From NCBI RefSeq assembly GCF_000300855.1, contig NZ_ALJF01000010.1, positions 186,001 to 250,000 of the forward strand: a stretch of DNA of 64,000 bases, written 5' to 3'. Shown here piece by piece: positions 1 through 64,000 of the stretch. The stretch is from Agrobacterium albertimagni AOL15. Lineage in GTDB: Bacteria; Pseudomonadota; Alphaproteobacteria; Rhizobiales; Rhizobiaceae. Within the stretch, counting starts at the first letter, position 1, and each line of letters begins with the position of its first letter. The position numbers and the translations under genes were made by a program. The notes under the pieces are model-generated. The model did no database searches. It saw nothing but the letters and a program-made list of their open reading frames with translations, and was not told the DNA's origin.

Positions 1-5
1 GGCAT

Positions 6-33
6 AAAAAAAGGCCAGGCAATTTGCCTGACC
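6..33 (-). terminator. Rho-independent terminator of the cold-shock gene
   Basis: On the minus strand a GC-rich inverted repeat (arms around the GCCTGGCC and GGTCAGGC ends) is followed by a run of seven T. It lies about 70 bp after the stop of the cold-shock gene and faces the right way to end its transcript. Confidence 0.8.
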
Positions 34-105
34 TTCATTGGTCTCATGGGTTTCGCGCTCTCACACTGCCAGTACATCCGTGGTCAGGGGAAAGCAGATC
101 CCAAA

Positions 106-315
106 TCAGGCTGCTTGAAGATTGCAGGCCGACATCTTGCCCGACTTGTTGTCGCGCTCCATGTCGTAAGACAACTTCTGGCCTTCGACGATTTCGCGCA
201 TGCCAGCGCGTTCGACAGCCGAGATGTGGACGAATGCGTCCGGGCCGCCGTTGTCAGGCTGAATGAAGCCGAAGCCCTTGGTGGAATTGAACCATTTTAC
301 TGTGCCAGTGGTCAT
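106..315 (-). CDS. Cold-shock protein, CspA family
   Basis: A 69-residue single OB-fold nucleic-acid-binding protein of the CspA family, which act as RNA chaperones and antiterminators. The two RNA-binding motifs are visible: KWFNSTKGFGFI (RNP1, residues 7-18) and DAFVHIS (RNP2, 26-32). The start at 315 is preceded by an AGGG Shine-Dalgarno sequence; an in-frame extension to 432 lacks a ribosome binding site and family similarity. The gene has its own promoter with a leader of about 135 nt, as is usual for csp genes, and a strong terminator. Which rhizobial csp paralog it is, and whether it is cold-induced, cannot be told. Confidence 0.95.
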   Translation of the reverse strand: MTTGTVKWFNSTKGFGFIQPDNGGPDAFVHISAVERAGMREIVEGQKLSYDMERDNKSGKMSACNLQAA

Positions 316-459
316 GATGAACCCTTTCGTAGCAATAGGAGGTACCACAGCGCGATTGCGCAGCGGATGGTGATAGCGATGCTTTAAAGGGAGGGTTCGT
401 TCAGGGCGCGGTGCTACACGCGCAATAACCAAAGCTCAGCAGCAAAATATCGATAGTTC

Positions 460-488
460 TATGTATTGGAGTTCCAGAAGTTTGTCAA
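460..488 (-). promoter_or_regulatory. Candidate sigma-70 promoter of the cold-shock gene
   Basis: A perfect TTGACA -35 box (488-483, minus strand) is followed after 17 nt by TACATA (465-460), which matches the -10 consensus only partly. Transcription would start near 452 and give a leader of about 137 nt before the csp ATG. Confidence 0.45.
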
Positions 489-751
489 CCTTTTGGTTAC
501 GTCGTGGTCGAATTCAATTTTCGGTGGTCCCGGGGTGGCGTATCAGGCGAGGGGTATCTCGGCCGGAATTTCTTTGATTGGGGGCGGGGCCTTCCGCGTA
601 TCGTGGGAGCGACTGATGACGCAAGCAAAGAAACTCTGGAACAAAAGTCTTGGACATGCGTTGACGTGGCGAAGATCAGCGTCTGCGGTTCGCTTCCTTC
701 CGACACGTGCGATGGCGACACGGAGTCTATAATTCCGCTGATCGGATATCT
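489..751. other. Intergenic region without a recognised gene
   Basis: The divergent gap between csp and the PRC-barrel gene is about 435 bp in all. Apart from the csp leader and promoter I see no convincing coding region, tRNA or repeat. The short open frames here have no ribosome binding site and no recognisable product. Confidence 0.5.
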
Positions 752-1543
752 ATGACACGCTTGAGATCTATTGCCGCCGGCGCATTCCTGCTGGCGATGA
801 GCCCACACGCGAGCTGGGCTGCCTGCAACATATCGGACGCCCAACTGGAAGAGGCTGTCCTCGAAAACGCTGAACTACGCGCTCCCCAAAACCGTTACCT
901 CGTTCATGATCTGCGCGCCTTGAGAGACGCTGCCTTCCTGCTTTGGAACTATGGGCTTGAGGAGGATTGTGAACGCCTCGTCGGCAATATCAAGGAGCTG
1001 ATTGCCGCGCCGCATATGGGGAGCCTTGGCACAAATGATGAAGATGAAGCCGATCAGCAACTCGCGGCCGGTGAACCGCAGTGGCACCGTTTGGGCCAGA
1101 TCAAGGGTACTCGAGGCGAACCCGGTGAAGACGCACTGGTCAGCATCAACGACCTCGATCCAGGTCTGTTGGCGAGTGAGATCATCGGAGCTGAGGTGCG
1201 CACCTCGGATGACATGATCGTCGGGGAAGTCCGCAACGTCGTGATCGGCACGAAGGACCGGTGGGATTACGTGATCGTCGCATCGGACGGCTTCTTCGTA
1301 GCAGGCAAGAACAGTCTTGTGGTCCCGCTTCGCTATCTCGTGATCGATCAGAAACGCAAAAGCTTTTTCCTGCGGATATCGAACGACCAGGTGAAGGCGG
1401 TCCCGCTCATGCCGGATCAGGACTATAACTGGCTGGCCGACGAAACATGGCGCGCCACCAATGACGCGATCTTTCAAAGTCTCATTCCGGACGTCGCGGA
1501 AAACACCGCACAGCCTTTACCGACGGAAGGCAGCACAGAGTGA
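752..1543 (+). CDS. Secreted PRC-barrel domain protein
   Basis: A 263-residue protein with a cleavable signal peptide (about residues 1-23, ending SWA|AC), so probably periplasmic. Residues about 130-205 look like a PRC-barrel: an LLASEIIGAEVRTSDD start followed by VGEVRNVVIG and a strand-rich region ending VVPLRYL. PRC-barrels are small beta domains found in RimM and photosynthetic reaction-centre H subunits and as stand-alone periplasmic proteins. The start at 752 was chosen because the signal peptide begins there. Its stop overlaps the GTG start of the receiver gene, so the two are translationally coupled. Specific function unknown. Confidence 0.75.
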   Translation: MTRLRSIAAGAFLLAMSPHASWAACNISDAQLEEAVLENAELRAPQNRYLVHDLRALRDAAFLLWNYGLEEDCERLVGNIKELIAAPHMGSLGTNDEDEADQQLAAGEPQWHRLGQIKGTRGEPGEDALVSINDLDPGLLASEIIGAEVRTSDDMIVGEVRNVVIGTKDRWDYVIVASDGFFVAGKNSLVVPLRYLVIDQKRKSFFLRISNDQVKAVPLMPDQDYNWLADETWRATNDAIFQSLIPDVAENTAQPLPTEGSTE

Positions 1544-1938
1544 ACGATCATCGGAAGATCGTGCTGCTGGTCGAAGACGAACCACTGATTGCCATGGTCG
1601 GATGCGATATGATGCAGGACCTCGGCTTCGAGGTTCTGGAAGCGCGCACCGAGTTGGAGGCTCTGGCTGTCCTGGGTGTTGAGAAAGGCGTCAGTCTCCT
1701 GTTTGCCGACATCGATCTTGCCGATGGTTCGTCGGGCATGGATCTGGCGCGTGAATTCTCGCGGCTCTGTCCAGGTGTCCCTATCATCATTACATCCGGC
1801 CGCTTCCGCCCGTCCGCTCTCCCCCCTGGCGCTCGCTTCTTGCCGAAGCCTTATTCGGATCACGATCTGGCCGCAGCAACCCTACCCGACACAGGCATGA
1901 GTAGGCGGCACCGCGATCTGGAGTTGGCGTTAGTATAA
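1540..1938 (+). CDS. Single-domain response regulator (CheY-like receiver)
   Basis: A 132-residue stand-alone receiver domain. The acidic pocket is E12-D13, the likely phosphoacceptor is D57 in FADIDL, and the conserved lysine is in LPKPY (about residue 103). There is no output domain, so it would act by binding a partner or as a phosphate sink in a phosphorelay. It starts with GTG inside the stop codon of the PRC-barrel gene (4-nt overlap). No kinase is adjacent; the nearest one (6.5-7.9 kb, opposite strand) has its own regulator. This receiver type is common in rhizobia, often linked to HWE/HisKA2 kinases. Confidence 0.85.
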   Translation: MNDHRKIVLLVEDEPLIAMVGCDMMQDLGFEVLEARTELEALAVLGVEKGVSLLFADIDLADGSSGMDLAREFSRLCPGVPIIITSGRFRPSALPPGARFLPKPYSDHDLAAATLPDTGMSRRHRDLELALV

Positions 1939-2073
1939 AGTCATGGCGCGGGGCGCGTGCCTCCAAATGACGATCAAGGGTCCCCTCACGGACCCGATGC
2001 GGAAATGATTTCCATACGGCGCCTCAACTCGGTCGCTCATCATCTCACCTGATGTCAACAGCCCAACAGGGCG

Positions 2074-2103
2074 TTGACAAAAACCTGCGCGATGCCATAT
2101 CGG
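2074..2103 (+). promoter_or_regulatory. Candidate promoter of the fluoride operon
   Basis: A perfect TTGACA (2074-2079) is followed after 18 nt by TATCGG, a weak -10 box. The predicted start near 2108-2112 lies just before the riboswitch aptamer. Confidence 0.45.
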
Positions 2104-2120
2104 TTTTGTACGGTAATGGA

Positions 2121-2176
2121 TTCTGCCGGGCATCAAGCCAAACCGCTTCCCCGATGAAGCTGATGACTCCTACTCA
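2121..2176 (+). ncRNA. Fluoride riboswitch (crcB motif) aptamer
   Basis: The segment carries the hallmarks of the crcB RNA motif in order: a GGGCATCAAGCC hairpin, the AAACCGC joining strand, a GCTTC/GAAGC stem, and the conserved 3' element CTGATGACTCCTAC (2160-2173). It sits 95-150 nt upstream of a CLC-F/CrcB operon, the typical target. Fluoride binding to this aptamer switches downstream genes on. The exact ends were set by eye. Confidence 0.85.
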
Positions 2177-2204
2177 GCGCAAGATACGCGAAGGAGTAGA
2201 GTCG
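2163..2204 (+). promoter_or_regulatory. Riboswitch expression-platform hairpin
   Basis: GACTCCTACTC (2164-2174) can pair with GAGTAGAGTC (2194-2203), giving a stem of about 10 bp with one bulged base. This stem uses the conserved 3' part of the aptamer, so aptamer and hairpin should exclude each other. No clean U-run follows directly, so the mechanism (termination or translation control) is not settled by sequence. Confidence 0.55.
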
Positions 2205-2268
2205 TGCCTATAAGTCAAAGTCCGTTCCTTTTTCCTCAGATCTCCTTTGATCATGGAGCGTCCTTCGC

Positions 2269-4083
2269 ATGACGCCCATCTCGATTTTCGGTCTCCGTCT
2301 CCAGCAAATCCGCAGCCTTGCCAAATGGATCGTCATCGTCGTCCCGATGGCGATGGCCGTTGGATCGGTCGTTGCCCTTTTCCTCTGGAGCCTCGACCGC
2401 GCCACCGAATTGCGTTTCGAGTTCCCGTGGCTGATCTACTTCATGCCGGTGGCGGGCTTCGCCATGGTCTGGGCCTATGGCAAATTCGCCAAGGCGGCCG
2501 AAGGTGGCAACAACCTCATTGTCGATCAGATCCACGAGCCCGGCGGCGGCGTCCCGTTGCGCATGGCTCCGTTCATCCTGGTCACAACCGTCCTCACGCA
2601 TCTGGTCGGTGGTTCGGCTGGCCGTGAGGGGACCGCGGTCCAACTCGGCGGAAGCCTCGCCAGCGCCTTCGGCAAGCTGTTCAGACTGGCGCCTGCAGAC
2701 ATCCGGATTCTTCTGATGGCCGGTATTGCCGCAGGCTTTGGCGCAGTCTTTGGAACGCCCATCGCAGGCGCGGTGTTTGCGCTTGAAGTTCTGACCATCG
2801 GGCGGATCCAGTACGAGGCGCTGCTCCCCTCTCTGCTCGCCGCCATCGTCGCCGACTGGACCTGCCATGCCTGGAGCATCGGCCATGTTCAGTATTCGAT
2901 CGTCTATCTTGCAGCCGAAGGGGTCGGCTTTCATCTCGATGCGCTGCTGATGCTGAAAGTGGTAATTGCCGGGGTCGCCTTCGGTATTGCCGCCCACTTC
3001 TTCGCCGAACTCTCGCATCTTGCGTCATCCGCCTACAAGGCGATCCTGCCCTATGCGCCGCTGCGGCCGGTGCTGGCGAGCGCGATCCTGATCGGTCTCG
3101 TCTATGTTCTGGGTACGCGCGAATATCTCGGCCTTGGCGTCTGGTCGCCAAACCCTGAGGACGCAACCATTCTCGGTTTCTTCCGGCCCGACCATGTCGA
3201 TTACTGGAGCTGGGCGTGGAAGGGCCTCTTCACCATCGTGACACTGAGTGCGGGCTTCAAGGGCGGCGAGGTGACACCGCTCTTCTTCATCGGTGCTGCT
3301 CTCGGCAGTGCCGTCGCCGGCGTGCTTGGCGCCCCGCCGGACCTGTTTGCAGCGCTCGGTTTTGTCGCCGTCTTCGCGGGCGCGACCAATACGCCGCTCG
3401 CCTGCATGATCATGGGGATCGAGCTCTTTGGAGCGACCCATTCCGTCTACATCGCGGTCGCCTGCTTCGTTGCCTATCTCTGCAGTGGCCATTCCAGCAT
3501 CTATCTCTCGCAGCGGGTCGGCGTGCCGAAGACGGCCGCCGCCAACGACATTCCCCCTGATATCTCCGTCCGCCACATGCGTGAGATGAGCGCCCAGGCC
3601 AGAGGCGACCTCCTGGCGCAGGTGCGTTTGCGCTCGCTTCGGACAACCGCAAACCTTGCAGAAAGGCCCATCGTCATGACTAGCCACAAGCTTTCTTCGC
3701 GCGAGATCGGGATGGTTCGCATCTATATGAAGCCTCGTGAGAAGGCGCATGGCACGGGCGGGTGGTTCGGCGGCGGCAGGCCGCTCTATCGGGAACTGGT
3801 CGTGCAGGCGAAGGCTGCCGGCATCATGAACGCCGTCGCGCACCGTACCCATTTCGGCTATTCCAACAGCGGCAAGCTGCAGGACGAAGGTTTCGAGATC
3901 CCGAACCCGGATCTCACCATGTGTGTCGAGCTCATCGCTGACCGCGCGTTGCTCGAAGAATTCTGCCGGACCCACGGTGCGCTCTTGAAGAACAAGGTCA
4001 TCATCTACAAGCACATCGAGCACTGGGACGTGCTGGATCATGCGCTGAAGACCGAAGATGCGCTGTCGGACACCGCGCGGTGA
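2269..4083 (+). CDS. CLC-family fluoride/proton antiporter with C-terminal DUF190 domain
   Basis: A 604-residue inner-membrane protein. Residues 1-420 form a CLC channel/antiporter fold with about ten or more hydrophobic helices. The filter-region motif GREGT (about residue 122), [14 protein letters not shown] and [14 protein letters not shown] fit the CLC-F clade, which expels fluoride, rather than chloride CLCs with GSGIP. Residues about 480-595 ([10 protein letters not shown], then [15 protein letters not shown] and [10 protein letters not shown]) resemble DUF190, a PII-like small domain usually encoded as a separate gene beside crcB. A GGAG ribosome binding site precedes the ATG. The fluoride riboswitch upstream and crcB downstream strongly support fluoride export. 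The fusion is unusual, and the DUF190 assignment rests on motif reading. Confidence 0.9.
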
Positions 4084-4093
4084 GGACCTGACC

Positions 4094-4477
4094 ATGCCCT
4101 ACCTGATCGTCTTCCTCGGAGCAGGTTTCGGGGGTGCCGCGCGTCACGCGGTCAATGCGGCGGCCGCCCGGATGCTGGGTTTCGGTTTTCCGTGGGGAAC
4201 GCTCGCCGTCAACATCCTCGGCTCCATCACCATGGGGCTGCTGACGGAGTTCTTCGTGGTTCGCACAGGCCTGCCGCAGGAGCTGCGCCTGTTCATGACG
4301 ACCGGGCTTCTCGGCGGGTTCACGACCTTCTCCACTTTCTCGCTGGACACGGTCACCCTCTGGGAGCGTGGACAGTGGGGGCTTGCAGCAGGCTATGTCG
4401 CTACATCGCTGGTGGTATCAATGGTCGGCCTCTTCCTTGGACTTTCCCTCATCCGTCTGACAGGCCACGGGAGCTGA
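4094..4477 (+). CDS. crcB: Fluoride channel CrcB/Fluc
   Basis: A 127-residue protein with four hydrophobic segments, the usual Fluc size. Fluc proteins form dual-topology dimers that conduct fluoride out of the cell. Signatures seen: GAGFGGAARH near the N-terminus, GTLAVNILGS (the pore Asn region), and GLLGGFTTFSTFS with the Phe-box and Na+-site Thr/Ser residues. It starts 10 bp after the CLC gene with a GAGG ribosome binding site, and its stop overlaps the start of the next gene by one base, so it is cotranscribed. Having both CLC-F and Fluc in one operon gives two independent fluoride exit routes. Confidence 0.95.
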   Translation: MPYLIVFLGAGFGGAARHAVNAAAARMLGFGFPWGTLAVNILGSITMGLLTEFFVVRTGLPQELRLFMTTGLLGGFTTFSTFSLDTVTLWERGQWGLAAGYVATSLVVSMVGLFLGLSLIRLTGHGS

Positions 4478-4917
4478 TGATGAAGACCTTTCTCACGAGC
4501 TGGCCGTTCTGGGCGCTTCTATCGGCGGGATTTGCGGCGCTTACCGCGATTTTCGCCAAGGTCGGCATCGAGAACGTCAATTCCGATTTTGCCACCTTCT
4601 TCCGCACGATCGTGATCCTCATGGCGGCTGGCCTGATGCTGTACATCACGGGCAACTGGCAGGAACCGTCCACCGTCTCGCCTCGGACCTGGCTCTTCCT
4701 GGTCCTCTCCGGACTTGCCACCGGCGCATCATGGATTTGCTACTTCCGGGCACTGAAGCTCGGAGATGCCGCCCGCGTTGCCCCCATCGACAAACTCTCC
4801 GTCGTCTTCGTCTCAGTCTTCGCCGTGCTGTTTCTCGGGGAGCGCCTGTCACTCCCGAACTGGCTTGGTGTCGTCATGATCGGGGTTGGAGCCGTGCTCG
4901 TGGCGTACAGGGCGTAA
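4477..4917 (+). CDS. Small EamA-type transporter (single domain)
   Basis: A 146-residue membrane protein with about five hydrophobic helices, matching one EamA repeat (drug/metabolite transporter superfamily); classical members carry two repeats and ten helices. Conserved EamA features are GLATGASWICYFRALKLGDAA and the PIDKLSVVFVSVFAVLFLGERL stretch near the C-terminus. A one-domain protein must pair with itself or a partner. It begins at the crcB stop (TGATG; a second ATG follows at 4480), so it is translationally coupled in the fluoride operon. Substrate is unknown; operon position suggests a role in fluoride stress. Confidence 0.85.
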   Translation: MMKTFLTSWPFWALLSAGFAALTAIFAKVGIENVNSDFATFFRTIVILMAAGLMLYITGNWQEPSTVSPRTWLFLVLSGLATGASWICYFRALKLGDAARVAPIDKLSVVFVSVFAVLFLGERLSLPNWLGVVMIGVGAVLVAYRA

Positions 4918-4952
4918 GGCGACCAAACACTTCAAGGGGGGAGCAATGCTCG

Positions 4953-5138
4953 ATGCTGAAGGAAGAATGTCTATGGCGCGAGTGGTACGCCTGGTTTCCC
5001 ATCATGCCGGTCGATGATCATCTCTTCTGGCTGGAGCAGGTCTGGCGACGGCGGAACCCCCAAACTGGACGATGGGAATATCGATCATTCCGATCAGACA
5101 GAGAAAAAGAAATCGAAGATTCCGACCGCCCCATTTAG
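4953..5138 (+). CDS. Small Trp-rich hypothetical protein in the fluoride operon
   Basis: A possible 61-residue protein, rich in Trp and charged residues (LWREWYAWFP, FWLEQVWRRR) and ending in an acidic/basic tail. It has no signal peptide or membrane helix. A GGGGGGAG purine run ends about 10 nt before the ATG. It lies between the EamA and enolase genes on the same strand, so it is probably cotranscribed. I do not recognise a named domain. A competing start at 4946 in another frame gives only about 23 residues. Confidence 0.6.
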   Translation: MLKEECLWREWYAWFPIMPVDDHLFWLEQVWRRRNPQTGRWEYRSFRSDREKEIEDSDRPI

Positions 5139-5189
5139 GCGGTGACAATTGTCCATAAGGTCAGCCACTCGGCAACAGAAGTTACATCC

Positions 5190-6455
5190 ATGAGAGCCTC
5201 TATTGAAAACATCACTGCCTTGGAAATTCTGGATTCCCGTGGGAATCCGACCCTTCGCGTCAGTGTTCACCTCGATAATGGGATTGTGGGCACAGCGTCC
5301 GTCCCTTCCGGGGCGTCAACGGGAGCGAACGAGGCCGTGGAACTTCGGGACGGAGACCCCGACCGATACGGCGGCAAGGGCGTTCGCAAGGCGGTCGACA
5401 ACGTCAACCGGCGGATTGCCCCTCTCCTGAAGGGACATGACCCTTCGCATCAGGCGGCACTCGACGCGGCAATGATCGAACTCGATGGCTCGCCCAACAA
5501 ATCCGAGCTTGGCGCCAACGCGATCCTTGGGGTCTCCCAGGCTCTCAGCCGTGCCGCAGCCGAGAGCCACGGTTTGCCGCTTTATGCCTATCTGGGTGGT
5601 GTCGGTGCCTTTCATCTCCCCATCCCCATGATGAACGTCCTCAACGGTGGCAAGCACGCGGACTCCGGCATGGATTTCCAGGAATTTATGCTCTATCCGC
5701 ACGGCGCGCCGACATTCACTGAAGCCCTCCGCTATGGGGCCGAGACATTCCATGCATTGAAGAGCCTCCTGTCGAAGCGAGGCCTCAGCACCAGTGTCGG
5801 TGACGAAGGCGGGTTTGCACCGAAGCTCAAAAGCAATGAAGAGGCCTGCGAGCTCATTGTCGAGGCGATCGAGGCCGCAGGGTTTCGGCCTGGCGAAGAC
5901 ATAGCCATCGCCCTTGATCCGGCCGCCAGTTCGTTTTTTGAGGGCGGCCTCTATCGACTGACGCGAAGCGGCCAAGGCAACAAGACATCCGAAGAGATGG
6001 TCAGCCTGTTCGAGACCTGGGTCAAAAGATTCCCGATCGTCTCCATCGAAGACAGCCACGATGAGAATGACTGGGACGGCTACAAGGCCATCACCAAGTC
6101 GCTCGGCAATCAGATACAGATCGTCGGCGACGACAATCTCGTCACCAATACCCGTTTCATCGCGAAAGGCATCGAGGAGAAGGCCTGCAATGCGGCTCTG
6201 ATCAAGCTCAACCAGATCGGAACCGTGACGGAAACGATCAGCGCCATCCAGCTCTGCCGGAAGGCAGGATGGAACTACGTCATCTCGCACCGCTCCGGTG
6301 AGACCGAGGACAGTTTCATTGCCGATTTCGCGGTGGCCATGGGGGGAGGGCAGATCAAGACAGGCTCGGCCTCGCGCTCGGACCGCATTTCGAAATATAA
6401 CCGTCTCTTGGAAATCGAGGCGGAGCTTGGCGGCGCAGCCCGGTTCGGGGCATGA
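5190..6455 (+). CDS. eno: Enolase paralog (phosphopyruvate hydratase)
   Basis: A 421-residue enolase, converting 2-phosphoglycerate to phosphoenolpyruvate in glycolysis. The catalytic and Mg-binding set appears intact: DFQEF and GAETFH acidic residues, [17 protein letters not shown] (Asp), [10 protein letters not shown] (Glu), VGDDNLVTN (Asp), IKLNQIGT (Lys), SHRSGETED (His) and QIKTGS (Lys). Several loops differ from the usual housekeeping forms (SHDEND, DDNLVTN, SASRSD), so this is probably a second copy, with the main eno elsewhere. The ATG at 5190 fits the family N-terminus, although its ribosome binding site is weak; GTG at 5142 is possible. Fluoride with phosphate inhibits enolase, so a copy in a fluoride operon probably offsets that block. 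Confidence 0.92.
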
Positions 6456-6561
6456 TGGCAGGCAAAACGCTCATGTTCTGGGTGTTTCGCTCACTGTAAC
6501 GCCTGGTAGCAAGCTCTCAGAAAACAATGCACGCCTTGGCCTCGTCGGCCCCGCATTTGCG

Positions 6562-7914
6562 CTATTGTTTTGGCGGCGGGAGTTCGAGCTCACACTCGAA
6601 CCCCGTGCGCTCGTCCGGCAGAGTTACGGCCCTCAGAAGCATCGTGCCGCTCATCTGCGCGATCAGTTTGTCGACGATCGCAAGACCGAGACCGGATCCC
6701 TGCTTGGTGGATGGGCCGCGCCTGAACCGTGACCGGTAAACATCGAGGTCGCGATCGAGGGGGACGGAAACAGCATTGGTCACCGTGATGCGTCCATCCG
6801 CCGAGATCGCGACCGTGATGGGTTCTCCGGCAGTGCCATAGCGGGCCGCGTTTTCCAGAAGGTTGTTGAAGGCAATCGCAAAGGCGTCGGGATCGACCGC
6901 TCGCATGAGCGCCGCCAGACCGGGTGCAGATCGCAACACGATCGGCGCGGCCTGATGCGAGCGCTGGAAGGTCTCGACCAGCAGCTTGACGAGCGATAAC
7001 AAATCTACGGGCGTGCTGGACAACCCGATGCCGGCTTCCGCGCGCGCAAGCTGCAGCAATTTTTCGAGTATTCGTGAGAGGCGGCGAAGTGCTTCCAACA
7101 CCCGATCTGCCCGCGACCTGTCATCTCGCTCAGTGAGTTGATCGGCGAGCAGTTCCATCTGGGCAAGAGCACCAGCGAGCGGTGTCCGCAATTCATGGGC
7201 ACTGTTGGCTGCAAGGTCTCGTTCGGCCTGCAGCGCGAGTTTCAATCGGTCGAGCAGCGTATTCACTGAACTGCTGATCGTCGCGATCTCTGTCGGGAGG
7301 CCCTGCAACACGATCGGCTCGAGATTGCTTCCGTCGCGTACGCTGATGGAGTCCCGCAGTTCGTTGACCGGCCTTGTCGCGCGCACGACGACCCAGCGGG
7401 TCGCGAACATGCCGAGTGGAAGGAGCAGCAGGATCGGCAACAATAGCGCGAGGGCGCTTTCGAGTGTGGCCTCGCGGCGATGCGCAAGCGAATCCGCCAC
7501 CTGTACGAAGAGTGTGTCGCTGACCGTCGCGATGGTGAAGATCCGCTTGTCATCGCCGCTCCAGAAGCCGGGCCTCAACGGCGCAGGATAAGGCTCCGTC
7601 CCGATATTGTGGGAGTGCAGCAGCACTTGTCCGGAGGCATCACGCACCTGGTAAGTGAGGTATTCATCCGTGGCGCCGGGATGAAGCGCCGCCACCTGGC
7701 TCGGCCCTGTGCCGTCGTCGCGGCGGATATAGTCGTCGACCACGAGCGGGGCGAGGCGTTCGGTGGTTTCCTGCAGCGCGCTGTCGAAAACTTCATCGAA
7801 CTCGGCACGCATGACATGAATGGAGAGCCCGACCGCGATGAACCAGAAGACAGCAAGCAAGACCGAGAGGGACAGGACGAGACGTCCGGTGAGGCTTCGG
7901 GGTTCAAGTCGCAT
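6562..7914 (-). CDS. Sensor histidine kinase, PmrB/QseC-like
   Basis: A 450-residue membrane kinase. Two hydrophobic helices (about residues 10-35 and 150-175) flank a periplasmic sensor region; a HAMP-like linker follows. The H box SAHELRTPLAG carries the phosphorylated His. The N box is FNNLLENAARYG and the G box is GSGLGLAIVDK. It overlaps the end of its regulator gene by 11 nt, so the two form an operon. The upstream eptA and dgkA genes on the same strand suggest that it senses envelope stress such as cationic peptides or metals, as PmrB does; this is inference from context. Confidence 0.9.
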   Translation of the reverse strand: MRLEPRSLTGRLVLSLSVLLAVFWFIAVGLSIHVMRAEFDEVFDSALQETTERLAPLVVDDYIRRDDGTGPSQVAALHPGATDEYLTYQVRDASGQVLLHSHNIGTEPYPAPLRPGFWSGDDKRIFTIATVSDTLFVQVADSLAHRREATLESALALLLPILLLLPLGMFATRWVVVRATRPVNELRDSISVRDGSNLEPIVLQGLPTEIATISSSVNTLLDRLKLALQAERDLAANSAHELRTPLAGALAQMELLADQLTERDDRSRADRVLEALRRLSRILEKLLQLARAEAGIGLSSTPVDLLSLVKLLVETFQRSHQAAPIVLRSAPGLAALMRAVDPDAFAIAFNNLLENAARYGTAGEPITVAISADGRITVTNAVSVPLDRDLDVYRSRFRRGPSTKQGSGLGLAIVDKLIAQMSGTMLLRAVTLPDERTGFECELELPPPKQ

Positions 7915-8572
7915 CGACGGAAATCCTGTAGCCGACACCGCGCACGGTCTCGATGGCTTGTCGGCCCAGCTTGCGGCGCAAGCGACTGACATAGACTTCG
8001 ACAGTGTTGCTCTCCACCTCCGCTCCGAAGGCGTAAAGCGCTTCCTCGATCTGTGCCTTGGACACAATCGCGCGCTTGCGGGCGATCAGTCTGTCGAGCA
8101 CGGCCCATTCGCGCGAGGACAGAGAGATCTCCTTGCCGTCTACGTCCACAATCCGGCGATCGGAGGGATAGATCGCGATCCCTGCAATGGTGAGATCGGG
8201 CAATTTATGCGTCCCGTAGCGCCGCGATACGGCGTGGATGCGGGCCTGCAACTCTCCAAGATCGACGGGTTTTACGAGATAGTCGTCGGCACCGGCATTC
8301 AATCCCGCGATGCGATCCGACACCTGGTCATGCGCGGTCATGATGATCACGGGGGTCTCGTCACGGCGGCTGCGGAGTGCCTTCAGGATGTCAAGCCCGC
8401 TGCCATCGGGCAGCCGCAGGTCGAGAAGGACGAGGTCATAGGCGGCCGCTCCAAGGCTGGCTTCGGCCTCGTCCCGTGACAGCGCCCAATCGACGGCATG
8501 ACCCTGACGGTGCACATGTGTCTTCACCGCGTCACCGAGCATTTCGTCGTCCTCAATCAAGAGCACCCGCAT
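7904..8572 (-). CDS. OmpR-family response regulator, PmrA/QseB-like
   Basis: A 222-residue two-domain regulator. The N-terminal receiver has the acidic pair IEDDE, the phosphoacceptor Asp in LLDLRLPDG (about residue 51), and VKPVD near residue 102. The C-terminal winged-helix domain has the SSREWAVLDRL and NTVEVYVSRLRRKLG motifs and ends VRGVGYRI. The ATG at 8572 has a GGAG ribosome binding site 8 nt upstream. It is followed by the overlapping kinase gene. Position next to dgkA and eptA makes those genes likely targets, although no operator was identified. Confidence 0.92.
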   Translation of the reverse strand: MRVLLIEDDEMLGDAVKTHVHRQGHAVDWALSRDEAEASLGAAAYDLVLLDLRLPDGSGLDILKALRSRRDETPVIIMTAHDQVSDRIAGLNAGADDYLVKPVDLGELQARIHAVSRRYGTHKLPDLTIAGIAIYPSDRRIVDVDGKEISLSSREWAVLDRLIARKRAIVSKAQIEEALYAFGAEVESNTVEVYVSRLRRKLGRQAIETVRGVGYRISVDAT

Positions 8573-8837
8573 CTCGTCATCTCCAGCCAAGGGGTTGCCA
8601 CCCCTTGTTACGCCTCAAACTGACAGGCCGCTGAACGCTCGGCAAGATCGATGGAACGCCTCGATCACGTTGCATGGGGTGGGCGTGATCCATGCAAGCC
8701 TCCGGCACCATGAAAACCTCATGCTCCCCATGATCACCGGTCGCAAGCGGGCACCCGCCGACTGCGATATCTCCTCATACTGCACCGTCATGCTGTAAAG
8801 AACGCGGCTCTCGAGGGCGCGGTGTCGGTCGGATGTC

Positions 8838-9227
8838 TTACGTGGTGAGTTCAATCGCGAGTGCATGGAGCAGCAGAATGGAATTCGCCGAGATCAGGCA
8901 GAAGACGGCGAGTGAGCCGAGATCCTTCGCATGCTTGCCGGTATCCGACACTTCGGGCGAGATCCGGTCGATGATTTCCTCGATCGCCGTGTTGACCGCC
9001 TCCATGGCGACCAGCAGGAGAAACAGCACCGCTGCCGCGAGCCGGATGGCCGCCGTGACATCCATGATCGCGTAAGCTGCGGCAAGCCCAGCGCCGACGA
9101 GCAATTCCTGGCGGAAGGCGGCCTCCTTCATCAGCCGTGTCAGGCCGCCGGTCGAATAACCTGCAGCAGCCCATAGATGGGAAAGGCCCGCGCGCTTGGA
9201 CGCGCCGTATTCAGTGTCATGCGTCAT
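8838..9227 (-). CDS. dgkA: Diacylglycerol kinase DgkA
   Basis: A 129-residue inner-membrane enzyme with three hydrophobic helices that phosphorylates diacylglycerol to phosphatidic acid. The active-site helix EAVNTAIEEIIDRIS matches the family signature, with its catalytic/metal-binding Glu and Asn. An N-terminal amphipathic part (GGLTRLMKEAAFRQE) is also typical. Its ATG overlaps the eptA stop (ATGA), so the two genes are coupled. EptA makes diacylglycerol when it takes phosphoethanolamine from phosphatidylethanolamine, and DgkA recycles that by-product. Confidence 0.95.
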   Translation of the reverse strand: MTHDTEYGASKRAGLSHLWAAAGYSTGGLTRLMKEAAFRQELLVGAGLAAAYAIMDVTAAIRLAAAVLFLLLVAMEAVNTAIEEIIDRISPEVSDTGKHAKDLGSLAVFCLISANSILLLHALAIELTT

Positions 9228-10861
9228 GAGTTGGCCCCCGTGCGGCAGTTTGCGAAGATGTCCAGCGCGGGGTCTCGCACCTCCGTCGTGACCTGCATCA
9301 GGCCGAGGACACTGTGGAACAGGTTGTCGTGCGAAAGCGGCGCGTCTGCCTTGGCGGCAAGGCATGCCTGTTCGATCCCGGACGACTGTTGCAGACCCGG
9401 CGACATCCACAGGACGAAGGGGACATGGGTCTGCTGCGCCGGTGCGAACATGTAGGGTGCGCCATGCAGGTAAAGACCATTCTCTCCCAGCGATTCCCCA
9501 TGGTCCGACATATAGATCATCGCCGTGTCCAGCCGCTCGCCCTGCGCGCCAAGCGTATCGATGACTTCCGACAGGATGTGGTCGGTGTAGAGCAGGGCAT
9601 TGTCATAGGCGTTGGTGATGGTCTCCGGTGTGCAGGTGTCGAATTCGACCGAGCGACAGTCGGGTACGAATTTTCGGAATTCTTCGGGGTAGCGGAGGTA
9701 GTAGGCAGGTCCGTGGTTGCCCAACTGGTGCAGCACCAAGACGGCGTCGCCATCGATCTGGTCCAGCCAGGCGTTCAGGCCATCGACCAGGATTTGGTCA
9801 AGACACTCACCGCCAGCACAGAAGCGCGGATCGTTGGACTGGAACAAGTCCGTTCTCTTGATCCGATCGGCAACGTGCTTGTCCCCGGTGTTATTGTCCC
9901 ACCATTCGGTCTTGATCCCGGCATGGCCGAGGACATCCACGAGATCTTCGGTGGCCAGCGCTTTCGCGTGAGAATAGTCCTTTCGGCCATAGACGGAGAA
10001 CATGCAGGGCACAGATACGGCCGTCGCCGTCCCGCAACTCGACGTGTTGTCGAAATAGACGATGTCTCGTTTCGAAAGCTCGGGATTGGTTTCGCGGGCA
10101 TAGCCGCCGAGCTGGAAATTCTGTGCCCGTGCGGTCTCCCCGACAACTATGATTGTCACCCGCGGCTTGCGATGGCCGACTGGCCAATCGTCCACGACCT
10201 TTGCATCCCTTCCGAGCGGTTGAACGACGATGTTCTGCTCCTTGCTTTGACCGATGAAGAACCCTGCCGCGCTCGCCATCGGGAAGACGGGATTCAAGGT
10301 GCGGAACCACTCCTTGTGCTGGCGGATGTTGAAGATGAAGGTGCCGCTGTTGGAAAGCCCAGCCAGTCCGAACACGACGAGGCAAGGTAGGATGATCATC
10401 AGATTGACGGCGACCTTCTTGAGGATCGGTCGATGCACGATGTCCACAATGATGATGAACACCACCGGCAACAGGCCGAACAGCAGCATGTGAAGGATAA
10501 AGGTCGTGGTGATCAGGTGACCGGCTTCCGCCTGATTGGTTTCCATGGCGTTGCGGATCATCTCGCCATCGATGATCACGCCGAACCGGTCCATGAACCA
10601 CGCTCCCGCGACGCTTGCCAGCACCAGGACGATCAGTACCGGCTTGATGACGAACTTCGCCGAAAAGGAGACGATCAGTGCGATGAAAGCAGCAAGCAGT
10701 CCGATCCCAAGCGCGAGCAATGCCAGGGTGTCGCCTTTGAGGAAGACGGAGGATTTGTCCCAGAACGTCCCGTTCATGAAAATAAGAAGATAGACGGCAG
10801 TGAGGATGCTCAGCCACTCGCTGCGCATCCGCGGCCTGAAGTGCAAAAGCGTCTTGAACAA
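9224..10861 (-). CDS. eptA: Lipid A phosphoethanolamine transferase
   Basis: A 545-residue protein of the EptA/MCR family (E. coli EptA is 547). Five hydrophobic helices occupy roughly residues 12-180, and a periplasmic sulfatase-fold catalytic domain follows. VVGETAR carries the zinc-binding Glu (about 242), CGTATA the nucleophile Thr (about 278), and SDHGESLGENGLYLHG the later metal-site residues. I chose a TTG start at 10861 because AGGAAG lies 5 nt upstream and the sequence from there aligns with the usual N-terminus; an ATG at 10828 would cut the first part. It is the first gene of eptA-dgkA and lies near a PmrAB-like pair. Modification of lipid A or core usually gives polymyxin resistance. 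Confidence 0.93.
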   Translation of the reverse strand: MFKTLLHFRPRMRSEWLSILTAVYLLIFMNGTFWDKSSVFLKGDTLALLALGIGLLAAFIALIVSFSAKFVIKPVLIVLVLASVAGAWFMDRFGVIIDGEMIRNAMETNQAEAGHLITTTFILHMLLFGLLPVVFIIIVDIVHRPILKKVAVNLMIILPCLVVFGLAGLSNSGTFIFNIRQHKEWFRTLNPVFPMASAAGFFIGQSKEQNIVVQPLGRDAKVVDDWPVGHRKPRVTIIVVGETARAQNFQLGGYARETNPELSKRDIVYFDNTSSCGTATAVSVPCMFSVYGRKDYSHAKALATEDLVDVLGHAGIKTEWWDNNTGDKHVADRIKRTDLFQSNDPRFCAGGECLDQILVDGLNAWLDQIDGDAVLVLHQLGNHGPAYYLRYPEEFRKFVPDCRSVEFDTCTPETITNAYDNALLYTDHILSEVIDTLGAQGERLDTAMIYMSDHGESLGENGLYLHGAPYMFAPAQQTHVPFVLWMSPGLQQSSGIEQACLAAKADAPLSHDNLFHSVLGLMQVTTEVRDPALDIFANCRTGANS

Positions 10862-11025
10862 GCCCGCTTCCTTTCGTGCATGGATCAAAGAGATCCGATG
10901 CACTGAAGGGAAAAGCTGACAGGAGCCTGAACCGAGGCTCGGAGGCGAAACCGACTGCGCCGTGCCCCCAACACCCGCGGACATAGCTTCCCAATTAGCC
11001 CTGCGGGTGCATCCTTATCTTTTCT

Positions 11026-11694
11026 TTATTCCGCTGCCGCCTGTTCCCAATCGTGGCGCTCATCGATCTCGAGGAGGGCTGCTGCGCGACCCTCGAAGAT
11101 TTTTGACGCTGCTCGCTGACGATTGATCGCGGTGTCTTCAATTTCGAAGTGGTCCATCAGCCTGCTGATGCCGGCTTCAAGACTTGCGCTAACGGCTGCG
11201 GTGCGCTCAGCACGATAATTGATGCGGATGGCATCGACGTGAGAGATTGGTACGCCATTTTTCAAGAGATAGCTGAGGCCGATGCACTCTCCCTCCAGGG
11301 AGAGTTCCACACGGGTTCCGAACTTGGCGAGGAGTTGGTAGGCCCAGCCCGCTTCAAGATCGAGCTCCATGTCAACGACATCACCAGCGCGCCCGAAGAT
11401 CTTTGCGGCTTCGCTGATCTCTCCCAGTCGCTCGAGTTCCTTGTCGCGCTCATGTTCAAGGAGCTTCTGGAGCTGCTGCTTGGACATTGTTTCCTTCGAC
11501 TGCATCTTCAATTCGGCAAGCCGCGTGTTGAGTTTGCGACCGATCATCTGTGCCTTCCTATGATCCGAACAATGAAGGGTCAGTGAAAGCCGACTGCCGG
11601 GTTGGCAGTGAATGAAGGCTGCTGGAATGCGTGGGCGCCAGTAGAAGATGTTTCCCCGACGGATAAGATTTTCGACCCCGTGGCGGACTGCCAT
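11026..11694 (-). CDS. Truncated tyrosine recombinase/integrase remnant
   Basis: A 222-residue protein whose start (LIRRGNIFYWRPRIPAAF) matches the N-terminal DUF6538-type domain of tyrosine recombinases. It continues through a helical region rich in Lys/Glu (residues 85-110) but ends at DERHDWEQAAAE before any catalytic domain; the R...HxxR...Y residues are absent. It lies 145 bp from the 3' end of tRNA-Gln, the classic place for an integrase that uses a tRNA as its attachment site. It is probably the relic of an integrated element. The start at 11694 is one of several possible. Confidence 0.65.
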   Translation of the reverse strand: MAVRHGVENLIRRGNIFYWRPRIPAAFIHCQPGSRLSLTLHCSDHRKAQMIGRKLNTRLAELKMQSKETMSKQQLQKLLEHERDKELERLGEISEAAKIFGRAGDVVDMELDLEAGWAYQLLAKFGTRVELSLEGECIGLSYLLKNGVPISHVDAIRINYRAERTAAVSASLEAGISRLMDHFEIEDTAINRQRAASKIFEGRAAALLEIDERHDWEQAAAE

Positions 11695-11839
11695 GACGAA
11701 GACACCCTGTATCAGGCCCGAAGGGCACCCCATGCCGATTTCAGCTTGGGCATCACCTTTGGGCATCAGGTCGCCGATGACGCCAAAACGGGATCCGGCA
11801 CGATGGAAAAACATGACAATCAGGGGTTTTTGGGAGAAT

Positions 11840-11913
11840 TGGCTGGGGAACCTGGATTCGAACCAAGATTAACGGAGTCAGAGTCCGTCGTTCTACCGTT
11901 GAACTATTCCCCA
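11840..11913 (-). tRNA. tRNA-Gln (anticodon CTG)
   Basis: A 74-nt cloverleaf with encoded CCA. The acceptor stem TGGGGAA pairs with TTCCCCA. The anticodon stem ACGGA/TCCGT encloses the loop CTCTGAC, giving anticodon CTG. The T arm contains GGTTCGAATCC. A recombinase remnant lies just downstream of its 3' end. Confidence 0.95.
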
Positions 11914-12211
11914 CCAAGGGTATCGCCGCGGCGATCGGTGAGCGGGCTTATAGCCAAAACATCCGGCATTGCAAAGACTGAATTTCAAAAAAATGACAGC
12001 TTTCCCAAATTGGGCTGAAGCGAGGTTGCGAGCCGTCCGAGGAGGGCGGTGGTCGGCCGGTCGTCGCCGGCGCCCAGGCCTCCAGCAGTCCTTTCGAAAA
12101 ACCGTTTGGTGCTCCGGGCCGGCGCTGGTATGCTTTGTCCAACGAAACGAATGATGACACCTGCGGCATGCGTCAGTTTTGGCGCCTTGCGCGGTGCAGT
12201 GGAAAACTTCA

Positions 12212-13870
12212 GTGACAGACCCCAATCGCGGCGGACAGCCGAACAGCGAGGGGGCGTCGACAGGCAAGCGCAAGGGCGGATCTTCCCGCCGGCGCGGCAA
12301 GGGCAAGAAGGCGGGACCGGTCAAGAACGGTCACGAGGCTTCTGCCTCGGCAGGATCGGCGGACACGCCGGTCGCCGAGCGACGTTCCGAATCAGTCTTT
12401 GCGGATGGTCCCATCCGCAAGCGAAAGCGCCGTCGGCGCGGCAAAGGCGGCGGTGCTGCGGCTTCGCTGCCGGGCAGCGCTAATCCAAACGGCAAGATCC
12501 ATGACCATGATGCGACGGGCAGCACGGAGGCTGCGGCGTCCGCGAACCTGCGGGACGATGGCCGCGGCGGGCAGGGGAATGCGCCACAGTCGCGTGCGGC
12601 AAGGAGTGGGGAGCAAGGCGGGCCGGATACGGCAACTCCGCGCACCGGCCGCAAGCGCAAGCGCAATCGAAATCGCCATGTTGTAGTCCAGAAGCCCGGC
12701 CATGTCCGTCCGCTGACCGGTTCCGAGCCGCCCTCGGCCTCAGCAGCAAAGCCGGGTCGAGCGGACGCGCATGCCGCCGCCCTGACACAACAGATTGCCC
12801 ATGCGCCGCAAAAGAGCGTGCCCGCTGCCGAGCGCATTCGGCCGGCCCAGGATGGCGGACCCGACGACCTCTATGCAGCACTCGATCTCGGCACCAACAA
12901 TTGCCGCCTGCTGATTGCCCAGCCCACCCGACCTGGCCAGTTCCGGGTCGTTGATGCCTTTTCCCGCATCGTGCGGCTCGGCGAAGGCCTTGGCACCACA
13001 GGTCGCCTGTCGCAGGACGCCATGGACCGCGCGGTCGATGCCCTGCGCGTCTGCGCTGGTAAACTGTCCGGCCGAGACATCAGGCGCATGCGGCTGATCG
13101 CGACCGAAGCCTGCCGTGCGGCGGAAAACGGCGAGCTCTTTCTCGAGCGGGTGACCGCCGAAACCGGGTTGCAGCTCGAAATCATCAATCGCGAGACCGA
13201 GGCGCGGCTTGCCGTCTCCGGCTGCTCGTCGCTCGTTGGCCGGGAAGCGCGCTCCGTCGTCCTCTTCGATATCGGCGGCGGCTCCTCGGAGATTGCGGTC
13301 ATCCGCATCCATGACAATCGCTCCAGCCGGCTTGCCAACCACATCACCCACTGGACATCGCTTCCCGTTGGCGTGGTGACACTTTCCGAGCGCCATGGCG
13401 GACGCGACGTCACCCCCGATGTCTTCGAGGCCATGACCCGTGAAGTCGAGGGCATGCTGGCGAAGTTCGAGTGCCCCGATATCCCGCGCAGCATGGATGA
13501 TTTCCACCTCATCGGCACGTCGGGAACGGTAACGACGCTGGCCGGCGTGCATCTCGATCTGCCACGCTACGATCGCCGCAAGGTCGATGGCCTCTGGCTC
13601 TCCGATGCCGAGGTGACGGCGATGCAGGCAAAACTTCTGTCCTGGGATTATGCCGGCCGCGCCGCCAATCCCTGCATCGGGCCTGACCGCGCCGATCTGG
13701 TGCTGGCCGGCTGCGCGATCCTGGAAGCGATCCGCCGCCGCTGGCCTTCGAGCCGCATGCGCGTCGCCGACCGCGGCCTGCGCGAAGGCCTGCTCACCGA
13801 CATGATGGCCGATGACGGCGTCTGGCGCCGCGGCCGCAACCGACGTCCTCCAGTTTTGAGGGAGCGCTGA
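12212..13870 (+). CDS. Ppx/GppA family exopolyphosphatase with long basic N-terminal region
   Basis: A 552-residue protein. Residues from about 217 onward form the Ppx/GppA phosphatase domain: [16 protein letters not shown] (phosphate-1 loop), [35 protein letters not shown] and [15 protein letters not shown]. Members hydrolyse polyphosphate or (p)ppGpp pentaphosphate. The first 215 residues are low-complexity and very basic, with clusters such as [12 protein letters not shown] and RKRKRNRNR, and are probably disordered and able to bind nucleic acid or polyphosphate. GTG at 12212 was preferred because of a GGA run 8 nt upstream; other starts lie a few codons upstream. It is followed 2 bp later by rlmE, so the two are cotranscribed. 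Confidence 0.9.
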
Positions 13871-13872
13871 CA

Positions 13873-14655
13873 ATGGCGAAACCACCCATCGGCGGCAACC
13901 GCACGGGCCGCAAGCTCGGCCAGAAGGTCAAGAAGGGCAAGCTCAAGGCCTCGTCCAGACGCTGGCTCGAGCGCCACATCAACGACCCCTATGTCCAGCG
14001 GGCAAAGCTTGAGGGTTACCGCGCCCGCGCCGCCTTCAAGCTGCTGGAAATCGACGAGAAGCATCAGGTCCTGAAGGGCGCCAAGCGCATCATCGACCTC
14101 GGCGCTGCCCCCGGCAGCTGGTCGCAGATCGCCGCCAAGGTGACCGATTCCACCGATGAGGACATCCGCGTCGCCGCAATCGATTTCCTCGAAATGGCGC
14201 AGATCCCGGGCGTGAAGATCCTGCATCTTGACTTCCTCGATCCCGACGCACCCCGCCAGCTCATTGAAGCCGTTGGCGGCACCCCGAACCTTGTGCTTTC
14301 GGACATGGCGGCTCCGACGACGGGCCACCAGAAGACCGACCACCTGCGCACCATGCATCTCTGCGAAGTCGCGGCACACTTTGCCGTCGAGGTTCTGGCG
14401 GAAGGCGGTCATTTCCTCGCCAAGACCTTCCAGGGCGGCACGGAAAAGGAGCTGCTCACCATGTTGAAGCAGAATTTCCGTCAGGTCCTGCATATCAAGC
14501 CGGCTTCATCTCGCCAGGAATCGGTCGAGATGTTCCTGCTCGCCAAGGGCTTCAAGGGGCGTCACGGCCCCGGCGTTATCGAAGTCGACGAGGAAGGTTT
14601 CGCCCGCGATCCGCGCGAAGATATGCCCGCCACTGAGGATCTGGATCAGGACTGA
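13873..14655 (+). CDS. rlmE: 23S rRNA (uridine-2'-O-)-methyltransferase RlmE/FtsJ
   Basis: A 260-residue SAM-dependent enzyme that methylates U2552 in the A loop of 23S rRNA. The SAM motif is [12 protein letters not shown]. The K-D-K-E catalytic set is visible: Lys in RARAAFKL, Asp in [13 protein letters not shown], Lys in FLAKTFQGG and Glu in [10 protein letters not shown]. The N-terminal 30 residues are basic ([17 protein letters not shown]), as in other alphaproteobacterial members. It starts 2 bp after the ppx gene. Confidence 0.95.
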
Positions 14656-14711
14656 GGTCAAGGCGGACGAGCGGTGTCGTAAGCCTGGGCCAAGCGGAAG
14701 GAGCATCCGTC

Positions 14712-15095
14712 ATGTTCACCTATATCACCGTCGGCATCAACGATCTGCCCGGTGCCATCCGCTTCTATGATGCGGTCCTTGCCACGCTCGGCATCGAGCG
14801 CCGCGAAACGGACGAGAACGAGGCGGGTTATGCCACCGCCGACGATAGCCGCTGCCGGTTCTGGATCAATCATCCCTTCAATCGCCGCGCGGCAACGGTG
14901 GGAAATGGCTCCATGCCGGCCTTCGAGGCGTCTTCGCGGGCGGCAGTCGATGCGTTCCATGCAGCAGCAATCGCCCATGGCGGCACGGACGACGGCGCCC
15001 CCGGCATTCGCCACTTTCATCCCAATTTCTATGCCTGTTACGTCCGCGATCCCGACGGCAACAAGCTTTCGGCGCTTTGCGAGCGGCCCGAATAG
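14712..15095 (+). CDS. VOC (glyoxalase/bleomycin resistance fold) protein
   Basis: A 127-residue protein of the vicinal-oxygen-chelate superfamily, with a paired beta-alpha-beta-beta-beta layout. The start MFTYITVGINDLPGAIRFYDAVL and the end YVRDPDGNKLSALCE are typical. Substrate is unknown; many relatives are annotated glyoxalase without proof. A good AAGGAG ribosome binding site precedes the ATG. It converges with the MFS gene, the two stop codons being adjacent. Confidence 0.88.
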   Translation: MFTYITVGINDLPGAIRFYDAVLATLGIERRETDENEAGYATADDSRCRFWINHPFNRRAATVGNGSMPAFEASSRAAVDAFHAAAIAHGGTDDGAPGIRHFHPNFYACYVRDPDGNKLSALCERPE

Positions 15096-16502
15096 TCACT
15101 TCACACTGATGGTCTCGTCCTCGCTTGCCCGCCGGTAGCCAGAGACGGCCGAGCCGACATCGCGCGGCAGACCGAAGAAGGGGACGACCGCAAACAGCGA
15201 CAGTCCCGCGACGATCGCAAACGCCAGATGGAAATCACCGAGCGACAGCTCCCCGCCTGACATCCGCGTGCTGGCTTCGAGGATCGAGGCGGCGGCGGCA
15301 ACGCCGAGCGCCAGGCTCACCTGCTGCAGCACGGAGGTGAGCGAGGTCGCTTGCGAGGCAGCGCGATCCTCGATCTCCGCATAACCCAGCGTGTTCACCC
15401 CTGTGAAGAAGAACGAGCGGCAGAAGCCACCCAAAAGGAGGACCGCCATGATCAGGAGTATCGGGGTCGCCGGCGTGAAAAGTGCATTGGCGGCCGTGGT
15501 CAGCGCGCCGAAGATGCCGGCCATGATCAGCACGTTGCGAAAACCCAGAGCGGCAAAGGCACGTCTTGCGATGAACTTGGTGGTGATCGCCCCGATGGCG
15601 GCGATGAACGTGGTCATGCCGGATTCGAAGGCGGTCATGCCGAAGCCCAGCTGCAGCATCAGCGGCAGGAGGAAAGGCGTGGCGCCCGCAGCGATCCGGA
15701 ACAGCGTGCCGCCGACGATCGAGGCGCGGAAGCTCCTGTTGGCAAACAGGGTAAGGTTCAGGATTGGTGCGGGATGTCGGCGCGCATGCAGCACGTAGAG
15801 GATCATCGACAGGAAGCCGATCAGGGTTGCGGCAGCGCCGACCCAGACAGGCAGGGCCGGAAGGCTCATGACCGAAAGACCGAAGACCAGCCCGGATGCC
15901 GCGGACGCACTGAGGAGAAAGCCCGTCCAGTCGATCCGTGCGGTCTCGACCGGCTCGATCTCGGGAAGGTAGATGCTGGACAGCCAGAGGCCGAGGAGAC
16001 CGATCGGGAGATTGATCAGGAAGATCCAGTGCCAGCTGAAGAAGGTGGTGATGAAGCCGCCGACAGGAGGACCGGTAATCGGGCCGAGCAGACCTGGAAT
16101 GGTCAGGAGCGCCATGGCGGAGACGAGTTCGCTCTTCTTTGTGGTGCGCAGGAGAACCAGGCGTCCGACCGGCGTCATCATCGCCCCACCCATGCCCTGC
16201 AGGAAACGCGCAGCCACGAAGGTGAGAAGCGAATCGGAAATGGCGCAGAAGAGTGAGCCCAGCATGAAGACGACGATCGCCGCACGAAATACCCGCTTGG
16301 CGCCGTAGCGATCCGCCATCCAGCCACTCGCAGGAATGAAGATTGCAAGCGCCACCATATAGGAGGTGAGCGCCAGCTTCAGCGTGATCGGCCCGACACC
16401 GAGATCGGCGGCGATGGTCGGAAGGGCCGTGGCGATCACGGTTGAGTCCATCTGCTCCATGAAGAGCGCGACGGCAAGGATGAGGGGCGTGATGCGGTTC
16501 AT
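15096..16502 (-). CDS. MFS drug exporter, DHA2 (14-helix) type
   Basis: A 468-residue membrane protein with many hydrophobic helices. It begins LILAVALFMEQMDSTVIATALPTIAADLGV, the DHA2 motif in helix 1, and has a motif-A-like WMADRYGAKRVF loop and GPITGPPVGGFI (motif C). It is probably a proton-coupled multidrug exporter. M at 16502 was chosen; an in-frame M at 16508 is also possible. It diverges from a Tat-exported hydrolase, with a palindrome in the shared intergenic region. Confidence 0.9.
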   Translation of the reverse strand: MNRITPLILAVALFMEQMDSTVIATALPTIAADLGVGPITLKLALTSYMVALAIFIPASGWMADRYGAKRVFRAAIVVFMLGSLFCAISDSLLTFVAARFLQGMGGAMMTPVGRLVLLRTTKKSELVSAMALLTIPGLLGPITGPPVGGFITTFFSWHWIFLINLPIGLLGLWLSSIYLPEIEPVETARIDWTGFLLSASAASGLVFGLSVMSLPALPVWVGAAATLIGFLSMILYVLHARRHPAPILNLTLFANRSFRASIVGGTLFRIAAGATPFLLPLMLQLGFGMTAFESGMTTFIAAIGAITTKFIARRAFAALGFRNVLIMAGIFGALTTAANALFTPATPILLIMAVLLLGGFCRSFFFTGVNTLGYAEIEDRAASQATSLTSVLQQVSLALGVAAAASILEASTRMSGGELSLGDFHLAFAIVAGLSLFAVVPFFGLPRDVGSAVSGYRRASEDETISVK

Positions 16503-16630
16503 CGGCATTCCGGGCGGCACCGCGGCTGCGGCAAGGACCGGCTCTCATACCGCAATCGCGCGGCGGTTGAAACCTTGGCTCTCTCGGTCGGCAGTCTGCA
16601 GCGAGCCGCGGTTCCGACACCCGCTGCGAA

Positions 16631-16648
16631 ACACCATCACGATGGTGT
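16631..16648. promoter_or_regulatory. Operator-like palindrome
   Basis: ACACCATC and GATGGTGT form a perfect 8-bp inverted repeat around two bases in the 229-bp region between two divergent genes. Size and symmetry fit a TetR or MarR-type operator. No such regulator is adjacent. Confidence 0.45.
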
Positions 16649-16731
16649 GAGAGCGCTACCCGGCGCAGACCTTTCCCCTATGTCGAGGTCAGCCCGTGCA
16701 GGGGCGAGGTGATTTGTTTGAGGAGATTGCA

Positions 16732-17721
16732 ATGGTTTCGATGAAAAGACGTATGCTGCTCGGAAGCGCCGGCGTGGCTTTGGCCGCCCCGATGATCATG
16801 ACCCGGGCTGCGATCGCACAGCAGTCGGGAGCGGATACGTCAATGAATATTGATCACGCCATGCCGCCGGAAACACACCGGTTCAACGTCGGCAAGTTCG
16901 AGGTCGTGGTGGTCAAGGATGGCGCGCGGCCTTCCGGCAATCCGCAGGAGACCTTCGGCACCAATCAGAGCGTGGAAACCGTCGGCGCGCTTCTGGAGGC
17001 GAATTTCCTGCCGCCTGACAACTTCGTCAACAGCTTCGCCCCGGTGCTCGTGAACACCGGCTCCGAGGTCATTCTGTTCGACACTGGCCTCGGTGAGGGC
17101 GGTCGCGCCAATGGCCTTGGTCGACTGGCAGAAGGTCTGACCGCTGCCGGCTACAAGCGCGAGGACGTGAGCATCGTGGTCCTCACCCACATGCATGGCG
17201 ACCATATCGGCGGGATGATGGAAGGCGGACAGCCGGCCTTCCCGAATGCGCGCTATGTGACGGGTCAGACAGAATATGATTTCTGGGTCGATACGGCCCG
17301 TGCCGGCACCCCGGCCGAAAACGGCCACAACGCAGTCCTCGCCAATGTCCAGCCGATGGCAGAAAAGATGACCTTCATCGGCGACGGTGGCGAAGTCGTG
17401 TCCGGCATCACCGGCATGGCGGCCTTCGGCCATTCGCCGGGCCACATGATCTACCGCCTGGAATCGGAAGGGCGTCAGCTGGTTTTGACCGCCGATACGG
17501 CAAACCATTTCGTCCTGTCGCTGCAGCGGCCGGATTGGGAAGTGCGTTTCGATATGGACAAGGCGGCAGCCGCTGCGACCCGTGCCAAGGTCTTCGATAT
17601 GCTGGCGACCGACAAGCTCGCCTTCCTCGGCTATCACATGCCGTTCCCGGCGGTCGGCTATGTCGAAAAGATCGACCAGGGCTATCGCTACGTGCCCAAG
17701 GCCTATCAGTTCGACATCTGA
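16732..17721 (+). CDS. Tat-exported metallo-beta-lactamase-fold hydrolase
   Basis: A 329-residue protein. A twin-arginine signal (MKRRMLLGSAG, hydrophobic stretch, cleavage near AIAQQ) predicts folded export to the periplasm. The MBL-fold zinc motif THMHGDHIGG is at about residue 148; later ligands are likely His in FGHSPGHM and Asp in LTADTANH. The family includes lactonases and other hydrolases; the substrate is not predictable here. The start is supported by GAGGAG 5-10 nt upstream. It diverges from the MFS exporter. Confidence 0.9.
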   Translation: MVSMKRRMLLGSAGVALAAPMIMTRAAIAQQSGADTSMNIDHAMPPETHRFNVGKFEVVVVKDGARPSGNPQETFGTNQSVETVGALLEANFLPPDNFVNSFAPVLVNTGSEVILFDTGLGEGGRANGLGRLAEGLTAAGYKREDVSIVVLTHMHGDHIGGMMEGGQPAFPNARYVTGQTEYDFWVDTARAGTPAENGHNAVLANVQPMAEKMTFIGDGGEVVSGITGMAAFGHSPGHMIYRLESEGRQLVLTADTANHFVLSLQRPDWEVRFDMDKAAAAATRAKVFDMLATDKLAFLGYHMPFPAVGYVEKIDQGYRYVPKAYQFDI

Positions 17722-17730
17722 GCCTGATCA

Positions 17731-17757
17731 GGGGCCGCGCCAAGGTGCGGCCCCTTC
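17731..17757 (+). terminator. Hairpin terminator of the hydrolase gene
   Basis: GGGGCCGC and GCGGCCCC form an 8-bp stem followed by a short T-containing tail. It lies 10 bp after the stop codon, between convergent genes. Confidence 0.6.
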
Positions 17758-17767
17758 ATTCTGAGGT

Positions 17768-18079
17768 TCACTGACCGGCGAAGATTTCGTCGGTTGCCTG
17801 CTCGATGAATTGATGAATGCGGCTGTCTATATCGGCATCACTTACAGCGACGCCTGCCGAAGAAAAGTCCTGGCGCAACTGCTCCAGCAGCCGATGCGGC
17901 TCGACGACCTGCTTGACGGCGACGGTGCGCGCATAGGCTTCGACGTCGTCGAGGCCCATCGTATAGGCAGCCCATCGGCCGACCATCTTGCTGCCGCGCA
18001 CGCGGGCCTTGAACTGGATTTCCGCCTGGCGGGCGAACTGGTTTTCGAGTGCCTGAGCACGCTTCTTCAATGCCGTCAT
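17768..18079 (-). CDS. DUF1476 protein, F1-ATPase zeta-type inhibitor paralog
   Basis: A 103-residue mostly helical protein of DUF1476, the family of the alphaproteobacterial F1F0-ATPase zeta subunit, which blocks ATP hydrolysis. Family features are the N-terminal ALENQFARQAEIQFKARVR stretch, MVGRWAAYTMGL, and the helical C-terminal half after VEPHRLLEQLRQDF. An AGGGGA ribosome binding site precedes the ATG. It is away from any ATP synthase genes and diverges from guaB. Many rhizobia carry more than one DUF1476 gene, so this may be a paralog and not the main inhibitor. Confidence 0.8.
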   Translation of the reverse strand: MTALKKRAQALENQFARQAEIQFKARVRGSKMVGRWAAYTMGLDDVEAYARTVAVKQVVEPHRLLEQLRQDFSSAGVAVSDADIDSRIHQFIEQATDEIFAGQ

Positions 18080-18380
18080 TGTCGATCCCCTGGTCTTCTT
18101 GTTATTGGATGTGCCCCCAGCCCCGAGAGCACATCCCTTATATAAGCAAGAGCTTCAAGGACCGTGTAGCCGCTCGATACAATTCTAACGATCGCGGATT
18201 TTTCTGTATTGGCGCGGCCTCGATCTGCAACCTGGGAACTTTGCCAGCTTTTGCTATTCCTTTCCTGTCATGAACGTGTTACCAGCCCTCGCCAACTTCC
18301 AAGCATTTCATGCAGAAGCGACCGAACGGGATTTCTCGTTTTCCGGCCGGATTCTGCCTATTCAAACGAAGGAATTGGCA
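18080..18380. other. Divergent intergenic region upstream of guaB
   Basis: About 300 bp between the DUF1476 gene and guaB. It must hold both promoters, but no clear -35/-10 pair, riboswitch or repeat stands out. The guaB frame is open back to 18270 (about 37 codons), without a matching family N-terminus or ribosome binding site. Confidence 0.4.
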
Positions 18381-19871
18381 ATGGCACGCATCGTAATGTC
18401 GGCAACTGGCGCAGAAGCGCTCACCTTTGACGACGTCCTCCTGCAGCCGGGGCACTCCGAAGTGATGCCGGGGCAGACCAACATCGCGACGCGGATTGCC
18501 CGGGATATCGACCTCTCCCTTCCGATCCTTTCCTCCGCTATGGATACCGTGACGGAAAGTCGGCTGGCGATCGCCATGGCCCAGGCCGGCGGCATCGGCG
18601 TCATCCACCGCAACCTGACCCCGGTCGAGCAGGCCGAAGAGGTCCGCCAGGTGAAGAAGTTCGAAAGCGGCATGGTCGTCAATCCGGTGACCATCGGCCC
18701 CGAGGCAACACTGGCGGAAGCCAAGGCGCTGATGGGCGCACACGGTATTTCCGGCATTCCGGTTGTCGAAGGTTCGAGCCGTCCCGGCCGCCTCGTCGGC
18801 ATCCTGACCAATCGCGACGTACGCTTCGCGTCTGATCCGAGCCAGAAAATCTACGAACTGATGACCCGCGAAAACCTCGTGACGGTCAAGGATGGTGTCG
18901 ACCAGCAGGAAGCCAAGCGCCTGCTTCACTCGCACCGCATCGAAAAGCTGCTGGTGGTTGACAATGAAGGCCGTTGCGTTGGCCTGATCACCGTCAAGGA
19001 CATCGAGAAGTCGCAGCTCAACCCGCATGCCGCCAAGGATGCGCAAGGGCGCCTGCGTGTCGCCGCTGCCATCTCCACCGGTGACGACGGCGTCGAGCGT
19101 GCCGAGCGCCTGATCGACGCCGGCTGCGACGTGATCGTTGTCGACACCGCCCACGGCCATAGCCAGAAGGTTCTGGATGCCGTTGCCCATGTGAAGAAGA
19201 TGTCGAACGCCATCCGCATCATCGCCGGCAACGTCGCCACGAGCGAGGGCACCCGTGCGCTCATCGATGCCGGTGCAGACTGCATCAAGGTGGGCATTGG
19301 TCCGGGCTCGATTTGCACGACCCGCGTTGTCGCCGGCGTCGGCGTTCCCCAGCTCGCAGCTGTCATGGCGGCCGTCGAAGAAGGCAACAAGCACGACATT
19401 CCCGTCATCGCCGATGGTGGCATCAAGTTTTCCGGCGATGTCGCCAAGGCGATTGCCGCCGGCGCCTCCGCCGTCATGGTCGGCTCGCTACTCGCCGGCA
19501 CGGATGAAAGCCCGGGCGAGGTCTATCTCTACCAGGGCCGCTCCTTCAAGGCCTATCGCGGCATGGGCTCCGTCGGTGCCATGGCCCGGGGCTCGGCCGA
19601 CCGTTACTTCCAGGCGGAAGTGCGCGACACGCTGAAGCTCGTGCCTGAGGGCATCGAAGGCCAGGTGCCCTACAAGGGTCCGGTCTCGGCCGTGCTGCAC
19701 CAGCTCGCCGGTGGCCTGAAGGCTGCCATGGGCTATGTCGGAGGCAAGGACATCAAGGATTTCCAGGAAAAGGCGACATTCGTTCGCATCTCCGGTGCCG
19801 GCCTTCGTGAAAGCCATCCGCATGGCGTAACCATCACCCGCGAAAGCCCGAACTACCCGGGCGCCGCGTGA
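18381..19871 (+). CDS. guaB: IMP dehydrogenase
   Basis: A 496-residue enzyme that oxidises IMP to XMP with NAD, the committed step of GMP synthesis. It has the (beta/alpha)8 barrel with two CBS domains inserted at about residues 95-220 ([28 protein letters not shown]). The catalytic loop is GPGSICTTR with the active-site Cys, and the phosphate loop is [11 protein letters not shown]. The mobile flap [10 protein letters not shown] is present. The ATG at 18381 has AAGGA upstream and matches the rhizobial N-terminus. The next gene starts inside its stop codon. Confidence 0.97.
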
Positions 19872-20434
19872 TCCTGGGACAGGTGCCCGGACCGCGCCGG
19901 GCACCGCTCCTCTGGGGGAGCGGCGTCCTGTCGGCCGTGTTGCTCGTGTGGATGAATCTCGGCTTTGCCTTGCCCTTCGCCGAACTGACCGGCGGACGGG
20001 CCATGCCCGATCTCGATATCGAGAGCACGGTGCAGTCCCTGCTTGACCTCAAGGCCATGCTGGAGGCGAGGCCCGAGGCCGCTGAGCTTCTCCGGGGCAT
20101 GCATCTCGGCCCTGACCTGTTGCTTCCCGCGATCCTTGGCCTGTTTCTCCTTCTCCTGATGCGCCGTGTGGCGAAAGGGGCGAGCCTCTATGGCCGCCCG
20201 GCCGAACGGCTGCTGCCCATCCTCATGGCGCTGCCTGTCGCCTATGCGCTGATCGACTATGCCGAAAATGCTGTGAGCCTGATGCTCATTGCGCCGTCCA
20301 CGCCGTCACCGGACGCGGCAACCCGCTTGGCGCAGGCGCTGGTCTGGCTCACGCGTTTGAAATTTGTGGCTCTCGTCGTTTCAGGCATACTCGTTCTTCG
20401 CCTCGCTTTCGGCCCCAAACCGTCGGCCGAGTAA
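19868..20434 (+). CDS. Hypothetical four-helix membrane protein
   Basis: A 188-residue protein with about four hydrophobic helices (residues 13-35, 80-98, 112-130, 160-180). No named domain was recognised. It starts with GTG overlapping the guaB stop by 4 nt, so its translation is coupled to guaB. The same arrangement with a MAPEG-like protein following suggests a small membrane-protein operon. Function unknown. Confidence 0.75.
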
Positions 20435-20474
20435 CCCTTTCAGCACCTTCGCATTTTCTGGGACCTGATTGCCT

Positions 20475-20888
20475 ATGACCGGTTTTGAAATGTTCTGGCC
20501 CCTCGCGGCCCATGCCTTTCTCGTTTTCTGCCTCTATGCTCTGCTGGTCATGCGCCGCGCCTCGGTCGTCCGTTCGGGCAAGGTCGAGCGCATCGCCTTC
20601 CGTGAAAACCTCGCCGAGCCGGAGGAAAGCCGGGTGGTGAATAGGGCTATCGCCAACCAGTTCGAACTGCCGGTCCTCTTCTATGCCGTGTCCGTGCTGC
20701 TCTTCATCACCGAAGCCGACAATATTGTCGCCGTCGTGCTCGCCTGGATCTTCGTCGCCGCCCGCTATGTCCAGGTTGCCATGCAATTGACCGGCAACCT
20801 TCCGCTTCGCCGTCTCTCCTTCATGCTGGGCTTCGTCGCGCTCTTTCTCATGTGGGTGTGGCTCGTCGCCTGGATGGCGACCAGCTGA
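20475..20888 (+). CDS. MAPEG family membrane protein
   Basis: A 137-residue protein with four predicted helices, matching MAPEG (membrane-associated proteins in eicosanoid and glutathione metabolism). Family features are RVVNRAIANQFELPVLFYAV in the middle, then ADNIVAVVLAWIFVAARYVQVAMQL. Bacterial members may be glutathione transferases or peroxidases, but activity is rarely shown. It lies 40 bp after the previous gene on the same strand. ATG at 20475 was taken over TTG at 20469. Confidence 0.85.
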   Translation: MTGFEMFWPLAAHAFLVFCLYALLVMRRASVVRSGKVERIAFRENLAEPEESRVVNRAIANQFELPVLFYAVSVLLFITEADNIVAVVLAWIFVAARYVQVAMQLTGNLPLRRLSFMLGFVALFLMWVWLVAWMATS

Positions 20889-20979
20889 CGGCTTGACCCT
20901 TCACGGCAACGTGTTTGGGCGGAGCGGGCCGAGGCTCTATCTTGCCGTGGCATCCCATCCGTCCCCCGAGGAGAGTGTC

Positions 20980-21855
20980 ATGTCGAAGCCCGAAGTCACC
21001 CAAGCCATGATCCAAGCCTATGACGAATACACCCACCTGACCCTGGACCGCCGCGGCTTCATGCAAAAGCTGACGGCGCTTGCAGGTTCCGGTGCCGCCG
21101 CTGCCGCCATCATGCCCATGCTCGCCGCCAACCAGGCAAATGCCGCCATGGTCGAGGAGACCGACGCGCGCCTCGACGTGTCGGACGTGACCTATCCCGG
21201 CGCGTCCGGCGAAATGAAGGGTTACCTCGCAATCCCGAAGGACGCTGCCGACCGCCTACCCGCCGTGATCGTCATCCACGAAAACCGTGGCCTCAACCCG
21301 CATATCCGCGATGTCGCTCGCCGCATGGCACTCGAGGGTTTCGTCGCACTCGCCCCCGATTTCCTGTCGCCCAATGGCGGCACGCCCGCCAATGAGGACG
21401 AGGCGCGCAACATGTTCCAGTCACTGGACATGGCGGGCGCCACGGCCAATGGCGAGGCGACACGCGCCTTCCTCGCCGGCCATGAGAAAACCAATGGCAA
21501 GGTCGGCGCGATCGGCTTCTGCTGGGGCGGCGGCATGGTCAACCGCATGGCGGTCGCATCCGCAGAACTCGGCGCAGGCGTCGCCTATTACGGCTCCCAG
21601 GCCCCGGCCGATCAGGTGCCTTCGATCCAGGCACCGCTGATGCTGCATTATGCGGGCCTCGACGAGCGCATCAACGCCGGCATCGACGCCTACAAGGCCG
21701 CGCTCGACGCCAATGGCAAGACCTACGAGCTGCACATGTACGAGGGCGTCAACCACGCGTTCAACAATGACACCTCGTCCGCTCGCTACGACAAGGCCGC
21801 TGCAGACCTTGCCTGGTCGCGCACCGTCGAATTCCTCAAGAAGAACCTCGCCTGA
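20980..21855 (+). CDS. Dienelactone hydrolase family protein, Tat-exported
   Basis: A 291-residue alpha/beta-hydrolase. Residues 26-60 look like an internal twin-arginine signal (LDRRGFMQKL followed by a hydrophobic Ala-rich segment ending NANA), after an N-terminal lead of about 25 residues. The dienelactone hydrolase triad is likely Cys in GFCWGGG, Asp in GLDERIN and His in NHAFNN; IHENRGL holds the companion Glu. The family cleaves dienelactones or other esters; the native substrate here is unknown. The start ATG follows GAGGAGAG. Confidence 0.88.
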   Translation: MSKPEVTQAMIQAYDEYTHLTLDRRGFMQKLTALAGSGAAAAAIMPMLAANQANAAMVEETDARLDVSDVTYPGASGEMKGYLAIPKDAADRLPAVIVIHENRGLNPHIRDVARRMALEGFVALAPDFLSPNGGTPANEDEARNMFQSLDMAGATANGEATRAFLAGHEKTNGKVGAIGFCWGGGMVNRMAVASAELGAGVAYYGSQAPADQVPSIQAPLMLHYAGLDERINAGIDAYKAALDANGKTYELHMYEGVNHAFNNDTSSARYDKAAADLAWSRTVEFLKKNLA

Positions 21856-22019
21856 TCGAGGGTGGGGGAGGCGTCGCGCTTCCCCCGTCTCCCTTCATGA
21901 CATTTCGATGATATCTCCGCATCTTTGATGCCGATCAAGTCGCGGCCGGTCTCCTCCGCATAACGTTGCCCCAGATCGCGGGCACACGCCCTGCGAGCAA
22001 TCAAGCGAGGGAGACTGAT

Positions 22020-23048
22020 ATGGCATCGACAATGAAGGCTGCGGTGGTGCGCGAGTTCGGCAAGCCGCTCGTGATCGAGGAAATGGCGATCCCGGAACCG
22101 GGTCCCGGCCAGATCTTGGTCAAGTACGAAGCGACAGGCGTCTGCCACACCGACCTGCATGCCGCCAATGGCGATTGGCCGGTCAAGCCCAGCCCGCCCT
22201 TCATTCCCGGCCATGAGGGCGTCGGCTACGTTGCCAAGCTCGGCTCCGGCGTCTCCCGCATAAAGGAAGGCGACCGGATCGGCGTGCCGTGGCTGCACAC
22301 AGCCTGCGGCTGCTGCAATCCCTGCCGCACCGGCTGGGAAACGCTTTGCGGCAGCCAGCAGAACACCGGCTATTCGGTCAACGGCACCTTTGCCCAATAT
22401 GGCCTCGCAGATCCCGACTATGTCGGACGCCTCCCGGACAATCTTGAATTCGGCGCGGCAGCACCGATCCTTTGCGCCGGCGTTACCGTCTACAAGGGCC
22501 TGAAGGAAACCGAAGTCCGTCCGGGCGAATGGGTGGTCATCTCGGGGATCGGCGGCCTCGGTCATATGGCCGTGCAATATGCCAAGGCCATGGGCATGCA
22601 TGTGGTCGCCGCCGACATTTTCGACGACAAGCTGAAACTGGCCAAGGATCTCGGCGCCGATGTTGTGGTGAACGGCACGGCCGCCGATGCCATCGAACAG
22701 GTGCAGAAGGCAACCGGCGGCGTGCATGGCGCACTCGTCACGGCCGTCTCGCCAAAGGCCATGGAGCAAGCCTATGGCTTCCTGCGCTCCAAGGGCACAA
22801 TGGCGCTGGTCGGCCTGCCGCCAGGCTTCATCTCGCTGCCGGTCTTCGAGACCGTCCTGAAGCGCATCACCGTGCGCGGCTCGATCGTCGGCACGCGTCA
22901 GGACCTCGAGGAGAGCCTGCAATTTGCCGGTGAAGGCAAGGTCGCGTCGCATTTCAGCTGGGACAAGCTGGAAAACATCAATGCGATTTTCGACCGGATG
23001 AAGGAAGGCAAGATCGACGGCCGTATCGTTCTCGATCTCGCAGCCTGA
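22020..23048 (+). CDS. adhP: Zinc-dependent alcohol dehydrogenase, AdhP type
   Basis: A 342-residue medium-chain dehydrogenase. Catalytic zinc ligands are the Cys in ATGVCHTDLHA, His in GHEGVG and Cys at about 153 (PILCAGVTVYKG). The structural zinc site is CGCCNPCRTGWETLC. The nucleotide-binding motif is GIGGLGHMAVQYAKA. Related enzymes oxidise ethanol and propanol with NAD. The upstream in-frame extension to 21966 lacks a ribosome binding site. It has its own terminator-like hairpin downstream. Confidence 0.95.
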   Translation: MASTMKAAVVREFGKPLVIEEMAIPEPGPGQILVKYEATGVCHTDLHAANGDWPVKPSPPFIPGHEGVGYVAKLGSGVSRIKEGDRIGVPWLHTACGCCNPCRTGWETLCGSQQNTGYSVNGTFAQYGLADPDYVGRLPDNLEFGAAAPILCAGVTVYKGLKETEVRPGEWVVISGIGGLGHMAVQYAKAMGMHVVAADIFDDKLKLAKDLGADVVVNGTAADAIEQVQKATGGVHGALVTAVSPKAMEQAYGFLRSKGTMALVGLPPGFISLPVFETVLKRITVRGSIVGTRQDLEESLQFAGEGKVASHFSWDKLENINAIFDRMKEGKIDGRIVLDLAA

Positions 23049-23064
23049 TCCGAAACGAGAAATG

Positions 23065-23089
23065 GAGGCGGCATCCCGGATGCCGCCTC
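23065..23089. terminator. Terminator hairpin after adhP
   Basis: GAGGCGGCATC and GATGCCGCCTC form an 11-bp perfect stem with a 3-nt loop, followed by a short pyrimidine tail. It lies between convergent genes and may serve both. Confidence 0.7.
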
Positions 23090-23117
23090 TCTTGCATTTC
23101 TGACGGTCAGGCTTGGA

Positions 23118-23573
23118 CTAGTTGCCCGACTGGATGACGGCGATCCGCGGCGGTGCGCTGGTGCAGGCTGTGTCTTCGCAGATGCCCGAAATCCAGACCT
23201 CGCCATTGCCGATCATGACGCCTTCTGAGTTGACGAAGAGATCGCCGTATTCCTGGTTGGACACGGCTTCGACGATCGTTTCGGTAAAGACGCTGTCATA
23301 AGCCTCCAGCAACTCCTGCTCCGAAGCATAGGTCGCCTCGTCACCGTCAATGTTCACGGTGATCGGATAGTTCACGAGGCTGACCACGATGTCGGACTTG
23401 CCTTCCTCGAGCGCCACCTTGAAGGCGTAAAACAGCTCCTTGTAGTCTGCGACATCGCCGAGAAGGGTTTCGATCTGTTGATCGACCGAGGCTTCGTCGG
23501 CTCGCGTGACCTGGGTTGTGAAGATGGCTGCGGCGAGCGCGGCGGAAAAGAGAATGGCAGTCGATCGGATCAT
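23118..23573 (-). CDS. Secreted hypothetical protein
   Basis: A 151-residue protein with a signal peptide (residues 1-25, ending TRADE), so probably periplasmic. The mature part is acidic and contains two Cys near the end (GICEDTAC) that could form a disulfide. The pattern resembles small periplasmic proteins of unknown function in rhizobia. I do not recognise a named domain. It stands alone between convergent adhP and a divergent patatin gene. Confidence 0.7.
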   Translation of the reverse strand: MIRSTAILFSAALAAAIFTTQVTRADEASVDQQIETLLGDVADYKELFYAFKVALEEGKSDIVVSLVNYPITVNIDGDEATYASEQELLEAYDSVFTETIVEAVSNQEYGDLFVNSEGVMIGNGEVWISGICEDTACTSAPPRIAVIQSGN

Positions 23574-23759
23574 GTGATGTCGGTCCCCGGACAAGCTTCA
23601 CCCTCCTGATAATCCAGATCCGCGGCGGTGCATCGCATCACTTTTGGAGGGACCTGCAATAGATCGCGGTAATTGTGAACGCAGAGTGAAGGAGGCGGGT
23701 CTGGTTGCCCGACTGACGCGTCGCTATATATTGCGTTGCAGCAAGACAGGGATCGCGAC

Positions 23760-24899
23760 ATGACGCAAGCAGAGACCAACGCCGCAACCGACAGGATCTT
23801 CGTCTTCCAGGGCGGCGGCGCGCTCGGTGCCTATCAGGCAGGCGCCTACGAGGCCTTGCATGAAAACGAGGTGGAGCCCGACTGGTTGGCCGGCATTTCT
23901 ATCGGTGCGATCAATGCTGCCATCATCGCCGGCAGCCCGCGCGAGACGCGCATCGCAAATCTCCGGGACTTCTGGCACACAGTGTCGTCGACCCTCGATT
24001 TTGGCTGGACGGCTCAAGACAATACGCTCCGCCGGATGCAGAACGACGCCGCAGCGATGACCGCCATGGCCTTCGGCATTCCCGGGTTCTTCTCGCCTCG
24101 TTTGCCGACCTTCCAGCAGTTATTCGCCAATCCGGATCAGCGCGTCAGCTTCTACGACACCGAGCCGCTGATGAAGACGCTCGACCGGCTGATCGATTTC
24201 GACCTGCTCAACGACTGCCAGACGCGGCTGAGCCTCGGCGCAGTAGAAGTCCGCTCCGGCAATTTCGCCTATTTCGACAATCGCAAGAACCGTCTCGACG
24301 CCCGTCACATCGCCGCCTCCGGCGCCCTGCCGCCGGGGTTCCCGCCCATAGAAATCGATGGTCGACACTATTGGGACGGCGGCCTTGTCTCCAACACACC
24401 GTTGCAGCATGTCCTGAACGTCAACGATGCCTCGCGCGACCTCGAAATCTTCCAGGTGGATCTCTTCAATGCGCGGGGCGACATGCCGCGCGACCAGTTC
24501 GAGGTGGAAAGCCGGATCAAGGAGATCCGCTACTCCAGCCGCACCCGTATGAACACCGACGATTTTGCCCGCCGCCAGATCGTCCGTCGCGCCGCCAAGC
24601 GTCTCCTCGAAAAGCTGCCGCCGGAATTCCGCGACGACGAGGATGCACAAATCCTCCGCTCCATCGGTCATGAATACGACGTCACCATTGTTCACCTGAT
24701 TCATCGCCGCGCGTCGCATGCGACCCATGCGATGGATGCGGAATTCTCCCGCCGCTCGATCGAGGAGCACTGGAAGGCAGGATACGACGACGCCTCCTAT
24801 ACGCTGAAACATCCGAAGTGGCGCAATCGCGGTCGCCCGAAGGACGGCATCCAGATCTTCGACCTGGCGCGCGAGCGTCATCTGCAACTGGAGGCTTGA
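23760..24899 (+). CDS. Patatin-like phospholipase
   Basis: A 379-residue cytosolic or membrane-associated lipid acyl hydrolase. The oxyanion loop GGGALGAYQAGA is at about residue 18-29, the nucleophile elbow is GISIG (Ser at about 47), and the catalytic Asp is in YWDGGLVSN. The C-terminal third (about 270-379) resembles the DUF3734 extension found in many rhizobial patatins. An AGGGA ribosome binding site precedes the ATG. Substrate could be phospholipids or stored lipids. It is monocistronic. Confidence 0.93.
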   Translation: MTQAETNAATDRIFVFQGGGALGAYQAGAYEALHENEVEPDWLAGISIGAINAAIIAGSPRETRIANLRDFWHTVSSTLDFGWTAQDNTLRRMQNDAAAMTAMAFGIPGFFSPRLPTFQQLFANPDQRVSFYDTEPLMKTLDRLIDFDLLNDCQTRLSLGAVEVRSGNFAYFDNRKNRLDARHIAASGALPPGFPPIEIDGRHYWDGGLVSNTPLQHVLNVNDASRDLEIFQVDLFNARGDMPRDQFEVESRIKEIRYSSRTRMNTDDFARRQIVRRAAKRLLEKLPPEFRDDEDAQILRSIGHEYDVTIVHLIHRRASHATHAMDAEFSRRSIEEHWKAGYDDASYTLKHPKWRNRGRPKDGIQIFDLARERHLQLEA

Positions 24900-25036
24900 G
24901 GACCGCGACCTTTTTTGTGGGAGAACCAACCAAAGATGGGTGCTGGCTCTTGCATTAACACTTTTGCCAGACCGCTCGACTTATGTCGGTGACACAAATC
25001 TGACAGCCATGATGGTTGCAGCGGATGGGGGGAATG

Positions 25037-25663
25037 ATGAGCGACTACGCCGTGGAGGGGCGACTGCAACTTCGCAAGAAGCCGCAGCAGGAACGAAGCA
25101 TACAGCGACTGGAGGCTATTCTCGAGGCTGCCATCGAGCTTTTTCTCGAAAAGGGCGTCGCAGAGACGACGATGAGCGAAATCGCGGTGCGAGCGGGCAT
25201 TTCGATCGGCTCGCTGTACCAGTTCTTTCCCCAGAAGGCGGCCGTCATCAAGGCGCTGCACGAGCGTTTTTCGGCCCAGCTCGAGGGCTTCATCCGGCAG
25301 ATCTTTGCAAATGTCCAAACGCTGGATGAGGCGGCGGAGCGCGCCGCGGACAGTCTGATTGAGCTGAATGCCATGTTTCGCGAACAACGCATTTACATGT
25401 CGTTGTGGCAGGCGATCGTCGTCGACAAGGATCTCTCCCAGCTGTCGCACGAATTTCACGAGCAGGTCATCGCGAGCTTTTACCGCGATCTGTCGCATCT
25501 CGTCCCACAAAGCGAGTTCGAACGTTTTCGCGTCAACATCAAGCTGATGATTCTCGCAACCGGCGAGGTCATCCGTTTCACGACCCAGCAGTCGGACGAG
25601 GTCGCACGCGCCCATCTCGATCAATGGCGCCGCATTATTCGCGGCAGCATCTTCGCCTTCTGA
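25037..25663 (+). CDS. TetR family transcriptional regulator
   Basis: A 208-residue regulator with the N-terminal TetR helix-turn-helix (TTMSEIAVRAGISIGSLYQFFPQKAAVIKAL, residues about 46-76) and a helical ligand domain. An ATG at 25034 is equally possible; the purine run GGATGGGGGG is very close to both. Neighbours are a patatin gene upstream and a convergent LysR gene, so no target can be assigned. It might control the patatin gene or itself. Confidence 0.9.
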   Translation: MSDYAVEGRLQLRKKPQQERSIQRLEAILEAAIELFLEKGVAETTMSEIAVRAGISIGSLYQFFPQKAAVIKALHERFSAQLEGFIRQIFANVQTLDEAAERAADSLIELNAMFREQRIYMSLWQAIVVDKDLSQLSHEFHEQVIASFYRDLSHLVPQSEFERFRVNIKLMILATGEVIRFTTQQSDEVARAHLDQWRRIIRGSIFAF

Positions 25664-25669
25664 TCGGCC

Positions 25670-26623
25670 TCACCAGCCGGGGATCATGTTCCCGGCCCGC
25701 AGCCTCGGATAGTAGCGCGAATAGGCCTTCGGCTCTCCGTCCATGTCGTCGTCCACCTGTGCCGGGGTGATGTTGTCCAGGCAGGCGGTAATGTGGTCGG
25801 TGATCGCATTGACCAGCGAGGTGGAAAGACCGGGCCGCTTCATCAGGCCGATCTGCACCGGCGGCAGCGGCGGGAAGCCGTCATTCGCCGTCAGGACCTT
25901 CATCCCCGTTCGCAGCGCTGACTCCGGCAGGATCGACACCGCCATGCCGGCGAGCACTGCGGCCGCAACGACGGTCGACGACCAGCTGGTGAACAGGATC
26001 TGATACTCACGGCCATCCGCATCCAGCGCCGAGCAGGCGAGCTGCCGCCACTGGCAGTCGCGGCGTCCGACCGCGAGCGGCACGGGAGCGTCATCCTTCA
26101 GTGGATGGTTGGCCGATCCCACCCAGCAGAGCGGTTCGGTCCGCACGACATCGGACTGTCTGAGCAGCGGATTGTGTGTGACGAGTGCGATATCGAGTTC
26201 GCCCTTGCCCATCTTGTCGGCGAGATCCATCGAGGGCTCGCAGACGATGTAGAGCTCCACATTCGGATGCGTCTTGGCAAAGCGTCCGATGATTTCGGGC
26301 ATGTAGCGGTCGGCATAATCATCAGGCGTGCCGATCCTGAGCGTTCCCTCGAGCCTGTTGTCGTCGAAGGCCGCGATTGCTTCGGAATTCAGCCGGATGA
26401 TGCGCCGCGCATAATTCAGCAACTTGTCGCCATCGGCTGTAAGCCGGTTGCCCCGGCCATCCTTGATGAACAGCTGCTTTCCGACCCGTTCTTCCAGGCG
26501 GCGCATCTGCATGGAAACGGCGGACTGCGTCTTGAAAACACGCCCGGCGGCCTTGGTGAAGCTGCCGGTGTCGACGATGGCAATGAAGGTCTGCAACTGA
26601 TCGATATCGAGGGGGGCCGACAT
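25670..26623 (-). CDS. LysR-type regulator resembling LsrB/VtlR
   Basis: A 317-residue LysR protein. The helix-turn-helix lies in residues 1-60 (IDQLQTFIAIVDTGSFTKAA, TQSAVSMQMRRLEERVG), and the periplasmic-binding-type effector domain follows (LRIGTPDDYADRYMPEI). The N-terminal half closely recalls LsrB of Sinorhizobium and VtlR of Brucella/Agrobacterium, which activate small DUF1127 genes and AbcR sRNAs. A DUF1127 gene lies directly divergent, which supports this group, although it may be a paralog. Assignment is by motif recall. Confidence 0.85.
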   Translation of the reverse strand: MSAPLDIDQLQTFIAIVDTGSFTKAAGRVFKTQSAVSMQMRRLEERVGKQLFIKDGRGNRLTADGDKLLNYARRIIRLNSEAIAAFDDNRLEGTLRIGTPDDYADRYMPEIIGRFAKTHPNVELYIVCEPSMDLADKMGKGELDIALVTHNPLLRQSDVVRTEPLCWVGSANHPLKDDAPVPLAVGRRDCQWRQLACSALDADGREYQILFTSWSSTVVAAAVLAGMAVSILPESALRTGMKVLTANDGFPPLPPVQIGLMKRPGLSTSLVNAITDHITACLDNITPAQVDDDMDGEPKAYSRYYPRLRAGNMIPGW

Positions 26624-26817
26624 GAGAGTGATCCATCAGAAGGGTTGATGACTACCATTAGAAACATTCGTTGGACTGATCAATATCCTTTCGGCATCTT
26701 CGTGATCGTAATCCTCACCGACCGGTTCCCGGCCAAGCATCAACCTCCAGCCCTCATCGCCTGTCCGCTTTTTCGCGGACGGGAGCAATTTCTCGTGCCC
26801 GCTGAAAGGAAATAGCC

Positions 26818-27129
26818 ATGCGCACGAACGATCGGATCCTCGACTTTGACCTCGACCTTGCCGTTGATCGGCCGGCCCGGACGCTTGCCGCACGTCTCGC
26901 CCGCCTCCAGGCATGGATCGGATCCCTTCGCGTGGCGCTGCGCAATCGACTTGCCGCGAACAGCCTCGCCGATCTCGACGAGCGCCTTCTGAACGACCTC
27001 GGCCTCAGCCGGGGCGAGGTGCAGGAGGTGCTGCGTCGTCACGGCTATACTGACGATCCTTCGCAGCAGTTGACCCGTCTCGCGCGTCGCCGCGCCGAGC
27101 GATCCCTTCGCGGTCACAAGAGCGACTGA
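26818..27129 (+). CDS. DUF1127 small basic protein
   Basis: A 103-residue protein. The conserved DUF1127 core is in residues 40-75 (NSLADLDERLLNDLGLSRGEVQEVLRR). The C-terminus is rich in Arg. DUF1127 proteins in rhizobia and Brucella act in phosphate and carbon stress responses and may bind RNA. An AAAGGA ribosome binding site precedes the ATG. It diverges from the LysR gene and is followed by a strong terminator. Confidence 0.88.
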   Translation: MRTNDRILDFDLDLAVDRPARTLAARLARLQAWIGSLRVALRNRLAANSLADLDERLLNDLGLSRGEVQEVLRRHGYTDDPSQQLTRLARRRAERSLRGHKSD

Positions 27130-27178
27130 GACCCCCTCGACCATCCCCGCAGGGTGACAGCCAATAGCCCTGCCTCTT

Positions 27179-27211
27179 GCCCGGTCCGTTTATTCTGGAC
27201 CGGGCTTTTTT
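27179..27211 (+). terminator. Rho-independent terminator after DUF1127 gene
   Basis: GCCCGGTCC and GGACCGGGC form a 9-bp stem with a 9-nt loop, followed by six T. It lies 50 bp after the stop codon. Confidence 0.92.
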
Positions 27212-27302
27212 GTAAACGCTAAAATAACGATGAATGGTGTGAATTACGAGGGGAAAAGCGACCGGAAGTAACCTGTTGCTAACGAGCGTATGTCAGCGAT
27301 GA

Positions 27303-29846
<2,544 letters not shown>

Positions 29847-29868
29847 GGCTGCACGGCCGCTGAAATGC

Positions 29869-29896
29869 AAAACGGCGCGGGAAACCGCGCCGTTTT
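29869..29896. terminator. Bidirectional terminator
   Basis: AACGGCGCGG and CCGCGCCGTT form a perfect 10-bp stem with a GAAA loop, flanked by A on the left and T on the right. It serves the convergent chemoreceptor and DUF937 genes. Confidence 0.9.
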
Positions 29897-29921
29897 CGTT
29901 TGCCTGCGATCCTTCGGCCGC

Positions 29922-30836
29922 TCAGGCCTTGTCTTCGGGAGCCTGATCGGCAGGCTCCGGCGCGTCCTTGCGCGATGCGGTAAGGTAGGTGTCGAAGATC
30001 TGCTCCATGCTCTTCTGGTAGCTCTTCTGCACTTCAAGCCCGCTGTCGAACATGGTGTTGACCATGGCCGCAAAGCTTTCCTGCGCTTCCTTCTCCGGAG
30101 CCTTTGGCGCTTCTTGCTGAGGTTTCGGCGCTTCTGCCGGCTGCCCGGTCATCTGCGCCGTGTAGGCGGCCGTCATGTCCTGGAAGGCCTTGGTGAAGGG
30201 ATTGTCGAGGAAGGGGTTGGCGGCTGCCTGGGGTTCCGGCTTCTTCTGACCGCCCATCATGTCCTGGAAGGCGCGCATGAACGGATTGTCGAACATCGCC
30301 GCCGCCATCGCTGCCGGCTGGGGCTGAGGCTTCGGCTGCAGGCCGGTGTTCTCCAGCCATTGCTGCATCATTGCCGCCATGGGCGTTCCGGCAAAGGCAT
30401 TGGCGCCCGGGAACTGCCCCGTCGTCTGCTTGAAGAGCCCACCCATCAGCGTGTCGGCCATGGCGGGCATCATCTGTTTCAGGATGTCCTGTCCGATGCC
30501 CGTCAATTGGGCTGCCTGCGCGGCGATCGCCCGCGACACCTCTTTCGATCCGAAGAGCTGCTGCAGGACCTGATTGCCGTCAGCAATGCCCTGTGGCGTG
30601 AATGCCGAGCTCATGTCCTCGAAATACTTGGCATAATTGCCCGAAGTCATCGCCTGGACGAGCGCGGAGAAATCGTAGGGATTGGTGGTGTTGCGCTTGA
30701 AGCCCGATGCGAAGGCCGGCATCAGCGCCGCAACGGCCTTGGCGGCCTGTTCCTGTGCAAGGCCATATTGTTTGGCCATGGCGTCCATCGCCATGCCGTT
30801 TTGGGCCTGCAGCATCATGTCGAACAGTGGCAGCAT
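29922..30836 (-). CDS. DUF937 domain protein
   Basis: A 304-residue protein. The N-terminal half (MLPLFDMMLQAQNGMAMDAMAKQYGL, then KAVAALMPAFASGFKRN) matches DUF937, a helical family of unknown role. The second half is low complexity with repeated NPF-type units (FDNPFMRAFQDM, LDNPFTKAFQDM) and Pro/Gln/Ala-rich spacers. That C-terminal part recalls phasin-like helices, but this is only resemblance. No signal peptide. It is monocistronic, followed by the shared terminator. Confidence 0.8.
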   Translation of the reverse strand: MLPLFDMMLQAQNGMAMDAMAKQYGLAQEQAAKAVAALMPAFASGFKRNTTNPYDFSALVQAMTSGNYAKYFEDMSSAFTPQGIADGNQVLQQLFGSKEVSRAIAAQAAQLTGIGQDILKQMMPAMADTLMGGLFKQTTGQFPGANAFAGTPMAAMMQQWLENTGLQPKPQPQPAAMAAAMFDNPFMRAFQDMMGGQKKPEPQAAANPFLDNPFTKAFQDMTAAYTAQMTGQPAEAPKPQQEAPKAPEKEAQESFAAMVNTMFDSGLEVQKSYQKSMEQIFDTYLTASRKDAPEPADQAPEDKA

Positions 30837-30947
30837 GGCATTTCTCCCCGGATGCGTGCAGATGATTCAGCACTATATCCGGAATGGCCATCAGGCAAAC
30901 CGCTTTTTGCCTGATGTCTCAATGCCAGGCGTGGCGCGACCGCTTGC

Positions 30948-32321
30948 TCAGTACTGATATTCCTCGAAAACCGGCTCGACCGACCCGTTCCAGCGTCCGT
31001 TATAGAGAGCCAGCATGTCGTCGGCCAGCGTCATCCGCTTGGCGAGAACTTCGTCCAGGGTGTTCAGGAACACCGTCTCGTCCTGGCCTTCGGAATTCAA
31101 CTGGCCACGGGCTTTCAGCCCCGCGCGCGACATTTCCACGACCTCGCGTGCCACTTCCATCAGCGGGCGTCCCGCAACCGAAGCCTTGAGCCCCTGGGCC
31201 GGGACAGCATCGCGCATGGCAATCACGTCCTCGACGGTCCAGTTGGCAGTCAGCTCATCGGCCGCAGCCAGCGCTGTTTCGTCATAGAGCAGGCCGACCC
31301 AGAGCGCCGGCAGCGCACAGATGCGTCTCCACGGGCCACCATCGGCGCCACGCATTTCGAGGAAGCGCTTCAGCCGCACATCGGGGAAGAGGGTGGAAAG
31401 GTGGTTGGTCCAGTCCCCCAGCTGCGGCTCCCACTCGGCGACTTCGCCCTTGAGAGCGCCATCCATGAACTGGCGGAAGGTGATGTGGGTACAGTCGTGG
31501 TACCGCCCGTCGCGCACGATGAAATACATCGGCGCATCGATGGCCCAGGCAACATAGTCGCCGAACGAGAAATCCTTCGAGAAGGTGAAGGGCAGAACGC
31601 CGGCGCGCTGATTGTCGGTATCGCGCCAGATGTCGCCCCGCCAGGAAAGAAGGCCGTTCGGCTTGCCTTCCGTGAAAGGCGAGGAGGCAAAGAGCGCGGT
31701 TGCCAGCGACTGCAGCTTCATCGACACCCGCATCTTCTGCCGCATGTCGGCTTCCGACGAGAAGTCGAGATTCACCTGGATCGTACAGGTCCGGTACATC
31801 ATGTCGAGACCCTGGCTGCCGACCTTCGGCATATAGCGGGTCATGATGTCGTAACGGGACTTCGGCATACGCGGCGTCTCGGCCAGCGACCACTTCGGGC
31901 TGCCGCCGATCCCGAGGAAGCGGATGCCCATGGGCTCTGCAACGTCCCGCAGCACGGCGAGATGCTGGTTCGATTCCTTGCAGGTCTGGTGGAGCGTCTC
32001 GACAGGTGCGCCGGACAGTTCGAATTGGCCGCCTGGCTCGATCGAAATCGCGCCCATGCCGTGTTGTTCGCCGAGACCGATGATGTTTTCGCCGTCCATG
32101 ATCGGTTCCCAGCCGAGCTTCTCCTGCATGCCCTTGAGCAGAGCCGAGATGCTGGCGTCCCCATGATAGGGAACCGGGCTGTTGTCGGCCCGGAAGAAGG
32201 CAAACTTCTCGTGCTCGGTGCCGATCCGGAACTGCTCCTTCGGCTTGGACCCGGCTGCCATATAGGCTGCCATGTCGTCGAGAGTGCCGAGAGGGGTCTG
32301 GTCGGTGGTATCACGGGCCAT
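30948..32321 (-). CDS. gshA: Glutamate-cysteine ligase, plant/alphaproteobacterial type
   Basis: A 457-residue ATP-dependent ligase that makes gamma-glutamylcysteine, the first step of glutathione synthesis. The length and sequence fit the plant-type (GCS2-related) enzyme of rhizobia. Motifs include FRIGTEHEKFAF, ISIEPGGQFELSGAP, MMYRTCTIQVNLDFSSE and RFLEMRGADGGPW. It lies downstream of rsmE on the same strand with a gap of about 140 bp and may share its transcript. Glutathione made here would feed the glutathione transferase near the end of the window. Confidence 0.95.
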   Translation of the reverse strand: MARDTTDQTPLGTLDDMAAYMAAGSKPKEQFRIGTEHEKFAFFRADNSPVPYHGDASISALLKGMQEKLGWEPIMDGENIIGLGEQHGMGAISIEPGGQFELSGAPVETLHQTCKESNQHLAVLRDVAEPMGIRFLGIGGSPKWSLAETPRMPKSRYDIMTRYMPKVGSQGLDMMYRTCTIQVNLDFSSEADMRQKMRVSMKLQSLATALFASSPFTEGKPNGLLSWRGDIWRDTDNQRAGVLPFTFSKDFSFGDYVAWAIDAPMYFIVRDGRYHDCTHITFRQFMDGALKGEVAEWEPQLGDWTNHLSTLFPDVRLKRFLEMRGADGGPWRRICALPALWVGLLYDETALAAADELTANWTVEDVIAMRDAVPAQGLKASVAGRPLMEVAREVVEMSRAGLKARGQLNSEGQDETVFLNTLDEVLAKRMTLADDMLALYNGRWNGSVEPVFEEYQY

Positions 32322-32464
32322 GGAAGCTACCTTGCTGGGCGTCGTCGGTGGGCAAGACTAGGCCCATCACTGATGGCTGATTGAACCGGATTTCTGTGCC
32401 GTGCAAGTGAAAATCTCTCATGCACGGCTCAAAAAACTGGAACGAAGTGAAGCGGAAATAAAGG

Positions 32465-33202
32465 CTAGCGCCAGTCGCCGATGGCGGCCTGCACAACGGC
32501 CATTGCGGCGACCGCTGCCGTGTCTGCTCTCAAGATGCGGGGCCCAAGCGGAATGGCCGTCACGAAGGGCAGGGACCGCAGCAGAGCCCGCTCGTCTTCG
32601 GAGAAGCCGCCTTCGGGGCCGACGAGAAGCGCGAGCGACTTTTCCTCGATCCGCGAGAGCGCGGGAAGGGGATTTTGCGTGGCGCTGTCCTCGTCGCAAT
32701 AGATGATCCGTCGGTCCGAGGGCCAGCGATCGAGCAGGTCGCGCAGCTTGACCGGCTCCACGACTTTGGGAATGGCGAGAATGCCGCATTGCTCGGCGGC
32801 TTCCACGGCATTCGCCTGCAGGCGATCGATATTGCCGATCTTGCCCTGGACATGTTGCGTCATCACCGGTTGCAGGATGCCAGCGCCCATCTCGACTGCC
32901 TTCTGCACCAGATAGTCCATGCGGCCGACCTTGAGCGGCGCGAAGAGAAAATGCAGATCGCAATCATCAGGCTGCGGGCGTGTTTGCTCGACAGGGGTGA
33001 TCATGATCTTCTTGCGTGTGGGAAAGTGGATGCTGGCCTTCCACTCGCCATGACGTCCGTTGAAGACAAGGAGCTCGGCCCCTTCCTCAAACCGCAGCAC
33101 ATTGGCCAGGTAGTTGAACTGCTCCGCCGTCGCCTCGAAGGCTTGGGCGAGAGCAAGGTCGGCGGTCACATAGAGCCGTTGCATCCGGTAATTGGCACGC
33201 AT
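32465..33202 (-). CDS. rsmE: 16S rRNA (uracil1498-N3)-methyltransferase
   Basis: A 245-residue SPOUT-class methyltransferase. The N-terminal PUA-like part (residues 1-75) contains HxxxVLR-like [13 protein letters not shown]. The C-terminal knot has the SAM-binding motifs [13 protein letters not shown] and [11 protein letters not shown], typical of RsmE. A GGAG site precedes the ATG; M at residue 7 is a possible alternative. It is followed by gshA, an order common in rhizobia. Confidence 0.95.
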
Positions 33203-33221
33203 GATGGTCTCGTCTCCGGGA

Positions 33222-34727
33222 TCAAAGAGCGATCAGAGACATAACCCAATACAGCACGGCTGCAAGGCCGGCAGATGCTGGAACGGTAATGATCCACGCC
33301 GCCACGATCGTCATGAAGTGCGAGCGGCGCACAAGATAACGACGGCGGATCTCTTCCGGGTTGCGTTCCGGCTTCGGCTCGATGACGAAACGCTCGGCCT
33401 TGCTGCGCATGTATTCCATGCGCCGCTTGGAATTGCGGGTGTACCACTCACGGAAGAAGCCGACGCCGAAGACAGCACCGACGGCAATGTGGGTGGAGCT
33501 GACCGGCAGGCCCAGCGCCGACGCCACGATCACGGTGATGGCTGCCGAAAGCGAGACGCAGAAGGCGCGCATGGGGTTGAGCTTGGTGACCTGTTCGCCG
33601 ACCAGGCGGATCAGGCGAGGACCGAAGAGCAGCAGACCCAAGGAGATGCCGACGGCACCGATCACCATGACCCAGAGAGGCACTGTCACCTGGCCTGCGA
33701 CCTCGTGATCCTGCGCGGCATGCACGATTGCCGAGAGCGGGCCGATGGCATTGGCCACATCATTGGCGCCGTGGGCGAAGGAGAGCATTGCGGCCGAGAA
33801 AATGAGCGGCAGCTGGAAAAGCTTGCGCAGCGACTGATTGCGGTTTTCGAGCCCGCGGGACTGGCGCCGGATGAGCGGCACACTCAGCCACCAGGACAAC
33901 AGGCCGAAGACAAGCCCGATCAGGCTGGCTTGAGCCAAGCTGATCGAAACGATCTTGTTGAGGCCCTTGAGCGCGAGATAGGCGATGAACGAACCGATCA
34001 TGATCCCGATCAATACCGGCACCCATCGCCGAGCGGCACTGAGCTTGTCTTCCCGGTAGATGATGAATTCCTTGATGAAGGCAAGGAAGAGCGCCGCGAT
34101 CACGCCTCCGAGCACCGGAGAGACGACCCAGCTTGCCGCGATGCCGCCCATCACGCCCCAGTCGACGGCGGACAGGCCGGCTGCCGCGACCCCGGCGCCG
34201 AGCACGCCGCCGACGACGGCATGGGTCGTGGAAACTGGCGCGCCGATCCAGGTGGCAAGGTTGATCCACAGCGCCGACGACAGCAGCGAGGCCATCATCG
34301 CCCAGATGAACGTATCGGCATTCGCCATCTTGTCCGGATCGACGATGCCACGCGAGATCGTGGAAACGACATCGCCGCCTGCGATCAGCGCACCGGCCGT
34401 CTCGAACACCACGGCGATGGCGAGCGCAACCCCCATGGTCATCGCACGGGATCCGACCGCGGGGCCGACATTGTTGGTGACGTCATTCGCGCCGATGTTC
34501 ATCGCCATATACGCGCCGATCGCAGCCGCTGCGACGATGATCCAGGCGCCCGGCCGGTCCATGGCAAGCGCCCCGGCAAACACGGTGGCGAATACCATGA
34601 AGATCAGCGCGATGCCGAGTGGCGCAAAACCGCGGGAAACGTGCTGCGCCGCTTCCTCGACATGGGCGATCTTGTCGAGATCCTTGTCGAGGGTAGGCTT
34701 CACGAGTTTCGGCTTTGGCTTGCCCAT
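33222..34727 (-). CDS. pit: Inorganic phosphate permease, Pit family
   Basis: A 501-residue membrane protein of the PHO4/Pit family, which imports phosphate with protons, often as a metal-phosphate complex. Both Pit signatures are present: [18 protein letters not shown] (about 80) and [14 protein letters not shown] (about 335). [10 protein letters not shown] and [10 protein letters not shown] repeats mark the two halves. The cytoplasmic N-terminal 35 residues are Lys-rich. ATG at 34727 has GGAGA 9 nt upstream; an earlier ATG at 34769 is less likely. A Pho box lies 154-171 bp upstream, so phosphate-dependent control by PhoB is likely. Confidence 0.94.
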
Positions 34728-34880
34728 GGCGGGTGTCTCCGGAAGAGGGTCCCTGTCCGGATTCCTCATTCTCTTGTTTTAGCGGCGGATGATGACGCAT
34801 AGTCCGTGGGCCAGAGGCACGTCACGGCATATCTCATCGGGTCGCAGAAGCCCCTACCGACAAAGGGGGCGCGCTGCAAT

Positions 34881-34898
34881 ATGACAGTTTTGTGACAG
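34881..34898 (-). promoter_or_regulatory. Pho box (PhoB binding site) upstream of pit
   Basis: On the minus strand CTGTCACAAAACTGTCAT contains two CTGTCA direct repeats spaced by 5 nt, an almost exact match to the PhoB consensus. It is oriented towards pit. In Sinorhizobium a Pit system is repressed by PhoB under phosphate limitation; the sign here is unknown. Confidence 0.8.
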
Positions 34899-34904
34899 TC
34901 GGTT

Positions 34905-35414
34905 TCAGGCCCGTTTTGCAGCCTTTTCTGGGATCGGCGCGGGCATTTGTGTCAGTTTCGGGAATTCCAGGAACAGCGCCTTGAGTTCCGGCTCCTCAAC
35001 GCGGGTGGCTGCTTCCGCGCAACTGACCCACTCAAGACGACGGACGCCCTTCTCGGGGAACTCCTTGACGAAGCCCTTCACGTCAAGCGCATGGACCTGA
35101 ACGCGAGTCGGGACCTTGTGCCCGCCACGCATCTTCTTCATGTAGGTATAGTAGCCGACGGGCTCGATACCCGCCTTGCCCTTGATGCCGGCCTCTTCAA
35201 AGGCCTCTCGTTCGGCGATGGCATGGGGCTGCTTGCCCGGCATGTGCCAGCCCTTCGGGATAACCCAACGCCCGGTATCCCGGCTTGTGATCAGCAACAC
35301 CTCAAGCTCGCCCGTCTTCTTGCGCGTCCGGTGACAGATCGCAGCAAATTGCTGCCGCGGCGGGCGCTGCAGCATGAGCCTGAGGTCTGATGTGATACGG
35401 CCAATGATACCCAA
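34905..35414 (-). CDS. NUDIX hydrolase, DIPP-like
   Basis: A 169-residue protein with a Nudix box GWHMPGKQPHAIAEREAFEEAGI (about residues 54-76). The REAFEEAG helix with metal-binding Glu residues is intact. The first Glu of the canonical box is replaced by Lys, as in many alphaproteobacterial relatives of diphosphoinositol polyphosphate phosphohydrolases. VIPKGW precedes the box. Substrate is unknown (nucleoside diphosphate derivative or inositol/dinucleotide polyphosphate). Its end is 6 bp from the Pho box of pit. Confidence 0.9.
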   Translation of the reverse strand: MGIIGRITSDLRLMLQRPPRQQFAAICHRTRKKTGELEVLLITSRDTGRWVIPKGWHMPGKQPHAIAEREAFEEAGIKGKAGIEPVGYYTYMKKMRGGHKVPTRVQVHALDVKGFVKEFPEKGVRRLEWVSCAEAATRVEEPELKALFLEFPKLTQMPAPIPEKAAKRA

Positions 35415-35588
35415 TGAACTTGCACCTCGATTCGTCTATCAGAATACGCCAAAATACCGCGCTTTCGCGGCCAATCTTGTGCGGATGATACGCTTTTCAC
35501 ACGATGGTTATCGCTGCCTATCAGGTGTAGGCGTCATGCGTTCAATTCAATGCGACATTCGATGCCCGAAAGTCGCATTTCCCGACAT

Positions 35589-36362
35589 TTACGTCGCCTC
35601 TGGCGTCGCAAATACGCCGAATTCCTTCAGCCCGTCGATCACGCCTCCGGCAGCAGTCCCTTGAGTGGCAATCATGCCGGGCCTTGCCTGCGCGAGGCTG
35701 ACGAGTTCGGGCAGCGCATTGCCGGGCATGATGCCGCGCACGCCGTCGAGCTCGAACATCGCCCTGTCATTGCCGGTGTCGCCTGCAACCACCACCTCGT
35801 CCAGGCCGATCTCAAGCTCACTGCAGAGCCAGCTAAGCGCCTTTCCCTTGTCGGCGACATCAGGCAGAACGTCGAGATCGCGCGCACTGGAATAGATGAC
35901 CCGTGTCCGATGGCCCGAACTGGCGAGCATCTGCTCCAGTTCCAGAATGTCGTCCGCCGTCGCATCATGCAGATACCAGCTCGACTTATAGTCATGCTGA
36001 TACTGTGCCGGTTGCCGGGTCAGCCGCTCCATCATCACGAGCTCCGCCTCGATAAGGTCGACATCAAAGCCGTCGGCGATCAGCGCGGTGTACTGATCGG
36101 ACATATGGGGATGATCATAAGAATGCATCATGGTGCCGACGCCGCCGATCAGAAAGTCGGCTTGCGGCAAACCCTGTTCCCACGTGAATTCCATGATGTC
36201 TTCGATCAGGCGCCCACTGTTGTAGACCAACAGCGGTCGCTCGCCGTCCGGCAAGGCTTGCCACAGCCGCGCAAACTCGACCGACGCATCGCGGTCCCCC
36301 GCGAGCGTCCCGTCGAGATCGGATGAAAAGAGCCGGATCGGTTTCAATCCCCGTCGTTCCAT
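35589..36362 (-). CDS. mfppB: Mannosylfructose-phosphate phosphatase
   Basis: A 257-residue HAD-IIB phosphatase of the sucrose-phosphate phosphatase type. Motif I SSDLDGTLAGD carries the nucleophile Asp; VYNSGRL is motif II; VVAGDTGNDRAMF is motif IV with metal-binding Asp residues. Directly downstream of, and overlapping by 19 nt, the glycosyltransferase mfpsA. In Agrobacterium these two enzymes make the osmolyte mannosylfructose: MfpsA joins GDP-mannose to fructose 6-phosphate, and MfppB removes the phosphate. The pairing makes the substrate call strong. Confidence 0.92.
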   Translation of the reverse strand: MERRGLKPIRLFSSDLDGTLAGDRDASVEFARLWQALPDGERPLLVYNSGRLIEDIMEFTWEQGLPQADFLIGGVGTMMHSYDHPHMSDQYTALIADGFDVDLIEAELVMMERLTRQPAQYQHDYKSSWYLHDATADDILELEQMLASSGHRTRVIYSSARDLDVLPDVADKGKALSWLCSELEIGLDEVVVAGDTGNDRAMFELDGVRGIMPGNALPELVSLAQARPGMIATQGTAAGGVIDGLKEFGVFATPEAT

Positions 36363-37681
36363 GGTTCTGCCCAGTCGCTTTCTTCAAGAGCTTGCGCCAC
36401 CGGACGGCCTTCGACAAGAGCCACGAGTTGCTGGGCGATCCCGGTCCAGGTGAAAAGACTGCGCGCCTTGTGCGCGCCCATGCGCGACAGTCGCCCGTAA
36501 AGCCTCGGATGCTTGAACGGCTTCATCATGGTGATGCCGAGATCGTATTTGTCGAAGGGATCGGCAAACAGCGCATGTCGACCATAGCTGACCGCGCGGA
36601 ACAGGCCACCATGAATGGTGACGATCGTCGGTGTGCCGCTTGCCATCGCCTCGATCGCGGTCATGCCGAAGGGCTCGTAGCGACTCGAAAGCACGAAGAG
36701 ATCGGCAGCGCGATACATGTCGGGCAGGTCCTCATCGGGAATGAAGCCAGAGAAATCCACCTTGTCTGAGATGCCGAGATCGGCCACCTGCTGCTTGAGC
36801 TGGGCTAGGATCGTCTCTTCCTGTGCATCGAGGCTTTCACCACCAAGCGCCAGCCGCAACCGCGCTTCCGGCACCCGTTCCGCCATGACGGCAAAACCGT
36901 CGATCAGGAGGTCGTAGCCCTTGTTGGTCGCAAGCCGGCCGAGCGCCAGAACCGTTTTGCCTTCGAAGCCAAAGCGCTGGCGCACCATCTGCCGCGAAGA
37001 TTCCGACACGGGGTAGAAGCGATTGTCGTCATAGCCCGGCGGGATCATGTGCACGCGATTGCGCGCCAGTCCGTAATCCTCGGTCAGCATGTCCAGCTGG
37101 ATGGGGGTCGTGGCGATCACCAGCTGACAGCTGCGATAGACGATCAGCTCGTGCTGGATGCGTTCCTTGAAGTTGAATTCTTCTTCGAACCTGTCGGCGC
37201 GTTCCGGATAGTCGGTCTCCATCTGGCGCTTCTTCCACATCCCCAGCGAATGCGGCGTGTGGATATGCGGCACACGCAGCGCTTCGGACAGGCGCTGCCC
37301 GGCAACGCCTGCATCCCAGTAGTGACTGTTGATGAAGAGATAGGTGAGGCCCTCGCGCTTGATCCAGCGCAGGGCCTTCTCGTTCCATTCGGTCAGATGC
37401 CGGTGCAGATATTCCTTGGGAATGAAGTCAGGCCCGCCACAGGGAATCCGCACGACGCGCACATTATCATCCACCGCGTCGATCTCCGGCTGGTCTTCGA
37501 AGCGGCGGGTGAAGATGTCGACCTTGTGGCCGAGCTGGGCGAGTTTCTTTGCAAGTTCGAGAACATAGACCACCTGGCCACCGGTATCGGCGGCTCCGAG
37601 TGGCGGCTGGGCTGCGACGTAGCCATGCGTTGAGACGAGCGCGATGCGCGGCGTCTCATGCGGATCCGTTTGAAGTGCCAT
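36344..37681 (-). CDS. mfpsA: Mannosylfructose-phosphate synthase
   Basis: A 445-residue retaining GT4 glycosyltransferase related to sucrose-phosphate synthase. Features: ALVSTHGYVAAQPPLGAADTGGQVVYVLELA at the N-terminus, NSHYWDAGVAGQRLSEAL, the HTPHSLGMWKKRQMETDYPE stretch, LALGRLATNKGYDLLIDG, and the EPFGMTAIEAMASGTP donor-site motif. As recalled, the sequence matches Agrobacterium MfpsA over most of its length, including the C-terminal EPWNDGD. ATG at 37681 is preceded by GGTGGGG. It is the first gene of the mfpsA-mfppB operon that makes an osmoprotectant disaccharide. Confidence 0.95.
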   Translation of the reverse strand: MALQTDPHETPRIALVSTHGYVAAQPPLGAADTGGQVVYVLELAKKLAQLGHKVDIFTRRFEDQPEIDAVDDNVRVVRIPCGGPDFIPKEYLHRHLTEWNEKALRWIKREGLTYLFINSHYWDAGVAGQRLSEALRVPHIHTPHSLGMWKKRQMETDYPERADRFEEEFNFKERIQHELIVYRSCQLVIATTPIQLDMLTEDYGLARNRVHMIPPGYDDNRFYPVSESSRQMVRQRFGFEGKTVLALGRLATNKGYDLLIDGFAVMAERVPEARLRLALGGESLDAQEETILAQLKQQVADLGISDKVDFSGFIPDEDLPDMYRAADLFVLSSRYEPFGMTAIEAMASGTPTIVTIHGGLFRAVSYGRHALFADPFDKYDLGITMMKPFKHPRLYGRLSRMGAHKARSLFTWTGIAQQLVALVEGRPVAQALEESDWAEPWNDGD

Positions 37682-37814
37682 AATCCCCACCTTCTGAAAA
37701 TTTCGTTCTTAAGAAGCGGGAATGATAACGCGTTAAGGCGGTAAATGTTTCAGATTTTGGATGAAATTTTCGCGACTGCCCGGAACTTTTGCGTCTGGGC
37801 ACCTTCGCAAGCGC

Positions 37815-38492
37815 TCACGCCGGCGTCCCGACGATGACGATATGGAGTGCCCGCGGACCGTGGGCACCCAGGAGCAGAGTCTGTTCAATGTCGGCGGAAC
37901 GGGACGGGCCGGTGATCATGTTCACCGTCCGCGGCATCGTCTCGCCGTCAGCCTTTAGCAGATTGGCCCAGACGCTTTCCATGTCTCCGACAATCGCGGC
38001 GGCCTCGACGACGACGATGTGATGGTCGGGCAGGAAATTGAGCGTCACCGGGTTGTCGGGTCCTGACAGAACGCAAAGCGTACCCGTCTCGGCGATCCCG
38101 CCAAAGGCGTGGCTCACTGCCACCAGGTCATTGCCGTCGGATGCGCCGTGACGGATATCCAGCGCGCCGGCATTATGCCAAGGGAGCGATGTCAGGCGCG
38201 CATCCGCGCCGATCCGGATCGAGGCCGGCAGATTGCGCTGCTTCAGATACTCAGCAACAGACTGCGGCAGGGTCCCGCGCGAGGTAAGGCGCTCCGTCGT
38301 AGCATTGTATTTCTCGGCCATGGCGATGAAGAGTGTCAGCCGCTCATCGGCCGGCAGTTGGCCGCGCTTCGGAATGATCCCTTGCGGGCGTTCCTGGAGA
38401 CGACGGGCGACGGTTGCGGCACGCTCGGTATCGCCGGCCGCCACCTTCAGCGAGGTGCGGATACGGGAAAGAATGGCTTGGCGGCTGTCCAT
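37815..38492 (-). CDS. lutC: L-lactate utilisation protein LutC (LUD domain)
   Basis: A 225-residue LUD-domain (DUF162) protein, subunit of the LutABC L-lactate oxidation complex. The conserved core is GGIAETGTLCVLSGPDNPVTLNFLPDHHIVVVEA (about residues 130-165), and GAHGPRALHIVIVG ends the protein. Starts 3 bp after the lutB stop on the same strand, so it is the last gene of the lut operon. Confidence 0.92.
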   Translation of the reverse strand: MDSRQAILSRIRTSLKVAAGDTERAATVARRLQERPQGIIPKRGQLPADERLTLFIAMAEKYNATTERLTSRGTLPQSVAEYLKQRNLPASIRIGADARLTSLPWHNAGALDIRHGASDGNDLVAVSHAFGGIAETGTLCVLSGPDNPVTLNFLPDHHIVVVEAAAIVGDMESVWANLLKADGETMPRTVNMITGPSRSADIEQTLLLGAHGPRALHIVIVGTPA

Positions 38493-38495
38493 CGG

Positions 38496-39920
38496 TCAGG
38501 CTCCCTGCTTCTGGCGTGCGGCCCATTGTTGGGCGAAAGTCTGCCCCTCCGGTGCCGGCAGATCGCGAATGTCGGTCCAGCCCGAGGCAAAGGGCAGGGA
38601 CGCGATCCGTCCCCTGTTGCCGCCGATGAGGTTCAGCATTCGCGCGCCAATCGAGGTCGCCATGCGGTAGAGCTTCGGTCGCTTGGCAAAGAAGGCCCAG
38701 ACACCGAGCCCGTAGCGCGCCGTCGCCGGATTGAGATGCTTCTCGAACTCGCGCTCGCGCCAATGCCGCATCATTTTCGGCAGCGGGATATGCATGGGAC
38801 AGACACTCTCGCAGCGCCCGCAAAAGGTCGAGGCATTCGGCAGATGGCCTGAAATGTCGACGCCAAAGAGAGACGGTGTGAGGACAGCGCCCATCGGCCC
38901 CGGATAGACCGAGCCATAAGCATGGCCACCGACAGCGTGATAGACGGGACAGTGGTTCATGCAGGCGCCGCAGCGGATGCAGCGCAACATGTCCTGGAAC
39001 TCGCTGCCGAGCATGGCGGTACGGCCGTTGTCGAGCAGGATGACGTGATATTCCTCCGGCCCATCAGGATCTTCGGCCCGGCGCGGCCCTGTCGAGAAGG
39101 TCGTATAGACGGAGATGTCCTGGCCGGTCGCCGAGCGGGCGAGAAGCCTCAATATCTGCGAACAGTCTTCGAGCGTCGGCACCAGCTTCTCGATCGAGGC
39201 GACGACGATATGCACCCTGGGCAGCGACTGGGTGAGGTCGCCGTTGCCCTCGTTGGTGACGATCACGGAGGTGCCGGTTTCCGCGATCAGGAAGTTGGCG
39301 CCGGTGATCCCGACATCCGCCTGGAAGTAACTCTTGCGCAGCACCTGCCGCGCCTCCGACAGCAGCGTCTCCGGCGCCGTCAGATCGCGCTTTGGGTCGA
39401 GATGCGTATGTACCCGGCGGAAGTCCTCTTCCACCTGCTCCTTGTTGAGATGCACCGCCGGCGCAATGATATGGCTCGGATGCTCGCCGCGAAGCTGGAT
39501 GATGTATTCGCCGAGATCGGTCTCGACCGGCTCGATCGCATGCTCGAAGAGGAAGTCGTTGAGATTGATCTCCTCTGTGATCATCGACTTGCCCTTGGTC
39601 ACGGTCTTTGCCCCGACCCGCTGGCAGATGTCGAGCACCAGCCGGCGCGCATCCTCGGCGCTCTCGGCCCAGTGCACATGCCCGCCTGATGCCGTCACCT
39701 TGCGCTCATAGGCCTCGAGATAGAGATCGAGATGGGCGAGCGTGTGGTTCTTGATCTCCCGGCCCTTGTCGCGCAGGGCGTCGAACTCTGGAAGGGCGGC
39801 GGCGGCCGCGGCACGCTTGGCGATGAAACCCTTTTCGACATTGGTGAGCGCCTTCTGCAACTGGCCATCGGCCAGCGCTCGGGCTGCATTGTTCTTGAAC
39901 TGCGGGGCGGTGAATTGCAT
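38496..39920 (-). CDS. lutB: L-lactate utilisation protein LutB (iron-sulfur, LUD)
   Basis: A 474-residue protein of the LutABC complex that oxidises L-lactate to pyruvate. The N-terminal LUD-type domain (residues about 60-290) is followed by two 4Fe-4S ferredoxin motifs: CIRCGACMNHCPVY and CGRCESVCPMHIP. The C-terminal DUF3390-like tail contains WREREFEKHLNPATARYGL. It lies between lutA (23-bp gap) and lutC. Confidence 0.93.
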   Translation of the reverse strand: MQFTAPQFKNNAARALADGQLQKALTNVEKGFIAKRAAAAAALPEFDALRDKGREIKNHTLAHLDLYLEAYERKVTASGGHVHWAESAEDARRLVLDICQRVGAKTVTKGKSMITEEINLNDFLFEHAIEPVETDLGEYIIQLRGEHPSHIIAPAVHLNKEQVEEDFRRVHTHLDPKRDLTAPETLLSEARQVLRKSYFQADVGITGANFLIAETGTSVIVTNEGNGDLTQSLPRVHIVVASIEKLVPTLEDCSQILRLLARSATGQDISVYTTFSTGPRRAEDPDGPEEYHVILLDNGRTAMLGSEFQDMLRCIRCGACMNHCPVYHAVGGHAYGSVYPGPMGAVLTPSLFGVDISGHLPNASTFCGRCESVCPMHIPLPKMMRHWREREFEKHLNPATARYGLGVWAFFAKRPKLYRMATSIGARMLNLIGGNRGRIASLPFASGWTDIRDLPAPEGQTFAQQWAARQKQGA

Positions 39921-39943
39921 GCCTTCCTCCTCCCTCGTGTCGT

Positions 39944-40717
39944 CTATTTGCCGCTGCCGGCAATCGGCCGACTGTCGGTCATCCCGGCCAGGACCTCCGC
40001 GACATGGCGCACTTCGATGGTCGAGCCCTCGCGCTTCAGCTTGCCCGCCATGTTCATCAGGCAGCCCATGTCGCCGGCGAGCAGCAGCTCGGCGCCGGTC
40101 TCTGAAATCATCGCCGTCTTCTTCGAGACGATCTTGCCGGAAATATCGGGATATTTGACGCAGAACGTGCCGCCGAAACCGCAGCAGACGTCAGAGCCTG
40201 CCATCTCCTTCAGTTCCAGCCCCTCGACGCTCGAAAGAAGCGCGCGCGGTTGCTTCGAAATGCCGAGCTCCCTGAGGCCCGAACAGCTGTCGTGATAGGT
40301 CACGGTTCTGTCGAGCCGGACCTCGACTTCGGTCATTCCTCTGACATCGGTGAGAAAGGAAACGAGCTCGAACACCTTGTCCGAGAAGCGCCGACAGCGC
40401 TCCTCCCAGAGCGCGTCGCCCTTGAAGAGTTCGGGATAATGCATCTTCAGCATGGCCCCGCAGGACCCGGAGGGAGCAACGACATAGTCGAAGCCCTCGA
40501 ATTGCTCGATCACCTGCTTTGCCAGATCACGCGTATCCTTGGTGTCGCCGGAATTGTAGGCCGGCTGGCCGCAGCAGGTCTGGGCGATCGGCACATGCAC
40601 GTCGCAGCCGGCGTCCTCGATCAGCTTAACTGCGGAAAAACCGACGCTCGGTCGGAAGAGGTCAACGAGACAGGTGGCAAAGAGGCCGACCTTCGGCCGG
40701 GTTTGGACTTGGCTCAC
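39944..40717 (-). CDS. lutA: L-lactate utilisation protein LutA (Cys-rich)
   Basis: A 257-residue cysteine-rich-domain (CCG) protein of the LutABC complex. Two CCG-type domains are seen: the first with LFATCLVDLFRP and QTCCGQPAYNSGD, the second with YHDSCSGLRELG and VCCGFGGTFCVKYP, which bind a non-cubane iron-sulfur cluster in related enzymes. It starts with GTG overlapping the stop of the regulator gene by 4 nt, and precedes lutB. Confidence 0.93.
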   Translation of the reverse strand: MSQVQTRPKVGLFATCLVDLFRPSVGFSAVKLIEDAGCDVHVPIAQTCCGQPAYNSGDTKDTRDLAKQVIEQFEGFDYVVAPSGSCGAMLKMHYPELFKGDALWEERCRRFSDKVFELVSFLTDVRGMTEVEVRLDRTVTYHDSCSGLRELGISKQPRALLSSVEGLELKEMAGSDVCCGFGGTFCVKYPDISGKIVSKKTAMISETGAELLLAGDMGCLMNMAGKLKREGSTIEVRHVAEVLAGMTDSRPIAGSGK

Positions 40718-41544
40718 GCTTTGGTCTCCGTCTTGGAATTGCCGGTGGCGCGGTTCCCGCGTCCGCCATCACGGCGGATCAGTCTGAGCTTGGCGACGCG
40801 ACCCCATTCGCCGGCGCGGGCGCTTTCGTCGGCCGCACGCATGACGAAGTCGATATGCGCCTGGGCTGCGGCCTTGGCCGCTTCCGGATCGCCGGCGAGG
40901 ATCGCGTCATGGATCGCCACGTGCTGGTCCAGAAGCTGTTCGCGCGCATTGGGCAGCGAGAAGACGGCCTTGCGATTGAAGAAGATTCCCTCAGACAAAA
41001 GCCGGTAGCAGGCCCGCATGGTGTGCAGGAGGATGATGTTGTGCGCCGCCTCACCGACGGCATTGTGGAATTCCACGTCGGCCGCGAGCTCGTCTTCCGG
41101 CTCCTGGGTCCCGTGGGCGTTCCGCATGTCCTCGATGATCCGGGACAACAACGCCTTGTCGGTGTCCGTCGCGCGTTGCGCCGCAAGCTCCGCCGTGAGG
41201 CCTTCGAGTTCGCGGCGATATTCGAGATAATCGCGTGTGGCACGGGCATGGCGGGAGATGAGGTCGGTGATCGGCTTTGAAAACACCTGTCCGATGATAT
41301 CGGCGACGAAAGTGCCGCCGCCATGATGGCTGATCAGCAGCCCCCGGGTCTCCAGCTCCTTCAGCGCATCGCGCAGGATCGGCCGCGACACCTCCAGCGA
41401 CTGCGCCAGTTCCCGCTCGCCTGGCAGCCGGTCGCCATCCCGGAGCACACCGTCGAGGATCAACAGCTCGATCTGCTGCACCACCTCATCGGCGGTGCGG
41501 CTGTGGCTTACGCCGGAAAACAGTGTCTGGTCGCTCTCGGTCAT
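40714..41544 (-). CDS. FadR-type GntR regulator of the lut operon
   Basis: A 276-residue regulator with an N-terminal GntR winged helix (VVQQIELLILDGVLRDGDRLPGERELAQSLEVSRPILRDALKELETRGLL, about residues 20-70) and a C-terminal FCD effector domain (EFHNAVGEAAHN with metal-binding His). It is the first gene of lutR-lutA-lutB-lutC and overlaps lutA by 4 nt. LldR/LutR-type GntR proteins repress lactate operons until L-lactate binds, so it probably controls its own operon. GAGAGG precedes the ATG. The open frame runs on upstream antisense to the DUF3422 gene, but that part is not coding. Confidence 0.9.
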   Translation of the reverse strand: MTESDQTLFSGVSHSRTADEVVQQIELLILDGVLRDGDRLPGERELAQSLEVSRPILRDALKELETRGLLISHHGGGTFVADIIGQVFSKPITDLISRHARATRDYLEYRRELEGLTAELAAQRATDTDKALLSRIIEDMRNAHGTQEPEDELAADVEFHNAVGEAAHNIILLHTMRACYRLLSEGIFFNRKAVFSLPNAREQLLDQHVAIHDAILAGDPEAAKAAAQAHIDFVMRAADESARAGEWGRVAKLRLIRRDGGRGNRATGNSKTETKA

Positions 41545-41579
41545 CACCCTCTCCAATGCCGTTTCATAGCAAGCGAAAC

Positions 41580-41602
41580 GACAAGTGGTCAACTTTCTTG
41601 TC
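41580..41602. promoter_or_regulatory. Possible operator between lutR and the DUF3422 gene
   Basis: GACAAG and CTTGTC form an inverted repeat with an 11-nt spacer, and inside it AAGTGGTCAACTT is partly palindromic. It is 36 bp upstream of the GntR regulator gene. Half-sites with TGGTC recall FadR-family operators. Weak evidence. Confidence 0.35.
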
Positions 41603-41709
41603 CAGTCGATGCGTGGGCAAGTTGTCGAAAGCGGGCCTGTGACGTTTGCACCTTTGCGCGGAGACAAGCGCACTGCTAGCTTGAGAGACGGGCAAGGGAG
41701 ACGGTCAGC

Positions 41710-42981
41710 GTGGCAAAGGGTGATTTTGCATTTCCAATGGCGCCGGAGCGGGCGCTGGCGCTCGGAGAAATCCATGCCAGACCTTATGCGCTGGTCAAAT
41801 CCGGGCGCGTCATCTTTCAGCTCGCCTTCATGATGGATGGCGGTTCGGCCGTGCACCACGCGGCGATTTCTGAATTGTCCCGCGCCCGCGGCGTCGCTCC
41901 GCCTGAGAAAAATGGGCGCTATCATTCGCTCGCCTGGGGGCAGGGGACGCTGCGCTGGGAACGCCATACCGAGTTTTCCACCTGGTTCTGGGATGGCCCG
42001 CTGCCGGAAAGCTTCGGTGGTGACGTGCCGATCCACCCCTTCGGCGACGGCTTCATCGCGCCTGGTCCGCTGATCTCGGGCATCCGCCTCGAACTTCGCC
42101 CTGATGGTTCCGAAATCGCCGATGCCCGTGCCGCCTTCGATCCGGCCAGCCTCTGCTATAGCGAGTTGAAGAACGGTCAGGCCGCCGTGCTCACCGACTT
42201 CCGCCAGGATGGCCATGGCCTCACCCAGGTCCTCGTCATTGACAGAGGTATGACGGAAGCCGGTCGCGGCGCCGTGGTCCAGCGCCTGCTCGACATCGAA
42301 ACCTACCGTACCATGGCCATGCTCGGCCTGCCGCTTGCCCAGACGCTGTCGCCGGAGATCCGCCGCATCGAGGATGGTCTGACCGCCGTCACGCAGCGCA
42401 TGAAGGCCCATGCCCGCAACGAATCCGACGAGATGCTCTCGGAACTCACGCGCCTTGCCGCCGAACTCGAAGCCAATGCCGCGCTCAGCCTCTACCGGTT
42501 CGGCGCAAGCCGCGCCTATGACGGCATCGTGCGCGAGCGCATCAAGACGCTGGATGAAACGCCGGTGCCCGGTCACGAGACGCTGGGCTCCTTCCTCGAG
42601 CGGCGGCTGGCGCCGGCCATGCGCACCTGCCAGTCGATCGAGGAACGTCAGGCCAACCTCTCGCGCAAGCTGTCGCGTGCCACAGCGCTCGTCCGCTCCT
42701 GGATCGATGTCGAACTGGAACGGCAGAATTCCGACCTTTTGACCGCCATGAACAGCCGCGCCGAAATGCAGTTGCGCCTGCAGCAGACCGTCGAAGGCCT
42801 CTCGGTCGCCGCCATCTCCTATTATGTCGTCGGTCTCGTCGGTTACGCCGCCAAGGCGATCCCGCACGATCTCCTGCCCTTCGACACGGCTATCATCACC
42901 GGCATCTCGGTGCCGCTCTCCGTGCTTGGCGTCTGGTGGATCGTCAGACGCATCCGCAGGAGCCACGAACGAGAGGGCTGA
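41710..42981 (+). CDS. DUF3422 family membrane-anchored protein
   Basis: A 423-residue protein of DUF3422, conserved in proteobacteria but uncharacterised. The N-terminal part HARPYALVKSGRVIFQLAFMM and LAWGQGTLRWERHTEFSTWFWDG is typical. Residues about 300-355 are helical and likely coiled. Two hydrophobic segments near the C-terminus (about 362-378 and 390-410) suggest membrane anchoring. It starts with GTG and has no clear operon partner; it diverges from lutR. It converges with and touches the HicB gene. Confidence 0.85.
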   Translation: MAKGDFAFPMAPERALALGEIHARPYALVKSGRVIFQLAFMMDGGSAVHHAAISELSRARGVAPPEKNGRYHSLAWGQGTLRWERHTEFSTWFWDGPLPESFGGDVPIHPFGDGFIAPGPLISGIRLELRPDGSEIADARAAFDPASLCYSELKNGQAAVLTDFRQDGHGLTQVLVIDRGMTEAGRGAVVQRLLDIETYRTMAMLGLPLAQTLSPEIRRIEDGLTAVTQRMKAHARNESDEMLSELTRLAAELEANAALSLYRFGASRAYDGIVRERIKTLDETPVPGHETLGSFLERRLAPAMRTCQSIEERQANLSRKLSRATALVRSWIDVELERQNSDLLTAMNSRAEMQLRLQQTVEGLSVAAISYYVVGLVGYAAKAIPHDLLPFDTAIITGISVPLSVLGVWWIVRRIRRSHEREG

Positions 42982-43317
42982 TCAGCGCTCGGCCGCCTCC
43001 GCAATGACGTCCGTGATCCATTCGTTGAGACTCTTGTCTTCGGCGCGTGCTGCAATCACGGCTGCCTCGTGCAGCTTCGGATCGAGTCTCAGATTGAACT
43101 TGCCTGAGAACTCGCGGTAGGGCGCGATACCCTTCTCGGCGCACATGTCCAGAAACACGGCAAGGGAGGTCGCGCCTTCCTTGCGCAGGGCATCAATGCT
43201 CTCGCCGTAGAAGTCGGCTCCGCCATTGAGGCCGAGGAATTCGCCGCGCAGCAGTCCGATATCCGGGTCGAGCGAGACAACGGCCTTATGGCCGTCGATT
43301 TCAATCACATTGTTCAT
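42982..43317 (-). CDS. hicB: HicB-family antitoxin
   Basis: A 111-residue protein. Residues 1-65 form a HicB-type domain (VSLDPDIGLLRGEFLGLNG, SLAVFLDMCAEKGI). The C-terminal part (FNLRLDPKLHEAAVIAARAEDKSLNEWITDVIAEA) is a ribbon-helix-helix DNA-binding motif. It neutralises HicA and represses the pair's promoter in known systems. Start 43317 overlaps the hicA stop (ATGA), and the gene follows hicA, the usual order. Confidence 0.88.
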   Translation of the reverse strand: MNNVIEIDGHKAVVSLDPDIGLLRGEFLGLNGGADFYGESIDALRKEGATSLAVFLDMCAEKGIAPYREFSGKFNLRLDPKLHEAAVIAARAEDKSLNEWITDVIAEAAER

Positions 43318-43568
43318 TGCGAAATTCCATTTTCTTCCAGCCACTTCCGGATGCTGGCCACGGCACCCTTGTCCGTTTCAGGCGTCGGGTGCGGCCGATG
43401 AAAGACCCTGATCTGCCCGAAAAGAAAGACCCCGATGCGAGAACCTTCCCGCTCGCTGATTTCGGCTCCAAGCGCGATGAAAAGCGCCTCGATGTCCTGC
43501 CATCGGATGGTGCCGCTGACTGGCCGGGCGAAGAGCTGCTCCAACGTGGCACTATGCTTCTTCTTCAT
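43314..43568 (-). CDS. hicA: HicA-family toxin
   Basis: An 84-residue mRNA-interferase-type toxin with a double-stranded-RNA-binding-like fold. The core is TIRWQDIEALFIALGAEISEREGSRIGVFLFGQIRVFHRPH, then ETDKGAVASIRKWLEENGI at the C-terminus. The catalytic His of HicA toxins may be the His in FHRPHP; the standard GSH motif reads GSR here, as in a subfamily. Length is normal. The following gene hicB overlaps by 4 nt. Confidence 0.85.
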   Translation of the reverse strand: MKKKHSATLEQLFARPVSGTIRWQDIEALFIALGAEISEREGSRIGVFLFGQIRVFHRPHPTPETDKGAVASIRKWLEENGISQ

Positions 43569-43700
43569 CGGGGAATGATACCATAAAGCAGTACCAATTC
43601 AACCGGACCTTGATGCGGCGGGCCGCTGCCGCGTCTTTTGTTCTTGCCGAGCCTTGCCGTCCGTTCGATATAAGGCACGCGGAAATGGATGACAGGCAGA

Positions 43701-45119
43701 ATGGCGAAACAGACCAAGGCGAAACTCGACAAGAAGGGGCTATCAGGCCTTGGGCTCGAGAAATTGGTCGATATTCTCCTGGAGGAGTCCGCGGCCAACA
43801 AGGCGCTGAAGGCCAGATTGCAGACGGCGCTCGCCGGTGAAACGGGGCCGGATGAGATGGCACGGCTGATCGACAAGCGCCTCGACGCGATCGACCAGGC
43901 GACGACACGCATCAACCGGGCCCGCGCCCGTGATCTTGCCGGCGAATTTTCGGCCCTTGCGCGCAACATTCTCTCGGAACTCGGGTCAGCGGATACCCAG
44001 GCCGCAGCGGAGCGCATCCTGCGTTTCCTCGGCCTGCGCTTTCCCGTCTCCGCCCGGCTTGCAACCGACAATGCCCGTCTCTGGAAGGTCTTCGAGGATA
44101 CGGAACTTGCCACGCTCGAGTTGATCAAGACCGTTGGTGCCGAAGAGCAGGTCCTGCTGGTGCCGCATCTGGAACGCTTGCGGTTGCGGGATCGCTACGG
44201 CGAACACACCGGTTTCCTGCGCGCGCTGACCGGCGTGGTCTCAGGCCCGGCCGCGAAGGCATGGCGCAACGTCCTGGCCGAAGTGCTGCCCTCCGAACCC
44301 TTGAAGCTCGGCGCGCTGGACCTTCTCCAGTCGCTCGCTTTGCACCAGGGCGATATCGACGACTTCCTGAGGCTGGAGCGCCAGAAGCCCGACAACCGGC
44401 GCGATACGCTCGCGGTGGCCGACATGCTCCACGGGGCGGGCCGCTTCGAGGACGCACTCGAATGGGTCCGCGAGCGCCCGCGCGGCGTGCGCTTGATCCC
44501 GGTCAACGGCGTGCTCGCCTCCGTCGGCCCAGACTACGGCGCCCATGAACGTCGCCTTCTCGAGGCCGAGATCCTCGACAAGCTGAAGCGCCGCGAGGAC
44601 GCCCAGGAACTGCGCTGGCGGGAATTCGGCGAAACCCTCGATCCGTCGGTGCTGAAACTCTACCTGTCGAAGCTCGACGACTTCGCCGAATTCGACGAGC
44701 TCGACCGGGCCCTGGCTTTGGCCAAAGACCACGAGGACATCTACCTCGCCCTCGACTTCTTCCTCGCCTGGCCACGCCTCGATCTCGCAGCCGCCCATGT
44801 CCTGCGCCACAACCACGATTGGGAAGGCCGCCACTACGACGACCTCACTCCGGCCGCCGAAGCACTTTCTGCGAAAGAGCCACTGGCAGCCGTCGTGCTC
44901 TACCGCGTGCTGGTCGAGGATATCCTGAGGCGTGGCATCGGCATGGCCTATCCCCATGCCGGGCGTTACGTCGGTGAACTCGCACGCCTCATGCCGAACC
45001 TGCCTGAAGGCCACGGTCTAACGACCCATGCCGCCTTCCTCGCGGAACTGCGGCGCAATCATTCCAAGAAGTATGGTTTCTGGAGTTCGGTACCGGGTGG
45101 GTTGTCGGGACAGCCCTAG
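43701..45119 (+). CDS. DUF6880-like helical repeat protein
   Basis: A 472-residue soluble protein composed of helices that look like tetratrico-type repeats. The N-terminal part (LGLEKLVDILLEESAANKALKARLQTAL) and middle (EDALEWVRERPRG, LDDFAEFDELDRALALAKDHEDIYLALDFFLAWP) match what I recall of DUF6880. The C-terminal part ends RNHSKKYGFWSSV. Function is unknown. ATG at 43701 has AGG 6 nt upstream. Its end overlaps by 4 nt the end of a convergent LysR gene. Confidence 0.8.
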   Translation: MAKQTKAKLDKKGLSGLGLEKLVDILLEESAANKALKARLQTALAGETGPDEMARLIDKRLDAIDQATTRINRARARDLAGEFSALARNILSELGSADTQAAAERILRFLGLRFPVSARLATDNARLWKVFEDTELATLELIKTVGAEEQVLLVPHLERLRLRDRYGEHTGFLRALTGVVSGPAAKAWRNVLAEVLPSEPLKLGALDLLQSLALHQGDIDDFLRLERQKPDNRRDTLAVADMLHGAGRFEDALEWVRERPRGVRLIPVNGVLASVGPDYGAHERRLLEAEILDKLKRREDAQELRWREFGETLDPSVLKLYLSKLDDFAEFDELDRALALAKDHEDIYLALDFFLAWPRLDLAAAHVLRHNHDWEGRHYDDLTPAAEALSAKEPLAAVVLYRVLVEDILRRGIGMAYPHAGRYVGELARLMPNLPEGHGLTTHAAFLAELRRNHSKKYGFWSSVPGGLSGQP

Positions 45120-46012
45120 CGCTCCCAATAGGGCACCGGCCCATACAACTCCGCCAGATAATCGATGAACAGCCGTACCTTCGCGGGCAAAAACTGGCGG
45201 CTCGGATAGACGGCAGACAGCGCCACGTTGCGCGAGCTTTCATATCGCGGCAGCACCTGCACCAGCTTGCCGGTCTTCAGTTCGGCGCCGACATCCCAGG
45301 TGGAGCGCAGAGCAATTCCGAGACCTGCGATGACTGCTTCGCGGATCACTTCGCTGGAGTTGGTGATCAGCATGCCCTCGGGGCGCAGCGTGATCGGACC
45401 GGTCGGACCTTCGAGCCGCCAGGATTCATGGTTATGCGCCGGCAGGCAGCGATGCTTCTTCAAGTCGTCGAGGGTTTCAGGCGTCCCGTGTGCAGCAAGA
45501 TAGCTTGGTGCCGCACACAGCACCCGGCGCACCGGTGCGAGCCTGCGAGCAACCAGCGATGAATCATTGAGTTCGGCAATACGGATCGCGAGATCAAAGC
45601 CTCCGCCGACGATGTCGGTAAACTCATCCGACAGCACCAGATGGATCGCGAGATCCGGATGCGCCTCCATGAAGGGCTTGAGATGCGGTGCGACATGCAT
45701 GCGGCCGAAGGAGGTCGATGCCGAGATCTTCAACGTGCCGTTGACCTCCGAAGAGCGGCCCGAGGCAAAGGCCTCCGCCTCTTCCAGCCCACCGAGCACG
45801 GTGAGTACCCGCTCGTGAAATCCTTGGCCCGCTTCCGTCAGCGAGATCTGCCGCGTCGTGCGCTGCAGGAGGCGCGTGCCGAGCTTGTCCTCCAGCCGCT
45901 TGATGCGCTTGGAAACAACGGCAGGGGACAGCCCGAGATCACGCGCCGCCGTCGACATGCTTCCGGCCGCGATCACCCGGACGAAGACTTCGAGATCACC
46001 GAGATTGGTCAT
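45116..46012 (-). CDS. LysR family regulator beside glycolate oxidase genes
   Basis: A 298-residue LysR protein. The helix-turn-helix (LEVFVRVIAAGSMSTAARDLGLSPAVVSKRIKRLEDKLG) is in residues 7-45. The effector domain follows (GTLKISASTSFGRMHVAPHL). The sequence is of the CrgA/DsdC-like group. It is divergent from glcD, the standard layout in which a LysR regulator controls its neighbour, but no direct evidence for glc regulation is seen. Its gene converges with the DUF6880 gene. Confidence 0.9.
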   Translation of the reverse strand: MTNLGDLEVFVRVIAAGSMSTAARDLGLSPAVVSKRIKRLEDKLGTRLLQRTTRQISLTEAGQGFHERVLTVLGGLEEAEAFASGRSSEVNGTLKISASTSFGRMHVAPHLKPFMEAHPDLAIHLVLSDEFTDIVGGGFDLAIRIAELNDSSLVARRLAPVRRVLCAAPSYLAAHGTPETLDDLKKHRCLPAHNHESWRLEGPTGPITLRPEGMLITNSSEVIREAVIAGLGIALRSTWDVGAELKTGKLVQVLPRYESSRNVALSAVYPSRQFLPAKVRLFIDYLAELYGPVPYWER

Positions 46013-46149
46013 GAGTGGCTGCCACTTTTTCCGATTTGGTCATAAGTGCATAGCATTTGCCCTGCGAAAGTCCTAGTGGTAAGAAAAATAGACCAGTTGA
46101 GCGGCGGGCGCTGTGCAGCTAGGATCGGGGCAAAGAGGGGAGACATTTC

Positions 46150-47583
46150 ATGAGCGAAGCCATCGCCTTTCTGCCGCCGAGGCCCGACGTCCTGTCGCGC
46201 CGCGTCGAGATCCTCGCCGACCTGAAGGAGCTGGTGCCGCAAGGCCGCCTCGTCGAGGAGCGGAACGCGCTGGTGCCATTCGAGACCGATGGCTTCATCG
46301 CCTATCGCCGCCGCCCGCTCGCCGTCGTCCTGCCCGAGACGACAGCCCAGGTGGCCGCCGTCATGAAATACTGTCATCGCTACGGCATCCCCGTCGTGCC
46401 CCGTGGCGCCGGCACCTCGCTCTCGGGTGGTGCGATCCCACAGGAAGATGCCGTCGTGCTCGGCCTCTCCGCCATGACCCGGATCCTTGAGGTCGACTAC
46501 GCCAACCGTTGCGCAACCGTTCAGGCCGGCGTCACCAACCTGGCCATCTCCGATGCGGTCGGCGCCGACGGCTATTTCTACGCTCCGGACCCCAGCTCTC
46601 AGCTCGCCTGCACGATTGGCGGCAACATCGCCATGAATTCCGGCGGCGCCCACTGTCTGAAATACGGCGTCACCACCAACAACCTCCTTGGGGTCAAGAT
46701 GGTCCTCGTCGATGGCACGATTATCGATCTCGGCGGCAAGCATCTAGACGCCGAGGGGTATGACCTGCTCGGCCTCGTCTGCGGCTCGGAGGGTCAGCTC
46801 GGCATCGTCACCGAAGCGACCGTTCGCCTGCTCGCCAAGCCCGAAGGTGCGCGCCCCGTGCTCTTCGGCTTCGATAGCGCGGAAGCTGCCGGCTCCTGCG
46901 TGGTCGATGTCATCGGCGCCGGCATCATTCCGGTCGCCATCGAATTCATGGACAAGCCGGCGATCGAGATCTGCGAGGCCTTCGCCAAGGCCGGCTATCC
47001 GCTCGACGTTGAGGCTCTGCTGATCGTCGAGGTCGAGGGCTCCGAGGCCGAGATGGAGGCGATGCTCGCCGCCATCGTCGAGATCGCCAAGCGCCATGGC
47101 GTGAAGACGGTGCGCGAAAGCCAGTCGGCCAACGAGGCGGCGCTCATCTGGAAAGGGCGTAAATCCGCCTTCGGCGCCACCGGCCGCATCGCCGACTACA
47201 TCTGCATGGACGGCACCGTGCCGCTCAGCCAGCTCGCCAACGTCTTGCGCAAGACCTCCGAGATCATCGACCGCTACGGGTTGCGCGTCGCGAATGTCTT
47301 CCATGCCGGCGACGGCAATATGCACCCGCTGATCCTCTACAACATCAACGACCCTGATGACGCAGCGAAGGCGGAAGCGGCCGGCATGGAGATCCTCAAA
47401 CTCTGCGTCGACGCAGGCGGTTGCCTCACCGGCGAACATGGAGTGGGTATCGAGAAACGCGATCTGATGCTGCACCAGTTCACGAAGGTCGATCTCGACC
47501 AGCAGATGGCCGTGCGCTCCGCATTCGATGCGGACTGGATCCTCAATCCATCGAAGGTCTTTCCGCTGGAGGGGAGGGGATGA
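46150..47583 (+). CDS. glcD: Glycolate oxidase subunit GlcD (FAD-binding)
   Basis: A 477-residue FAD-linked oxidase subunit, oxidising glycolate to glyoxylate. The VAO-type FAD domain has PVVPRGAGTSLSGGAIP and IGGNIAMNSGGAHCLKYG. The C-terminal part has NVFHAGDGNMHPLILY and LTGEHGVGIEK with active-site His residues. It is the first gene of glcD-glcE-(DUF4870)-glcF and has GAGGGGAGA before the ATG. A repetitive element separates it from glcE. Confidence 0.95.
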   Translation: MSEAIAFLPPRPDVLSRRVEILADLKELVPQGRLVEERNALVPFETDGFIAYRRRPLAVVLPETTAQVAAVMKYCHRYGIPVVPRGAGTSLSGGAIPQEDAVVLGLSAMTRILEVDYANRCATVQAGVTNLAISDAVGADGYFYAPDPSSQLACTIGGNIAMNSGGAHCLKYGVTTNNLLGVKMVLVDGTIIDLGGKHLDAEGYDLLGLVCGSEGQLGIVTEATVRLLAKPEGARPVLFGFDSAEAAGSCVVDVIGAGIIPVAIEFMDKPAIEICEAFAKAGYPLDVEALLIVEVEGSEAEMEAMLAAIVEIAKRHGVKTVRESQSANEAALIWKGRKSAFGATGRIADYICMDGTVPLSQLANVLRKTSEIIDRYGLRVANVFHAGDGNMHPLILYNINDPDDAAKAEAAGMEILKLCVDAGGCLTGEHGVGIEKRDLMLHQFTKVDLDQQMAVRSAFDADWILNPSKVFPLEGRG

Positions 47584-47610
47584 TGGCCGTGTCGGTTTTC
47601 TCTGTGGTTT

Positions 47611-47810
47611 ACCCCCCTCTGTCCTGCCGGACATCTCCCCCACAAGGGGGGAGAGTGGGAACCCGCCAGCGCCCTGCGCTCGGGAAACATTCGCACTGTG
47701 AGAGCACGCGCGTTTCAGCGCATGTGTTCTTTCTGCCCCGAAAGGCCGAGCGGCAGCCCCATCCACTCTCCCCCCTCGTGGGGGAGATGCCCGGCAGGGC
47801 AGAGGGGGGC
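47611..47810. repeat. RIME-like intergenic palindromic element, copy 1
   Basis: Two arms frame a unique centre of about 100 bp. The left arm (from CCCCCTCTGTCCTGCC to GGGGGGAGAGTGGG) and the right arm (CCACTCTCCCCCCTC to GGCAGGGCAGAGGGGG) are mutual inverted repeats and each is itself partly palindromic. The same motifs recur at 59243-59367. This matches Rhizobium-specific intergenic mosaic elements. It lies in the 277-bp gap between glcD and glcE. Confidence 0.85.
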
Positions 47811-47860
47811 GAGCTTGCGCTAAGTCATCCGCAAGCCGGCGTAACCGCGAAAGCCACCCC

Positions 47861-49054
47861 ATGCTGACCCCCGCCACCGAAACTGAGGCCGCCGTGATCA
47901 TCCGCGGTCACGCCGCCCGCAAGATCCCGCTCAAGATCTGCGGCGGCGGCACGCGTGCGGGCTTTGGCAATTCCGTCGCCGCTGAGGCCACCCTATCCTC
48001 AGCCGCCCTCACGGGCATCGTCGAATACAACCCCGCCGAAATGGTCATCACCGCCCGCGCCGGCACGCCCGTTGCGGAGGTCGAGGCAGCCCTGGCCGAA
48101 AACGGGCAAGGCATGGCCTTCGAACCCATGGATCATCGTAGCGCCATGGGCACCTCGGGCACGCCCACGATTGGCGGCCTCTTTGCCGTCAACAGCTCCG
48201 GTCCGCGCCGCATTACCGCAGGTGCCGCCCGCGACCATCTGCTCGGCGTCCGCTTCGTCAACGGGGCCGGCGACGTCGTCAAGGCCGGTGGCAAGGTGAT
48301 GAAGAACGTCACCGGCCTCGATCTCGTCAAGCTGCTCGCCGGATCCCACGGTACGCTCGGCTTTCTCACGGAAGTCACCTTCAAGGTCCTGCCCGTGCCG
48401 AAGACTGCGACCACGATCGTCCTGTCAGGCCTGGAAGACGAGCAGGCGATGAAGGCGCTCGCCGCTGCCCTGTCGCTCTCCGTCGAAGTCTCCGGTGCGG
48501 CCCATCTTCCGGAAAGCGTGCGCGGCCGTTTCATCAGCGGAAAGCTTCCCGAGGGTGCGGCCACCGTCATGCGCCTGGAAGGCCTCGAAGCCTCGGTGGC
48601 CGTGCGGGCCGAAAAGCTGATGGCGGCCATGGCAAGCTTCGGCCCGGTCAGTCGTATCGACGCAGACGAGACGAAAACGCTCTGGGCCGAAATCCGCGAT
48701 GTCATGCCCTATGCCGATGGCAAGGCCCGTCCGCTCTGGCGCCTGTCCATGGCGCCGTCGCAAGCTTGGAAGCTGGTGGCGGGTCTTCGGATGCGCGCCG
48801 GCATCGACGCCTATTACGACTGGCAGGGCGGTCTCGTCTGGATGCGCATGGAGGCCGATCCTGAGGCCGAGGTCTTGCGCCACGGCATCCGAACCTTGGG
48901 CGGCGGCCATGCCACGCTGCTCCGAGCCGCCCCCCAGATCCGCGCCGAAACCGCCGCCTTCGAGCCGCAAACGCCGGCCGTCGCCTTGCTATCCGGCCGG
49001 GTCAGGTCAAAACTCGATCCTCACGGGATTTTCAATCCCGGCCTCATGGCATGA
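47861..49054 (+). CDS. glcE: Glycolate oxidase subunit GlcE
   Basis: A 397-residue FAD-binding subunit, shorter than GlcD. Features are ICGGGTRAGFGN near residue 27, TPTIGGLFAVNSSGPRR and GGKVMKNVTGLDLVKLLAGSHGTLGF. It forms the glycolate oxidase complex with GlcD and GlcF. The start follows the RIME-like element closely, with no strong ribosome binding site, so translation may depend on the upstream transcript. It is followed 12 bp later by a DUF4870 gene. Confidence 0.93.
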   Translation: MLTPATETEAAVIIRGHAARKIPLKICGGGTRAGFGNSVAAEATLSSAALTGIVEYNPAEMVITARAGTPVAEVEAALAENGQGMAFEPMDHRSAMGTSGTPTIGGLFAVNSSGPRRITAGAARDHLLGVRFVNGAGDVVKAGGKVMKNVTGLDLVKLLAGSHGTLGFLTEVTFKVLPVPKTATTIVLSGLEDEQAMKALAAALSLSVEVSGAAHLPESVRGRFISGKLPEGAATVMRLEGLEASVAVRAEKLMAAMASFGPVSRIDADETKTLWAEIRDVMPYADGKARPLWRLSMAPSQAWKLVAGLRMRAGIDAYYDWQGGLVWMRMEADPEAEVLRHGIRTLGGGHATLLRAAPQIRAETAAFEPQTPAVALLSGRVRSKLDPHGIFNPGLMA

Positions 49055-49066
49055 AGGAGTTTTCTG

Positions 49067-49444
49067 ATGGCTGATCCGAATTACCGTCCCCCTGTGACCT
49101 CCGGCGAAGGCTGGTTTTCGCCCGGCCGCCTCAATGTGCAGCTGGTCTACTGCCTCTATCTTGTCAGCTTCGTTGTCGGCATTACCGGTATCATCGGTTT
49201 GATCATGGCCTATGTGAACCGCGGCAAGGGCGAGCCTTGGCTCGATACGCACTACACCTATGCGATCAGGACCTTCTGGATCGGCCTGCTCTATGCGCTG
49301 ATTTCGAGCATCCTGATGCTTGTGGCCATCGGCGCCATCCTGATCTTCGGCGTCGCCATCTGGATCGTCGTCCGCTGCGTCATCGGCCTGCAAAAGGCCT
49401 CGGCCGGCGAACCGATCGCCAATCCCGCCAGCTGGTGGATCTGA
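49067..49444 (+). CDS. DUF4870-like membrane protein between glcE and glcF
   Basis: A 125-residue protein with about three hydrophobic helices (residues 25-46, 67-100). The pattern (VQLVYCLYLVSFVVGITGIIGLIMAYVNRG, then HYTYAIRTFWIGLLYALI) resembles DUF4870/YtpI-type small membrane proteins. A GAAGGAG site precedes the ATG. It sits inside the glcDEF operon, but no link to glycolate oxidation is known. Confidence 0.85.
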   Translation: MADPNYRPPVTSGEGWFSPGRLNVQLVYCLYLVSFVVGITGIIGLIMAYVNRGKGEPWLDTHYTYAIRTFWIGLLYALISSILMLVAIGAILIFGVAIWIVVRCVIGLQKASAGEPIANPASWWI

Positions 49445-49493
49445 AAACGAATGAACGGGGCGGCCCCGCCGGCCGCTCCCTGGGAGGATCAGC

Positions 49494-50807
49494 GTGCAGA
49501 CCAATTTCACCGCCGAGCAGCTCGCCGATCCGCATGTCGCGGAAGCCGAAAGCATCCTGCGCAAATGCGTGCATTGCGGCTTCTGCACCGCCACCTGTCC
49601 GACCTATGTGACTCTCGGCAACGAGCTCGACAGCCCTCGCGGTCGCATCTACCTGATCAAGGACATGCTGGAAAACGGCCGTCCGGCGGACGAGCAGATC
49701 GTCACCCACATCGACCGCTGTCTCTCCTGCCTTGCCTGCACCACGACCTGTCCCTCCGGCGTCGATTACATGCATCTGGTCGATCACGCCCGCATCCACA
49801 TCGAAAAGACCTATCGCCGCCCGCTGATGAACCGGCTGACCCGCAACATGCTGGCCATGGTTCTGCCCTATCCGGGCCGCTTCCGCCTGGCGCTTAAGCT
49901 CGCCGCCCTCGGCCGCCCCTTTGCCGGCATCTTCGACCAGGTGAAATCGCTCAAGCCGATGGCCGCCATGCTGCGGCTCGCGCCTTCCAAGGTCGCGCCA
50001 CCCTCCGACTTCGCCAGGCCCGCCATTCATGCGGCCTCTGCCGCCCGTCGTGGCCGCGTCGCGATCCTCACCGGCTGTGCCCAGCCGGTCCTCGATCCTG
50101 GCATCAACGAAGCGGCCATCTCGCTGCTGACCCGCCTCGGTGTCGAAGTTATCGTACCCCAGGGCGAGGGCTGCTGTGGCGCACTCGTCCACCATATGGG
50201 CCGTGAGGAACAGGCACTCGACAGCGCGCGCCGCAATGTCGATGTCTGGACCCGCGCCATCGAAGCGGGCGGTCTCGACGCGATCATCGTCACGACCTCG
50301 GGCTGCGGCACGACGATCAAGGACTATGGCCACATGCTGCGCCTCGATCCGGCCTATGCTGAAAAAGCGGCTCGGGTCTCGTCGCTCGCGAAGGACGTCA
50401 CCGAATATCTTTCCACCCTCGATCTGCCGATCGCGGAGACCAAGGGGCTGACGGTCGCCTATCACTCCGCCTGCTCCCTGCAGCACGGCCAGAAGGTGAC
50501 CATGGCGCCGAAACTTCTGCTGAAATCAGCGGGTTTCACGGTCAAGGACCCGCCGGAAGGCCATCTCTGCTGCGGCTCCGCCGGCACCTACAACATCATG
50601 CAGCCGGAGATTTCAGCCAAGCTGAAGGCCCGCAAGGTCAAGAACATCGAGTCGACGAAACCCGACATCATCTCTGCCGGCAATATCGGCTGCATGACCC
50701 AGATCGGTTCGGCGACTGGCGTTCCCGTCGTGCATACGGTCGAGCTTCTGAACTGGGCCTATGGCGGTCCTCGTCCGAAAGCGCTGGATCGCCGCACGGC
50801 GGTTTGA
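49494..50807 (+). CDS. glcF: Glycolate oxidase iron-sulfur subunit GlcF
   Basis: A 437-residue iron-sulfur subunit. Two 4Fe-4S motifs are present: CVHCGFCTATCPTY and CLSCLACTTTCPSG. CCG domains follow, with GEGCCGALVHHMG and LCCGSAGTYNIMQPE, plus SACSLQHGQKV. It passes electrons from GlcD/E to the quinone pool. GTG start, GGGAGGA ribosome binding site. It is the last gene of the operon. Confidence 0.95.
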   Translation: MQTNFTAEQLADPHVAEAESILRKCVHCGFCTATCPTYVTLGNELDSPRGRIYLIKDMLENGRPADEQIVTHIDRCLSCLACTTTCPSGVDYMHLVDHARIHIEKTYRRPLMNRLTRNMLAMVLPYPGRFRLALKLAALGRPFAGIFDQVKSLKPMAAMLRLAPSKVAPPSDFARPAIHAASAARRGRVAILTGCAQPVLDPGINEAAISLLTRLGVEVIVPQGEGCCGALVHHMGREEQALDSARRNVDVWTRAIEAGGLDAIIVTTSGCGTTIKDYGHMLRLDPAYAEKAARVSSLAKDVTEYLSTLDLPIAETKGLTVAYHSACSLQHGQKVTMAPKLLLKSAGFTVKDPPEGHLCCGSAGTYNIMQPEISAKLKARKVKNIESTKPDIISAGNIGCMTQIGSATGVPVVHTVELLNWAYGGPRPKALDRRTAV

Positions 50808-50870
50808 GCGAATTGTTAAGCGATAGCTGTAATGATTGTCCCGGGATGGAGCAGCCCGGGAGAGGCCATA

Positions 50871-51344
50871 ATGGCGAGAAAGACGATTGTTATCGCATTG
50901 CTGTTGCTGTGTCCGACCGTGACCCCGGCGGCAGCGATCGAGCGGATTTACTGCGCCACTTCCGACAGTGTCATAGATATGTCGCTGGAAAGCGGCTTCA
51001 GCAGCAAGGATCAGGAAAAGCTGGTGCATTTCCGCGGCATGGCCGGAGTCAAGGACAAGGCTGCACCAACAGGCTTTCGCCGCTTCCAGATCCGATCCGA
51101 TATGCTGCGCCAATACTGGATCGATGATCGTGACCTTCGCTTCAGCATTCATGCCTTCGCTCCCGAAGGCAAGCCGCTCTACCGCGTCACAATGTCGATG
51201 CTGACCGATCGCAACTCCGATACCGCCATGCGCTTCAAGGGTCGTTATGATCTGAAGGTGGAGAAGCTGGCGGCGGGCGGCAGCGCCAGCGCCGAGACGG
51301 TCATCGCCCACAAGGGCGACATCTTCTGTGACGTGAAACGCTGA
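50871..51344 (+). CDS. Secreted hypothetical protein
   Basis: A 157-residue protein with a signal peptide (about residues 1-22, ending AAA|IER). The mature part is beta-rich with two Cys (YCATSD near the N-terminus, IFCDVKR at the end), likely a disulfide pair. The ATG at 50871 follows GGGAGAGG. I do not recognise a family. It is monocistronic, followed by a weak hairpin. Confidence 0.75.
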   Translation: MARKTIVIALLLLCPTVTPAAAIERIYCATSDSVIDMSLESGFSSKDQEKLVHFRGMAGVKDKAAPTGFRRFQIRSDMLRQYWIDDRDLRFSIHAFAPEGKPLYRVTMSMLTDRNSDTAMRFKGRYDLKVEKLAAGGSASAETVIAHKGDIFCDVKR

Positions 51345-51367
51345 CGACCAGCCTCGAAACGGAAAAC

Positions 51368-51397
51368 GGCCGCATTCGTCGGAGCACGGCCGTTGAC
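51368..51397. terminator. Hairpin between convergent genes
   Basis: AACGGCCG and CGGCCGTT form an 8-bp stem with a 14-nt loop between the secreted hypothetical gene and the L,D-transpeptidase gene. There is no T-run on either strand, so it may be a weak or Rho-dependent terminator. Confidence 0.4.
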
Positions 51398-51417
51398 GTC
51401 AAGATTCGGGATCCGGC

Positions 51418-52104
51418 TCAGCCGCCGAAGATCGTGCGCAGAATGTCGACGCCCTTGTCGTCGAAGGAGACGTCACCCTGGCGGTTGCCGGGGCCGATGA
51501 CGATGACCTTGCTGCCAATCGCGGCGCGCTCGTAGAGATGCTCGACATCCTTGTTCATCATCCGGATGCAGCCCGACGACATGTTCAGGCCGATCGTCCA
51601 GGGCTGGTTGGTGCCGTGGATGCGGAAGATCGTGTCGCGGCCGCCCTTGTAGAGATACATGGCGCGCGCACCGAGTGGATTGTCCGGTCCGCCTTCCTGC
51701 ATGACCGGCAGGATATGGCCCTTGGCGGCTTCGCGGCGGCGCATCTCAGCCGGCGGACGCCATTCCGGCCATTCCGCCTTGCGGCCGATCTTCACCACGC
51801 CCGACCAGCCGAAGCCTTCACGACCCACGCCGACGCCGTAGCGGGTCGCGCGGTTCTTGCCCTCGACATAGTAAAGGAACTTGTTGTTCGTATCGATGAT
51901 GATCGTGCCGGGCTTCTCGTCCGTCGTCAGGCGCACGACCTTGCGCTTGAACTTCTCCGGCACTTCCTTGCGCTGCTGCGCAACGAGCGTGACATCGCTC
52001 GTCGTCTGGATGCGATTGAGGCTGATGGCGCTGGCGGGCGCCGGCAAGGCGATGGTGAGCGCGATCACCGCCACCGCCGCCTTGCGGAAAGTCGTGTTGA
52101 ACAT
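51418..52104 (-). CDS. L,D-transpeptidase (ErfK/YbiS/YnhG)
   Basis: A 228-residue periplasmic enzyme that links peptidoglycan stems or anchors proteins to them. A signal peptide (1-26) is followed by the YkuD domain: PGTIIIDTNNKFLYYVEGKN, then IHGTNQPWTIGLNMSSGCIRM with catalytic His, and Cys in SSGCIRM. ATG at 52104 has GGGGGA 7 nt upstream. A second, related enzyme lies 90 bp upstream on the same strand; rhizobia grow polarly with many L,D-crosslinks and have many paralogs. Confidence 0.93.
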   Translation of the reverse strand: MFNTTFRKAAVAVIALTIALPAPASAISLNRIQTTSDVTLVAQQRKEVPEKFKRKVVRLTTDEKPGTIIIDTNNKFLYYVEGKNRATRYGVGVGREGFGWSGVVKIGRKAEWPEWRPPAEMRRREAAKGHILPVMQEGGPDNPLGARAMYLYKGGRDTIFRIHGTNQPWTIGLNMSSGCIRMMNKDVEHLYERAAIGSKVIVIGPGNRQGDVSFDDKGVDILRTIFGG

Positions 52105-52195
52105 AGGCAATCCCCCTGATTTGCAGGGCTTAGAGCCTAGCCGCTTCCCCTCTCAAAGCAAGCGCTAATCGATCGATTGTGATATTCCCTGTGTC

Positions 52196-53017
52196 TCAGA
52201 TCACAATGACCTTGGTGCCGACCTTCACGCGCTCATAGAGATCGGTCACGTCCTCATTGCGCATGCGAATGCAGCCGGAGGACACACCATTGCCGATCGA
52301 CCACGGCGCATTCGTTCCGTGGATGCGGTAAAGCGTCGAACCGAGATAAAGCGCGCGCGCGCCGAGGGGATTTTCCGGGCCGCCGGGCATATGTGCGGGC
52401 AGGAAGTGGCCCTTGGCCGCCTCGCGGGCGATCATCTCCTGCGGCGGGCGCCAATCCGGCCATTCGCGCTTGGACGTCACCTTGTGCGTGCCGGCCCATT
52501 CGAAGCCCGGCTTGCCGACGCCGACACCGTAGCGCTTTGCCATGCCGTCGGCCATGACGAGATAGAGGAAGCGCTCGCGCGTATCGATGACGATCGTGCC
52601 CGGCTTGTGCTTGGTCTGGTACTCGACCATCTGCGGCAGGAACCTGGGCTCGATCTGCGTACGCACCGGCTTGTCCGGCCGCATGGCGACCTGTTGCTCT
52701 GCCGGCTGCTGCAGCGGGAAAAGCACGCGCCGCTGCTGCACGAGACGCCGCTGCTGCTGCACCGGCTGCTGGCGAAGCACCTGCTGCGGCTGAACGACGA
52801 CCCGCTGACGACCTGCCGGAACGACCTGACGTTGGCGCTGCGGCGTCACCGAACTGCGCGTCTGCGCGGGCACGCCACCCAGCTGCAACACCCAGGACGC
52901 CTGCAGGTCGGGGCTGACCATCACAGGCGGACGGCTCCGATAGCGATCACTGGCTTGAACGGGCAGGGCAATCGACAGGCTGGTCAGCATGGCCAGAAAC
53001 AGGGAAGTCTTCGACAT
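52196..53017 (-). CDS. L,D-transpeptidase with Gln/Arg-rich linker
   Basis: A 273-residue paralog of the neighbouring enzyme. The signal peptide is residues 1-22 (ending VQA|SDR). A Gln/Arg-rich segment (residues about 55-115, with QRQRQVV, QQQRRLVQQRR) precedes the YkuD domain: GTIVIDTRERFLYLVM, IHGTNAPWSIGNGVSSGCIRM. The catalytic Cys is in SSGCIRM. The linker may be a flexible tether that binds peptidoglycan or other polyanions; this is speculation. No clear ribosome binding site. Confidence 0.92.
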   Translation of the reverse strand: MSKTSLFLAMLTSLSIALPVQASDRYRSRPPVMVSPDLQASWVLQLGGVPAQTRSSVTPQRQRQVVPAGRQRVVVQPQQVLRQQPVQQQRRLVQQRRVLFPLQQPAEQQVAMRPDKPVRTQIEPRFLPQMVEYQTKHKPGTIVIDTRERFLYLVMADGMAKRYGVGVGKPGFEWAGTHKVTSKREWPDWRPPQEMIAREAAKGHFLPAHMPGGPENPLGARALYLGSTLYRIHGTNAPWSIGNGVSSGCIRMRNEDVTDLYERVKVGTKVIVI

Positions 53018-53223
53018 CGGACAACTCGCGAACTAGGGACCGGATGCGGCGGCAAGACATGCCGCCAATTCCAGCCGATCGTGCCAGAGCGGAGGCCGCC
53101 AATTGGTAAAGAGGCATTCATGAAAATGCGATCGAGCCGGTAAAGCTTTCGGAAGGGTTAGCAGCCGGTTTGGAAAAGTCGTGAACAAATGGTAAACGCT
53201 TCTCAGCATCGGGGGAGAATCGC

Positions 53224-53859
53224 ATGGACATGATCGCCGAAGGCCTCATCCGGGGAGAGGACGGTCTCGACCGCTGCTTCTGGCATAGCGGTCTCGAAGA
53301 CTATCGCCGTTATCATGATGAGGAGTGGGGTCGCCCGGTCACCGAGGATGTCAGGCTCTTCGAGAAGATCTGCCTCGAAGGTTTCCAGTCCGGCCTCTCC
53401 TGGCTGACGATCCTGAGAAAGCGCGAGAATTTTCGCTCAGCCTTCGCGGGCTTCGACTTCCCTCAGGTCGCCCGCTTCGGTGATGACGACATTGCCCGCT
53501 GCTTGGCGGACGCCGGCATCATCCGCCACCGTGGCAAGATCGTCTCAACCATCAACAACGCCCGCCGCGCGATCGACCTGCAGGGCGAGTTCGGCTCGCT
53601 CTCTCGTTACTTCTGGAGTTACGAACCTGACGCTTCCGAGCGCCCCGCCCGCATGGACTATGCCACCCTCAGGGCCAATCCCACCTCGCCCACCTCAATC
53701 CGCCTGTCGAAGGATCTGAAGAAGCGCGGCTGGACCTTCGTCGGCCCGACCACGGTCTATGCCTTCATGCAGGCCATGGGTCTGGTCAATGACCATATCG
53801 AGGGATGCTGCCGACGCGCGCCGACCGAAGAACTGCGCAACCGACTGGTCCGCCCCTGA
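53224..53859 (+). CDS. tag: DNA-3-methyladenine glycosylase I
   Basis: A 211-residue base-excision repair enzyme that removes 3-methyladenine. The Tag signatures are RCFWHSG, YHDEEWGRPV, EGFQSGLSWLTILRKRENFR, and GWTFVGPTTVYAFMQAMGLVNDH. Cys and His residues that bind zinc in Tag are present (C near 18; H near 193, CC at 198). GGGGGAG precedes the ATG. Convergent with a second, more distant Tag-like gene. Confidence 0.95.
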   Translation: MDMIAEGLIRGEDGLDRCFWHSGLEDYRRYHDEEWGRPVTEDVRLFEKICLEGFQSGLSWLTILRKRENFRSAFAGFDFPQVARFGDDDIARCLADAGIIRHRGKIVSTINNARRAIDLQGEFGSLSRYFWSYEPDASERPARMDYATLRANPTSPTSIRLSKDLKKRGWTFVGPTTVYAFMQAMGLVNDHIEGCCRRAPTEELRNRLVRP

Positions 53860-53862
53860 CCG

Positions 53863-54531
53863 TCAGTCGATGCTGACGGCGACAATGCGGCTGATTTCGG
53901 TGAGCGACCGGCCGGACTGCACCCGCCAGGTGTTGAACGCGGCCTGCACGTCGGTCTTGTCCTTCGCCGAGGTTGGCGCCTTGGTGACCACGCCCTCGGC
54001 GATCAGCCGGTTCACCACGCTCTGCGACAGGATGAAGCTGTCGATCCCGGCAAAACGCAGGAAATACTGGCCCGTATTACCGCCAAGCCGGGAGCCCTTC
54101 TTCTGCAACAACTCGAGCAGTCCGACATAATTCTCGGTCGGCCAACCGGCGAAGAAGGCGCCGGCCGAGCCATGATCGCGGGCGATCCCGGAGAGAAACA
54201 CGGCATTTTCCTGCACCGCCCGGATCTTCGGCCCGTGCCGCACAATGCGTGTATCCGAGACGAGCCTTGCAAAATCCTCGTCATGCAGCATGGCGCAGTG
54301 CCCGATGTCGAAGCCTTCGAAAGCCGCTTCGAAGCCGGGCCACATGGCGTCGACGACCTTCCAGTTGAAGCCGGACTGGAAGATGCATCTGGTCATCAGC
54401 GCGAGGAAGCGATCGTCGGGCAATGCGGCGATCTCGGCCTGCGACTTCGGATGCTGCAGGCTTTCCAACACGCCGGCCTCTCCCTTTCGGGCGACGGCAA
54501 GCGCATAGATCTCGTCGAAATGGCGCGTCAC
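53863..54531 (-). CDS. Tag-related HhH-GPD glycosylase-like protein
   Basis: A 222-residue protein similar in layout to DNA-3-methyladenine glycosylase I: FLALMTRCIFQSGFNWKVVDAMWPGFEAAFEGFD resembles the Tag helix around the base pocket, and DTRIVRHGPKIRAVQENA the helix-hairpin region. The zinc-binding Cys/His set of Tag is not evident, so base specificity may differ. It is 3 bp upstream of a HAD hydrolase gene when counted in the direction of transcription of that gene, hence in one operon. The two Tag-like genes are convergent, 3 bp apart. Confidence 0.8.
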   Translation of the reverse strand: MTRHFDEIYALAVARKGEAGVLESLQHPKSQAEIAALPDDRFLALMTRCIFQSGFNWKVVDAMWPGFEAAFEGFDIGHCAMLHDEDFARLVSDTRIVRHGPKIRAVQENAVFLSGIARDHGSAGAFFAGWPTENYVGLLELLQKKGSRLGGNTGQYFLRFAGIDSFILSQSVVNRLIAEGVVTKAPTSAKDKTDVQAAFNTWRVQSGRSLTEISRIVAVSID

Positions 54532-54534
54532 CGC

Positions 54535-55242
54535 TCAGCTCCCGAGATTGGCGACGAGCTCCGGCACATGCCCGAGATCGGGGATCTCACGGAAGCGCGG
54601 CGCCTCCTCGGGTTTTTCGACATGCTCCAGCACCCATGTCAGTTCATGCGGCACGAACACGCCCCAGGCCCCGGTCGCAATCGCAGGCACGACATCCGAC
54701 TTCAGCGAATTGCCGATCATCATCGCGCGCTCCGGTCCCTCGCCATGTTTGCCGAAGATCCGCCGATAGGTGGTGGCCGTCTTGTCCGAAACGATCTCGA
54801 CCGCATCGAAATAATCGCCGAGGCCGGATTGCGCCAGCTTCCGTTCCTGGTCGAAGAGATCGCCTTTTGTGATCAGCACGAGGAAGTATTTGCCGGCCAA
54901 AGCCTCCAGCGCATCGCGGGCATGCGGCAGGCATTCGACAGGATGGCTCAAGAGATCGCGTCCGATCGCCAGAATTTCGCTGATCACGGAGGAGGGCGCA
55001 CGGCCCTCGGTGATCTCCAGCGCCGTCTCGATCATCGAGAGCGTGAAACCTTTGATGCCGAAACCATAATGGGCGAGATTGCGCTTTTCCGCCTCCAGCA
55101 GGCGTTCGGACACATGCTCACCTTCGGCATAATCGGCCAGCAGGCTGCGGAAATGGCCTTCGGTCAGCTTGTAATACTGCTCGTTCTGCCAGAGCGTGTC
55201 GTCGGCATCGAAGCCGATCACGGAGACAGGGCGGTTGGACAT
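54535..55242 (-). CDS. HAD family hydrolase
   Basis: A 235-residue HAD phosphatase. Motif I is IGFDADDTLWQNE with the nucleophile Asp, motif II LVLITKGD, motif III/IV KTATTYRRI and MMIGNSLKSDVVPAIA. The helical cap between residues 20 and 95 is class I (YjjG/nucleotidase-like). Substrate unknown. It precedes the Tag-like gene by 3 bp on the same strand and probably shares its transcript. Confidence 0.9.
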   Translation of the reverse strand: MSNRPVSVIGFDADDTLWQNEQYYKLTEGHFRSLLADYAEGEHVSERLLEAEKRNLAHYGFGIKGFTLSMIETALEITEGRAPSSVISEILAIGRDLLSHPVECLPHARDALEALAGKYFLVLITKGDLFDQERKLAQSGLGDYFDAVEIVSDKTATTYRRIFGKHGEGPERAMMIGNSLKSDVVPAIATGAWGVFVPHELTWVLEHVEKPEEAPRFREIPDLGHVPELVANLGS

Positions 55243-55294
55243 GACGCCTCCTTATCGATCAGGGAGCGTGAGACTAATCCCTCTCTCGGGCAAA

Positions 55295-55320
55295 GCAATG
55301 GCGCCCGAAGGCGCCATTGC
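55295..55320 (-). terminator. Stable hairpin terminator for the DUF305 gene
   Basis: On the minus strand GCAATGGCGCC and GGCGCCATTGC form an 11-bp stem with a TTCG loop, an extra-stable tetraloop. A short T stretch follows (CTTTG). It is 22 bp after the DUF305 stop codon. Confidence 0.65.
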
Positions 55321-55341
55321 GGTTTTCGGATCTGGCGGAGC

Positions 55342-55716
55342 TTATTGCCCGTTCTTGGCAAGCCATTCCTTCATCATGGCGATCTCGCCTTCCTGGGCCG
55401 CGATCACCTCTTCCGCCAGCTGGCGGATCTCGGGATCCTTGCCGTGCTCGAGCACGATCTTGGCCATGTCGATCGCGCCCTGATGATGCGGGATCATGCC
55501 CCGAACGAAGTCGACGTCCGCATCGCCGGTGAGCGGCACGGCCATGTCCTGATGCATCTTCGCGTTGGCCTCGGCAAAGGCCTTGGACGACGGGCTCTCG
55601 GCGCCCATGGAATGCCCTTGATGCCCGCCATGGGCGCCGTGATCCTGGGCGAGAGCGACGGACGAGAGGGAGAGCGCCGACGTCAGCGACGCCGCAACGA
55701 AAAGGGTCTTCAGCAT
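55342..55716 (-). CDS. DUF305 family periplasmic protein
   Basis: A 124-residue protein with a signal peptide (residues 1-23, ending ALAQD). A His/Gly-rich stretch (HGAHGGHQGHSM) follows, then the DUF305 core: KMHQDMAVPLTGDADVDFVRGMIPHHQGAIDMAKIVLEHGKD and AEEVIAAQEGEIAMMKEWL. The HH pair and Met residues are typical of copper- or silver-binding members such as CopM. AGGAG precedes the ATG. Next gene upstream encodes a small Cys-containing secreted protein. Confidence 0.92.
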   Translation of the reverse strand: MLKTLFVAASLTSALSLSSVALAQDHGAHGGHQGHSMGAESPSSKAFAEANAKMHQDMAVPLTGDADVDFVRGMIPHHQGAIDMAKIVLEHGKDPEIRQLAEEVIAAQEGEIAMMKEWLAKNGQ

Positions 55717-55780
55717 TGAAATCTCCTGTGCTGATCGATGGTAAAACGAGCGCAGCCAAGGGCCGCGCGGTATCATCGGA

Positions 55781-56176
55781 TCAGGAGCGGGGAGGGGGTG
55801 TGGCAGGTGCACTCAGCTGAGACACGAGCCTTGAGAGAAGCGCTGACGCTTCTGCAGCGCGCGCCGGCTTGCCGCTATCGGCAAGCACGGTCTCGGCGGG
55901 CAGCGTCAGACACGCCGCGCAGTGCCAGACCGTCTTCATCGGCTTGGACGAATGATCAAGATCGCGATCAGCAGCATCCGCAATGGAAAGTCCCGTAGCC
56001 GCATGCGGACAATCGACATCTACCATCGTTGGTGAGGCAGCGACCGGCTCGCTAAGATCGCCGCCAGCATCCATCGCATGCGCCGCAGGCATCGCCATGG
56101 CCGACATTCCGGTTATGGGCATGGCGCCATAGGCAAGGGCAGCAATGAGCAGCAGGAGGCGGGCGAGTGATCTCAT
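55781..56176 (-). CDS. Small secreted protein with HCxxC motif, copper-associated type
   Basis: A 131-residue protein with an N-terminal signal or membrane helix (residues 1-33), an acidic middle, DCPHAATG, and WHCAACLTLP. The Cys/His pattern recalls DUF2946 proteins found beside copper-resistance genes. It lies 64 bp upstream of the DUF305 gene on the same strand, probably one operon. The start is uncertain because no ribosome binding site is evident; an in-frame ATG at 56278 would overlap the neighbouring gene. Confidence 0.6.
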   Translation of the reverse strand: MRSLARLLLLIAALAYGAMPITGMSAMAMPAAHAMDAGGDLSEPVAASPTMVDVDCPHAATGLSIADAADRDLDHSSKPMKTVWHCAACLTLPAETVLADSGKPARAAEASALLSRLVSQLSAPATPPPRS

Positions 56177-56228
56177 GGATGGAGGATGGGCTTCGATCGG
56201 GACGAAAGCAAGGCCGCTTGAGACCTGG

Positions 56229-56975
56229 TCATCGTACGGTGACGCGATGCACGATCCGATAGTCCGGGCTCTCTTCACCGAAGGGGATCACCGGCCAATC
56301 CCAATCAGTCGAAGAAGTGCCGAGATCGACGCCATGCAGAAGGTCTTGACTCTCGTGCTTGAGGCCGTTTCGGTCAATGACCGCATAGCTGACATCGGTG
56401 ACGAGGCAGGTCTTCGCCGGCAGCTGCGCCAGCCCCTCAACATGCGCCGCGATCACCTGGCGCATCCTGTCGTCTTCGGCCGGCTGCCCACCGAGGCGCC
56501 GCGCCACGCCGATGCCGATCTGCGAGAGCAGATTGGCCGAAACAACGAAATCGAGATAGGGCACCTGTCGGAGAAACGCGAGCGGCTCCAAAGGCTCGCC
56601 GGCGAGCAGCGCATCCAGCCCCGAAAGATCCCGCTCGATCAGCCGCACATTCTTCAGCCGCTTGACCGCCAGCCAGCCCCGCACGCTGGCAAGATGCACA
56701 AGATCGACCAGAACGACGGTGTCGAAAAGCCGCGACAGCTCGATCACCGGCACGTCCCGCAGCAGCCCCGATCCTAGCACGACCACCGTCCGCCGCTGCC
56801 GGCATCCTTCAGCCGCCGTGACAATGGCCGCCTTCGTCCGCCGCTCATGGTCGTCCCATGCCGAAGCGCAGCGATTGGCACGGGCCCAGAGATTGACGGA
56901 GGAACGGATGAAGGGCCTATGCGTGGCGGAGGTCAGCGGCCACGTCGCGGCAAAATTGAGGGCTTCAAGGATCAT
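56229..56975 (-). CDS. Rossmann-fold methyltransferase-like protein
   Basis: A 248-residue protein of unknown function. TVVVLGSGLLRDVPVIELSRLFDTVVLVDLVHLAS (about residues 63-97) looks like the first SAM-binding strand-loop-helix of a class I methyltransferase. PYLDFVVSANLLSQIGIG would be the strand 4 region. No catalytic motif tells the substrate. The N-terminal 55 residues are basic. It stands alone, though the RelE-like gene ends 3 bp away on the same strand. Confidence 0.7.
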   Translation of the reverse strand: MILEALNFAATWPLTSATHRPFIRSSVNLWARANRCASAWDDHERRTKAAIVTAAEGCRQRRTVVVLGSGLLRDVPVIELSRLFDTVVLVDLVHLASVRGWLAVKRLKNVRLIERDLSGLDALLAGEPLEPLAFLRQVPYLDFVVSANLLSQIGIGVARRLGGQPAEDDRMRQVIAAHVEGLAQLPAKTCLVTDVSYAVIDRNGLKHESQDLLHGVDLGTSSTDWDWPVIPFGEESPDYRIVHRVTVR

Positions 56976-56978
56976 GTC

Positions 56979-57248
56979 TTACCGATAGACAGAGCTGCGA
57001 TGGCCGATCTCGACGACGAGCACGATGAGTTTGCGGTCCTGGATATCGCAGATGATCCGGTAGTCGCCAACACGGTAACGCCAGAACTGACCCAGTTCAG
57101 AGCCCTGCAGGCGATCGGCGACTTGTCTGGGATCATCGAGCCCGGCCACACGCACTTCGAGAAATTTTCGAATGCGCTTGCGAGTGGCAGGGTCAAGTTT
57201 TTCCAGTGCTTTCTGAACAGGCTGGCGATATTCAATCGTCCATGCCAT
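56979..57248 (-). CDS. RelE/ParE-family toxin
   Basis: An 89-residue toxin of the RelE superfamily: WTIEYRQPVQKALEKLDPATRKRIRKFLE, then LQGSELGQFWRYRVGDYRIICDIQDRKLIVLVVEIGHRSSVYR. The Arg in YRVGDYRI and the C-terminal Tyr/His region match RelE mRNA interferases, which cleave ribosome-bound mRNA. It overlaps the antitoxin gene by 17 nt. Confidence 0.9.
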   Translation of the reverse strand: MAWTIEYRQPVQKALEKLDPATRKRIRKFLEVRVAGLDDPRQVADRLQGSELGQFWRYRVGDYRIICDIQDRKLIVLVVEIGHRSSVYR

Positions 57249-57459
57249 GCCAGAATTCTTTCGAACTCACAACGCGGTCTTCACCACTCTGAATACCCTT
57301 CATCGCCGCCTCTGCGGCAGCGATATCTTGGAGATCTTCCAGATGTCGCTGCAGCGCCATGGTCGCGTAGTCGTCCGGATCTAGCCCATGAAGGTCTCCG
57401 TACCGCGATATAACCCGATACAGGTCATCCGGAATTTCGATGGTAACGCGCTTGTTCAT
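57232..57459 (-). CDS. RelB-type antitoxin (ribbon-helix-helix)
   Basis: A 75-residue protein that begins MNKRVTIEIPDDLYRVISRYGDLHG, a ribbon-helix-helix DNA-binding motif, and ends in an acidic part (SGEDRVVSSKEFWHGMDD) that would bind the toxin. The gene precedes and overlaps the RelE-like gene, the usual order. Much longer open frames upstream run antisense to hisS and are not coding. Confidence 0.88.
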   Translation of the reverse strand: MNKRVTIEIPDDLYRVISRYGDLHGLDPDDYATMALQRHLEDLQDIAAAEAAMKGIQSGEDRVVSSKEFWHGMDD

Positions 57460-57612
57460 CGGTCCAACCTCTGGTTTCGCGATGGAGTATACCACCGCAC
57501 CCACCCATTTTCCAGCATCCGCCCTCGCGCCCACCTGCCTTCGCCCTTGCCGCCAAATCCTTGATCCTCTAAGACACCGGCACCTTTTTGAAACGAAATT
57601 CCGGTTGTCATC

Positions 57613-59226
57613 ATGAGCGATAAGAACAAGAAGCCCCAGAAGCTGAAGGCCCGCCTGCCGCGCGGCTTCGTCGATCGCGAGGCTGCCGACATCCGCGCTG
57701 CCAACCAGATGATGGAGACCATCCGCGAGGTCTATGAGCGCTACGGCTTCGACCCGATCGAGACCCCGCTCTTCGAATACACCGATGCGCTCGGCAAGTT
57801 CCTGCCCGACAGCGACCGCCCGAACGAAGGCGTCTTCTCGCTGCAGGACGACGACGAGCAGTGGATGTCGCTGCGCTACGACCTGACGGCGCCGATGGCC
57901 CGTCATGTCGCGGAGAACTTCCAGGAAATCCAGCTGCCGTTCCGCACCTATCGCGCAGGCTATGTCTTCCGTAACGAAAAGCCGGGTCCTGGACGCTTCC
58001 GTCAGTTCATGCAGTTCGACGCCGACACTGTCGGTGCGCCCGGCGTCCAGGCCGATGCCGAAATGTGCATGATGATGGCCGACACGCTGGAAGCGCTCGG
58101 CATCAAGCGTGGCGACTATGTGATCCGGGTGAATAACCGCAAGGTTTTGGACGGCGTGATGGAGGCCATCGGCCTCGGCGGCGAGGAGAATGGGGGGCGT
58201 CGGCTGAACGTGCTGCGGGCGATCGACAAGCTCGACAAGTTCGGCGCGGAAGGCGTGAAGCTCTTGCTCGGCGAAGGCCGTAAGGATGAGTCTGGCGACT
58301 TTACCAAGGGTGCGGGGCTGGATGACCAACAGATTAATCGACTGATGGTCTACGTGCTGCTCAACCAATTCACTGAGTTGGAACCCGTTCGTGGCGCGAA
58401 CCCCTCTTCGCTTGAATACAAGAGCATTCCTGATGGCCGCATAAGTGAATTCGTTGAAAGCAACAAGGGCGTGGTTGACGGTCTAAAGGTGCACTTCGGT
58501 CACGCGAATCTCGCAAGGGAAGGCATTGAAGAGCTCAGAATGATCGCTGAACTCGTAGAGGCCGCTGGATATGATCGCTCCCGCATCAAGATCGACCCCT
58601 CCGTCGTCCGCGGTCTCGAATACTACACCGGCCCGGTCTACGAAGCCGAACTCACCTTCGACGTCACCAATGAAAAGGGCGAAAAGGTCGTCTTCGGCTC
58701 GGTCGGCGGCGGCGGGCGTTATGATGGTCTCGTCTCGCGCTTCATGGGCCAGCCGGTCCCGGCGACAGGCTTCTCGATCGGCGTCTCGCGCCTGATGACG
58801 GCGCTGAAGAACCTCGGCAAGCTCGGTCAGGACGAAGTCCTCGGCCCGGTCCTCGTTACCGTCATGGACGGCGATGTCGAAAGCATGGGCCGCTACCAGC
58901 GCTTTACGCAACAGCTGCGCACTGAGGGCATCCGCGCCGAAATGTACCAGGGCAACTGGAAGAAATTCGGCAACCAGCTGAAATATGCCGACCGCCGTGG
59001 CGCGCCCATTGCCATCATCCAGGGCGGCGACGAGCGGGCGCAAGGCGTGGTCCAGATCAAGGACCTGATAGAGGGCAAGCGCCTCTCCGGCGAGATCACC
59101 GACAACGCCGAATGGCGCGAAGCCCGCGTCGCGCAGGAGGTTGTGCCCGAGGCTGAGCTTGTGGCGAAGGTCAAGGAAATCCTGGCTGCCCAGGCAGAAG
59201 ACCGTCGTCGGGCGAAGGGTGTTTGA
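57613..59226 (+). CDS. hisS: Histidyl-tRNA synthetase
   Basis: A 537-residue class II aminoacyl-tRNA synthetase. Motif 1 lies near FEYTDALGK, motif 2 is [29 protein letters not shown], and the histidine A motif is [16 protein letters not shown]. Motif 3 is [11 protein letters not shown], and the C-terminal anticodon domain has VLVTVMDGD. The protein is about 30 residues longer than typical rhizobial HisS, with an unusual segment (residues about 236-315) that uses codons unlike the rest. hisS-hisZ-hisG are in one direction. A RIME-like repeat separates hisS from hisZ. Confidence 0.95.
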
Positions 59227-59242
59227 GTTGAGTTCGTGGTTT

Positions 59243-59367
59243 TACCCCCCTCTGTCACTTCGTGACATCTCCCCCACACGGGGGGAGAGTGGGATCAGCG
59301 CGAGACGTCGGCCCCAACCCGCTCTCCCCCCGTGTGGGGGAGATGCCCGGCAGGGCAGAGGGGGGTA
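59243..59367. repeat. RIME-like intergenic palindromic element, copy 2
   Basis: It shares the arms of the element at 47611: CCCCCCTCTGTC, CATCTCCCCCACA, GGGGGGAGAGTGGG, then GCTCTCCCC, GTGGGGGAGATGCCCGG and CAGGGCAGAGGGGGGT. The centre is only about 35 bp. It fills the gap between hisS and hisZ. Its palindromes would form strong RNA hairpins. Confidence 0.88.
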
Positions 59368-59391
59368 TCAACACATTCCAGGTTCAATTCC

Positions 59392-60513
59392 ATGCCCCTG
59401 ACCGACATGCCCGATTTCGCCGGCACCATCCTGCAGGAATTCACATCCCGCGGCACGACCCGCGTCGATACGCCCGTGATCCAGCCGGCCGCCCCCTTTC
59501 TCGACATGGCGGGTGAAGACCTGCGTCGCCGCATCTTTCTGACCGAGAACGAGCGCGGCGAAAGCTTGTGCCTGCGTCCGGAATTCACCATCCCTGTTTG
59601 CCTGCGCCATATCGAAACCGCGACCGGCACGCCGAAGCGTTATGCCTATCTCGGCGAAGTCTTCCGCCAGCGACGCGAAGGCCCGCAGGAATTCTATCAG
59701 GCTGGTATCGAGGATCTCGGAGACATCGCGATCGCCGCCTCGGATGCCCGTGCCATTGCAGACAGCGTCGCGATCCTTACCCGCCTCCTCCCGACCAAGC
59801 CGCTCAGCATCACCCTCGGCGACCAGTCCGTGTTCGAGGCCGTCGTCAAGGCACTCGGCCTGCCGGCCGGCTGGCAGAAACGCCTGATCCAGGCCTTCGG
59901 CAATTCCGCCCAGATCGACCAGTTGCTGCGCACTCTTGCCACGCCGACGCCGGTGCCGGGTCTCGATCCGCAAGTCTCCGCACTTCTCGCCAAGGGCGAT
60001 CAGGAGGCCCTGATCGCCCATATCGATCAGACCATGCAGGAAACCGGCTATCTCACCAATGCCAGCCGCACGCCGGCCGAGATTGCCCGTCGTCTGAAGG
60101 AAAAGCTGGAGCTCTCCGAGACGCGACTCGATGGCGCCGCCCTGCTGCTGCTGCGCGAATTCCTCTCGCTCGAACTGCCCCTTGGCGATGCCTCTGCGGC
60201 CCTTGCCGGCTTTGCCGATGCCGCCGGTCTGAAGCTTGGGGCAGCACTCACGCGCTTCGACGAACGTGTCGCAGCACTCGCCAGCACCGGCGTTGATCTC
60301 GGCCAGATCACCTACCGCGCCGCCTTCGGTCGCCCGTTGGATTATTACACCGGCCTCGTCTTCGAGGTCGCGGCGAAGGGGGAGCCCGCAGTCCTTGCCG
60401 GCGGTGGCCGCTTCGACCGTCTGCTGACGCTGCTCGGCGCCGAGACGCATATCCCGGCCGTCGGCTTCTCGCTCTGGCTCGACCGGATCGAGATGGAAAG
60501 GAGCGCATCATGA
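59392..60513 (+). CDS. hisZ: ATP phosphoribosyltransferase regulatory subunit HisZ
   Basis: A 373-residue paralog of HisS lacking tRNA-charging function. It has the class II fold ([15 protein letters not shown] motif-2 region, [14 protein letters not shown], and [12 protein letters not shown] at the end) but is shorter, without the anticodon domain. HisZ activates the short HisG encoded next. ATG at 59392 is the family start; the ribosome binding site is weak, and the gene follows the RIME-like element. Confidence 0.93.
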
Positions 60514-61205
60514 CCATCACCATCGGTCTGCCCTCCAAGGGCCGCATGAAGGACGACGCCTCCGCCATCTTCGAGCGCGCGGGCATGAAGATCGTCGCGG
60601 TCGGGAACGACCGCTCCTATCGCGGCCGCGTCGAAGGCTTCGACGATGTCGAGATCGCCTATCTCTCGGCCTCCGAGATCTCCCGCGAGATCGGCAATGG
60701 CACCGTCGATTTCGGCGTGACCGGCGAAGACCTGATCCGCGAGGGTCTGGCGGAAGCCGACGCCCGCGTCGAGATATCAGCCCGCCTCGGCTTCGGCCAT
60801 GCCGATGTCATCGTGGCCGTTCCCGAGGTCTGGTACGATGTCGACACCATGGCCGACCTCGGCGATGTCGCCGCCGAATTCCGCACCCGCCATGGCCGCC
60901 GTCTCGCCATCGCCACCAAATACTGGCGCCTGACCCAGCAGCATTTTTCGCGCCAACACGGCATCCAGCTCTATCGCATCGTCGAAAGCCTGGGCGCCAC
61001 GGAAGGCGCGCCCGCTGCCGGCCAGGCCGATATCATCGTAGACATCACTTCGACCGGCTCGACCTTGCGCGCCAATCACCTGAAGGTGCTGTCGGATGGC
61101 GTTATCCTGCGCTCCGAGGCCTGCCTTGTGCGGGCAAGGAAGCCGGAGCACGAGGGCAATCCCATGATAGGCCGCATCATCGAGGCCGTGCGCGGCATAC
61201 TCTGA
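60510..61205 (+). CDS. hisG: ATP phosphoribosyltransferase catalytic subunit (short form)
   Basis: A 231-residue enzyme for the first step of histidine synthesis, joining ATP and PRPP. It begins [25 protein letters not shown]. The phosphate-binding PRPP loop is [18 protein letters not shown]. The short form has no regulatory C-terminal domain and needs HisZ. Its ATG overlaps the hisZ stop by 4 nt. Confidence 0.96.
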
Positions 61206-61211
61206 GGACCC

Positions 61212-61811
61212 ATGTCTTACGCGGATGCCATTCCCGGATTGTATGCGCGTCACGCTGAGGCCTTTGATCGTGTCCGTGGCAAGGACGGCTTCGAGCGTCC
61301 CTGGCTGGATCGGCTGGTCTCGCCGTTGCATCCCGGTGGCCATGTGCTTGATCTCGGCTGCGGTTCCGGCGAACCCATCGCGGCGGACCTGATTGGCCGA
61401 GGTTTCATCGTCACCGGGCTCGACGTTTCCGAACCGCTGATCCGCCTGTGCCGTGAGAGGTTTCCGGGCCACGACTTTCATGTTGGCGACATGCGGGAGC
61501 TGTCTCTTGAGCGGACATTCGCAGCGATCGTCGCTTGGCACAGTTTTTTCCATCTGACACCCGAGGCGCAGCGGGCAATGTTTCCGCGCTTTGCATCCCA
61601 TGCAGCAAGCGGCGCTACCCTGATGTTCACTTCTGGTCCATCAGCCGGCGTGGCCGTCGGTGAGTTCGAGGGCGAGCCACTGTATCACGCAAGCCTCGAT
61701 CCCGAAGAATATCGGTCTCTACTGTCGGAAAACGGCTTCGTTGTTCTGCAGCATGTGATCGAAGATCCGACATGCGGTGGCGCCACGATTTGGCTGGCGC
61801 AAAAGTCTTAG
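61212..61811 (+). CDS. SAM-dependent methyltransferase
   Basis: A 199-residue class I methyltransferase. Motif I is VLDLGCGSGEPIA, motif II VTGLDVSEPLI, and HVGDMREL is the post-II acidic loop. Substrate is unknown. It starts 6 bp after hisG on the same strand, so it is probably in the his transcript. A bidirectional terminator follows. Confidence 0.9.
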   Translation: MSYADAIPGLYARHAEAFDRVRGKDGFERPWLDRLVSPLHPGGHVLDLGCGSGEPIAADLIGRGFIVTGLDVSEPLIRLCRERFPGHDFHVGDMRELSLERTFAAIVAWHSFFHLTPEAQRAMFPRFASHAASGATLMFTSGPSAGVAVGEFEGEPLYHASLDPEEYRSLLSENGFVVLQHVIEDPTCGGATIWLAQKS

Positions 61812-61831
61812 GTGAAGAGGGCACACGAAAA

Positions 61832-61866
61832 AAACCCGCCGGATCGCTCCAGCGGGTTTCGTTTTG
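61832..61866. terminator. Bidirectional terminator
   Basis: AAACCCGC and GCGGGTTT form an 8-bp stem with a 12-nt loop, preceded by A-run and followed by CGTTTT. It lies between convergent methyltransferase and DoxX genes. Confidence 0.85.
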
Positions 61867-61884
61867 CCTTGTGGGGCAGGGATA

Positions 61885-62334
61885 TCAGGCTGCGACGGCC
61901 TGGGCCGAACCGCGGCGGGCGTCGATCGAGTAGGCGCCGGCGCCGACGATGGCAAGCGCGATATAGCCGCCAGCCAGGGTGACGTTCTTCATCACCATGA
62001 TCTGGTTCAGCGTGTTGATCCAGCCGAGAGCACCTTCCGGCCAGCCTTCAATGGCAACGGTGCCGGTGTGGAAGACGAGACCGGTGAACACGCAGAAGAG
62101 AGCGATGGTCCAGGCCGTAATCTTGGTCTGGAAGCCGACGAGGATGAAGAGACCGGCAACCAGCTCGTAGAGACCGGCGGCATAGGCCAGGAGGTCGGCG
62201 GCGGGCAGGCCAGCGCCGGAAATCATGCCGGCAGTGCCGGCCGGATCGGTCAGCTTGCCGAAGCCGGACATGATGAACATGAAGGAGAGAAGGATACGCA
62301 CGAGAATGAGAAGGCCGTTATTGGTCGCGGACAT
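61885..62334 (-). CDS. DoxX family membrane protein
   Basis: A 149-residue protein with four hydrophobic helices, typical DoxX: LVRILLSFMFIMSGFGKLTDP at the N-terminus, GLYELVAGLFILVGFQTKITAW, and MVMKNVTLAGGYIALA at the end. DoxX proteins are linked to redox and detoxification systems, e.g. thiol stress. It stands alone, divergent from a glutathione transferase gene. Confidence 0.92.
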   Translation of the reverse strand: MSATNNGLLILVRILLSFMFIMSGFGKLTDPAGTAGMISGAGLPAADLLAYAAGLYELVAGLFILVGFQTKITAWTIALFCVFTGLVFHTGTVAIEGWPEGALGWINTLNQIMVMKNVTLAGGYIALAIVGAGAYSIDARRGSAQAVAA

Positions 62335-62556
62335 GGGGGAACTCCGTTGAGCGTTGACGCTGAAACCCCAAGCCCTGGCGGTTTCAGTTACTGCCCCTCA
62401 GATGCATGCTTTTTTGCCGCAGGCATAGGTTAACAGTCTTTGACTGATTGTTCACAAAAGCGAAACGCTCAAGCCAAACTCGTTCGCTGAACAGCCCTTT
62501 CCGTCGCGGCCGGCGCTCCCTACCTTCCCCCTGTTCAAAGCGCAAAGGAGCCTCTC

Positions 62557-63264
62557 ATGGCAGATCTTTCGACCTTTTCCATCACCGCGAAATGGCCGCC
62601 CGCCGATCCCGGCATCATCCAGCTCTATTCCCTGCCGACGCCGAACGGCGTGAAGGTCTCCATCGCTTTGGAGGAGCTCGGGCTCGCCTATGAGCCGCAT
62701 CTGGTGGACTTCGGCACGAATGCGCAGAAGAGCCCGGAATTCGTCTCCCTCAACCCGAATGGTCGCATACCCGCCCTGATCGACCCCGATGGTCCCGACG
62801 GCAAGCCGATCGGCCTCTTCGAGTCCGGTGCGATCCTGATCTATCTCGCCGACAAGGCCGGCAAGCTGCTCCCCAAGGACGGTGCGGCCCGCTACGAGGT
62901 CCTGCAATGGCTGATGTTCCAGATGGGCGGTGTCGGCCCGATGTTCGGCCAGTACGGCCATTTCCACAAGTTCGCCGCCGACAAGGTAACCAACAATCCC
63001 TATCCGGCGGAGCGCTACCGTGACGAGACCCGTCGCCTGCTCGGCGTGTTGGAAGCGCAGCTCGAAAAGGGGCCGTGGCTGACGGGCGAGGACTATACCA
63101 TCGCCGACATTGCCACCTGGCCTTGGGTCCGTTGCCTGAAGGTATTCTACGACGGCGAGGAGGATATCGGCCTTGCCGATTTCCCGCGCGTGCTTGACTG
63201 GTGGGCGCGGGCCGAGGCCCGCCCCGCAAGTCAGAAGGGGCTGAACATTCCGGCGCGCGACTGA
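62557..63264 (+). CDS. Glutathione transferase, YghU/YfcG (nu class) type
   Basis: A 235-residue glutathione-dependent enzyme. The N-terminal thioredoxin-fold starts at about residue 20: IQLYSLPTPNGVKVSIALEELGL; the NGxKVSI motif is that of the nu-class enzymes (disulfide-bond oxidoreductases YfcG, YghU). NPNGRIPALIDP carries the cis-Pro, and LFESGAILIYLADK the glutathione carboxylate-binding Glu-Ser. The C-terminal helical domain has EDYTIADIATWPWV. The AAAGGAG ribosome binding site precedes the ATG. Confidence 0.93.
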   Translation: MADLSTFSITAKWPPADPGIIQLYSLPTPNGVKVSIALEELGLAYEPHLVDFGTNAQKSPEFVSLNPNGRIPALIDPDGPDGKPIGLFESGAILIYLADKAGKLLPKDGAARYEVLQWLMFQMGGVGPMFGQYGHFHKFAADKVTNNPYPAERYRDETRRLLGVLEAQLEKGPWLTGEDYTIADIATWPWVRCLKVFYDGEEDIGLADFPRVLDWWARAEARPASQKGLNIPARD

Positions 63265-63280
63265 CGCGGTATTAAAGCCT

Positions 63281-63313
63281 CAGAGAAGGTGCCAGATCAC
63301 GGCGCCTTCTCTG
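63281..63313. terminator. Long hairpin between convergent genes
   Basis: CAGAGAAGGTGCC and GGCGCCTTCTCTG form a 13-bp stem with one G-T pair and a 7-nt loop. It lies 16 bp after the transferase stop. There is no T-run, so it may be a weak intrinsic terminator for either strand. Confidence 0.55.
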
Positions 63314-63331
63314 ATCTCGCCCTGAGAAGGC

Positions 63332-63943
63332 TCAGCTCGGCGTGACGGATGCTGTCGCCGGCAGTTGAAAACGCGGGAAGATGAACAGCCCGACCATATT
63401 GCCGCCGCTGCCTTCGAAGCCGGAGGACTCGCCGATGCAGAACACTGGTTGCCGGTGCTGGGCGCCCGATACGATGGTGGTCGAATAGCAGAAGCGCGAC
63501 GGCTGCGTTGCCGCCTGTTCGAACAGGCGCAGGATGTGTCCGCGATCGGCCTGGTCATAGCAGCGCATCACGGTCAGCAGGCCGCATTCATGGTTTTCGA
63601 GGCCATGAAGGCTGCGTGCATGGTTCCCGAGCTTCAGCAGGCCGTTGGTCAGGTCGCCGGTCCAGTCCTCGGACAGTCCGAAACGGCAGGCATGCTGCCC
63701 CAGCAGGCCGTTTCCATCCTGTTCGCTCACCGTAAAGGTGGTCGCAAGATTGGCATTTGCTATTTTGAACAAGGCGTTCCCCAAGTCGATAGCCAGAACT
63801 GGCCCCAATTTCCCCGGCCCGAAGTATGTGAACCCCGCAGCCGACCCCATCCGGCCAAAACCGGAAACGCCGGCGAGCGGATGCCCGTTCACCAGGTTCT
63901 TCAAGCGGTCCGCCAGAACCGCAGACACCGTGCTTCCGTCCAT
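63332..63943 (-). CDS. Hypothetical protein
   Basis: A 203-residue protein without signal peptide or membrane helix. It has five to six Cys residues spaced through the chain (QHACRFGL, HECGLLTVMRCYD, FCYSTTIV, VFCIGES). The pattern GPVLAIDLGNALFKIANANLATTFTVSEQ suggests a mixed alpha/beta fold, possibly PAS-like. I do not recognise a named family. No clear ribosome binding site is seen. It lies near the window's right edge, and convergent with the transferase gene. Confidence 0.6.
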   Translation of the reverse strand: MDGSTVSAVLADRLKNLVNGHPLAGVSGFGRMGSAAGFTYFGPGKLGPVLAIDLGNALFKIANANLATTFTVSEQDGNGLLGQHACRFGLSEDWTGDLTNGLLKLGNHARSLHGLENHECGLLTVMRCYDQADRGHILRLFEQAATQPSRFCYSTTIVSGAQHRQPVFCIGESSGFEGSGGNMVGLFIFPRFQLPATASVTPS

Positions 63944-64000
63944 CGGGACGACACGATGTCGACGCTGAGACCCTTCGGTCGATCCGAAAGGTCAGCAGGC

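Follow-up and report, generated by a model that had tools for sequence, protein, structure and literature searches.

A fluoride operon encoding a CLC-F antiporter with a C-terminal DUF190 domain

The DNA analyzed (hereafter the window) is a stretch of 64,000 nucleotides from Agrobacterium albertimagni AOL15 that holds a fluoride riboswitch operon, the features of which are compiled in Table 1. Downstream of the riboswitch aptamer lies a gene encoding a 604-residue protein, followed on the same strand by crcB, an EamA-family transporter gene, a small ORF and an enolase gene. Enolase is a fluoride-sensitive enzyme, and an extra copy of it is typical of operons headed by fluoride riboswitches. 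The small ORF, of 61 residues, has close relatives in the equivalent place on two plasmids (L031, L039), and a longer frame that covers it (4731–5138) matched no Pfam family.

Table 1. Features of the fluoride operon in the window (positions are those of the window)
Feature	Position	Strand	Evidence
Fluoride riboswitch aptamer (RF01734)	2103..2179	+	43.7 bits vs gathering score 34, E 3.9e-11
CLC-F::DUF190 gene (long product)	2269..4083	+	ORF with ATG start, 604 aa; Pfam; match to 6D0J; CLC-F signatures
Voltage_CLC domain	2455..3486	+	Residues 63-406; Pfam E 5.6e-68
Variable linker	3523..3675	+	About residues 419-469; alignment; low pLDDT; varying columns; dN/dS
AGAAAGG, Shine-Dalgarno-like	3660..3666	+	9 bases before internal ATG; duplex energy -3.2
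Proposed internal start codon ATG (Met470)	3676..3678	+	ATG/GTG there in 37/37 non-redundant fused genes
Proposed short product, free DUF190, 135 aa	3676..4083	+	Predicted PII-like fold; Pfam 34.3 bits
PF02641 DUF190 match	3772..4017	+	Residues 502-583; 30.1 bits
crcB (Fluc fluoride channel)	4094..4477	+	PF02537 E 1.6e-27; NF010794 above cut-off
EamA-family transporter, one EamA repeat	4480..4917	+	PF00892 E 1.4e-25
61-residue ORF between EamA gene and enolase	4953..5138	+	
Enolase	5190..6455	+	PF00113, PF03952, TIGR01060

Judged by its sequence, the 604-residue protein is a CLC-F-type fluoride/proton antiporter, transport being predicted, with DUF190 at its C-terminus. Its closest solved structure is 6D0J, a CLC-type fluoride/proton antiporter from Enterococcus (E 1.7e-58, residues 24-418), and it carries GNNLI, GREGT and GEVTP at residues 80, 118 and 333. 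The CLC-F signatures listed in the available part of a 2024 review are GNNLI (or GMGLI), GREGT/V and GEVTP (PMC11139923). The riboswitch and the operon context back a role of the gene in fluoride handling. The Pfam model of DUF190 (PF02641, COG1993) scored 30.1 bits on the full protein (E 5.8e-07; gathering score 23.4) and 34.3 bits on residues 470-604 alone. An earlier note on this DNA had claimed a CLC-F antiporter fused to a PII-like DUF190 domain and named a CBS domain as the alternative outcome of a Pfam search. The fusion was borne out by the two domain matches (Voltage_CLC at residues 63-406, DUF190 at 502-583), the match to 6D0J and the signatures; no CBS domain was listed by Pfam at E≤10, and a CBS-type regulatory tail was discarded as a candidate. 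The note had placed DUF190 in the last ~125 residues; the C-terminal position stood, and with its N-terminal extension included the part spans residues 470-604, that is, 135 residues.

In a full-length predicted model, pLDDT was below 50 for much of residues 409-477, consistent with a flexible tether, and DUF190 was not confidently placed against the membrane domain. Neither PF02641 nor a profile of the CLC-type subfamily detected a second DUF190 in the window's own genome at E≤0.001. Fused genes are named ‘voltage-gated chloride channel family protein’ or ‘DUF190 domain-containing protein’ in database records.

A fluoride riboswitch was found immediately 5' of the CLC gene in 12 of 12 loci of one set and in 10 of 12 of another; of the two exceptions, L078 lacks a riboswitch and L037 carries it within the same cluster, ahead of enolase. 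In L105 (1418–6784), a single fused CLC-F gene is surrounded by four plus-strand fluoride riboswitches in a span of 5.4 kb, and nhaA-I RNA motifs occur near fluoride operons in L067 (6463–6519) and L059 (8794–8851).

The DUF190 domain is predicted to be PII-like

Modelled alone, the DUF190 part is predicted to adopt a beta-alpha-beta-beta-alpha-beta (ferredoxin-like) fold (mean pLDDT 79.5). A loop of lower certainty, near positions 58-81 of the model, lies where PII proteins have the T-loop. The top Foldseek matches of this model were 2DCL, CPII, 1O51 and SbtB, and VIA-align gave Z scores of 10.4 for both 1O51 and 2DCL, 8.7 for CPII and 8.2 for SbtB. A profile of the DUF190 family, compared with solved structures, matched 2DCL (7.9e-23), an entry that holds three chains, and 1O51 (1.5e-16). 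Predicted fold, structural matches and family profile together uphold the PII-like assignment at the level of a prediction. PF02641 matched 46 of 46 family members and the canonical P-II family (PF00543) 1 of 46; PF00543 gave no match to the window's domain at E≤0.01.

Distribution of the CLC/DUF190 pairing

Named genomes were scanned with an alignment of the DUF190 part alone, which yielded 160 pattern matches; 116 of these passed confirmation, and the top 80 were retained. A CLC ORF was present in all of these best 80 of 116 confirmed loci, fused to DUF190 in 49 and directly upstream of it in 31; the fusion is not isolated. The CLC ORF was full in 77 of the best 80 loci (48 fused, 29 adjacent) and partial in the other three, the adjacent L066 and L088 and the fused L076. 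The fusion was seen in Rhizobiales, Roseomonas and sphingomonads, on two contigs titled Verrucomicrobia or Spartobacteria (L121, L103) and on a Nitrospirota plasmid (L170); split forms occur in sphingomonads, Methylobacterium, Burkholderiales and Pseudomonas, on two Bacteroidota plasmids (L036, L037) and on a Klebsiella plasmid. The DUF190 type found in the fusions is a separate subfamily that has CLC-F as its neighbour.

A collection of 126 CLC rows was also compiled, which includes a copy of the window (L001) and some near-copies, and from which duplicates (L122-L145) and partial CLC ORFs were dropped. It comprised 58 fused rows, 45 adjacent rows (one of which, L172, has a short DUF190 piece only) and 23 rows without a CLC-type DUF190 nearby, counts that are not natural frequencies because the sample was enriched by the DUF190 search and because six rows are not CLC-F. 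These six, among the 23 (L149-L154, from three genomes), lack the CLC-F signatures; they are outgroup CLCs and were therefore not counted as CLC-F. CLC-F without DUF190 nearby was found in eight genomes (G117, G550, G988, G855, G800, G937, G930 and G806). Whole-genome searches of these eight with two models detected no DUF190 in seven, and one located elsewhere in G937; the CLC-type DUF190 of G836, G925 and G864 escapes PF02641 but is found by the second model. Since CLC-F genomes without any DUF190 exist, DUF190 is an accessory of CLC-F and not needed for CLC-F as such.

On a quick CLC tree of 82 of the 126 rows, built without bootstrap, the fused, adjacent and absent states required 18 changes, gain and loss being indistinguishable. 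One CLC-F gene, from Rhizobium sp. BG6 (L041, 4423–5826, plus strand), falls in a mostly fused clade, yet no DUF190 was seen within the 10.3 kb examined. A motif of the CLC-F tail specific to DUF190 was sought by eye, and the ‘LR..R’ tail was also present in relatives without DUF190.

Several unusual arrangements were observed. Tandem double CLC-F/DUF190 pairs are present on two Sphingomonas contigs (L094, 2644–6423, and L100, 2645–6423, plus strand). At L108, L109, L112 and L113 an intact CLC-F/DUF190 pair is adjoined by a second, divergent cluster (3266–4374, minus strand), which has kept CrcB and DUF190 and retains CLC-F only as a 157-residue C-terminal piece. For the Nitrospirota fusion in L170 (4411–6186, plus strand) and a Burkholderia DUF190 in L038 (5816–6178, plus strand), no gene is listed in the (incomplete) plasmid table.

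DUF190 genes and crcB

The earlier note had also described DUF190 as normally a separate small protein beside crcB, a statement that proved valid for part of the family. Within the order to which the window belongs, the 18 best-scoring stand-alone DUF190 loci (L002-L019) adjoin crcB and 11 weaker ones (L020-L030) lack CrcB, so that CrcB accompanies 18 of the 29 fetched loci; among the weaker loci, scans of L022 and L029 showed better matches to P-II than to DUF190. In a phylum-wide sample of 27 newly fetched loci (L179-L205), with 2.0-3.3 kb of DNA each, CrcB was present in three and absent from 24. A general rule that DUF190 means fluoride was dropped on account of these 24 loci.

Five loci (L078, L103, L121, L168, L169) hold both kinds of DUF190, the CLC-type at CLC-F and the crcB-type at CrcB. 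A clean rule that each exporter has its own DUF190 fits these five and fails at L115, L161, L162, L165 and L173, where a crcB-type DUF190 occurs without CrcB in the DNA examined (L161 and L173 are apparently the same plasmid).

A conserved internal start codon in the fused genes

The start of stand-alone CLC-type DUF190 genes mostly lies 9-13 codons upstream of a conserved glycine, and in a few cases closer to it. An in-frame ATG or GTG was found at this position in all 56 fused rows that could be evaluated and, after reduction to non-redundant genes (<90% identity), in 37 of 37 (33 ATG, 4 GTG), as compared with counts of 1, 0, 2, 5, 2, 6, 11 and 12 (out of 37) for eight consecutive upstream control windows, each four codons long. 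The internal-start statistics leave out L001 and also L170, which was inspected by hand because the anchor pattern did not match it. On the CLC tree, with 39 fused rows, the start column underwent 4 changes, all between ATG and GTG, and the 30 linker columns that precede it 14 to 30 changes apiece; these columns were counted off from the start codon without gaps, and it is the 37/37 comparison that gives an unbiased count. GTG is the sole valine codon one step from ATG, and its retention in a five-member valine clade is weak evidence, as 8 of 33 all-valine columns keep one codon in all five members.

Predicted pairing with the anti-Shine-Dalgarno sequence reached its optimum at the internal start (-4.34 kcal/mol, versus 0.1 to 0.8 at 4-7 codons further upstream) and was stronger there than at the 433 additional in-frame ATGs that these genes contain (mean -2.03, p=6e-8); a second low of the profile, -2.8 to -3.6, lies 13 to 15 codons past the start. 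The strength of this pairing did not exceed that expected from the encoded residues, 31 of 200 synonymous sets being as low. We interpret the residues as following the Shine-Dalgarno sequence, not the reverse, because these residues differ between genes.

The mRNA at the internal start was the least structured of 121 codons sampled in steps (MFE -3.64, against a same-gene background of -10.55), and in 34 of 37 genes the site fell in the open quartile. Synonymous codon choice keeps the start open (MFE -3.75 versus -6.07 for synonymous codons, p=1.4e-7), and the effect held in more diverse gene sets (n=26, p 3.8e-6; n=20, p 1.9e-6; n=15, p 4.3e-4), although these p-values overstate independence because the rows are related, and are upper bounds on confidence rather than exact. 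No such openness beyond synonymous chance was seen at 11 other positions (p 0.077-0.98), and at 31 systematic control positions the lowest p was 0.0058 and the largest effect 1.1 kcal/mol, compared with 2.3 at the internal start.

These computations show sequence-level selection on the internal start across the family, with a conserved start codon that has its own ribosome-binding region, except that the Shine-Dalgarno strength does not go beyond residue choice. The conserved start codon suggests that the fused gene would also make free DUF190 as a separate protein, and that it is probably not a simple fusion.

The internal start in the window and its relatives

At the window's own site openness was modest (MFE -4.0 versus -5.75, 26% of synonymous controls being as open), as are its own signals generally, and the case for two products from this gene would rest on the family. 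The separate Nitrospirota fusion in L170 has a methionine, Met467, at the domain start with a Shine-Dalgarno value of -5.3, and failed the openness test (MFE -6.0 versus -6.65, 45% of synonymous controls being as open).

A split gene (L051) and a fused gene (L053) that are sisters on the tree have an AAGGTCC stretch and an ATG in common at their junctions. In L051, minor sequence differences shift the CLC frame relative to that of DUF190, and its stop overlaps the ATG; DUF190 therefore starts independently there, at the shared ATG. In L053 the equivalent Shine-Dalgarno-like bases and ATG lie inside the fused frame. The linker showed dN/dS values of 0.06-0.37 in 15 close fused pairs from among the window, L031, L039, L042, L043 and L068, with few substitutions in each and values for the linker only. 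This protein-level constraint in close relatives indicates that the long form is also used. Production of both a long and a short protein from one frame would explain the site shared by L051 and L053 as well as the constraint on the linker.

A proposed mechanism and its alternatives

CLC proteins are dimers, and 6D0J has two chains. PII-like proteins function as trimers, according to the available text of PMC1779786. A PII-like trimer tethered to a dimeric CLC therefore poses a symmetry problem, with two copies for three places, which a free subunit made from the same message would solve. We propose that full-length translation would yield a CLC-F antiporter carrying the PII-like DUF190 on a flexible cytoplasmic tether, and that initiation at the internal ATG would yield free DUF190. 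The DUF190 copies would then assemble into a PII-like trimer, most simply from two tethered copies of the CLC dimer and one free copy, that would sit at the cytoplasmic face of the antiporter. From there, the loop between strands 2 and 3, at the T-loop position, would tune the proton-coupled export of fluoride in response to a ligand in the cytoplasm, which is probably an adenine nucleotide. We infer the making of the short product, the trimer and its stoichiometry, the docking, the ligand and the direction of regulation; for trimer, ligand and gating the inference is by analogy, gating of CLC-F by DUF190 being plausible in view of GlnK-AmtB and SbtB-SbtA. That one frame gives two products whose tethered and free DUF190 copies form a PII-like trimer tuning CLC-F is a prediction with about an even chance of being right. 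Its most specific version, an asymmetric (CLC-F-DUF190)2-DUF190 complex whose trimer is closed by the internally initiated subunit and which tunes fluoride export, is more tentative and somewhat doubtful.

A simpler possibility is that only the full-length protein matters, the internal start being a relic of fusion and the tethered DUF190 modulating transport within or between dimers. Retention of the long frame, the constraint on the linker in close relatives, the fact that encoded residues account for the Shine-Dalgarno signal and the modest start signals of the window all agree with this, but a relic would be expected to decay like the linker, whereas the start codon is present in 37 of 37 genes despite 14-30 changes in each of the preceding linker columns, and synonymous codons keep the site open at the start only. 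We consider this explanation unlikely. Just as unlikely is a role for DUF190 in assembly, stability or scaffolding, or as a binder of fluoride or a metal species, without ligand-controlled gating: the strict pairing does point to a partner and not to a sensor, but the structure titles of CPII and SbtB, its closest folds among solved structures, denote regulators that bind nucleotides, and the existence of CLC-F proteins without DUF190 means that the domain is not generally needed for folding. That DUF190 acts mainly on another operon product, for instance CrcB, its tie to CLC-F being incidental, is improbable: crcB does lie directly downstream in the window and adjoins the 18 top-scoring stand-alone DUF190 genes found in the order, but among the best 80 CLC/DUF190 loci CrcB occurs in only 30 (in the DNA examined) and begins ≤500 nt downstream of DUF190 in 15, compared with CLC in 80 of 80, and L078, L103, L121, L168 and L169 carry a second, crcB-type DUF190 with CrcB.

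Relation to known systems

The proposed CLC-F/DUF190 system resembles AmtB-GlnK and SbtA-SbtB in having a small PII-like protein whose gene accompanies or serves a single transporter, and which is thought to act at the cytoplasmic face of that transporter; in those systems the regulator docks on the transporter, in a nucleotide-dependent manner for SbtB. Unlike AmtB and SbtA, which are trimers with separate regulators, the partner in the window is a CLC of a dimeric family to which the regulator is tethered. 6D0J has the same membrane domain and signatures, but its solved chain, of 421 residues, lacks DUF190, and the match ends at its residue 405. The phage endolysins Lys170 and LysIME-EF1 likewise derive a long product and its own C-terminal domain from one frame, and the available text of PMC9430671 describes for such two-product endolysins an internal translation start and assembly of one long with three short chains; these are, however, cell-wall hydrolases with a demonstrated short product, whereas that of CLC-F::DUF190 is predicted. 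In SA1388, of the NIF3 family, a PII-like domain lies inside a larger protein and forms trimers with the copies of other chains, as described in the available part of PMC1779786. It differs in being soluble and hexameric, a ring with a symmetry that accommodates trimers from the outset, and in having no internal start.

Modulation of neighbouring transport proteins by DUF190 is already known as a proposal: in 2012, stand-alone DUF190 proteins of Pelobacter were suggested to be GlnK-like modulators of this kind (available text of PMC3543383). That proposal concerned other transport proteins and no fusion, and the same text mentions neither fluoride nor crcB. No occurrence of DUF or PII was found in the available part of a 2017 study of an Enterobacter cloacae fluoride operon (PMC5533749), nor of DUF, PII, fused or fusion in the 2024 CLC-F review (PMC11139923), the available part of which describes control of CLC-F at the level of expression, by the riboswitch. 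PII partners are portrayed as transporters working as trimers in the available text of PMC10710835. In an open-licence PMC library we found no paper on the pairing of DUF190 with CLC-F, and neither PII-type control of a dimeric transporter nor of a fluoride exporter was found described.

With a dedicated PII-like partner, the activity of CLC-F would come under control as well, which would make sense in an exporter that works at the expense of the proton gradient, and the uncharacterised DUF190 family gains a concrete partner and an assay. Were two products made as proposed, they would show a way for a regulator of threefold symmetry to match a transporter of twofold symmetry, in contrast to the trimeric PII partners portrayed in PMC10710835. 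This would be a new mode of connecting regulator and transporter, and would show that annotation can miss a free regulator hidden in a fused gene.

In the four loci of the phylum-wide sample that were inspected (L184, L187, L192, L199), from another proteobacterial family, stand-alone DUF190 adjoins an ORF that by eye resembles a CRP/FNR-type regulator. From these neighbours, DUF190 may be a general PII-like partner protein.
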